This document shows positions 1-34,311 of a stretch of DNA of 34,311 nucleotides, piece after piece. The position numbers were made by a program, and so were the translations under genes. The stretch covers positions 1 through 34,311 of the forward strand of contig JAGOFZ010000004.1 of the NCBI GenBank assembly GCA_017996955.1, given 5' to 3'. Under the pieces are notes generated by a model. That model made no database searches and was not told the origin of the DNA. It worked only from the letters and a program-made list of their open reading frames with translations. Origin of the DNA: Longilinea sp. Its GTDB lineage: Bacteria > Chloroflexota > Anaerolineae > Anaerolineales > Anaerolineaceae. The stretch's first letter is position 1. Each line of letters opens with the position of its first letter.

Positions 1-532
1 GCTCACTTCTCAACATCACAGCCGCCGTAATCAACAGCATAATTCCATTCAAAACATAATACACATCAAAAGCCGTGCCCTTGTAAATCGCCAGCATGGC
101 CTCCCCCGCGCCCAGAAAAACCGCTTTTTGGGTTTCATCAGCGGCTTCCGCATAGAACTGGCTTAACCGCAGCATCTCAAATGCCGTATTGGAGGCGTAG
201 TAAGCTGCAATGCCCACCAATCCCAGCACCAGCGCAATCAGCATCGCTGATGGGTGGGTGTGTTTTAATGCCATAAAAAGCGCCAGGTAAATCAGAATTA
301 AAACCGCATTGTTGATCAGGTAAAGCAGATCCATGCTTAAAAGCCCCAGCAGCCAGCTCTTCTGGAACAATGCAAAGAAATCCAGCACCGTTTCCGGCGG
401 CGGCCAGATAATAAAGATCGCAATCTGGGCGACCATAATTCCCAGCATAGCCAGTCCGGCGATACCGCCGAATAGAAAGAGCTTATTCCACTGGGTTTCA
501 ATTTTAGCAGTTGGCGTGTGGGCAGGTTTCAT
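1..532 (-). CDS. multi-TM membrane protein, partial (C-terminus beyond window)
   Basis: The frame is open from an ATG at 532 to the window edge, giving about 177 residues starting MKPAHTPTAKIETQWNK. I see about five hydrophobic segments (near residues 20-42, 60-88, 93-112 and 145-175), with short polar links such as residues 120-135. The layout recalls DUF4386-type membrane proteins, but I cannot confirm the family and assign no function. The start is the first ATG in frame; only a weak AAGG lies upstream. It is separated from the next minus-strand gene by a strong hairpin at 607-646, so it is probably transcribed on its own. Confidence 0.7.
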   Translation of the reverse strand, partial: MKPAHTPTAKIETQWNKLFLFGGIAGLAMLGIMVAQIAIFIIWPPPETVLDFFALFQKSWLLGLLSMDLLYLINNAVLILIYLALFMALKHTHPSAMLIALVLGLVGIAAYYASNTAFEMLRLSQFYAEAADETQKAVFLGAGEAMLAIYKGTAFDVYYVLNGIMLLITAAVMLRSE

Positions 533-606
533 GCGTATTTTTTACCTTATGTGGGGGTCATTTGAAATTCTTGTCAGACAACTCTTTTTTACCATACCTC
601 CAGAAT

Positions 607-646
607 AAAATCTACCCATTCATCGGGAAATGAATGGGTAGATTTT
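607..646 (-). terminator. strong hairpin terminator
   Basis: A perfect 17-bp inverted repeat has arms at 607-623 and 630-646 and a 6-nt loop. The arms begin with AAAA and end with TTTT, so each strand has a short T-run after the stem. It lies just past the stop of the minus-strand gene ending at 672 and upstream of the next gene. Confidence 0.8.
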
Positions 647-671
647 GATCACTGAGATCGACCGCGATCGT

Positions 672-1103
672 CTATTTATCGTGTTGATACACGGCCTTGA
701 TTAACAGAATCCCGCCGATCCCCATGGCAATCACGGCCAGGTCATATCCAATCAGCATGGCAATCACTGCTACAAATGGCAGGCCTTCGTTTTCAATTTG
801 ACCTGATGCCAGCCCGGTTACTTGGGCGGTTAACAAACCGCCACCCAGCAAGGCCAACCCAATCCCCAGGCTCCAGCCAATCCACTTGAGCTGTGTCCGA
901 GCTCGAATAGCTGCCCAGATCAACAGCGCCGCACCGATGAAGACCACCCACATCAATTCAGCCGGGATAAGGTAATCGCACAGGAACCTGCCTGATCGAA
1001 TGCTCCCTGCCACACAGGTCACCACCATGAACACAATCGGAATCCACACCAGCACTGTGCCTGCAATGGCAAGCACCTTAGTGAATGTATTTTTCTTTTC
1101 CAT
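672..1103 (-). CDS. hypothetical four-TM membrane protein
   Basis: The 143-residue protein has four clear hydrophobic segments (about 9-32, 47-66, 73-95 and 107-136) and a short charged C-terminal tail. The ATG at 1103 is preceded by AAAGG at 7 nt, which supports this start. No catalytic motif or recognisable family is visible. It diverges from the aminotransferase gene starting at 1300, and a strong hairpin follows it at 607-646. It belongs to a run of small unrecognised membrane proteins in the first 6.5 kb. Confidence 0.75.
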   Translation of the reverse strand: MEKKNTFTKVLAIAGTVLVWIPIVFMVVTCVAGSIRSGRFLCDYLIPAELMWVVFIGAALLIWAAIRARTQLKWIGWSLGIGLALLGGGLLTAQVTGLASGQIENEGLPFVAVIAMLIGYDLAVIAMGIGGILLIKAVYQHDK

Positions 1104-1234
1104 TTTTCATCCTTTCTTGGGAAATCACAGACAATACTTAATCATACTTGATGCTGCTTTTTCTAATATAGCGATTATAGCCATCCGTTTTTTATTGCTG
1201 ACCAAAGTCAGCGGTATAGAGGGGAAAGTCTTCC

Positions 1235-1265
1235 TTGTTTTCTGGCTGTTGCTACATGATACAAT
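1235..1265 (+). promoter_or_regulatory. possible promoter of the aminotransferase gene
   Basis: A TACAAT -10-like box at 1260-1265 lies 35 nt before the ATG. The best upstream box is TTGTTT at 1235-1240, but the 19-nt spacing is long, so this is weak. Confidence 0.3.
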
Positions 1266-1299
1266 AACTCTGCTTTCAATATCTCACAAGGAGACCAAG

Positions 1300-2406
1300 A
1301 TGGACATTACTGCTCTGCGCGCTGAATTTCCGGTTACCGACCATGTGATTTACCTCAACAATGCTGCCGAATCCCCCCTCAACAACCGGGTCCGTCAGCG
1401 CCTGGCAGATTATCTCATCCTTGCCAGCGAAGCACCGCATAAAAAGCCATCGGTCCGCCATGCTGTAAAAGCTATGCTGTCTGACCTCTTTGGCGGCGCC
1501 GCCGATGAATATGCCCTGGTCACCAGCACGGGGGTAGGTGTCAGCACTGTCGCGGCTGGCTATCCCTGGAAACCCGGCGATAATGTGGTCCTGCCTGCCG
1601 ATGAGCATTGGAATAACACATTCCCCTGGCTGGCGCTGCGCCAGCGCGGCGTGGATGTCCGCCTGATTCCTGTGGATCCCGATTATCGGGTCAATCCTCA
1701 AGCCATCGCCGACCGGGTAGATAAAAACACCCGCATCCTGGCAACCGCCGCCGTGGAATTCAACACTGGCTTCCGCGCTGACCTTAAACAGCTCAGCCAA
1801 ATTGCCCATCAAGCTGGCGCCCTCTTCATGGTAGACGGCATCCAGGCTGCGGGCGTCTGCCCGTTGAACATTGATGCGGATGGCATTGATATTCTGGCTG
1901 CTGCGGGTTTCAAATGGCTCTTTGGCATGCCCGGCACAGGCTTTTTATACGTCAACCGGCGGGCGCAGGATCTCATCCAGCCCGTCATGCCCGGCATGTT
2001 TGCCGCTGACAATAACCACACCCGCGACCTGCTCTACTTCCCCGATGCCCGCCGCTACGAGACCGGCACCATTGCCTACTCACACTTCCATTCCTGGACC
2101 GCCGGCCTGGAGCTGCTCAAAGAGTTGGGCATTGCCAATATTCACGCCCGGGTGCTGCACCTGACCGATTATCTGATTGCCGGGTTACGCGCCAGAAACA
2201 TAAAAATCACCTCGCCGGTAGAACATATCGCAGAACGCTCTGCCATCCTCTCCCTCACGATCGGCTCTCCCCAGGAGAATCAGGCGCTCTACGAAAAGCT
2301 GTTTGCCCAGGATATCATCGTGGCCCCGCGTGATGGCCGCATCCGCGTCAGCCCGAACTTCTTCAACACCGAAGCTGAAATTGACCGGCTCTTGCAGGCC
2401 TTATAG
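1300..2406 (+). CDS. class V aminotransferase (cysteine desulfurase-like fold)
   Basis: This 368-residue PLP enzyme is of fold type I, class V. The N-terminus VIYLNNAAESPL (17-28) is the usual class V substrate-loop region. VDGIQ holds the Asp that binds the PLP ring nitrogen (D179), and GFKWLFG holds the Schiff-base Lys (K205), followed by a glycine-rich PGTGF. The family includes cysteine desulfurases, isopenicillin-N-epimerase-like enzymes and selenocysteine lyases. The substrate cannot be read from sequence, and the short C-terminus lacks an obvious desulfurase Cys loop. The reading frame is open back to 1000, but the ATG at 1300 has AAGGAG at 1288-1293 (6 nt spacing) and matches the family N-terminus. 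It is a lone plus-strand gene, convergent with its right neighbour. Confidence 0.92.
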   Translation: MDITALRAEFPVTDHVIYLNNAAESPLNNRVRQRLADYLILASEAPHKKPSVRHAVKAMLSDLFGGAADEYALVTSTGVGVSTVAAGYPWKPGDNVVLPADEHWNNTFPWLALRQRGVDVRLIPVDPDYRVNPQAIADRVDKNTRILATAAVEFNTGFRADLKQLSQIAHQAGALFMVDGIQAAGVCPLNIDADGIDILAAAGFKWLFGMPGTGFLYVNRRAQDLIQPVMPGMFAADNNHTRDLLYFPDARRYETGTIAYSHFHSWTAGLELLKELGIANIHARVLHLTDYLIAGLRARNIKITSPVEHIAERSAILSLTIGSPQENQALYEKLFAQDIIVAPRDGRIRVSPNFFNTEAEIDRLLQAL

Positions 2407-2415
2407 CCTGGTTGG

Positions 2416-3039
2416 TCATTGATTGATGAAGTTGGATAACCCCAGGTTAATCAATTTATTGGCTGCTGTATCGATTCCAATAAAAATCACATTGGCAATC
2501 AGGGCAATGATTAAAAAGACAATCATAATCGGATACAACAGCAAAGGATTCTCGCCAGTTGCCATGGGCGCGCTTGGGATTACAACAAACACCGCCACGT
2601 AAATCAGCGTAATCAGCGCGCTGCTAATCAGAATACGCTTGAGGATGTTCGGCAGCCTGCGCCGCAGCGCCTGCACGCCTTCGCCCTCAACATGGATATC
2701 CGCGTTGGCCGGCTCACTGCCTGCTCTGGAGCGCTTGATCCAGCGCTTCAGCCAGTCCCACAGCACCGAAACACCGAACAATCCCATACTCAATACCCCA
2801 TACACCCGCATGATGTCTTTCTCTGTGATTGACCCACTTCCATTGGCATCAAGCGGTAGGAGAAACCCAAAGTATTTTAAAACTGACATGTCGGTTCCGA
2901 CAACATTGATGTAGATGAATACCAGCCCTGTAAAACCGATCAGAACCACCGCAGTCAAAAAACTATAACTGATAAACTTCAGGACATATCCCGACACAAT
3001 CAGCATAATGGCTGTTACGCGGCTTTGATTCTGCAACAT
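2416..3039 (-). CDS. membrane protein with an EF-hand-like loop
   Basis: The 207-residue protein has four or five hydrophobic segments (about 13-45, 77-95, 134-155 and 165-190). Between the first segments is DANGSGSITEKD, which matches the calcium-loop spacing D-x-N-x-S-x-S-I-x-x-x-D. A charged linker (RWIKRSRAGSEPANADIHVEGEG) follows the next helix. The frame opens at 3051, but the ATG at 3039 has GGAGG about 6 nt upstream, so I chose it. It sits 21 nt after the gene ending at 3061, probably in the same transcript. I do not recognise the family. Confidence 0.75.
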   Translation of the reverse strand: MLQNQSRVTAIMLIVSGYVLKFISYSFLTAVVLIGFTGLVFIYINVVGTDMSVLKYFGFLLPLDANGSGSITEKDIMRVYGVLSMGLFGVSVLWDWLKRWIKRSRAGSEPANADIHVEGEGVQALRRRLPNILKRILISSALITLIYVAVFVVIPSAPMATGENPLLLYPIMIVFLIIALIANVIFIGIDTAANKLINLGLSNFINQ

Positions 3040-3060
3040 CGTCTCCTCCATGGAACTTTC

Positions 3061-3480
3061 TTAATGACGCGCTGATCGCTTCTCTTTCATCCACAGCAGC
3101 CCACCCAGCAGAAAAATAACCAGCCCCAGCCCAAAGTAAAACAGCTCAATGGGGGTTGGGCCAGGTGGAACCTGCTTTAGAATCAAGAATTCTCCGATAA
3201 TAAACCCCATCATACTCAGCCCTGCCGCCATCGCAGCCAGTATCCCTGCATTGAGTTTTCTGAAAATTGTGATGCACGCCACCAGCGCGCTGCCCCCCAC
3301 CACCACTACCAGCAGCAGCCCCGGGATCGTGTAGCCCTTGAAGATGCTGCCCTGCAGCCATTCCAGCGGAAACCGTTCCCCCTCCATACCGGTCAGCAGA
3401 GCCGCACCGCCGCCAATTGCAGTCAGCGCAATGAACCCCGTCAGCACCCCGATGAGTATCCTCAGCCATTTATATTTCAT
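3061..3480 (-). CDS. hypothetical four-TM membrane protein
   Basis: The 139-residue protein has hydrophobic segments near 7-29, 48-70, 75-100 and 114-131 and a basic tail (MKEKRSARH) that should be cytoplasmic. No motif points to a function. It lies directly upstream of the EF-hand-like membrane protein and follows a DUF7000-like gene, so all three may be cotranscribed. The ATG at 3480 is the only sensible start. Confidence 0.75.
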   Translation of the reverse strand: MKYKWLRILIGVLTGFIALTAIGGGAALLTGMEGERFPLEWLQGSIFKGYTIPGLLLVVVVGGSALVACITIFRKLNAGILAAMAAGLSMMGFIIGEFLILKQVPPGPTPIELFYFGLGLVIFLLGGLLWMKEKRSARH

Positions 3481-3515
3481 GCTTGCTCTCTCCCTGCCGC
3501 GTTTCGCCAGCCCCC

Positions 3516-4010
3516 TCAGTGACGGGTGATAAACGGCTCAACATCGGCAATAAACGTCAACGTTTCGCGCTCAATCTGCCCGGTCAACCGCTCCAGGTCA
3601 CTGAAATCCGGGTTATCCACCAGAATGTGCTCAATGATAGAATCGGCCCCCTGGATGGTCGGCACAAGCCGATATTGATCACAACCGCTTTCCTGAAACA
3701 GCTTCCAGTATTGCGCCTGCACCTGTTTATTGGCGCCTGCCAGCCAGACCTCGAACCGAAACGCCTCATGCAAAAAGACAATCGCAATCTTCAGGCCGCG
3801 CTGCCTGAAAGATTCCGGATTGATGGCAAAATAGGTCATGTCCATGTAGCCAGGGTAAATGCTGCTCGGTACCGAAAAATCAGGATATTTGTTTTTGAAG
3901 TAGGTCCGAAGACCAAGAATATAGTCCATCAAGCCCCGGTAGGCGGCTGGAACTGATCCTTGCTGCAACAGTTTTTTGTATTCAATCATATGGTCCTGAA
4001 AAGTTTTCAT
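3516..4010 (-). CDS. DUF7000-like soluble protein
   Basis: The 164-residue protein starts MKTFQDHMIEYKKLLQQG. Three blocks match my recollection of the uncharacterised DUF7000 family: an AYRGLMDYILGLRTYFKNKYPDF-type block (40-62), a GYMDMTYFAINPESFRQR block and an EVWLAGANKQVQAQYWKLF block. The family is soluble and of unknown function. The open frame extends to a GTG at 4061, but family members begin at MKTF, and AAAGGA precedes the ATG at 4010, although closely. It is followed by two membrane protein genes on the same strand. Confidence 0.75.
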   Translation of the reverse strand: MKTFQDHMIEYKKLLQQGSVPAAYRGLMDYILGLRTYFKNKYPDFSVPSSIYPGYMDMTYFAINPESFRQRGLKIAIVFLHEAFRFEVWLAGANKQVQAQYWKLFQESGCDQYRLVPTIQGADSIIEHILVDNPDFSDLERLTGQIERETLTFIADVEPFITRH

Positions 4011-4088
4011 GTCCTTTTGATGCCTCTGCTGAAAAATTAGTTTGGCAATTTTGAAAACCACGAATTACCCATTGATATCAGATAAGCG

Positions 4089-4745
4089 TTATTTGTAATT
4101 GAGCAAAATCATCACAATAAGAATACCGAGCAAAATCAGAAATGGCACAGTGACTATCAATAAAAAGCGGACAAGATTTTTCCGTGGAGCCCCATTGCTG
4201 ACGGGTGGCGTTTCCTTGACCATCATTTGTATTGCCGCCAAATCTCCAGCGGATTGATTTTTTTCTAATAGCCCTAACTCCTTAATGGCTTTCTGTCCCT
4301 TCCAGAGACCGAATAATGCAATAACGTGGAAAATAGTAGACAGCCAATCTCCAAATGCTAAAGCCAACAGGCCATCTAATCCATATAAAATCATCCCACC
4401 AATTACAACCCAACGCAGCCTTTTTCTCCCCAAGATACCGCATGTAAAAAAGATGCCCGCTAACAGGAAATCTAGCCCATATCCAATGACCCGAATGATC
4501 GTACCTGTTCCAGCGCTTACCTCATTTACCAGTACAGAAACGACGCCATCAATAAATTGAGTTGCGCCCAAGCCGACCACAAAAGTGATTGATCCACCTG
4601 TAAAGAATATAATCGAGTTAATAATGGATAACCCCGCAATCCAGAAAAACCAACTAACGCCACCTTTCAGTTGGTTCTCTAATGCAAGCATTGTTTTTGC
4701 TATTGCAATTTGACTTGTATTGGCAGCAGTTGAGGTTTGATCCAT
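4089..4745 (-). CDS. hypothetical multi-TM membrane protein
   Basis: The 218-residue protein has a soluble N-terminus (1-28), hydrophobic segments near 30-52, 85-105, 110-130 and 135-150, a polar stretch (155-190) and a strongly hydrophobic C-terminal helix (192-215). The start ATG at 4745 has AAGGAG about 6 nt upstream. The gene is AT-richer than the SDR gene next to it. I recognise no family and propose no function. Confidence 0.72.
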   Translation of the reverse strand: MDQTSTAANTSQIAIAKTMLALENQLKGGVSWFFWIAGLSIINSIIFFTGGSITFVVGLGATQFIDGVVSVLVNEVSAGTGTIIRVIGYGLDFLLAGIFFTCGILGRKRLRWVVIGGMILYGLDGLLALAFGDWLSTIFHVIALFGLWKGQKAIKELGLLEKNQSAGDLAAIQMMVKETPPVSNGAPRKNLVRFLLIVTVPFLILLGILIVMILLNYK

Positions 4746-4835
4746 ATTTTTCTCCTTGATAAGGGGATTTCCCTAGCTTCAGCGTTCCAAGATAAATAGC
4801 CGAAATAATACTCCGCTTATTATACCTGCACAAAT

Positions 4836-4897
4836 AAAAAAAGCCCCCGACTTACCCCTGCTGTTCCCAATGGAGCCAGCCAGAGATTGTCGGAGGC
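4836..4897 (-). terminator. intrinsic terminator after the SDR gene
   Basis: On the minus strand GCCTCCGAC (4889-4897) pairs with GTCGGGGGC (4843-4851), nine pairs with one G-T. A seven-base T-run follows at 4836-4842. The loop is long, at about 37 nt. Confidence 0.65.
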
Positions 4898-4916
4898 AAT
4901 GATTGAATCTGAAACC

Positions 4917-5720
4917 TTATTTCAACAGCGACCCCATCGCTTTATTGATAAAATTGGCGGCCTGTTTGGGCGCCAGGCGCGAGAGAAAATCCATCATTTT
5001 GGCATCGCCGCCAACCAGAACCCGATAGCTGTTGCGCTCAATGCCCTTCACAATCACCTCTGCGGCAACGTTGGCCGGGGTGGTCTTCATCGTCTTTTCA
5101 GGGCGTGACTTGCCCGTATCAATATGCGCCCCCGAGTTTTGAGCAATATTGGTCGCAATGGCTCCCGGGAAGACGATGGTCACATGCACATTCGTCCCCG
5201 CCATTTCTGAATTCAAGCCCTCGGTGAACAGCTTGACCGCTGCCTTTGAGGCCCCGTACAGCAGTTGCCCGGGCACTGGCAGAAAGCCCCCCATGCTCGA
5301 CACGTTGGTAATGTTGGCTTCTGGCCGGGCCATCAAATAAGGCAGAAAAACCTTGGTCATAAAGAGCGTGCCGTAAAGGTTCACATCAATCACCCGGTCA
5401 ATTTCGGCATAGTCCAGCTCCTTGAACTTGACAAACTTCTGGATAATCCCGGCGCAGTTGATCAGTCCATCAACCGCCTGGTGTGCCGCTATAACCGCCG
5501 CCGGCAAGGCCTCCACCGCGGCCCGGTCGGTGATGTTCACCACATGGGTGGAGAGCCGATCTTTCTGGCTGCCAGCCAGGTTCACTGTCTCTTGCAAAGC
5601 CTTCTCGCTGATGTCCACAGCCGCCACCCGGGCGCCTTTTTGTAAGAGCAGCATCACCAGTTCCCGGCCAATGCCATTACCGCCGCCGGTTACAACAAAC
5701 ACCTTCGATTTCACGTCCAT
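4917..5720 (-). CDS. SDR-family NAD(P)-dependent oxidoreductase
   Basis: This 267-residue short-chain dehydrogenase/reductase has a Rossmann glycine motif TGGGNGIG at 11-18, NCAG at 88-91, Asn114, the catalytic Ser141/Ser142 and YGASK with Tyr155 and Lys159. Asp36 after beta-2 (AAVDIS) suggests NAD(H) preference. The substrate is unknown; the C-terminus (MDFLSRLAPKQAANFINKAM) resembles fatty or retinol-type SDRs. GGAG lies before the ATG at 5720. It is a single gene with its own promoter (5788-5816) and a terminator. Confidence 0.92.
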   Translation of the reverse strand: MDVKSKVFVVTGGGNGIGRELVMLLLQKGARVAAVDISEKALQETVNLAGSQKDRLSTHVVNITDRAAVEALPAAVIAAHQAVDGLINCAGIIQKFVKFKELDYAEIDRVIDVNLYGTLFMTKVFLPYLMARPEANITNVSSMGGFLPVPGQLLYGASKAAVKLFTEGLNSEMAGTNVHVTIVFPGAIATNIAQNSGAHIDTGKSRPEKTMKTTPANVAAEVIVKGIERNSYRVLVGGDAKMMDFLSRLAPKQAANFINKAMGSLLK

Positions 5721-5787
5721 TTTCTTACTCCTGTTGGTAGGCCAAAATCAATCACCTATAAGATAAATAATATCATATATATTTATA

Positions 5788-5816
5788 ATTATAATCTAAT
5801 TTATTAACCATTACAA
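5788..5816 (-). promoter_or_regulatory. sigma-70-type promoter of the SDR gene
   Basis: Read on the minus strand, TTGTAA (5816-5811) and TATAAT (5793-5788) are 17 nt apart, in an AT-rich stretch upstream of the SDR start. Confidence 0.7.
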
Positions 5817-5852
5817 TCACTCGCACAGGCCAGTTTTAGCTTGTGCGAGTGA
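5817..5852 (-). terminator. hairpin after the gene ending at 5908
   Basis: A perfect 11-bp inverted repeat has arms TCACTCGCACA (5817-5827) and TGTGCGAGTGA (5842-5852) and a 14-nt loop. The T-run on the minus strand is poor. It directly abuts the SDR promoter, so it probably separates the two transcripts. Confidence 0.55.
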
Positions 5853-5907
5853 TAATTTTGATGAAGTTGTAGTCCTCCCCCGTCAGTCTGATTTGGGTCT
5901 CCGCAGT

Positions 5908-6459
5908 TTACCTGGGCTGTCCGCTATCCTGCCGGGTGACCGCCCCCTCCAATAATTGCGCTTTCGTTATATTGCGAAAACTATTTCGGTAACCCGCATA
6001 GACAGCCAGCCCATAAAATACCAGATCAATCATCGAAAAGGTTTCTTTCAGCAGTTCAAAGGTCAATCGATAGTTAAACCCAAGCACAGTATCTAAAAAA
6101 CTGAGTTCCAGACCTTTGGCTAAAAAGCCCATCGACGCCAAAAAATTGCCCAGCAGAACGCTGCCCAGCGCAATCACGCCGCCGATGATGCCATAAATTT
6201 TGTCAATCCCTTTACCCAGGGTCCTGACTCCAAACCCGACCAAAAAGCCCACAATGATGGCAATCCAACCGATCTGATACTCGGTGAAGTAGGTGATCGC
6301 AGCCCAGGCTGCCGCGCCGAGCAGCCCGCCAATTGCGCCGCCGATGATGCCGAGCCCCAGGTTTTGCTCAAGCTTATAGTTTTCAATTTTTGCCCGCACC
6401 ATATTTTCATCAATTCGAAATTGCGGTGCGGCCGGCGTTGGGGGATTTGTGTTTTCCAT
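5908..6459 (-). CDS. hypothetical membrane protein, glycine-rich TM segments
   Basis: The 183-residue protein has a Pro-rich soluble N-terminus (1-33) and then glycine-rich hydrophobic segments (35-58, 63-82, 88-115 and 140-158) with GIIGGAIGGLLGAAAW at 38-53. Its soluble C-terminus is RNITKAQLLEGAVTRQ. GGAG lies about 7 nt before the ATG. It is spaced about 50 nt from the lipoprotein gene upstream. I recognise no family. Confidence 0.72.
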   Translation of the reverse strand: MENTNPPTPAAPQFRIDENMVRAKIENYKLEQNLGLGIIGGAIGGLLGAAAWAAITYFTEYQIGWIAIIVGFLVGFGVRTLGKGIDKIYGIIGGVIALGSVLLGNFLASMGFLAKGLELSFLDTVLGFNYRLTFELLKETFSMIDLVFYGLAVYAGYRNSFRNITKAQLLEGAVTRQDSGQPR

Positions 6460-6510
6460 TTTTTATCTCCTCAAAATAATAGAATTAGGGAATTTTTCTG
6501 GCAGCGAAGA

Positions 6511-6891
6511 CTATTGAGAAACAAATTCTAAAATTACTCCGTCTTCCCTGACGTCAACGATGTTAATGAGATACGCGTCAATCTCAAGGGTCATTCCGGG
6601 GTGAACGCGTACAGTTTGATCTAAATCGCTTTTATCCTCTACAAATAACCACAGAGCTGCAGTTAATCCATTCACTGTTTCTCCGTCGCGGGTCAAATAA
6701 TCCTCAGGCCAAATATTTCCCACGCCGATTTTCAGTGTTTGAAATGTCAATTGCGTGTTTGTTTGAATGGCAAACTGACTCTTGTTCAGATCTTCAACCG
6801 GCGCTTCGGTTATTGCTGGTGTGGTGCAGCCGCCGAGCACCAAACAAATAACCGTAAATATTAATAAGCGGGTGACCCTCTTTATTTTCAA
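6511..6891 (-). CDS. small lipoprotein
   Basis: The 126-residue protein has a type II signal peptide (basic KIKRVTR, hydrophobic core, lipobox LGGC with Cys22). The mature part is about 100 residues of beta-rich sequence (LTFQTLKIGVGNIW, VRVHPGMTLEIDAYLINIVDV) without a family I recognise. The start is TTG at 6891 with GGAG 5 nt upstream; no in-frame ATG would keep the signal peptide. It is probably anchored on the outer face of the cytoplasmic membrane. The next gene on the right ends 154 nt away. Confidence 0.7.
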   Translation of the reverse strand: MKIKRVTRLLIFTVICLVLGGCTTPAITEAPVEDLNKSQFAIQTNTQLTFQTLKIGVGNIWPEDYLTRDGETVNGLTAALWLFVEDKSDLDQTVRVHPGMTLEIDAYLINIVDVREDGVILEFVSQ

Positions 6892-7045
6892 TTCATCTCC
6901 AAGAGGTGCAAAATGGGAAGATAAATCAGCTCTCTACGTTTGGACGGTTAAAAATGTCCCGACTGTTTAGACAATTATATCACTTGTACAATCTGCCTCA
7001 GTTGGGAATTGATTTGGAGGCAGGGAAATTACGCCAGACGTTGGG

Positions 7046-7693
7046 TCAAATATCCCAAAAGTTGAGGACTTGTGAAACTGTATCTTCAACAGTTGTTTCT
7101 GATGTGTTTATTTTTAGCCACTGCAATTTCGTTTTTTGCAGCAGGCTCAGAAGCAAAGCCTGTTGTTTTTGGTAATAATCTACAATCTCGCTGTTCGTAC
7201 GACCAAAATTTTGCAGATATTTTCGCCACCCTTCATTTCTCTCAAGGATAATCCTTCGCTCCATATCGGCTTCGTTAATTTCAAGAACGCATACCTTACT
7301 GTTAATCTCCGCCAGGCGCTCATCAATAGAACGGACGAGTTCCCACTCTAAACCATAATGAAATACATGCGTAAAATGAAAGCGCTCTAACAAGAAAGGA
7401 AGCCGATGATTTGTGCGGTTTCTTGCATTCCAATCCATTTGGCTTGAGCGCTCATGTATCTTTTCAAAGAACTGAACATAAAACTCTAATAATGCTAAAT
7501 GATCATCAGGGACAAGCCCCTCTAAGGCTTGCTTTCTCTCTAAAACTCTCTGCGTGTGATGTTCCGAAATGACCACAGATGAGGGATAACTTTTTTGGCT
7601 ATAGCGGGGACTTCTGGTTAAAGCCTGAATCAGGGTTGTCTTTCCGGTACAGCAAATTCCTTCAATGATTAGACCAGAGATATCCCAGTTCAT
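7046..7693 (-). CDS. P-loop kinase-like protein (nucleoside/thymidylate-kinase type)
   Basis: The 215-residue protein begins MNWDISGLIIEG and has a Walker A motif GICCTGKT at 12-19. LLERFHFTH near 102-110 sits where deoxynucleoside and thymidylate kinases carry their ER/DR motif. A charged lid-like stretch (MERRIILERNEGWRKY, about 150-165) follows. I call it a P-loop nucleotide kinase-like protein with unknown substrate. The open frame extends to 7720, but the ATG at 7693 has AAGG at 8 nt and places the beta-strand before the P-loop at the usual position. The gene is AT-richer than the GNAT gene next to it, which may mean transfer. Confidence 0.7.
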   Translation of the reverse strand: MNWDISGLIIEGICCTGKTTLIQALTRSPRYSQKSYPSSVVISEHHTQRVLERKQALEGLVPDDHLALLEFYVQFFEKIHERSSQMDWNARNRTNHRLPFLLERFHFTHVFHYGLEWELVRSIDERLAEINSKVCVLEINEADMERRIILERNEGWRKYLQNFGRTNSEIVDYYQKQQALLLSLLQKTKLQWLKINTSETTVEDTVSQVLNFWDI

Positions 7694-7733
7694 GTTTATG
7701 CCTTTTGCAAGTGTCTGCACCCCGATAAGGCTT

Positions 7734-8249
7734 TTATTCCCTTGCCCAAAACGCCTCGTGGAACGTCACGCTGCCGTGCGGCATGGGCCCGTCAAACGCA
7801 AGCGCAAAAAAGGCTTCTGGCGGTACCCCTTCAAGTCCCAGCCCGCTGACATTCTCAAACCCAAACCGCCCATAATATTCCGGGTGCCCCACCAGGCAGC
7901 AGCCTTTGGCTCCCAGACCCTTCAAGCGGGCCAGTCCTTCCCAAATCAGCGCTTTGCCAATCCCCATCCGCTGATCCTTTGGCAGCACCGATACCGGGCC
8001 CAGCCCATACCAATCCGGCGTGCCGTCTGAAATGGCAATCGGCGAAAACGCAATGTGCCCCACCACCGCCCCATCCACCTCAGCCACCAGCGATACCGTC
8101 AAGGCTCCGGCTGCTCGCAGCGCCTTGACGATAAACTGCTCGGTGTGATCGCTGATCTCTATTGTCTCAAAGGCGGCAGCCGTTACCGCAGTAATGGTCT
8201 CAGCATCGTCCTCGCGCTCGTCTCGGATCAAGACATTTTCGATTGGCAT
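7734..8249 (-). CDS. GNAT N-acetyltransferase, YhbS-like
   Basis: The 171-residue GNAT has the acetyl-CoA pyrophosphate loop QRMGIGKAL and the YhbS-type signature GCCLVGHPEYYGRFGF. Family members acetylate small molecules or protein amines; the substrate is not predictable. The frame is open to 8387, but the ATG at 8249 has GGGAG at 7 nt, and residues IRDEREDDAETI match the normal family start. It follows a lipoprotein gene by 49 nt on the same strand. Confidence 0.88.
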   Translation of the reverse strand: MPIENVLIRDEREDDAETITAVTAAAFETIEISDHTEQFIVKALRAAGALTVSLVAEVDGAVVGHIAFSPIAISDGTPDWYGLGPVSVLPKDQRMGIGKALIWEGLARLKGLGAKGCCLVGHPEYYGRFGFENVSGLGLEGVPPEAFFALAFDGPMPHGSVTFHEAFWARE

Positions 8250-8298
8250 TCTAATCTCCCGGTTATGCAAAGGGTTCTGGCTGCGGTCAGCCGCCCGT

Positions 8299-8946
8299 TC
8301 AGGGCAGTTGGACGATTTGTTGATTATCCAGGCGATAGGTGAAAGTTGCGCTTTGGCTGGGGCAGCACAGTCCATCATTGGGCCCATGCACGCGCAGGTT
8401 AAGCGTAATCACGCCAGCTTGAATCCCTCCCGCTTCAACCACAACCCGGTCACCCAGAGACAGCATGGACACGTTGTTGGCGTTCCCATTCTGATTCAAA
8501 ACGGCTGCCATCTCCACAAAATGTCCGGTTCCCCCGCTTTGGGTGGTCAGAAAGACAATCGCGTCCTCAACGCCGTCCCCGTCAATATCGCCGAACAGCA
8601 CCAGGTCCAACATACGGGTGGTGTAAGCCTCAGGCGATTCTAGGGTTGTTGGCGGTGTGCGGTAATAAATCCCATCCGTCAGTTGGAACTGCCCCCAGTC
8701 TGCCGAGTTATAGACCCCATTGCGCAGCTGCTCCAGCGAAAGCGTGGGCGCAGCCGTGGCCGGCGCCGCAGTCTGGGTGGCGGTTGGCACCGCCGCTGCC
8801 GGTGTGACGGTGACCGGTGGATTGCTTTGAGCCATCGCGGTCAGTGTCGCGTTCACTCGCTCATCCAAATCCTCGGTGGTTGGCGGCAGCAACCCGCACG
8901 CCACAATGATAAACAGCATCGGTATCAGCCAGAGTTTCTTTTTCAT
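8299..8946 (-). CDS. lipoprotein with Ala/Thr/Pro linker and DGDG motif
   Basis: The 215-residue protein has a signal peptide with lipobox IVAC (Cys17). A low-complexity Pro/Ala/Thr linker (40-70) precedes a beta-rich domain. That domain holds FGDIDGDGVEDAIV, a DxDxDGxxD calcium-type loop as in FG-GAP repeats, and then TTQSGGTGHFVEMAAVLN. It is probably a surface protein tethered by a flexible linker, a layout common in Chloroflexota. The function is unknown. It diverges from ung. Confidence 0.78.
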   Translation of the reverse strand: MKKKLWLIPMLFIIVACGLLPPTTEDLDERVNATLTAMAQSNPPVTVTPAAAVPTATQTAAPATAAPTLSLEQLRNGVYNSADWGQFQLTDGIYYRTPPTTLESPEAYTTRMLDLVLFGDIDGDGVEDAIVFLTTQSGGTGHFVEMAAVLNQNGNANNVSMLSLGDRVVVEAGGIQAGVITLNLRVHGPNDGLCCPSQSATFTYRLDNQQIVQLP

Positions 8947-9052
8947 GGCTCTATTGTAGTCCCATTTGCAGGTAAAATAAGACTGTCTTCATCATTCCTT
9001 CTCAGGCTGCCGCAGGCTGGCTTGCTGCCGCGGTCAGCGTCAGGAGCATCCC

Positions 9053-9724
9053 ATGCCCATTCCCGAAAGCTGGCTTCCTGCCCTCAGCGGCGAAACCACC
9101 CAACCTTACTACCAGCAGCTCTACCGCTTTGTCGGCGAAGAACGCCGCAAGTATAAAATTTACCCTCCTGGCGAAGATGTCTTCAACGCCCTGCGCTACA
9201 CGCCACTGGAGCAGGTGCGGGTTGTCATCATCGGGCAAGACCCCTACCACGATGAGAACCAGGCCCACGGACTGTCATTTTCGGTGCGTCCGGGCGTCAC
9301 CCCGCCGCCCTCGCTGATCAACATCTACAAAGAACTGCAAACCGACCTCCAGTTTCGCATTCCCAATCACGGCTGCCTGATCCCCTGGGCCGAGCAGGGT
9401 GTGCTGCTGTTGAATGCCGTGCTGACCGTGCGCGCCCACCAGGCCAACTCACACCAGGGCAAAGGCTGGGAGAGCTTCACCGATGCCGTGCTGCGCGCTG
9501 TCAATGCCAAAACCAGCCGGGTGGTCTTTCTGCTGTGGGGCAGCTATGCCCAGCGCAAAGCCGAATGGATTGACGCCAACCGCCACACCGTACTGAAAGC
9601 CCCGCATCCCTCCCCGCTTTCGGCCTCCCGCGGCTTCTTTGGCTGCCGTCACTTTTCCAAAGCCAATGCCGCCCTCCAGGCTGCCGGTCTGTCTCCCATC
9701 AACTGGCAGCTTCCAGATTTGTAA
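9053..9724 (+). CDS. ung: uracil-DNA glycosylase, family 1
   Basis: The 223-residue enzyme removes uracil from DNA in base-excision repair. It has the water-activating motif GQDPYH at 61-66 (Asp63), the uracil-binding Asn121 in [10 protein letters not shown], and the minor-groove loop HPSPLSA at 185-191 with catalytic His185. Length and motif order are normal for Ung. The ATG at 9053 follows a GGAG. It stands alone on the plus strand, diverging from a lipoprotein gene and converging on the GNAT/ICMT fusion. Confidence 0.97.
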
Positions 9725-9765
9725 CCCGTACCGTGTGTCAGACCCTCCTGCGCTCTACGGTTTAC
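9721..9765. terminator. imperfect inverted repeat between convergent genes
   Basis: GTAACCCGTA (9721-9730) pairs with TACGGTTTAC (9756-9765) with one mismatch. The arms contain the stop codons of both convergent genes. There is no good T-run, so a two-way terminator role is a guess. Confidence 0.35.
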
Positions 9766-10736
9766 CTGCGCCCCAGCCACCGGTGAACCGAGGCTGCATA
9801 TTGCTGGTATTCCTCGCCAAATTTCACCGCCAGATAGCGCTCCTCCGGACGGATCAGCACCTGAATACAGATCACAATTGAAAGCGCCAGCGCCACCACT
9901 GCCCACAACCGGTTGAGCGCCAACCCCAGCCCCAGAAATAGCAACACACTCGCCAGGTACAGCGGATTTCTCGAATACTGAAACACGCCCGTGTTCACCA
10001 ACCGGCTGGTTGGCTGCCCCGGGTCTGTGGGCTGATTGTAATTCCGCAGCTCCCGCCGTGCCGATACCACAATGCCAATCCCCAGTATGATTAAAAGGAT
10101 CCCCACCGGAATCAGGATTTGCCTTGCGCCCCCCGGCGGCACAGAAAGGGGCGCCACCGCATGGATACCCAGACTGATCAGAAACGGAATCCCAAAAACA
10201 ACTTCTGCAATCTCCCAGCGGCTTTTGTGGGCTGATTCAGGGTTCATCTTCTTTCTCATAATCATCGAATCGCCCGTCGCGTTCACCACCTCAAACCCCA
10301 GCCGCTCATAGAGGTGCGCCGCCGGGTTCCCGCTCCCCACGCTGAGTGAGACATCCGCATACTGCCCTTTGGCGGCAACCAGCAGCCGCATCAGCAGCTT
10401 GGTTCCGATTCCTTGCCCGCGGTACTCTGGCAGTACCGCCATCCCAACCTCAGGGGTGGCATCGTTGATGTAGCCGTAGCCGTGTTCTTCGCCTTTGAAT
10501 AACCGCATCCAGGCCGCTCCCAAAGGCTTGCCGCTCTCATCCTCAGCAATGAATCCACAGTCATGCACCCGCCCCCAGTTTTCAACGTATCGCGCAATCT
10601 CGGGCTGCCGCACAATCTGACGCGGCAAAGGGTCTGCGCCTGCCGGCACATAAAGAGACTGATACAGCATCTCCCACAGAAAGGCCTGATCGTCAGTGGT
10701 CATTGGGCGAATGTGATATTTGGGTAAGGGCTTCAT
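9762..10736 (-). CDS. GNAT acetyltransferase fused to an ICMT-like methyltransferase domain
   Basis: One open frame of 324 residues has two domains. Residues 1-163 are a GNAT domain with the acetyl-CoA loop YRGQGIGT (105-112) and NPAAHLYERLGF. Residues 175-324 are a membrane domain with several TM segments and the isoprenylcysteine/phospholipid methyltransferase signature: TGVFQYSRNPLYLA (249-262), RPEERYLAVKFGEEY (296-310) and YAASVHRWLGR. Such domains use SAM to methylate lipids, thiols or carboxylates at the membrane. The junction holds an internal Met164 that could restart translation to give the methyltransferase alone. The fusion is unusual and its joint role unknown. Confidence 0.85.
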   Translation of the reverse strand: MKPLPKYHIRPMTTDDQAFLWEMLYQSLYVPAGADPLPRQIVRQPEIARYVENWGRVHDCGFIAEDESGKPLGAAWMRLFKGEEHGYGYINDATPEVGMAVLPEYRGQGIGTKLLMRLLVAAKGQYADVSLSVGSGNPAAHLYERLGFEVVNATGDSMIMRKKMNPESAHKSRWEIAEVVFGIPFLISLGIHAVAPLSVPPGGARQILIPVGILLIILGIGIVVSARRELRNYNQPTDPGQPTSRLVNTGVFQYSRNPLYLASVLLFLGLGLALNRLWAVVALALSIVICIQVLIRPEERYLAVKFGEEYQQYAASVHRWLGRR

Positions 10737-10856
10737 TAAACAACTTTTGTTGATACAAAACGATGATGTCTTGCAGCATTGAGGTGTAACCCAATCTCAA
10801 AAAATATTATACCCCACCCCTTCATATCCATATTCTGCCAGGCTTCCCCAATCACC

Positions 10857-10886
10857 TTGACAAACCGCCCGAATCGCCGCAAGATA
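10857..10886 (+). promoter_or_regulatory. possible promoter of the AbrB-ABC operon
   Basis: A consensus TTGACA lies at 10857-10862. The -10 (about 10880-10886, CAAGAT/AAGATA) is poor and overlaps the repeat array, which would suit a regulated promoter. Confidence 0.45.
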
Positions 10887-10913
10887 AATCTTGCAAATCT
10901 TACTTATCTTGCG
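10879..10913 (+). promoter_or_regulatory. palindrome plus three 9-bp direct repeats (likely operator)
   Basis: GCAAGAT (10879-10885) and ATCTTGC (10888-10894) form a 7-bp palindrome with a 2-nt centre. ATCTTGCAA, ATCTTACTT and ATCTTGCGA start at 10888, 10897 and 10906, exactly 9 nt apart. The array lies between the -35 box and the AbrB-like gene's ribosome site, so autoregulation by that protein is likely. Confidence 0.6.
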
Positions 10914-10923
10914 AGGTGCCCAC

Positions 10924-11193
10924 ATGCCTGTACCCCCCGAAGGCAAACGCTTTTATGGCGCAATCACCGTCAGTGAGCGCGGCCAAATTGTCATCCCCGC
11001 CGATGCACGCCGCGATTTTAACATCCAGGTCGGCGACAAACTGCTGGTTCTTGGCGACCTCGAGCAGGGCCTCGCGCTGATCAAGGCCTCGGCGCTGCTG
11101 GAGCGCAGCCCCGATTTCTTCCAATTCTTGCTGGGCAGCCGCCCGCCCGAAGCGCCGGCGCAGTTCCCCCAACCCCCCGAGGAAGCAGAATAG
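10924..11193 (+). CDS. AbrB/SpoVT-type DNA-binding regulator
   Basis: The 89-residue protein carries a SpoVT-AbrB swapped-hairpin domain: GAITVSERGQIVIPADAR followed by FNIQVGDKLLVLGD (about residues 12-46). The C-terminal part is Pro-rich. The frame opens further upstream, but the ATG at 10924 has GAGG about 5 nt before it. The gene lies 5 nt before the ABC ATPase, so it is the first gene of an AbrB-ABC-permease operon and probably controls it through the repeats at 10879-10913. Confidence 0.88.
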   Translation: MPVPPEGKRFYGAITVSERGQIVIPADARRDFNIQVGDKLLVLGDLEQGLALIKASALLERSPDFFQFLLGSRPPEAPAQFPQPPEEAE

Positions 11194-11198
11194 TCAAA

Positions 11199-12041
11199 AT
11201 GGACGCTTTATCTGTCAGTCATCTTGAAAAAATCTACCCCGCCTTTCACCTGCGTGATGTCTCGTTTGGCATGCAGCCCGGGCGCATCATGGGTTTCATC
11301 GGGCGCAACGGCGCCGGCAAAACCACCACCATGAAATCCATCCTCAACCTGGTGCATCCCAATGCCGGCTCCATTCAATTCTTCGGCTTGGATATGCCCG
11401 CCCACGAGTTTGAGATCAAACAACGGATTGCCTGCATCTTCGGCGCCGCCAATTATTACGGCCAAAGCCTGCTGCAGACCATTGCCGATGTGTACCGCCG
11501 TTTTTACCCCAACTGGGATGATGCCCTCTACCGCACCTACCTGCAGCGCTTCGCGCTGGACCCCGGCAAAAGGCTCAAGCAGCTCTCGCAGGGCATGAGC
11601 ATCAAATTTGCCCTCACCCTGGCCCTGTCGCACCATGCCGAACTGCTGATCCTTGATGAACCCACCAGCGGCCTGGACCCCGTCTCCCGCGATGAACTGC
11701 TGCACATTTTCGAAGACCTTGTGGACCGTGAAGGCGCCAGCATCTTCTTCTCCACGCACATCACCTCAGACCTGGACAAGAACGCCGATGACATCCTCTA
11801 TATCAAAAACGGCCAGATCATCGCCTGTGAGGAAAAAGACGCCTTTGTCGCCTCTTACCGCAAGGTGGAGGGTCTGACTGCCGACCTGCCCGCCGATTTG
11901 AAAACCAGGATCATCGGCTTTCACGAACGCAAAGGTGAATTTTCTGGGTTGGTGCGCGTCACCGATGCCCAGGGCATCAGCGGCCTGCATTTTACACCCG
12001 CAGACCTCGAATCCATCATGGTCTGCACCGAAAGAGGTTAA
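11199..12041 (+). CDS. ABC transporter ATP-binding protein (ABC-2 type)
   Basis: The 280-residue ATPase has Walker A GRNGAGKTT (35-43), the signature LSQGM (129-133), Walker B LLILDEP (149-155), a D-loop SGLDP and a switch His in FFSTHITSD. It has the short form and layout of YtrB/BcrA-like exporter ATPases, with a C-terminal extension of about 70 residues (FHERKGEFSGLVRV). It would pair with the permease encoded 3 nt downstream. The substrate is unknown; peptide or lipid export or drug resistance are family possibilities. Confidence 0.93.
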   Translation: MDALSVSHLEKIYPAFHLRDVSFGMQPGRIMGFIGRNGAGKTTTMKSILNLVHPNAGSIQFFGLDMPAHEFEIKQRIACIFGAANYYGQSLLQTIADVYRRFYPNWDDALYRTYLQRFALDPGKRLKQLSQGMSIKFALTLALSHHAELLILDEPTSGLDPVSRDELLHIFEDLVDREGASIFFSTHITSDLDKNADDILYIKNGQIIACEEKDAFVASYRKVEGLTADLPADLKTRIIGFHERKGEFSGLVRVTDAQGISGLHFTPADLESIMVCTERG

Positions 12042-12044
12042 GAT

Positions 12045-12686
12045 ATGAAAAACCTGCTGTACAAAGAATGGAAGCTGGCCATCCACCCCACCGGTTATAT
12101 TTTTCTGCTCTTTGGGGTCATGCTGCTGATCCCCAATTATCCCTATTTTGTGGCCTTCTTTTACCAGACCCTGGCCATCTTCTTCGTTTTTATGAACGGT
12201 AACACCACCAACGATATCTTCTTCACGGCCTTGCTGCCCGTGCGCAAGCGTGATGTGGTCAAAGCCCGCCTGGGCACCGTCATTGGCCTGGAGGTGCTGC
12301 AGATGCTCATTGCCGTGCCGTTTGCCATCCTGCGTAACCAGATCAGCCCCACCGACAATCTGGCCGGGCTCGATGCCGGCCTGGCGCTGTTTGGGCTGGT
12401 CTTCATCATGTTTGGGGTGTTCAATGCTGTGTTTCTGCCGCAGTTCTACCGCACCGGCTATAAGACCGGCACCCCCTACCTGCTGGCAACCCTGGTCATG
12501 ACGCTGGTCATCGTAGCCGCCGAACTGGTCATTCAACTGACACCCACCCTCAAACAGGTCCTGGATACCACCGCCTGCACGCTGCCGCAGATCATCATCT
12601 TGTTTGCCGGGCTGTTGATCTTTGTCCTGCTGAACCTTATGGCCTATCGCCGCTCTGCCAGCGCCTTCGAGCGGCTGGACCTGTAA
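12045..12686 (+). CDS. ABC-2 type transporter permease
   Basis: The 213-residue integral membrane protein starts MKNLLYKEWKLAIHP, typical of small ABC-2 permeases whose N-terminal amphipathic helix contacts the ATPase. It has about six TM segments. The cytosolic block DIFFTALLPVRKRDVVKAR (67-85) is characteristic of this permease class. It is encoded 3 nt after the ATPase gene and is probably translationally coupled. Confidence 0.88.
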   Translation: MKNLLYKEWKLAIHPTGYIFLLFGVMLLIPNYPYFVAFFYQTLAIFFVFMNGNTTNDIFFTALLPVRKRDVVKARLGTVIGLEVLQMLIAVPFAILRNQISPTDNLAGLDAGLALFGLVFIMFGVFNAVFLPQFYRTGYKTGTPYLLATLVMTLVIVAAELVIQLTPTLKQVLDTTACTLPQIIILFAGLLIFVLLNLMAYRRSASAFERLDL

Positions 12687-12716
12687 ACCCCGCCGCGCCA
12701 CTGTTGCAAATCCCAT

Positions 12717-12757
12717 ATCACCCGGCCGCGCCTCCAACCCCGGCGCCGCCGGGTGAT
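12717..12757. terminator. GC-rich hairpin between convergent operons
   Basis: A perfect 10-bp inverted repeat, ATCACCCGGC (12717-12726) and GCCGGGTGAT (12748-12757), has a GC-rich 21-nt loop. No T-run is present. It sits between two converging transcripts. Confidence 0.5.
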
Positions 12758-12761
12758 TGCT

Positions 12762-13316
12762 TCAGCCGATCAGAATTTTCATCACGCGCTGATAAACCGC
12801 CTCGCCCACAATATGCATGCCCACAATAAAGGGGACCGCCAGGACAATCGCCACCCCAAAATAAATCGCCAGCCCTAAAAGATCAACAATCCCCTCCTCA
12901 AGCAGCTTCCAGAATAGAACAATGCCATACGGAATGGCAATCAGCACCGATGTGATGAGCGCCGGGATGTATCTGCGTAGAAAAATGGCCTGCCCAACAT
13001 GCATAAATCCATGCAGGAAGAACAGACTGCTGGCAACCAAAAACATCGGATAGCTTTGAAACTCGGCGGCTAAAAACGCTGAAATGCAGGTTAGCACAAA
13101 GATCAAAAAAATCGGGAAGGCGAATTGCGTGGTCGTCTTGCTCAGAATGATCGGCATTTGCCTTGCCAGAAACGCCGGGGTCTTATCCGGAATGCGGCTC
13201 ATAATCAATCCCGAGTTCTTCTTCAGCCAGGGCTCAAACAGCAGAATCTCTTCAAAGTCATGCAGGATAAATGCAATTGGCAATAACCAGATCAATTGCT
13301 GAATGTCAGAAAACAT
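12762..13316 (-). CDS. HXXEE-domain membrane protein
   Basis: The 184-residue membrane protein has the HXXEE motif as HDFEE at 19-23 inside the first hydrophobic segment. A second His-rich block, HGFMHVGQ, lies in a later helix, which is typical of the family. The conserved His/Glu residues suggest a metal-binding or catalytic membrane site, but no member I know of has a defined function. Five or six TM segments are visible. The open frame starts at a GTG at 13325, but the ATG at 13316 has AAAGG at 9 nt. It lies 21 nt after the HAD-like gene, probably in one transcript. Confidence 0.85.
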   Translation of the reverse strand: MFSDIQQLIWLLPIAFILHDFEEILLFEPWLKKNSGLIMSRIPDKTPAFLARQMPIILSKTTTQFAFPIFLIFVLTCISAFLAAEFQSYPMFLVASSLFFLHGFMHVGQAIFLRRYIPALITSVLIAIPYGIVLFWKLLEEGIVDLLGLAIYFGVAIVLAVPFIVGMHIVGEAVYQRVMKILIG

Positions 13317-13337
13317 ATTGAACACCTTTCAAATCGA

Positions 13338-13886
13338 TTAACAATTTTCCGCGCCAGCAGTGTGCTGAGGGCTCCATAAGAATAGCTCTTGCAAATCATC
13401 TGGCAGGTGGTCTATACCCATAAATTCCTTTACGACCACAGAATGAATGAGCTGCCTGACTTCATCCTTGACATTCGTTATGGTCATTTGCCAGCTTCCG
13501 CCAATGCTCCGGCAGTCATCTTCTATCAAAATATCAGGGATCACCTGCTCAGCAATATCTTGATACTGCTCATGTTCCCCTCGGTAGAATAGATATTGTC
13601 CATAAAACAGTCCTCTCCCAAGTATTTCTCGAATTGCATTAACATCCGCCAACCTTCTTCGAGACGTGAGGTACGCTATCCTGGCGCCTTGTCTTTCCCA
13701 TGTGCTGATTTTATCGGCGCTCTTCCCAATCGGAGCATACCTCTTATCGTTGAGCCAACCCCACCAACGCTCAGGTCCCAGGATGGTGCCTTCAGTAAAT
13801 ATAAGAATTCTCGGGTTGAGCCTGTTTCGCTCCACTGCCCCGATGGAATACTCTGCAATTGATTCGCCCAATTTCAAATATGCCAT
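13338..13886 (-). CDS. HAD-like protein lacking the catalytic Asp
   Basis: The 182-residue protein has the order of HAD motifs in altered form. Motif I is ILIFTEGTI (27-35), where the usual D-x-D-G-T reads F30-T-E-G-T. Motif II is YLTSRR (72-77), and motif IV is ILIEDDC (119-125) followed by SIGG. The C-terminal block FMGIDHLPDDLQEL is conserved in an uncharacterised family I recall with this same altered motif I. Without Asp30 a normal phosphatase mechanism is not expected. It sits 12 nt after the propeller-like lipoprotein gene and before the HXXEE gene. Confidence 0.7.
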   Translation of the reverse strand: MAYLKLGESIAEYSIGAVERNRLNPRILIFTEGTILGPERWWGWLNDKRYAPIGKSADKISTWERQGARIAYLTSRRRLADVNAIREILGRGLFYGQYLFYRGEHEQYQDIAEQVIPDILIEDDCRSIGGSWQMTITNVKDEVRQLIHSVVVKEFMGIDHLPDDLQELFLWSPQHTAGAENC

Positions 13887-13898
13887 ATATGGGTTCCC

Positions 13899-15170
13899 TT
13901 ATTCAGACACAGAATATTTGTAAATCTTATCACCAATCGCCATCCAAAGATTTTTCTGGTTGTCTTCTACTATGTTTCCTGATTCGGTTGTAAACCAACA
14001 GCCTTTATCTGACGCGGGATCATACCACGCCGAACCATCGACCCCCAAAAAATCCTGATTTTCATTTGTGTACCAAAGATAACCATTTGAACTTTGAAAA
14101 ATTAACTTTGGATGCACCCAGTTATAACTTTCAGTGCTAAGACCTAATTGAATATACTTCAACCTGTTCGGATTCTTTAAGACCCAGGCGCCATCTTTTG
14201 ATAAATATCCATGAATTCCGATCCACAGGTCTCCAGCATCAGTATATAGCCAGGTGCCATAGTCTGGCCAGCGAAATAACGGAACCCTGATTTTTTCCAC
14301 AGTGTTCGAATCAGGATGATATTTCACCAATTCGCCAGGTAATAATTTCCAGGATGCCTGCTTTTCCTGATAAAACAATAAAAACCCGTCTTGTGATGGA
14401 ACCATACTTTGAGCAATGCCATCAAATGATGTTTCATAATGTTTAAGTTCTGCATCAATTGGATTGTAGCTGTACAACCCGTCTTGCTGCTGATAGATCC
14501 AAATAAGATAATCACTTTTGCTGATGATTACGCCATTCTGTGGGCTCGTGCTTAAATTTCCGTATTCGGCACCATCAACCCAATACGGTAACCCAATATC
14601 GTAAAATTCAAACCTGTTTTCAATTTCGTTATATCTACTAAACACAGGAATAGGTTGATCCCATTTCGTATTGTTATTTTGTGGATAATTCACCCCAACA
14701 ATTTCCCCGGTTGATATTTCAAATAAGTCTCGAACGATCACGTTTAGGTTAGTCTTCCCGCTTTGATCGTATGGGAAGGGTGAAATAATCAAAAAATTCT
14801 CGGTTCCGGCGTTGTGCTTGATAATAATGTCGTCAGACCTGAGCCATAATTCTGTTTGCCCAGAATATTCTCTCACCAGTTCGATATTGACACGAGTAAC
14901 AAGGCCGTTTGATATCTCTTTGTAAACCGTTTCAGGTATCTCCGCGCTCAATTCCCATGGGTCAGAGGGGTAAATGTCTGTTAGGCTGTAAAGCTCATCA
15001 TCTCTGGCAATTTTTGCCATTTGATATAAGAAATCGTCAACTGTACCAATGCATTGCCATTCGTCTTGGACTGTTTCCATTGCATCTGCATTGTTTTCCT
15101 GTGCAATTGGGCTACACGAGGCCAATAACAATTGCAAACAAACCACAAAAATGAGCAAGTGTTTTTTCAT
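13899..15170 (-). CDS. lipoprotein with propeller-like repeats
   Basis: The 423-residue protein has a lipoprotein signal (MKKHLLIFVV start, LLASC, Cys19). The exported part is rich in Trp/Gly blade-like motifs: AGDLWIGIHG, NGYLWYTNEN and KNLWMAIGDKIYKYS. These resemble the two-component-regulator propeller blades of sensor proteins, so a beta-propeller is likely. No enzymatic motif was seen. The frame opens at 15209, but the ATG at 15170 has GGAGGG 4-5 nt upstream. It heads a likely three-gene transcript with the HAD-like and HXXEE genes. The gene is AT-rich compared with the GNAT next door. Confidence 0.75.
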   Translation of the reverse strand: MKKHLLIFVVCLQLLLASCSPIAQENNADAMETVQDEWQCIGTVDDFLYQMAKIARDDELYSLTDIYPSDPWELSAEIPETVYKEISNGLVTRVNIELVREYSGQTELWLRSDDIIIKHNAGTENFLIISPFPYDQSGKTNLNVIVRDLFEISTGEIVGVNYPQNNNTKWDQPIPVFSRYNEIENRFEFYDIGLPYWVDGAEYGNLSTSPQNGVIISKSDYLIWIYQQQDGLYSYNPIDAELKHYETSFDGIAQSMVPSQDGFLLFYQEKQASWKLLPGELVKYHPDSNTVEKIRVPLFRWPDYGTWLYTDAGDLWIGIHGYLSKDGAWVLKNPNRLKYIQLGLSTESYNWVHPKLIFQSSNGYLWYTNENQDFLGVDGSAWYDPASDKGCWFTTESGNIVEDNQKNLWMAIGDKIYKYSVSE

Positions 15171-15252
15171 GTTACCCTCCACAAGTCTGCATGTTCCCCA
15201 CGCGGGCAATAATTCATCCGCCCGCTGTGCCGATGTTTGGCGGCTAATTCTT

Positions 15253-15783
15253 TTACCCCTGGCGCTTTCTACTGTTGGTTAAATATTCGTCTCGCGTTAT
15301 CTGAAAGGCATATCCCCCCTCATCATCCAACCCCAGATAGTTCATCCCAATCTTTTCCATCACCCGTTTGGATGCCAGGTTATTGGGCGCCGCACCGCCG
15401 TGAATGCTGGCTAATTCCAATTGACCAAAAGCATAATCCAGCAGCGCTCCGGCGGCCTCGGTTGCCAGCCCCTGCCCCCAATAGCTGCTTTTCAACAGGT
15501 AGAACAAAGCCGGGTCGGCGTCTTTCGGGTTCGTGTGGTCCAGCCCGCACCACCCAATAAAATCATTCGTCGTTTTGAATATCATCACCAGGCAAAGATG
15601 AACAATTTTACCCGGCCTGTTCTGCGCATGATGGGCCATCATCCCTTCGATTTTTTGCACAGCCTCTGCCGTGGAAATTGCCCCCTCGTCCAGTTTCCAA
15701 CTGCAAGCCACGCCATCCACATCTGCCAGCGTCACCGTTCGCAGAATCAACCGGGGTGTTTCAATCACAATTGCCGGTGTCAT
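15253..15783 (-). CDS. GNAT acetyltransferase, RimJ/RimL-like
   Basis: The 176-residue GNAT starts MTPAIVIETPRLILRTVTLAD, the typical RimJ/RimL-type opening. It has YWGQGLATEAAGALLDYAF (acetyl-CoA loop) and NLASKRVMEKIGM. It could act on a protein N-terminus or a small amine. A TTG/ATG start at 15810/15807 would overlap the protease gene; the ATG at 15783, 7 nt after that gene's stop, matches the family and suggests coupled translation. Confidence 0.88.
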   Translation of the reverse strand: MTPAIVIETPRLILRTVTLADVDGVACSWKLDEGAISTAEAVQKIEGMMAHHAQNRPGKIVHLCLVMIFKTTNDFIGWCGLDHTNPKDADPALFYLLKSSYWGQGLATEAAGALLDYAFGQLELASIHGGAAPNNLASKRVMEKIGMNYLGLDDEGGYAFQITRDEYLTNSRKRQG

Positions 15784-15790
15784 GGCTGGT

Positions 15791-16651
15791 TTATTCAACC
15801 CCAGCATCAATGCGCTGCTTTTCTAGGACGTTCCGGGCCTGTTCGCCACGCTCAAACCGCCGCGGCCCATAGATTGCCACAACCACCGCCGCCATGCCCA
15901 ACAAAATGACCGTCTCCAGCCCGCGCGTCTCACGAATAAATGGCAGTGATGCCGAAGCATACATCACCATCAGATCATAGACCCCGTGGAACAGCGAAAC
16001 CAGCAAAATGCTGCCCCGGCTGTTGGCATACAGCCAGGTATAGAGCACAGAGATAATCACAATATCGGCCATAAAGAAAAGCAGGGTTATCGGAGCACTC
16101 CCGGCCTTGAACGGCCATAACTCGGGCAGGTGCCACAATCCCCACACCAGCCCAACCATCAGACTTGCCGCCAGGTCTGAATGCCGTGCCCGCAGCCGCG
16201 GCAGCAAATAACCGCGCCAGCCAATCTCCTCCCCCGTGACCACAATCCACCCCAGCAGCAGGGTCATTAACAAAACCGGGCTGGTGCGCGCCAGTGTAGC
16301 CAGCCATGGACCGATCATTTTGATCGTCTCGGGCTTGCCGTTGATCAGCCCATACAGCGCAATCAGCAGCAGCGTGCCGATGAGGGGTAAGGTCACTGCG
16401 GCCAGGTAGAGCAGGGGGTGAACCCGCCAGGCAAAAACCCGCCTCAGCAGCATCCCCAGGGCCTCGCGCCCTTCCAGCAGCCCGGTGAGCAAAATGGCCG
16501 CAAAAGCCGGCCCAAAACCGCCCAACCAGTCAAGAAACAGGACAGGCTTTTCTCCAAGCTCGGCCACCCACCAGAGCAGCCAGGAAAGGCCAAAAGCCAG
16601 AACAACGTAAGCTGCCAGCGGGCGGCGTGAGAGTAAGCTGCGGATAGGCAT
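15791..16651 (-). CDS. CPBP-family intramembrane metalloprotease
   Basis: The 286-residue membrane protein has about eight TM segments and the CPBP (CAAX protease/bacteriocin-processing) motifs: TGEEIGWRGYLLPRL with Glu141, Glu142 and Arg146, VWGLWHLP with His174, and SLFHGVYD with His222. It should be a Glu-type intramembrane protease related to eukaryotic Rce1. Bacterial members act in bacteriocin self-immunity or unknown processing. A RimJ-like acetyltransferase gene follows directly and is probably cotranscribed. Confidence 0.93.
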   Translation of the reverse strand: MPIRSLLSRRPLAAYVVLAFGLSWLLWWVAELGEKPVLFLDWLGGFGPAFAAILLTGLLEGREALGMLLRRVFAWRVHPLLYLAAVTLPLIGTLLLIALYGLINGKPETIKMIGPWLATLARTSPVLLMTLLLGWIVVTGEEIGWRGYLLPRLRARHSDLAASLMVGLVWGLWHLPELWPFKAGSAPITLLFFMADIVIISVLYTWLYANSRGSILLVSLFHGVYDLMVMYASASLPFIRETRGLETVILLGMAAVVVAIYGPRRFERGEQARNVLEKQRIDAGVE

Positions 16652-16741
16652 GGTGGATGGAGTCTCCGATTTGTGAGCTTTGAAAGATATTCTATCACCA
16701 CAAACCGACCCGGGCGACTATCTTCATAAATTTGTGGGACC

Positions 16742-16773
16742 AAAAGCGCCCTCCTAAATTGGAGAGCGCTTTT
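16742..16773 (-). terminator. intrinsic terminator after higA
   Basis: AAAAGCGC (16742-16749) pairs with GCGCTTTT (16766-16773), extended by CTCC/GGAG across one mismatch, with a 6-nt loop. It ends the minus-strand higBA transcript. Confidence 0.75.
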
Positions 16774-16801
16774 CGTCCTGGGTATATCCTGATGGGGCAG
16801 A

Positions 16802-17215
16802 TTATGCTCGTACATGAGCCTCAGCTCGCGCTTTAACGCTAGGTGTTGCTTTATGAGCCTGTTTGCCAATTAAGAGATCCGCAGGGATGTTGAGGCCTGT
16901 ATGTAATCGCTGAATCATCTGAAGAGAAAGTCCACGCTTGCGGTTTAACACCTCCGAAACGCGTTCTTTGCTGCCCAGGTAATCAATCAAATCAGAGCGG
17001 CTCAGCCCGCGGCTTTCCATGTAATATTCCAATACCTGTACCGGATCATCTGGCTCAGGGATCGGAAAGTGCTTGACTTCATAGGCCTCAACCAGAGTCA
17101 CCAGCACATCCATCCAGTCGCCTTCAGCAGTTCCGGGTTGAGATTCAATCAGCTTCTCAATTTCTTTCAGCGCGGCTTGATAGTCGGCTTCGTTGCGAAT
17201 GGGTTTGATTTCCAT
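16802..17215 (-). CDS. higA: HigA-type antitoxin (XRE HTH)
   Basis: The 137-residue protein has the HigA N-terminal block MEIKPIRNEADYQAALKEIE and a region that contacts the toxin. A Cro/C1 helix-turn-helix near 70-105 (SRGLSRSDLIDYLGSKERVSEVLN) follows, then GLSLQMIQRLHTGLNIPADLL. It should neutralise HigB and repress the operon by binding the palindrome at 17539-17561. It follows higB by 12 nt, the usual toxin-first order of hig loci. Confidence 0.92.
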   Translation of the reverse strand: MEIKPIRNEADYQAALKEIEKLIESQPGTAEGDWMDVLVTLVEAYEVKHFPIPEPDDPVQVLEYYMESRGLSRSDLIDYLGSKERVSEVLNRKRGLSLQMIQRLHTGLNIPADLLIGKQAHKATPSVKARAEAHVRA

Positions 17216-17227
17216 TTGTTACACTCC

Positions 17228-17521
17228 TTATATCGTGGTCACATCAATCCGGTCATACGCTTCATGCGTTCCGACAAATCGTATGTAAACCAGGCCATGT
17301 TGATAAACGACCACCACCACCAGCCGGTAATGATTTCCTTTTATGTTGAACACAACCCTGTTATGAGCTACAAAGCTGGCATTTTGATAAATCGTTTTGA
17401 TGTCAGCAGGCGTATTCCAGGTCGCGCTCTCCACATCATGGAACCAGGTTTGTAAGGGCACACTTGCATCTGGGTGTTTTTCCCAGAATTCTCGAAGCAT
17501 GCGCCGACTGATGATTCGCAT
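17228..17521 (-). CDS. higB: HigB-type toxin (mRNA interferase)
   Basis: The 97-residue protein starts MRIISRRMLREFWEKHPDA and contains TWFHDVESATWNTPADIK and FNIKGNHYRLVVVVVYQHGLVYIRFVGTHEAYDRID, the core pattern of HigB/RelE-superfamily endoribonucleases that cut translated mRNA. His and Tyr near the C-terminus (GTHEAYDRID) are in the expected place. The frame extends to 17539, but the ATG at 17521 is right after the -10 box and fits the family. It forms a type II toxin-antitoxin pair with higA. Confidence 0.93.
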   Translation of the reverse strand: MRIISRRMLREFWEKHPDASVPLQTWFHDVESATWNTPADIKTIYQNASFVAHNRVVFNIKGNHYRLVVVVVYQHGLVYIRFVGTHEAYDRIDVTTI

Positions 17522-17527
17522 AAAAAG

Positions 17528-17561
17528 ATTATACCACAAAAGTTACCAAAATGGTAACTTT
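17528..17561 (-). promoter_or_regulatory. higBA promoter with overlapping palindromic operator
   Basis: On the minus strand a perfect TATAAT -10 lies at 17533-17528, just before higB. A 9-bp palindrome, AAAGTTACC (17539-17547) and GGTAACTTT (17553-17561) with 5 nt between, covers the -35 position (TTACCA-like, 17557-17552). This is the expected HigA operator. The short leader suggests a leaderless or nearly leaderless mRNA. Confidence 0.75.
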
Positions 17562-17643
17562 GTTTCGGAAAATGATTTCAATATTCGACTGCGGTAAGCA
17601 CATCCACTCCCGCAAGTTTCTTGGAAAATGATAAAAGGTTGGA

Positions 17644-17677
17644 CCTCTGCCAGTGCCAATCTGTGCGCTGGCAGAGG
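17644..17677 (-). terminator. hairpin after the PAS gene
   Basis: A perfect 10-bp repeat, CCTCTGCCAG (17644-17653) and CTGGCAGAGG (17668-17677), lies 15 nt past the stop of the PAS gene. A short TTTT follows further on. Confidence 0.6.
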
Positions 17678-17691
17678 AATAGCTTGGCAGC

Positions 17692-18168
17692 CTACTTCAC
17701 TTCATCCAGCAGCCGGCGCTCGCCCTGCAATTTCCGAATGTCCGTGACATTCTGCGTCACTTCCAGCGTCCCCAGGAACTTCCCCTGCGGATCACGAACC
17801 GCGAAGTACCGGATATGGATAAACTGACTTTCCTGCCCCGGCTGTGGCTTCGTCTGGATCCAGAACTCAGCCGTGTCCCGCGTCCCCGCTCGAAAATCCT
17901 CCAATATTTTGAAGACAATTTGCACACTGTCTGGATGGTGGCAGTTTAAGACATTGCGCCCAATAATATCCGGCGTCCGCTCAAAGACCCGGTGATGCCC
18001 GCCAGAGTAAAACCGCACATCGTTGCCCTCATCCACAAACGTCACATCCACCGGAAGATGGGTAAAGATCATCGCGATCTGCTCGGGCGTCATTGCCCCC
18101 ACCTCCAGCGGAATGCGGTTCTTGGGCTCCTCATTACACAGGCTGTTTGAATTTTGTGTCTCAGTCAT
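17692..18168 (-). CDS. PAS-domain protein, DUF438 C-terminal type
   Basis: The 158-residue protein is one PAS domain after a 35-residue polar lead. The blocks LPVDVTFVDEGNDVRFYS, GRNVLNCHHPDSVQIVFKILEDF, AEFWIQ and HIRYFAVRDPQGKFLGTLEVTQNVTDIRKLQGERRLLD match the PAS module found at the C-terminus of DUF438 proteins. Here it stands alone. The His-rich NCHHP could bind a cofactor, but this is not shown. The start at 18168 has GGAGG upstream; the frame opens further at 18192. Confidence 0.88.
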   Translation of the reverse strand: MTETQNSNSLCNEEPKNRIPLEVGAMTPEQIAMIFTHLPVDVTFVDEGNDVRFYSGGHHRVFERTPDIIGRNVLNCHHPDSVQIVFKILEDFRAGTRDTAEFWIQTKPQPGQESQFIHIRYFAVRDPQGKFLGTLEVTQNVTDIRKLQGERRLLDEVK

Positions 18169-18278
18169 ACCATCCTCCAGTTCAAGCTGCAATTGGCAAA
18201 CAAATTTCTATAAAATCCATCTTATTCGCTTATATTTTACCATGCTGCCGTTGCTGCTTGTGCATGGAACGCTTGCTT

Positions 18279-19133
18279 TTAGACTTCAAGGATCAATCCA
18301 TCATAAGCAGCTTCATAACCATGCTCAGCCGCAAACGCGGCCAGTTCCGGATGCGCCGGATTGCCCTCATGGGCAATATGGGTGGCAAAGGCGCGCCCAT
18401 TGGACTTTAATAACCCTTCAGAACGCATCCGCTGAACATGCTCAATAACTTGATGGGCGCTTAAGTGATCGCTCCCAGGTTGACTTGGCCCGTAAGTGTG
18501 ATCCAATATGACGAGGTCAAATTTCATTTGAAAATGATGAAATGCTTGCCAGGTTTCTTCAAAAAGGCTTGCCGTATCGGCGCCGTAAAAAATACTGTGC
18601 CCCCTGTCCTCAACCGCGAATAACATGGCCCCCATTCCAGGCGCATGATTCGCTGGAAAGGCAATGACGCGGTAATTCCCCATGCCAAAGGGTTGCAAAG
18701 GTTCTATTCGGTGAAGCTTAAGCTTTAGCCGTACTTCAGCCTCGGGCGATAAAAGGCTGTAGTCTGCAAGGTCCCTTTCAAAGATCTCTGCCGCCTTTTG
18801 CAAAGTTTCCGCCGAAGCGTAAAAGTTTAGAATGGGCGTGCCAAGTGTGCCATATTCCGGACTGCGTGACAGCAGGTGAGACAAATCTAAATGGTCAGCA
18901 TGAGAATGGGTTTGCAAACAATAACGCACGTTGGTTAAAGCGCAGCCATGGTTTTGCGATGCCGCCATGATGTCAGGACTCAGGTCAATAAGTAAATCAT
19001 CATTGACCAACAGGCTGGAACGCTTTCGTAAGCTGCTCCCCCCAAGCAATCGGGCCTGCTCACAATTTTCGCACTTACAAAATGCTTCTGGAAAAGCATT
19101 TGCGGCAGCAGTTCCAAGAAATGTGATGATCAT
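18279..19133 (-). CDS. MBL-fold metallo-hydrolase, PhnP-like
   Basis: The 284-residue metallo-beta-lactamase-fold protein has GTAAANAFPEAFCKCENC (7-24), with Cys19, Cys21 and Cys24 forming the extra zinc site seen in PhnP. It also has THSHADH (75-81), the core metal ligands, ANHAPG, YGADTA and a late His in FATHIAHEGN. PhnP itself is a cyclic phosphodiesterase of phosphonate use, but no phn genes are here, so the substrate stays open. An inverted repeat (19172-19194) lies in its upstream region. Confidence 0.88.
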   Translation of the reverse strand: MIITFLGTAAANAFPEAFCKCENCEQARLLGGSSLRKRSSLLVNDDLLIDLSPDIMAASQNHGCALTNVRYCLQTHSHADHLDLSHLLSRSPEYGTLGTPILNFYASAETLQKAAEIFERDLADYSLLSPEAEVRLKLKLHRIEPLQPFGMGNYRVIAFPANHAPGMGAMLFAVEDRGHSIFYGADTASLFEETWQAFHHFQMKFDLVILDHTYGPSQPGSDHLSAHQVIEHVQRMRSEGLLKSNGRAFATHIAHEGNPAHPELAAFAAEHGYEAAYDGLILEV

Positions 19134-19171
19134 GTCTTTTCCTATTCCTAATCTTTTTACGGCAGGCTAGG

Positions 19172-19194
19172 TTAACAACCAAACAGCTTGTTAA
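19172..19194. repeat. inverted repeat upstream of the PhnP-like gene
   Basis: TTAACAA (19172-19178) and TTGTTAA (19188-19194) form a 7-bp inverted repeat, 39 nt before the gene start. It may be an operator. A second small hairpin, TTCTGC/GCAGAA, lies at 19213-19227. Confidence 0.4.
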
Positions 19195-19278
19195 TCATTG
19201 CGATTTGCATGTTTCTGCTCCGCAGAAGATTCTACTACCAGCCAAAAGCCTTACTGTCTTGTGGCTGATGGGCTTGAA

Positions 19279-19698
19279 CTAATGCCGACGGGCCCTCTTT
19301 TTCATCCAGACCAACAGGCAGACACCCATAATCATTGTGCAAACCAGGATGGCACAAAGTGAAACAGGTGGCGTATAACCGGAAGATGAAGCGCAGCCCT
19401 CCCAATCACTATTGACGGTTTGACAGCAATAAGGAGATGCCCTCAGGCTGCAATCGGTCGGTGCCGCGTGGTCAAGGATGGTGTAACCTGCCGGACAACT
19501 CCCGGTCAGTAACTCCCAACCTTCGGCAGGTATACAATACATGCATTCATCACCTGGCCAGATCTGAGCACACTCCTGGGTGGTGTGGTTGACTACATCT
19601 GCAGGGGCTGAAGGTTCTGCCGTCACGCTCGTTGAAGTATAAAAAGACAATAAACATAGACCAATCAGCAAAACAGCAATTTTTATCTTTTTCCACAT
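19279..19698 (-). CDS. exported Cys-rich protein with C-terminal TM anchor
   Basis: The 139-residue protein has a signal peptide (1-27, TAEPSAPA), an exported stretch with eight Cys (within 43-103, including MYCIP and PYCC) and a C-terminal TM helix (about 112-132). It ends with a basic stop-transfer tail (KKRARRH). The topology is type I with a small, probably disulfide-bonded ectodomain. I do not recognise a family. The genes on both sides are unrelated. Confidence 0.65.
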   Translation of the reverse strand: MWKKIKIAVLLIGLCLLSFYTSTSVTAEPSAPADVVNHTTQECAQIWPGDECMYCIPAEGWELLTGSCPAGYTILDHAAPTDCSLRASPYCCQTVNSDWEGCASSSGYTPPVSLCAILVCTMIMGVCLLVWMKKRARRH

Positions 19699-19897
19699 GG
19701 TTTGTCACTTTCAATGTGATTTGCAATCAGCCAGCCAACGGTTTGCGTTACCTGCGTGTGGGCGGGCATGAACTCTGCCTGAAAGCAGGAAAAACCAAAG
19801 GCACGCCTCGTGAAATGCTCCAAATTGGCGCACGCGAAGCGTCCTACACATCAGGGGCGCACTGTTTTGCGGTGATTTTATATAAAGGCGCTTACTT

Positions 19898-20449
19898 TCA
19901 GGGTTTTGCCAGTTCTGGGTTTAATTTTTCAAATTCTACCTGGAATTCTGGATTGGAGAATAATATGTAATTTTTCTGGACTTTCTCGTCTCTCATAACG
20001 CGGAAACATTTTGTTGAAGAAAATGAATATCCATCTGGACGGGTTTTTGATAAAAAGATCTTGATAATAAGACCCATCAAGAAGCTTTTTAAATAACCTT
20101 TCCGATTGAACAGCATAATTTCAGCAATTCCATAAAGAATGTACAACCATAGCAAAATCAATAATAACCAATTTCCAGATTTCATAGAAAAATATTGCCC
20201 TACAACTGCTCCAATAAAAGAAATTACTCCTAAAACATCTACGATTATCTCAAATGGCTTGAGCCGCTTGATAAAATTTTCGCATTCAGGACATTGTTGA
20301 ACCACAACAACCGCACTGACTGCATGACTTTGTCTAGTAACAGAATCGGTAAATGTCCATTGGTCTTCTATTGTTATCTGTTTGTCTCCTTTACGATGAG
20401 CGCACCAAGCGCATAACTGAGGTGATTGCGTTTTGATTGATTCTGACAT
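19898..20449 (-). CDS. membrane protein with N-terminal CxxC pairs
   Basis: The 183-residue protein has two CxxC pairs (CAWC at 13-16 and CPEC about 40 residues later) that look like a zinc ribbon. Two hydrophobic segments (LGVISFIGAVVGQYF and WLLLILLWLYILYGIAEIML) and a cytosolic C-terminus follow. The ATG at 20449 has AAGGAG just upstream, although the frame opens at 20488. The gene is clearly AT-rich compared with the genes to its right, which may mean recent gain. The function is unknown. Confidence 0.7.
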   Translation of the reverse strand: MSESIKTQSPQLCAWCAHRKGDKQITIEDQWTFTDSVTRQSHAVSAVVVVQQCPECENFIKRLKPFEIIVDVLGVISFIGAVVGQYFSMKSGNWLLLILLWLYILYGIAEIMLFNRKGYLKSFLMGLIIKIFLSKTRPDGYSFSSTKCFRVMRDEKVQKNYILFSNPEFQVEFEKLNPELAKP

Positions 20450-20509
20450 TTTCAACTCCTTATAATTTTTTATTGGCCATATGGCCAATTATCATCCTTG
20501 CGTTAGTGG

Positions 20510-20719
20510 GGGACAGGAAACTGCCTGCAGATTGCAGGATTGGCCCACATCAGGTCAATGCGCTGTGGGGCCTACTTTTACTTAATGAACATCTAATCTA
20601 TTTTACTCCAAATGATATTTTGGGGATGACGACTGCAATCCAATAAAATAGACCATCAATCAAAGCGATTTTCTTGGTGTCCATCTCTTGAACATCCCAG
20701 GATGGCACTCACCATCTGG
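20510..20719. repeat. hairpin-rich intergenic region
   Basis: This 277-nt gap (20450-20727) has no gene. It holds CCTGCA/TGCAGG (about 20524-20538), a bulged GGCCCACA/TGTGGGGCC hairpin (20542-20572) and a bulged CCAGGATGG/CCATCTGG hairpin (20697-20719). The last may end the minus-strand gene stopping at 20728. None has a T-run. Confidence 0.4.
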
Positions 20720-20727
20720 CAGATCAT

Positions 20728-21642
20728 TTATCCATGGCCGGGCGAATCCCCCACGTCAGCCGGCGGATTTTTCCCACCCTCAACCGGGGCGGGTGGAACC
20801 ATAGCCGCTTGCACAACCGGGCTCGGTGCGGGTGCTGCTGTGGGGGCCTTCTTGCGTGACCCCAACCAGATGCCAACCCCAATAGCCAGCGCCAGCAGCG
20901 CGCCGCCGCAGAACAGGGCGGCTACAAAATCAATCTCAGTGGCCGTGGTGGTATTCATCCCGGTGGCCCGTTTGATGGCATTAATCACGTCCACAAAGAA
21001 ATTATCTCTGGATGGATGAATGATCTCAAACGGCGTTAATGGATCGCCAATAAAGGGACTGAGCCGCCAGGTCATCTGCGCCCCCACAAACCCATACAGC
21101 ACAACCCACATGCGCAGCAGGGCATTCCCTAGCGAACTGTTAGCCATTTCCCGATTCTGATCAACCCACTTGAACCCATTGAGAACGTAATAAAGTCCCG
21201 TAACGCCGCTGATGGCCACAAATATCACCGCCACCAGTTGAAAGAACGCATAATTGGAAGAGGTCAGCACAAAAAACAGCGTCACCGGCGACAGCCCCAG
21301 CAACAGGAACGCCGACACCCCAATCCCACTGAGGACAATGATCCCGGCCTGAGCCACCGAAAAACGCACATTCAAGAGGGCCAGCGCAAAGAAATACAGG
21401 GCCGGCAGCGTAAATAGGAGAGTCAGTAAAAACAGCAGCGGCATCTTGATGGCCGTGGAAAGTCCCTGCAGCCAGCCGTGCGATAACCCCGTTACAAAGC
21501 CGTAGATCATCAAAAACACCACGATTGAAATCAGCAGCCCCAAAGCCTTGCCCTTCAGGTTTTCGTTGCGCTGAACGCTCTGGTAAAACGCTTTGGGATC
21601 TTTGAGAAAATTGGGGATCAGCATAAAAACAGGTTGTTTCAT
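20728..21642 (-). CDS. conserved multi-TM protein with Pro/Ala-rich tail
   Basis: The 304-residue protein starts MKQPVFMLIPNFLKDPKAFYQ. A cytosolic lead is followed by about six TM segments (roughly 35-260), with LYGFVGAQMTWRLSPFIGDP and a PFEIIHPSRDNFF block. It ends in a basic Ala/Pro-rich tail (RKKAPTAAPAPSP onwards). The pattern recalls a family of cyanobacterial and Chloroflexota membrane proteins sometimes labelled actin-binding WH2-domain proteins, a label I would not trust. The ATG at 21642 has GGAGAGGG before it; the frame opens at 21702, inside the terminator of the next gene. Confidence 0.7.
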   Translation of the reverse strand: MKQPVFMLIPNFLKDPKAFYQSVQRNENLKGKALGLLISIVVFLMIYGFVTGLSHGWLQGLSTAIKMPLLFLLTLLFTLPALYFFALALLNVRFSVAQAGIIVLSGIGVSAFLLLGLSPVTLFFVLTSSNYAFFQLVAVIFVAISGVTGLYYVLNGFKWVDQNREMANSSLGNALLRMWVVLYGFVGAQMTWRLSPFIGDPLTPFEIIHPSRDNFFVDVINAIKRATGMNTTTATEIDFVAALFCGGALLALAIGVGIWLGSRKKAPTAAPAPSPVVQAAMVPPAPVEGGKNPPADVGDSPGHG

Positions 21643-21688
21643 AGTCCCTCTCCTATTTCGTTGATTGAATATCTGGGAAAAAGATAAT

Positions 21689-21718
21689 AAAGCGCCCTTC
21701 ACACTTGAAGGGCGCTTT
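21689..21718 (-). terminator. terminator of the mevalonate operon
   Basis: A perfect 12-bp stem, AAAGCGCCCTTC (21689-21700) and GAAGGGCGCTTT (21707-21718), has a 6-nt loop and lies 7 nt after the DUF35 gene's stop. Confidence 0.8.
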
Positions 21719-21724
21719 GGATGC

Positions 21725-22123
21725 TTACTGCATTAGCGGTCTAAACTTATACCCATAAACCAGAATCCCCCGATCATTGCCATCCTGCCGGATCTTGCGG
21801 GTCACCATTTCAACCGGCATGCCAATCTCCACCGCCTGGTCGCCCAGGTCAGTCAATTGTGCGGTTATCACCGGGCCCTCGTCCAATTGAACCAGCGCTA
21901 CGGTGTAGGGCGCCTGGGCTTCGTAACCCGCCGGGGCATCCTGCATCATCGTGAACGAAAACACCTTGCCGCGTCCGCTAAAGCCATAGGGGGTTTTGGC
22001 CTCGCCGCCGCAGTGCGGGCAAACATCCCGCGGCGGAAAAATCTTGCCATCGCAGTGCGGGCAGGTTTCGCCCACCAGGGAATATCGCTGTTTCTTCAAA
22101 CGCCAGTGACGTGGAATTTCCAT
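21725..22123 (-). CDS. DUF35 Zn-ribbon/OB-fold protein of the HMGCS-thiolase complex
   Basis: The 132-residue protein has an N-terminal rubredoxin-like zinc ribbon (CPHC at 21-24 and CPHC at 35-38) and then an OB fold (GRGKVFSFTMMQDAPAGY, APYTVALVQLDEGPVITAQLTD). In archaea DUF35 proteins bridge thiolase and HMG-CoA synthase and share a CoA site, which channels acetoacetyl-CoA. The order here, after the synthase and thiolase genes, is the archaeal one. It is the last gene of the operon, 69 nt after the thiolase gene and followed by a strong terminator. Confidence 0.9.
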   Translation of the reverse strand: MEIPRHWRLKKQRYSLVGETCPHCDGKIFPPRDVCPHCGGEAKTPYGFSGRGKVFSFTMMQDAPAGYEAQAPYTVALVQLDEGPVITAQLTDLGDQAVEIGMPVEMVTRKIRQDGNDRGILVYGYKFRPLMQ

Positions 22124-22192
22124 TTTTTCTGCTTCTCCTTCAAGTGTATCGTGCCAAAGTGTACCGGTAACAGTCTATCAATTCCTATCAAG

Positions 22193-23368
22193 TTACCGAT
22201 TCTGGCGCTCAACTCGTTCCAAAACATGGGTCACGGCAGTTGCCGCTGTCCCGCCCAGGTTTTGAACCAGCGCTCGCCGGGCTTTACCAAGTTGATTAAC
22301 CCCGGCTTCGCCGCGGAGTTGCAGTGTCGCTTCCACAATTTGATACATCCCCGTGGCCCCCAGCGGATGCCCGCGGGCCTTCAGCCCGCCCAGCGTGTTG
22401 ATCGGCAGTGCGCCGTTGAGGTTGAACCGTCCCTCAGCCGCCGCCTGTGCGGCTTGCCCGTGCGGGGCCAGTCCGGCGGCCTCCAGCGTCAGCGCGGCAT
22501 GAATGGACGATGTATCGCTCAATTCAAAGAAATCCACATCTTGCGGCATAATCCCGGCCATCCGGCAGGCGCGTTCAATCGAAAGCCGCGCGGCCTCAAA
22601 GCGCAGGAAATCCGGTCGGTCGTGCAGCGCCAGGCGGTCAATTACCGAAGCAGACCCCGTCACCTTGACCAGCGGGTGCGCAAACCCGGCCGGCACACGG
22701 TCCACGGTGGTCAGCAGTACCGCCGCCGCACCGTCAGCATAAGGCGCAATATCGAACAAATTCAGCGGATCACAAATCGGCTCCGCCCCGGCATACACCT
22801 CCGGCTTGATCGCTTTGCGATACATCGCGTTGGGGTTCCCGGCGCCGTTGGCGTGCGCCAGCAGCGGGAAGGCGGCAAATGCCTCGCGGGGCGGCCGGTA
22901 TTCATACAGGTAACGCTGCATCAGCAGCCCGGCTTGCGCTGTCGGGGTCAGCCCTTCCACGGCTTCCCAGTCATAATCGGTCATTTCAGATATGGCCGAC
23001 TCTAACTCCGAGCCAACCATATCGGTGTACTTTTCAACCCCCACCACCAGCGCTGTATCCACCATTCCACTGGCTACTGCCAGGTATCCCATCCGGAAGG
23101 CGGCTGCGCCAGAGGCGTCGGCGGCTTCAACTGTAAAGGCCTCAATCCCGGTCAGGCCGGTATTATCTGCCAGCAGCGCCCCCAGGTTGGACTGGTGCGA
23201 GACCGTCGATGCCAGCATATTGCCGATATAGAGCGCCTGCGGCTTCAATTCCATTCCGGCTTCGTGCCGCGCCGCCAGCATGGCCCGCGCCGCCAGCGTC
23301 CGCAGTGAAAGTTCCCAATGCTCCCCGACTGGAATTTGCCCAATGCCTGCAATCACAACATCGCGCAT
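22193..23368 (-). CDS. archaeal-type thiolase lacking the active-site Cys and His
   Basis: The 391-residue protein aligns, from my memory of the archaeal SCP2-like acetyl-CoA acetyltransferases, over its whole length: a GIGQIPVGEHWELSLR start, NLGALLADNTGL, VGVEKYTDM, GGLKARGHPLGATG with His334, and QNLGG. But the nucleophile motif EAACASG reads EAADASG (Asp84, codon GAC), and the archaeal EVHDAFT motif reads ELSDTSS (Ser284 for His). Ordinary thiolysis or condensation therefore looks unlikely. It may serve as a scaffold for the synthase and DUF35, or have another activity. It follows the synthase gene by 3 nt. Confidence 0.88.
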   Translation of the reverse strand: MRDVVIAGIGQIPVGEHWELSLRTLAARAMLAARHEAGMELKPQALYIGNMLASTVSHQSNLGALLADNTGLTGIEAFTVEAADASGAAAFRMGYLAVASGMVDTALVVGVEKYTDMVGSELESAISEMTDYDWEAVEGLTPTAQAGLLMQRYLYEYRPPREAFAAFPLLAHANGAGNPNAMYRKAIKPEVYAGAEPICDPLNLFDIAPYADGAAAVLLTTVDRVPAGFAHPLVKVTGSASVIDRLALHDRPDFLRFEAARLSIERACRMAGIMPQDVDFFELSDTSSIHAALTLEAAGLAPHGQAAQAAAEGRFNLNGALPINTLGGLKARGHPLGATGMYQIVEATLQLRGEAGVNQLGKARRALVQNLGGTAATAVTHVLERVERQNR

Positions 23369-23371
23369 GGG

Positions 23372-24445
23372 TTACTCCTCCAACTTGCCGCGGTAGCGCA
23401 CATAAGTGGCGTAATCAATTTGTGTGCGCCGGGCAATATAATCCGTTGTCAGCGGCGCCCGGCTGCGGCGCTCTTCCAACGCTTCGGTCACAGTCAGCGC
23501 CATCGCATCTGAGCCTGCCCCCGACCCAAAGGACGTAATCAAAATCCGGTCGCCCGGTTTGGCCGCATCCAGGATGGCGGTCAGCCCAATGATGGCCGCC
23601 GCCGCATAGGTATTGCCAATCACCGGCGAGAGCAGCCCCGGCTTGATCTGCTCCGGCGTAAAGCCCAGCATCCCTGCCACCCGCTGCGGGAATTTGGTGT
23701 TAGGCTGATGAAATACTGCATAGGCGTAGTCGCTGGCCTGCGTGCCGGTGGCTTCCATCAGGTGATGCGCCGCCTCATAGACATGTTTGAAATAAGCCGG
23801 TTCGCCCGTAAAGCGCTGCCCGTGTTCGGGATAATGCTGGTAAGGCCGCCGCCAGAAATCCGGCGTGTCGGTCACAAAAGAGTAGGTCGCCTCAATCACC
23901 GCCAGGGCTTCCTCGGCTGGCCCTAAAATATATGCCGCCGCGCCCGAGGCCGCCGTGTATTCCAGCGCGTCGCCGGGCCGCCCCTGGGCCGTATCCGCGC
24001 CAATAGCCAGGGCATAGTCGCCCATCCCCGAGCCTACCAGCCCAATGGCTGCCACCATCGCTTCGGTGCCGGCTTTGCACGCAAACTGCCAGTCACCAGC
24101 CTGCACATGGGGCGCCGCGCCAATGGCCTCAGCCACCACCGTCCCACTGGGTTTGACCGCATACGGATGGGACTCAGAGCCCACCCACACCGCTCGCAGC
24201 GCATCCGGCGCAATGCCAGCCCGGTGCAGCGCATTGCGGGCAGCTTCAATGGACATGGTAATCACATCCTCATCCAGCCCGGCAACGGCCTTTTCTTTAA
24301 CCGGCAGTCCACCGCCGGATTTGCCTGTCCACACCCGCGCCACCTCTGCCGCGGGCAGCCGGTAGCGGGGGACATACGCCCCGTACCCGATGATTCCAAC
24401 CGGTCGGTTGGGTTTTAGGAGTAAAGCAGGTTGGGTCTCAGTCAT
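23372..24445 (-). CDS. archaeal-type 3-hydroxy-3-methylglutaryl-CoA synthase
   Basis: The 357-residue enzyme condenses acetyl-CoA with acetoacetyl-CoA in the mevalonate pathway. The start [15 protein letters not shown] and the blocks [15 protein letters not shown] (with Glu91), [13 protein letters not shown] (nucleophile Cys123), [25 protein letters not shown] and VFHQPN (His246) are those of archaeal HMGCS. All three catalytic residues are present, unlike in the neighbouring thiolase. The ATG overlaps the reductase stop (ATGA), so translation is coupled. Confidence 0.95.
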
Positions 24446-25722
24446 CGTTTTTCCTCACGAATTTCTTTAAGTATCATTTCAGCCCGGTCCAGCCGTACCG
24501 CTTTTTCTTGCACCATGCGGTCTGCCACCCGTTGAACTTCATCAGATGTTGCTCCAGCCGCCACCGCGACCTGCCGGGCGTGCAGCGTCATATGCCCGCG
24601 CTGAATCCCTTCAGTTGCCAGGGCTCGCAGCGCCGCCAGATTTTGTGCCAGTCCTACCGCAGTGATAATTTCCGCCAGGTCTCGTGCGGTCTTCACCCCC
24701 ATCAGTTTCAGTGCCGCGCGCGCGCCGGGGTGCACCCGGGTTGCCCCGCCCACAATCCCCACCGCCATCGGCAGTTCCAGCTCGCCCACCAGGTTGCCGT
24801 CTTCGTCCTTACTCCAGGTAGAAAGGCTGGTGTACCGCCCTGCCCGCGCCGCATAGGCATGCGCCCCGGCTTCAATCGCCCGCCAATCGTTGGCCGTTGC
24901 CAGTACCACGGCATCAATCCCGTTCATAATACCCTTGTTGTGGGTCGCTGCCCGGTAGGGGTCTGCCGCTGCAAACGCCCACGCCGCCAGAATGCCATCC
25001 CGCACCTGCTCGGCGCCAAAATCGCCAAACGCCAGGTCGGTCAGCGGCACCATGCCGCGAGCCCGCGCCAGCCGCCGGTCTGCCAGGTTGGATAAAATCC
25101 GCAGGTGCACCCGCCCGCCGCTGATCTCTGCCACCAGTGGCGTCAAGCGCTCGGTCGCTGTGTTAATGGCGTTGGCGCCCATTGCGTCTCGCACATCGTA
25201 GATCAGATGCACAACCACAAAGGGTCCAATCGGTGATTCTTCAATCAACCGCACTTCCAGATCGCGCGGTCCACCGCCCAGCCGCTCCAGCACCGGGTCA
25301 ATCGCCGCGGCGGCTGCCAGCAGCCGGTCTTTCTGGGCCAGCAAACGCTGCTGCGCCCCCACCGGGTCTGATAGATTCAGGACCTGCATCTGCCCAATCA
25401 TCAGAGGCTCGTCGCTGCTGGTGGTAAAGCCGCCCCCGCCGCGCACCAGCCGCGCCATGAAAGATGCCCCGGCAACAATCGAGGGTTCTTCCACCACCAT
25501 CGGCACCCATACCGCCCGCCCATTGATCACAAAGTTTTGCGCAATTCCCAGGGGCAGGGCATACGTGCCAATCACATTCTCAATCATGTGGTCAGCCTGT
25601 TCCAGGCTTAACCCGGTGCAGCCGCTGAGCGCATCGAATTCTTCATCAGTCAGGCTGACCTGCCGGGCAATTTGCTTCCGGCGTTCATCAGGCGTCAGAT
25701 CGTAAAATTTAGGTGTGCTCAT
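24442..25722 (-). CDS. mvaA: HMG-CoA reductase, class II
   Basis: The 426-residue enzyme reduces HMG-CoA to mevalonate, or the reverse. Class II marks are [17 protein letters not shown] (48-64) and no membrane anchor. Catalytic candidates are the Glu of VEEPS (77-81), Lys263 in THNKGIMNG, Asp279 in ATANDWRA and His381 in MTLHARQVA. Class II is found in many bacteria and a few archaea, while most archaea use class I. With HMGCS next to it, a biosynthetic role in isoprenoid supply is more likely than mevalonate breakdown. It is the first gene of the operon. Confidence 0.95.
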
Positions 25723-25751
25723 GGGTCCTCATGATGTTCCAAGTGTAATTT

Positions 25752-25794
25752 TAGGTTCCCATCAAAACCTATCATCCTGGCGGCAAATGCCAGG
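25752..25794. promoter_or_regulatory. inverted repeats upstream of the mevalonate operon
   Basis: TAGGTT (25752-25757) and AACCTA (25766-25771) form a 6-bp repeat with 8 nt between, 30 nt before the reductase start. CCTGGC/GCCAGG (25776-25794) lies next to it. A TAAAAT -10-like box is nearby, but no good -35 was found. Confidence 0.35.
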
Positions 25795-25878
25795 TTGCCA
25801 GCCAGCTTTCAGCAAAACTCACCGCCCATCCGCCTCAAGCAGCCGGGCGGCTGTCAGTTGCCTCAATCAGCTAAAGCC

Positions 25879-26568
25879 CTAATCGAGCAGGAATGTGTCG
25901 CCGGGTTTCAAGACCTGCACGCTGGCGGTTGTCTCGGTCTCAACCTGGGCTTTCCATGCCAGAGCATCCTGAGCAATCAGCTCAAATGTATTGAAATGAA
26001 TTGGGATGACATGCCTGGGCGCCAGCATCCGAACCGCTCGCAGAGCATCCACCGGGCCCATGGTGTAATTATCGCCAATTGGTAGCGCAGCCAGGTCCAG
26101 GCCGCCTTCACCAATCAGCTTCATATCGCCAAACAATCCGGTATCGCCGGCAAAATACAGCTTTTTCCCATCCCGTGTGGTGATGAGAAACCCACCCGCC
26201 AGCCCGCCGTAACTGCCATCGGGCAGAGAGCAGCCGTGCAGCGCGGGGGTCAGCTTGACATACCCGAAGGGGTGCGCATAGCCTCCGCCGATGTGCTGCC
26301 CGTGCAGGTTGGCAACGCCGTTCTTTTTAAGCCAGTTGCAAATCTCAAAATTGCTGATCACCACGGCCTTTGTCCGCTGGGCAATTGCAATGGCATCGCC
26401 CACATGGTCGCCGTGCCCGTGTGTGATTAGAATGGCATCTGCCTTCACCTGCTCAGCGCTGATTGGTGCAGCCTTGTTGCCGCTGAAGAACGGGTCAATC
26501 AGCAGGTGGTAGCCTTCAGTCTCCACGCCCAGCGTGGCGTGTCCATACCAGGTAATCTGCGTGCTCAT
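25879..26568 (-). CDS. UlaG-like metal-dependent hydrolase (UPF0173)
   Basis: The 229-residue MBL-fold protein starts MSTQITWYGHATLGVETEGY. It has LLIDPFFSGN, THGHGDH (49-55), YFAGDTGLFGDM and a C-terminal HVIPIHFNTFELI, the pattern of the UPF0173/UlaG-like family. Members are zinc or manganese hydrolases, some acting on lactones; this one's substrate is unknown. The frame opens further at 26742, but the ATG at 26568 overlaps the previous stop as ATGA and matches the family start. Confidence 0.93.
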   Translation of the reverse strand: MSTQITWYGHATLGVETEGYHLLIDPFFSGNKAAPISAEQVKADAILITHGHGDHVGDAIAIAQRTKAVVISNFEICNWLKKNGVANLHGQHIGGGYAHPFGYVKLTPALHGCSLPDGSYGGLAGGFLITTRDGKKLYFAGDTGLFGDMKLIGEGGLDLAALPIGDNYTMGPVDALRAVRMLAPRHVIPIHFNTFELIAQDALAWKAQVETETTASVQVLKPGDTFLLD

Positions 26569-27083
26569 GGCGTTTTCGGTTTTTGCAGCGCGCGCCACAG
26601 CAGCAGCGCACCGCACAGAATCAAGATCCCCGCTCCGGCAATGCGGATGGCCATTTGCCCAAACAGGGTGCTGAAAAATGCAAAGACCAGCAGGCTGATG
26701 CCCAGCATCCACAACCCCACATTGACCGTCGCACGGCCCCATTCACCGATCCAGCCGGCTACCGCCAGCCCCAACCCCACGCTGCCGGGCAGCAAGATCC
26801 ACAGATAAGCCCACGCGCCCCAGTCTTGTGACAGGGTATTGTACATAAAAATGAGCCCCAGGGTCAGCAAAATGGCGGCCGGTATCAACAGCCCTGCCAG
26901 ACCCTGCTTGGCGGCTGGAAAAACGAAGGGCCAGACGGCGAACCCCGCTGCCAGAATGAAAAATATAATCGGCCAACTCCGCAGGATATGATACCCCGCT
27001 ACAAAGTTGGACACCAGAAAGACAGCTCCTGTCAATATTAGCAAGCCACCAATCACCAACCCCGCCCGATTTTCGCTTTTCAT
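26565..27083 (-). CDS. LiaF/DUF5668-like membrane protein
   Basis: The 172-residue protein has about six TM segments and almost no soluble part, ending WRALQKPKTP. The start RAGLVIGGLLILTGAVFLVSNF resembles the TM domains of LiaF-like or DUF5668 proteins. Its stop overlaps the start of the UlaG-like gene (ATGA). The role is unknown. Confidence 0.75.
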   Translation of the reverse strand: MKSENRAGLVIGGLLILTGAVFLVSNFVAGYHILRSWPIIFFILAAGFAVWPFVFPAAKQGLAGLLIPAAILLTLGLIFMYNTLSQDWGAWAYLWILLPGSVGLGLAVAGWIGEWGRATVNVGLWMLGISLLVFAFFSTLFGQMAIRIAGAGILILCGALLLWRALQKPKTP

Positions 27084-27138
27084 AACAGCCTCCTTGAAAA
27101 ATCAATTTACAATGTCATTGTAGCGCAGATTGGGCTGG

Positions 27139-27714
27139 TTAAGCCATCAATTTGCGCCGCATAAAAATCGCCACTTCATAATCTTCCACATCCCGGTTCG
27201 TGTAATACGATAGATCAATGGCTTCAATTTCATACCCCACCTGCCGGTAGAAGCGAATGGCTGGAACATTGGTATTTTGAGTTTCCACTTGCAGTGCCCG
27301 CAGCCCGTTCTGGCGGGCTCGGTCTGCCATGGCATCCATTAACTGCCGCCCCAGCCCCTGGCCGCGCACATTTGCCGCAATATGAAACTCATGAATCCAC
27401 AGAATCCGGTTCCAGTGATGGGTTTCAGCGATAGCCAGCCCCACCAGCCGCTTTCCCTGCCAGCAGCCCAGCGACAGGCCTTCTTTGATTGCCTGCTCAT
27501 AGCGCTCCAAATCTTCAGCCGAGATTTCCTCATCAAAGTGCCGGGTGTAGGGCTGGGGCAGCTGCGCCAACGCCAGCCGCAGGTGGGTTTCAAAATCATT
27601 CTCCCCCTTGCTGACGGTGTACTTTTCGGTAGTAGTGTAGCCGGTCATGACGGTTTTTAGTTCTGCAAGCCGAATGACTTGCAGGGGGGCAATGGTCATC
27701 GGTTGCAAAATCAT
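27139..27714 (-). CDS. GNAT N-acetyltransferase
   Basis: The 191-residue GNAT has ANVRGQGLGRQLMDAM (acetyl-CoA loop) and NVPAIRFYRQVGYE followed by AIDLSYYTN. The last motif recalls streptothricin-acetyltransferase-like GNATs, which is a weak hint at the substrate. Its start overlaps the Nudix stop (ATGA), so it is the last gene of a coupled trio. Confidence 0.88.
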   Translation of the reverse strand: MILQPMTIAPLQVIRLAELKTVMTGYTTTEKYTVSKGENDFETHLRLALAQLPQPYTRHFDEEISAEDLERYEQAIKEGLSLGCWQGKRLVGLAIAETHHWNRILWIHEFHIAANVRGQGLGRQLMDAMADRARQNGLRALQVETQNTNVPAIRFYRQVGYEIEAIDLSYYTNRDVEDYEVAIFMRRKLMA

Positions 27715-28151
27715 CCCTCTGGATATTCTTGAACTTTTTCCGACCAGCCGCTGACCTGTGCCTGGACAACCAGTTGCGCCACCGGGCGGGGCAGTACTGG
27801 CTCTGTCAATAACTGGTCGATTGGCAGCCAGACGGGTTCATACAAACCGTTTTCTGGCGGATACTGCCCCAGCATTTCGGGGCCCAGTCCTGCGCCAAAA
27901 AATCCGCCGCTGATTCGATAGGTCCGAAAATAAAATTGCTGCTGTCCCCGGAATGTCACAATGGCAGCCAGTGGACCCAACTCGATGACTAATCCGAGCT
28001 CTTCCATCACTTCTCGAACGGTAGCTTCTTCGGGCGTTTCACCAGGCTCCATTCGTCCCCCCGTAAAGATGTAGTATAGCTGCCCGTCCCGCACCCGCCG
28101 GATGAGCGCCACCATGCCATCTCGAATTACAATCGCGGCGGCGCGCGTCAT
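27711..28151 (-). CDS. Nudix hydrolase
   Basis: The 146-residue protein has a full Nudix box at 32-54 (GRMEPGETPEEATVREVMEEL then GL), with the metal-binding REVMEE at 46-51. It should hydrolyse a nucleoside diphosphate linked to another moiety; the substrate is unknown. It overlaps its upstream neighbour (histidine phosphatase) and downstream neighbour (GNAT) by ATGA. Confidence 0.93.
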   Translation of the reverse strand: MTRAAAIVIRDGMVALIRRVRDGQLYYIFTGGRMEPGETPEEATVREVMEELGLVIELGPLAAIVTFRGQQQFYFRTYRISGGFFGAGLGPEMLGQYPPENGLYEPVWLPIDQLLTEPVLPRPVAQLVVQAQVSGWSEKVQEYPEG

Positions 28152-28762
28152 AATATCACCTGATCACCCCATTGAACACACATCAAACCCTGCCCGTCTT
28201 TTTGGGCAATAATGGCACTGGCGTAATGGATGGACAAATCGCGCGCTGCTTCAAAGCTGATGTTGTTCAGTACAACCGGCAGCATACAGCGATACAACCC
28301 GCCGTGCCCCACACAGAGCAAATTTACATCCATCCCCCCATAATACCGGACCAGTGACTGCACAAACGGCTCAAACCGCCCCCGAATCTCATAAAAGTTT
28401 TCACCTGTCCCGGTTCGGGCATCCCAGTCCTGCCGCAGCAGCCAGGCATCCATGGTTTCACGCCAGGCTGCTCCGCCAACATCATACGAGGTTTCTTCCA
28501 GATTGCCCAGATCATATTCGCGCAGCGCATCGGTGGTTTCGATGACGGCCCCAATCCCCTGGTTGAGGATTTCGGCAGTTTGCTGGGCTCTTAACAGCGG
28601 GCTGGCAAAAATGCGCTCAAACCGAATGCCAATCAGCCGGGCTGCCAGTTCATTCGCCTGCTGGCGGCCTGTATCGGTCAGCCCATGCTTGCCAGGCCGG
28701 TTGGAAAATACCTTCAAGACATTGGCTTCGCTTTCGCCGTGCCGTACAAAATAAATCTTCAT
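28148..28762 (-). CDS. histidine phosphatase family protein (phosphoglycerate mutase-like)
   Basis: The 204-residue protein starts MKIYFVRHGESEANV, with RHGE at 7-10 and the phosphate-accepting His8. It has the FASPLLRAQQTAEIL block, Glu in REYDLGNLEE and a second His in CVGHGG. These are the marks of the histidine phosphatase superfamily; several substrates are possible. It is the first gene of a three-gene operon with Nudix and GNAT genes. Confidence 0.93.
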   Translation of the reverse strand: MKIYFVRHGESEANVLKVFSNRPGKHGLTDTGRQQANELAARLIGIRFERIFASPLLRAQQTAEILNQGIGAVIETTDALREYDLGNLEETSYDVGGAAWRETMDAWLLRQDWDARTGTGENFYEIRGRFEPFVQSLVRYYGGMDVNLLCVGHGGLYRCMLPVVLNNISFEAARDLSIHYASAIIAQKDGQGLMCVQWGDQVIL

Positions 28763-28804
28763 AGAATTGCTGAAATATATAAGGAGTGTCCTGATTGTAC
28801 TATA

Positions 28805-28835
28805 AAGCCGCCCTCAGGGTTGGTGAGGGCGGCTT
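28805..28835 (-). terminator. terminator after mscL
   Basis: A perfect 12-bp stem, AAGCCGCCCTCA (28805-28816) and TGAGGGCGGCTT (28824-28835), has a 7-nt loop. Confidence 0.75.
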
Positions 28836-28860
28836 GGAATTTACAGCGAAACCGTGATGA

Positions 28861-29289
28861 TTATAGTTCAGACGTGCAGTTCGGGCAGCGGGTAGCGCCA
28901 ATCGGAATGCTCGTCTTGCAGTAGGGGCAGTCCTTGGTCGTGGGGGCCGCCGCCGGAGCGGGTTTGCGCAGTTTGTTCACCTGTTTGATGATCAGAAACA
29001 GCACAAAAGCCACGATCACAAAGTCAATGATTGTATTCAAGAACAGCCCATAGTTCAAAGTCGGTGCGCCAGCGTCTTTGGCCGCCTGGAGTGAGGCATA
29101 GGTGCCGCCATCCAGCGCCCAGAACAGGTCCGTAAAGTTGACCTTGCCCAGCAGCAGACCAATGGGTGGCATGATAATATCATTCACCAGCGAGGTGACG
29201 ATCTTACCAAACGCGCCGCCAATGATAAAGCCAATTGCCAGATCGAGCAGGCTGCCCTTTAGGGCAAATTCCTTAAACTCTTTGAGCAT
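28861..29289 (-). CDS. mscL: large-conductance mechanosensitive channel with zinc-ribbon tail
   Basis: The 142-residue protein has the MscL core: an N-terminal amphipathic helix [22 protein letters not shown]1 with [23 protein letters not shown] (22-44), a periplasmic loop and TM2 (83-101). It opens under membrane tension to release solutes. The usual charged C-terminal bundle is replaced by a Pro/Ala linker and a zinc-ribbon-like end, CPYC (121-124) and CPNC (135-138). It follows a DUF4332 gene by 17 nt and ends with a terminator. Confidence 0.95.
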
Positions 29290-29306
29290 TTTAAAGCTCC
29301 TGTAGA

Positions 29307-29711
29307 TTAGTAGTTAACAATCCGGGGCAGTTTCTTGGCTTCTTCAACCCATGCCGCCACCATCTTGAGGGTGGGCATGCGGCGCACCAGTTTCTTGGCA
29401 TCGTTCACTTCGGTCATCTTGGGCAGCAGGTTCTCAGCTTTGCGCTGCGCCAGTTCAGGCACCGTATCAACACCGGCGGCTTCCAGCAGGTCGCCATATT
29501 CGCTGCCAATACCCTTGATGCGGAACAGGTCGGCCCGGTTGACCCACTTGAGGATCAATGCATCGCTGATGCCGGTTTTCTCAGCCAGTTCTTTGCGACC
29601 CTTGGTGGTTGAACCCTTTTCAAGCAGTGCTTCAACGGTGGCGATACCCACAGCCTTCAACTTTACAGCATAAGCTTCGCCAATGCCTTCAATATCAATG
29701 AGTTTTGTCAT
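29307..29711 (-). CDS. DUF4332 helix-hairpin-helix protein
   Basis: The 134-residue protein has two helix-hairpin-helix-like repeats: [26 protein letters not shown] and [26 protein letters not shown]. This matches DUF4332, a family related to non-specific DNA-binding HhH modules but without a known role. The ATG at 29711 has GGAGG upstream; the frame opens at 29723. A strong promoter (29766-29793) drives it, probably together with mscL, 17 nt downstream. Confidence 0.9.
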
Positions 29712-29765
29712 CTTTTCCTCCAAAAATTAGGCTATTTTTGTGTCCCAGCCAGATGGCTTATTTGA

Positions 29766-29793
29766 AGTATAGTACAGATATCCGGATTGTCAA
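29766..29793 (-). promoter_or_regulatory. sigma-70 promoter of the DUF4332-mscL operon
   Basis: On the minus strand a consensus TTGACA (29793-29788) and TATACT (29771-29766) are 16 nt apart, giving a leader of about 45-50 nt. Confidence 0.8.
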
Positions 29794-29807
29794 CAATGGG
29801 AGGGCAC

Positions 29808-30797
29808 TCAATTTCCCATCAGCGGTCTAAACAGGTAATAAACCCCCGCAGAAACCAGCATGGTTGCCGGAATGGTCAGCAGCCAGGCCACAGCAATCTG
29901 CCCGGCAACGTTCCACCGCACCTTGCTTAACCGTTCAGCCGAACCCACCCCCATAATTGCCGAACTGACCACCTGCGTTGTGCTGACCGGACCGCCCAGC
30001 AGTGCCGCGCCCAGAATGACCGCCGCCGAACTGATCTGCGTGCAAAAGCCGTGCACCGGGCGAATTTTGTAAAACTTGCCCCCCAGTGTGCGGATCAGAC
30101 GCCAGCCGCCCACTGAGGTACCCAGGGCAATCGCCCCCGCACTGATCGCCACCACCCAGATCGGCACCTTGAATTCAGCCAGGCTCCCCGCAGTCACCAG
30201 CCCCAGTGTAATAATCCCCATGGTTTTCTGGGCATCGTTGGCGCCATGGCTCAAGGCCAGACCCACAGCCGTCACAATTTGAGCCCGCTTGAAAAAAACG
30301 TTAATTTTAGGGCTGGCTCGCCGGGCCAAAAAGTACACCAGCCGGGTCAAAAGATAGCCCGCCAGCAGTCCCAGCACTGGCGATAAAAACAAAGCCAGGA
30401 AAATTTTGGTCAGCCCGGCTAACTGAATATTTTGAAAACCCACCCCCGCCGCCACCGCACCGATCAATCCCCCGATCATCGCATGGGATGAACTGCTGGG
30501 AATGCCCAAAAACCATGTAATCAGGTTCCAGAGGATGGCGCTGGTCAGCGCAGCCAGCAGCACCGGCAGGGTCACACTGTGCGGCGGTACAATCCCTTCG
30601 CCAATCGTCGAGGCCACTGCAACACCGAAAATAAACGGCCCCACAAACTCGGCAATCGCCGTCAGCGTCAGGGCCATCCGCGGCGACATCGCCCGCGAGG
30701 AGATGATGGTGGCTACCAGATTGCTGGAATCGTGAAACCCGTTGAGAAAATCAAAAACCAGAGCCAGCCCAATCAGGATGACAAGCAGCGTGGTCAT
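29808..30797 (-). CDS. pit: PiT-family inorganic phosphate transporter
   Basis: The 329-residue membrane protein has the two PiT signatures in inverted halves: NGFHDSSN (19-26) and SHGANDAQKTMGI (183-195). It also has GIPSSSSHAMIGGLIGA and a matching PVSTTQVVSSAIMGVG later. PiT proteins import metal-phosphate with protons or sodium. It follows a DUF47 gene by 3 nt, the common pairing for PiT. Confidence 0.95.
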   Translation of the reverse strand: MTTLLVILIGLALVFDFLNGFHDSSNLVATIISSRAMSPRMALTLTAIAEFVGPFIFGVAVASTIGEGIVPPHSVTLPVLLAALTSAILWNLITWFLGIPSSSSHAMIGGLIGAVAAGVGFQNIQLAGLTKIFLALFLSPVLGLLAGYLLTRLVYFLARRASPKINVFFKRAQIVTAVGLALSHGANDAQKTMGIITLGLVTAGSLAEFKVPIWVVAISAGAIALGTSVGGWRLIRTLGGKFYKIRPVHGFCTQISSAAVILGAALLGGPVSTTQVVSSAIMGVGSAERLSKVRWNVAGQIAVAWLLTIPATMLVSAGVYYLFRPLMGN

Positions 30798-30800
30798 AGC

Positions 30801-31430
30801 CTAGCTCATTTTCATTAATATGTCCGAGATGACATTTGCCGCCGTATCTTCTCGATCTGCCGCGTTGCTCAGGTGGCGGTAAATTTCCCGCACTTTCAAG
30901 ATCGTCATCACCTGTTTGAGGTTCTTGGGCTCCTGAAATAAATCGGCAATCGCCTCGCGGTACACCTGCTCAACCCGGTTCTCCAGCGCTTTGGCACGCT
31001 GCGAGTGATCGCTGGCAACCGTGTAATGCTTGTCTTGCAGGCGCTGCACTGCCAGGTCAATTTCCACCGCTGCATCATGCAGCAGCGAAGCCATGCGCTC
31101 CATATACGGGGTGGGGGATACGTCCAGCACTTCCATTTCTTCCACCGTGGTCGCGGCATAATCCAGCACGTCATCAATCTCGCGCGAGAGCGAGAAAATA
31201 TCCTCCCGATCCAGCGGCGTGACGAAAGTGCGCGTCAATTCTTCCACTAAAATCCGCCGCACTTCATCCGCCTGCCGCTCAGTATCAGCCACCTGTTTCG
31301 CCAGAGATGAGTTGCGCTTGTGCATGTACTGCGTCAGCGCTTCCAACCCCTTGATGGTCAGGTTGGTTTGTTCGATTAACAACTGCAGGAACTTATCTGG
31401 TTTGGGTTTGAAGATATTTTTCAGGCTCAT
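30801..31430 (-). CDS. DUF47 (PhoU-like) phosphate transport accessory protein
   Basis: The 209-residue, all-helical protein starts MSLKNIFKPKPDKFLQLL. It has the PhoU-like E/D-x3-D motifs: EVRRILVEELTRTFVTPLDREDIFSLSREIDDVLDYA and LKVREIYRHLSNAADREDTAANVI. DUF47 proteins are encoded beside PiT transporters and probably control them. AAGG precedes the ATG at 31430 by about 9 nt; the frame opens at 31448. Its own promoter lies at 31492-31520. Confidence 0.93.
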   Translation of the reverse strand: MSLKNIFKPKPDKFLQLLIEQTNLTIKGLEALTQYMHKRNSSLAKQVADTERQADEVRRILVEELTRTFVTPLDREDIFSLSREIDDVLDYAATTVEEMEVLDVSPTPYMERMASLLHDAAVEIDLAVQRLQDKHYTVASDHSQRAKALENRVEQVYREAIADLFQEPKNLKQVMTILKVREIYRHLSNAADREDTAANVISDILMKMS

Positions 31431-31491
31431 GTTGCCCATCCTTATCATCCCCGGCTCCCATTAAATTCAGACCGCACCAGGGTGAAATTTA

Positions 31492-31520
31492 ATTTTACCA
31501 GAGATTTAACAATCTGTTAA
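31492..31520 (-). promoter_or_regulatory. promoter of DUF47-pit with Pho-box-like repeats
   Basis: On the minus strand TTAACA (31520-31515) and TAAAAT (31497-31492) are 17 nt apart. TTAACA is repeated as TTAAAT (31509-31504) 11 nt on, the spacing of Pho-box half-sites, so phosphate control is possible. Confidence 0.6.
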
Positions 31521-31589
31521 CAAAACACATCGCGCCGTTGAATCACCTCAAATATGCCAATAAACATATACAAAGCCATCATCCGTAAC

Positions 31590-31618
31590 TTGAAAGCCTT
31601 TTCGGGTGGTGGTACACT
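31590..31618 (+). promoter_or_regulatory. promoter of the chelatase-like gene
   Basis: TTGAAA (31590-31595) and TACACT (31613-31618) are 17 nt apart, giving a leader of about 33 nt before the ATG at 31658. Confidence 0.6.
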
Positions 31619-31657
31619 TAGAGCCGCACTAAACTTTCAAGCAAAAGAGTACCCGCT

Positions 31658-32770
31658 ATGGCAGTCATTTACCCATTTACCGCAATTGTTGGTCAAGAAC
31701 GCATGCGCCGCGCCCTGGTCTTGAATGCCGTCAATCCTCGTATTGGTGGTGTCTTGATCCGCGGCGAGCGTGGCACGGCAAAATCCACCGCTGCCCGCGC
31801 CCTTGCCGAACTATTACCCGAAGTCAACGTCGTTAGCGATTGCCGCTTTGGCTGCGATCCCGAAACCCCCAACACCTGGTGTACCGAATGTCGTGAACGC
31901 GTAGCCCGGGGTGAAACGCTGCCCGTCGCCACCCGGCGGACCTCTTTTGTCAACCTGCCGGTCTCGGCAACCGAAGACCGTGTGGTTGGTACCCTCGATA
32001 TTGAAAAAGCTATTCAGCAGGGCGAGCGCCGTTTTGATGCCGGTATTCTGGCGGCTGCAAACCGCGGCTTGCTGTACATAGATGAAGTCAACCTGTTGGA
32101 TGATCATGTCGTGGATGTGCTGCTCGATTCTGCCGCCATGGGCATGAACATCGTCGAGCGTGAAGGCATCTCCTTCACCCACCCGGCGCGCTTTATCCTC
32201 GTCGGCACCATGAACCCCGAAGAAGGCGACCTGCGCCCTCAGCTTCTGGACCGCTTTGCCCTCTCCGTTGAAATCTTTGGCATTCGCGAACCGCGCGAAC
32301 GCGTGATTATTATGGAACGTAACCTCGCCTTTGAATCCGATGCCGAGCGTTTCCGCCAGGATTGGCTGCCCAAAGAAGGCGAGCTCTCCCGCCAGATTGA
32401 ATCTGCCCGCCGCCTGCTGGATCAGGTCACGCATACCCGCCGCGACCTGCTCTCCATCGCCGCGCTTACCTCTTCCCTCAATGTGGACGGCCACCGCGCC
32501 GACCTCGTCATCCTGAAAGCCGCACGCGCTCAGGCCGCCTTTGAAGGCCGCACCGCCATCACCGACCGGGATATTGCCCTGGCAGCTGAACTGGCCCTGC
32601 CCCACCGCATCCGCCGCGGCCCGTTCAACCAGTCCGAACTCTCAATGGAACAACTGCAAGATCGCATTGAGCAGCTTCAGGGCAGCGTCAGCACCGGGCA
32701 GCAGCGTGAAGAAGAAGGCGAAGAGACCGACGAAGACACCACCGGACAAAAAAAAAAGTTTCTAACGTAG
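31658..32770 (+). CDS. cobalto-/Mg-chelatase-like AAA+ ATPase (short frame product)
   Basis: The 370-residue product has Walker A GERGTAKST (36-44) and a Cys cluster (62, 66, 75 and 78) between SDCRFGC and WCTEC. Walker B is LLYIDEVN (138-145), with sensor residues GTMNPEEGDLRPQLLDRF and an arginine-rich lid. An acidic Glu-rich linker (350-362) ends it at QKKKFLT. This is ChlI/BchI-like and the N-terminal half of the putative cobaltochelatase family. The stop lies 10 nt after ten A's. A -1 shift there continues into the VWA frame, giving about 693 residues; see the slippery site at 32748-32758. Confidence 0.9.
   Translation: MAVIYPFTAIVGQERMRRALVLNAVNPRIGGVLIRGERGTAKSTAARALAELLPEVNVVSDCRFGCDPETPNTWCTECRERVARGETLPVATRRTSFVNLPVSATEDRVVGTLDIEKAIQQGERRFDAGILAAANRGLLYIDEVNLLDDHVVDVLLDSAAMGMNIVEREGISFTHPARFILVGTMNPEEGDLRPQLLDRFALSVEIFGIREPRERVIIMERNLAFESDAERFRQDWLPKEGELSRQIESARRLLDQVTHTRRDLLSIAALTSSLNVDGHRADLVILKAARAQAAFEGRTAITDRDIALAAELALPHRIRRGPFNQSELSMEQLQDRIEQLQGSVSTGQQREEEGEETDEDTTGQKKKFLT
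32748..32758 (+). promoter_or_regulatory. slippery site for -1 frameshift (A_AAA_AAG in a run of ten A's)
   Basis: Ten A's (32748-32757) precede G. In the ATPase frame the last codons read CAA AAA AAA AAG, so 32752-32758 is the A_AAA_AAG heptamer known from dnaX. A -1 slip enters the VWA frame at GTT (32758) with no stop between. RNA-polymerase slippage adding one A would do the same. No convincing downstream stem-loop was seen. Confidence 0.65.
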
Positions 32771-32823
32771 AGCTGGGTGAAGGCCCAAACCCCGAAGGCG
32801 AACCTGAACCCGGCCCTGATTCG

Positions 32824-33738
32824 GTGTTTGACCAGTCCACCGCGCACTGGTGGGAAGGTGGCCAGAAGGTAAAACCCACCGAATCCTTCATGCCCCGGCG
32901 GCTGGATACCCCTCTGGATAAAATGATCCGGCGTTATGCCGGGCGGCGTTCCCGCACCCGTACCGAGCGCAAGCGCGGCCGCTATGTGCAGGCGCGTCCT
33001 TCCAACGGCAATCCCTACGACCTGGCCTTTGATGCCACCCTTCGCGCGGCCGCCCCATTTCAACGCCGTCGCGCCGAACAGCGCCAGCGGGTTGCTTTTG
33101 CCGTCCAGCCCGGCGATTACATGCGCAAGGTGCGCGTTCGCCGCGCCGCCAACCTCATCCTCTTCCTGGTGGATGCCTCCTGGTCCATGGCTGTTGCCGA
33201 GCGCATGGCTGCCACCAAGGGCGCCATCCTCTCCCTGCTGACGGATGCCTATCAGCGCCGCGACCGCGTGGGCCTGATTGTCTTCCAGAAAGACCGCGCC
33301 ACTCTGGTGCTGCCGCCCACCAACTCGGTTCTGCTGGCGCAGCGCGCCCTGCTCAACATCCCGGTGGGGGGCAAAACCCCGCTTGCCGCCGGTCTGCAGA
33401 TGGCTACCGATGTTCTGCGTCACGAAAAAGTCTTTCACCCAGACGTAATGCCCCTGCTCCTGGTCTTGACCGATGGCGCGGGCAATGTTTCAATGGGCCA
33501 CCTGCCCCCGCAGGAAGAAGCCTACCGCGTGGCAGAAGGCATCGCCGAAGATAAGACCCATTGCGTTGTCATCAATATGGAGCACGCCGCTTTTGACCAG
33601 GGGCTGGCTCAGGCGCTGGCTGAACATCTTAATGCCCCCTGCTACACCATTACCGAACTGAGAGCCGAAAGCCTCTATCTGGCAGTCAAGCAAGAGATGC
33701 ACCAGCGCGGCTCAGTTAATATCCATGAGTTGAAGTAG
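32824..33738 (+). CDS. VWA-domain (ChlD/cobaltochelatase-like) part, -1 frame
   Basis: The 304-residue stretch from a GTG at 32824 has a basic lead (IRRYAGRRSRTRTERKR) and a von Willebrand A domain. Its MIDAS residues are in VDASWSM (116-122, D-x-S-x-S), GKTPLAAGL (Thr) and VLTDGAGN (Asp). This is the integrin-like half of ChlD/BchD-type proteins. The frame is open upstream to the slippery site at 32758 through an acidic Pro-rich linker. The GTG has no ribosome site, so I believe it is mainly made as the C-terminal part of the fused protein. A sequencing error in the A-run is the other reading. Confidence 0.85.
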   Translation: MFDQSTAHWWEGGQKVKPTESFMPRRLDTPLDKMIRRYAGRRSRTRTERKRGRYVQARPSNGNPYDLAFDATLRAAAPFQRRRAEQRQRVAFAVQPGDYMRKVRVRRAANLILFLVDASWSMAVAERMAATKGAILSLLTDAYQRRDRVGLIVFQKDRATLVLPPTNSVLLAQRALLNIPVGGKTPLAAGLQMATDVLRHEKVFHPDVMPLLLVLTDGAGNVSMGHLPPQEEAYRVAEGIAEDKTHCVVINMEHAAFDQGLAQALAEHLNAPCYTITELRAESLYLAVKQEMHQRGSVNIHELK

Positions 33739-33772
33739 TGATTTATGGTTAAGAATCCCCTGCCTTTTATGC

Positions 33773-33801
33773 TTGCCATGACAACCACCCCGCTTTATAA
33801 T
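33773..33801 (+). promoter_or_regulatory. sigma-70 promoter of the Pro/Thr-rich gene
   Basis: TTGCCA (33773-33778) and TATAAT (33796-33801) are 17 nt apart, only 20 nt before the ATG. Confidence 0.7.
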
Positions 33802-33821
33802 GGACAGGTGGAGTCTCTTCA

Positions 33822-34265
33822 ATGAAATCAACGGCTGACCGGCGCACCCGAACCCGATCGACCCTGGTGTTAATTATTTTGGCGACCCTGCCGTGTTATT
33901 GCCTGGGTTTCATTGTGTTTCAGGTGGGGCAGGCGCTTCAGAAAACCCCCTTGCCGCCCACGGCAACCCTCATGGCGCCCACTGAAACCCTGCTCGGACC
34001 AACTGCCGCGCTCACCTTAACCTCAACCCCATTGAATTTCCCCACATTCACAGTCAGTCCCACCCCCACCATAACCTGGACCCCCAGCATCACCTACACG
34101 CCCTTCCTGCCGCCCACCCGCACGGTGACGGCTACCCCCACCCCAACGCTGAGTCCAACCCCCACAAATACACCTCTACCGAGCCATACCCCCACAGCCA
34201 CACATACATTACCGCCAGAAGACACCCCCACCCCAACCTCCACACTGTCTTCGGCAAATCCATAG
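33822..34265 (+). CDS. single-pass membrane protein with Pro/Thr-rich tail
   Basis: The 147-residue protein has a basic start (KSTADRRTRTRST), one TM segment (about 15-38, with CYC) and an exported tail of Pro/Thr repeats (ATPTPTLSPTPTNTP and similar). Such TPT tracts are common in surface proteins of Chloroflexota and may be glycosylated spacers. No folded domain is visible, so it could be a linker remnant or a stalk. GGTGGAG lies before the ATG. Confidence 0.7.
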   Translation: MKSTADRRTRTRSTLVLIILATLPCYCLGFIVFQVGQALQKTPLPPTATLMAPTETLLGPTAALTLTSTPLNFPTFTVSPTPTITWTPSITYTPFLPPTRTVTATPTPTLSPTPTNTPLPSHTPTATHTLPPEDTPTPTSTLSSANP

Positions 34266-34290
34266 GATGAGGAGAACCAATAGCGATCCC

Positions 34291-34311
34291 ATGACGCAAA
34301 TAACCCCCCTC
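34291..34311 (+). CDS. possible start of the next gene (cut by window edge)
   Basis: An ATG at 34291 starts MTQITPL and stays open for the 7 codons left. GAGGAG (34269-34274) lies about 16 nt upstream, which is far for a ribosome site, so this is only a possibility. Confidence 0.25.

Follow-up and report, generated by a model that had tools for sequence, protein, structure and literature searches.

In the mevalonate operon of Longilinea sp., the archaeal-type thiolase has lost its catalytic Cys and its HDAF His, and in many Chloroflexota the catalytic residues of this operonic thiolase have gone repeatedly and long ago. Our data suggest that the protein is probably kept as a catalytically dead, non-catalytic subunit of a complex with HMG-CoA synthase (HMGCS) and a DUF35 protein. 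The gene lies in the window, the whole 34,311-nucleotide stretch of DNA that was analysed, in a minus-strand operon (21725-25722) with the gene order HMG-CoA reductase (HMGR), HMGCS, thiolase and DUF35 (Table 1). The genes for thiolase, HMGCS and DUF35 stand together here and in relatives, and their products correspond to the subunits of the archaeal complex, the thiolase by fold and HMGCS and DUF35 by sequence only. The earlier note had placed the gene in an otherwise intact mevalonate complex; this holds for the operon genes and their homology, from which the complex itself would follow. Elsewhere in the window (31658-33738, plus strand), neighbouring ATPase and VWA-type ORFs correspond to one half each of TIGR02442 (putative cobaltochelatase) and to Mg-chelatase subunits; as parts of a split protein, both score under the curated cut-off.

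Table 1. Genes of the Longilinea mevalonate operon, in order of transcription.
Gene product	Position	Strand	Remarks
HMG-CoA reductase (HMGR)	24442-25722	-	opens the operon; overlaps the start of HMGCS
archaeal-type HMG-CoA synthase (HMGCS)	23372-24445	-	TIGR00748 equivalog; best solved relative 6esq_I
Cys-less archaeal-type thiolase paralogue (pseudo-thiolase)	22193-23368	-	Asp84, Ser284; His334 kept
DUF35 protein (bridging)	21725-22123	-	zinc ribbon (Cys21/24/35/38) and OB fold; best solved relative 6esq_E

The thiolase gene is an uninterrupted frame of 391 amino acids. Its nucleophile site reads VEAADASG where the archaeal counterpart has EAACASG, with Asp84 encoded by GAC at 23117-23119, and its HDAF site reads ELSDTSSI where the counterpart has E(V/L)HDAFT, with Ser284 encoded at 22517-22519. 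Alignment to the solved archaeal thiolases 7yvy and 6esq places Cys in column 84 and His in column 284, in agreement with the earlier proposal that Asp84 and Ser284 replace the catalytic Cys and His. Of the residues that mark an archaeal-type acetoacetyl-CoA thiolase, the nucleophilic Cys and the HDAF His are therefore missing, and the GHPxGATG His is present as His334 in RGHPLGATG. The intact frame and conserved GHPLGATG reported before are confirmed, as is the retention of Cys, His and Glu (C123/H246/E91) in the neighbouring HMGCS. The HMGCS scores 517 bits against TIGR00748 (cut-off 353), and the thiolase scores 310.6 bits against the NCBIfam equivalog NF053570 (M. thermolithotrophicus thiolase), below the 600-bit cut-off. 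The thiolase fold is kept. The AlphaFold model has a mean pLDDT of 96.5, its top VIA-align match is the archaeal-complex thiolase 6esq_A (Z 61.6, rmsd 1.5 Å, 385 residues), and Foldseek ranks P. furiosus 7yvy first, followed by 6et9 and 6esq.

The same loss is found throughout the closest relatives. In a sample of 61 genomes from the same family and order, together with 80 named genomes, the mevalonate operons carry two kinds of thiolase, one fully intact (EAACGSG, HDAFS, GHPVGATG, QNIGG) and one without the Cys, the latter taking in cultured Leptolinea tardivitalis (locus L073). Cys84 is absent from all 105 distinct closest operonic homologues, counting the Longilinea protein, and column 84 holds Gly (61), Asp (19), Glu (19), Gln (3), Ser (2) or Asn (1). 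Most of these proteins have also lost His284 or His334: only 52 of the 105 retain His in column 284, and only 6 in column 334, where 87 have Asn or Phe. The earlier view that the rest of the protein is conserved thus applies to the GHP His of the Longilinea protein, but this third catalytic His is gone in most relatives. All three residues are present in 56/56 intact proteins, operonic or unlinked. In a tree built without the catalytic columns, the Cys-less operonic copies of this sample form one clade (100/97), separate from both the intact operonic and the intact unlinked copies. The HMGCS Cys, His and Glu, in turn, are kept at every covered position (all three are covered in 138 matches) and, in a wider sample, in 60/60 proteins. 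One operon (L051:2757-6549, minus strand) contains HMGCS, dead thiolase, DUF35 and intact thiolase consecutively, so that both versions occur together.

A Cys elsewhere in the active site might have taken over as nucleophile. The Longilinea thiolase has only two cysteines, C199 and C268. Column 268 is the most Cys-rich of the Cys-less set, but it is Cys in only 48 of the 105 proteins and Tyr in nearly all intact copies; no conserved substitute nucleophile is therefore found among the 105, and the loss of catalytic Cys stands. A chance change is ruled out by the absence of Cys84 from every closest operonic homologue. A sequencing or assembly error is likewise ruled out, as the change occurs in more than 100 genomes, among them the finished H. 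aurantiacus chromosome.

Beyond the order, we surveyed 60 HMGCS loci, the majority of them in other orders and classes. The adjoining thiolase is intact at 30, Cys-less at 27 and not detected at 3. Most of the other orders of the class have an intact thiolase, and Cys-less copies appear in further families (for example L200, L203, L207, L212, L222 and L230) and outside the class (L241-L249). They reach Herpetosiphon and probably Chloroflexus. A single origin for all Cys-less operonic copies, as the one clade of the first tree would have it, is rejected by this wider sampling: the combined tree, in which bootstrap had not settled, requires at least six changes of Cys state. Therefore, with the archaeal thiolases as outside group, repeated loss of the Cys is the natural reading. 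In the alignment with solved thiolases, the Cys column is occupied by Ser in S. tokodaii ST0096 (4yzo); the HMGCS operons surveyed here are all bacterial. In the DUF35 proteins of L242-L249 (e.g. L248:5694-6089, plus strand; L249:1214-1663, minus strand) the four zinc cysteines are gone and the OB fold region is kept. This holds for 8/8 sampled operons of two out-of-class families (Herpetosiphon/Chloroflexus-like), and all other near-full-length DUF35 matches in the wider sample have the four cysteines. At three HMGR-HMGCS loci (L227, L236 and L239), no thiolase or DUF35 was detected within ~3.5 kb.

Strong purifying selection acts on the dead clade. The dN/dS ratio is 0.03-0.18 in 16 independent close pairs of dead copies, similar to the 0.055-0.12 of six intact pairs, and per-site entropies of the dead and intact sets are correlated (Spearman 0.60). 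Dead and unlinked intact copies both retain 87 of the 198 positions that are conserved in the basal operonic intact copies, and 29 are lost in the dead copies only. These relaxed positions cluster at the active-site motifs, with 19 of the 29 in the Cys84, HDAF, GHP and NIGG motifs or in the 114-146 loop.

The dead copy also goes together with HMGCS. Among the 61 genomes, in counts and tests that ignore shared ancestry, an HMGCS above its cut-off and a dead thiolase occur together in 48 and are both missing from 10; in 2 others HMGCS is accompanied by an intact operonic thiolase in place of the dead copy, and 1 contains a dead fragment but no HMGCS that passes the cut-off. Across the 61 genomes, no such association with HMGCS is seen for the intact archaeal-type thiolase. 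A search for Dxr of the MEP pathway, as distinct from DXR-II, found it in none of the 61, and in 59 a mevalonate kinase exceeds its cut-off. Therefore, the mevalonate pathway is needed; it is very probably the sole isoprenoid route in these genomes, and HMGCS has to work.

What the dead subunit might contribute is suggested by two known complexes. In the archaeal complex, CoA is bound at an interface built from all three proteins, and in PhlACB the non-catalytic thiolase-fold subunit (HMGCS-like PhlA) is required for a functional complex (PMC6392133). Because of these two precedents, we infer that the dead thiolase would still bind DUF35 and HMGCS and would provide its share of a three-protein CoA-binding surface. 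This surface may let HMGCS fold, assemble or bind CoA esters properly. Acetoacetyl-CoA would be made by a separate thiolase, in Longilinea the unlinked paralogue L002 and elsewhere often a classical thiolase, and would get to HMGCS by diffusion or docking. Some data weigh against the subunit reading. Only 9 of the 198 positions are conserved in operonic copies yet lost in unlinked intact ones, the complex in bacteria is a prediction, and the three loci noted above have HMGCS without a detected adjoining thiolase; HMGCS may not always need the operonic thiolase. In addition, residual CoA chemistry is possible in dead copies that keep His284. A more specific role, which we regard as conceivable but rather doubtful, is that of a receiving dock, in which the dead thiolase binds delivered acetoacetyl-CoA in the old shared CoA site and passes it to HMGCS. 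If so, the complex would still have a channel, with its first reaction handed over to a separate enzyme on several independent occasions within one phylum.

A second, intact thiolase is indeed found in the Longilinea genome (78% complete): L002, on contig C12, has ESACSSG, HDAFS and GHP motifs. No TIGR01930 thiolase over cut-off was found in this genome. An intact archaeal-type thiolase is missing from ten dead-copy genomes, and 9 of them have a TIGR01930 thiolase; the exception, without any other intact thiolase, is G033 (80% complete). TIGR01930 thiolases are present in 20/20 dead-copy genomes of the class/phylum sample, and taking both samples together a further intact thiolase accompanies the dead copy in 67 of 68 genomes. 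By comparison, the operonic copy is intact in 32 genomes; in 7 of these no other thiolase was found, and all seven keep the Cys (Fisher p = 0.001 for dead-copy versus intact-copy genomes, ancestry not corrected). The idea of a scaffolding pseudo-thiolase served by another thiolase, already put forward from the sequence, thus gains support from conservation, purifying selection, co-occurrence with HMGCS, L002 and these genome counts, whereas scaffolding itself is drawn from analogy. Two further groups of altered thiolases were observed. In the Longilinea genome, a Cys-less thiolase with ENGPASG, HDAFT and GHP is followed by its own DUF35 (L003:1501-3044, plus strand), unlinked to mevalonate genes. 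The unlinked thiolases L184, L185, L190 and L191 have Thr for Cys (AATATG or AATAGG) with HDAF and GHP present, and form a separate long-branched clade.

The presence of intact paralogues raises the alternative that the dead copy pairs with an intact archaeal-type paralogue into a mixed thiolase, comparable to chain-length factor and ketosynthase. Such a paralogue occurs in 38 of the 48 HMGCS-positive dead-copy genomes, and the L051 operon has dead thiolase, DUF35 and intact thiolase side by side. However, nine dead-copy genomes at least 90% complete lack an intact archaeal-type paralogue, and in the class/phylum sample most dead-copy genomes yielded no copy besides the operonic one. Therefore, an obligate heterodimer is ruled out as a general rule, and we consider pairing of this kind an unlikely account of the gene.

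It is also improbable that the protein has become an enzyme for another reaction, such as aldol/retro-aldol chemistry or malonyl-CoA decarboxylation, which is known from Cys-less KSQ domains. Across the clade, columns 84, 284 and 334 have gone from invariant (0 bits) in intact copies to 1.8-2.5 bits, with at least 30 different residue combinations, and the decarboxylation suggested earlier finds no support here. Position 286 is mostly Ala, Ser, Thr, Asn or Val, not Cys or His, and the gene remains tied to HMGCS and one pathway. Retention of His284 in some dead copies would fit a new activity, and there are precedents in aldolases of the thiolase fold that have Gly in place of the Cys and partner with DUF35, and in T. 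brucei SLP, which has weak malonyl-CoA decarboxylase activity (PMC12329534). The YDCY motif of Sal and the YDHF motif of Ltp2 are not conserved, however, and the Longilinea protein has SDTS. Since no replacement catalytic set is conserved, a new activity is disfavoured. That the gene is a decaying, functionless duplicate is scarcely credible: the decayed motifs and repeated Cys loss would suit a relic, but frames are uninterrupted over many families, dN/dS is far below 1, the closest relatives are 57-71% identical and the gene co-occurs with HMGCS.

The thiolase/HMGCS/DUF35 gene set is known; a dead thiolase within the set, arisen repeatedly, is apparently new. We found no literature report of a pseudo-thiolase or of thiolase loss in Chloroflexota mevalonate operons, in a search that left subscription journals mostly outside. 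The archaeal complex has been explained as a channelling device: the thiolase step is unfavourable, and its product, acetoacetyl-CoA, is passed on to HMGCS. Here, a whole clade and several further lineages have kept the genes for the assembly but no longer have the thiolase step. Should the dead subunit prove necessary, channelling cannot be all that the complex is for, a question open to comparison of the live and dead versions that occur in nature. The finding also bears on metabolic models: in many genomes, among them those of the cultured strains Leptolinea tardivitalis YMTK-2 and Herpetosiphon aurantiacus 114-95T, the protein annotated as thiolase is very probably unable to produce acetoacetyl-CoA.

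Dead members of the thiolase superfamily have been retained in other systems. The chain-length factor of type II polyketide synthases is a dead paralogue and the obligate partner of its own active paralogue; some of our genomes, in contrast, have no detected intact archaeal-type paralogue. The steroid aldolases Ltp2/ChsH2 and Sal/Shy (6OK1, 9MYR) share with the Longilinea protein a thiolase fold without nucleophilic Cys and are bound to DUF35, but Ltp2 and Sal have conserved replacement catalytic motifs (PMC12329534), which the dead clade lacks. The thiolase/HMGCS/DUF35 complex of Methanothermococcus thermolithotrophicus (6ESQ, 6ET9) consists of the same three proteins by sequence and fold; 6ESQ is the closest solved relative of HMGCS and DUF35 and supplies the best VIA match of the thiolase model. 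The thiolase of that complex has Cys85 and makes acetoacetyl-CoA (PMC6392133, PMC12329534), whereas the Longilinea thiolase, without the nucleophile, very probably cannot. The PhlACB Friedel-Crafts acyltransferase of Pseudomonas protegens (5M3K) has the same three-subunit architecture and is the mirror image of the present case: there PhlA, the HMGCS-like subunit, is dead and PhlC, the thiolase-like one, active, and here the thiolase is dead and HMGCS intact.
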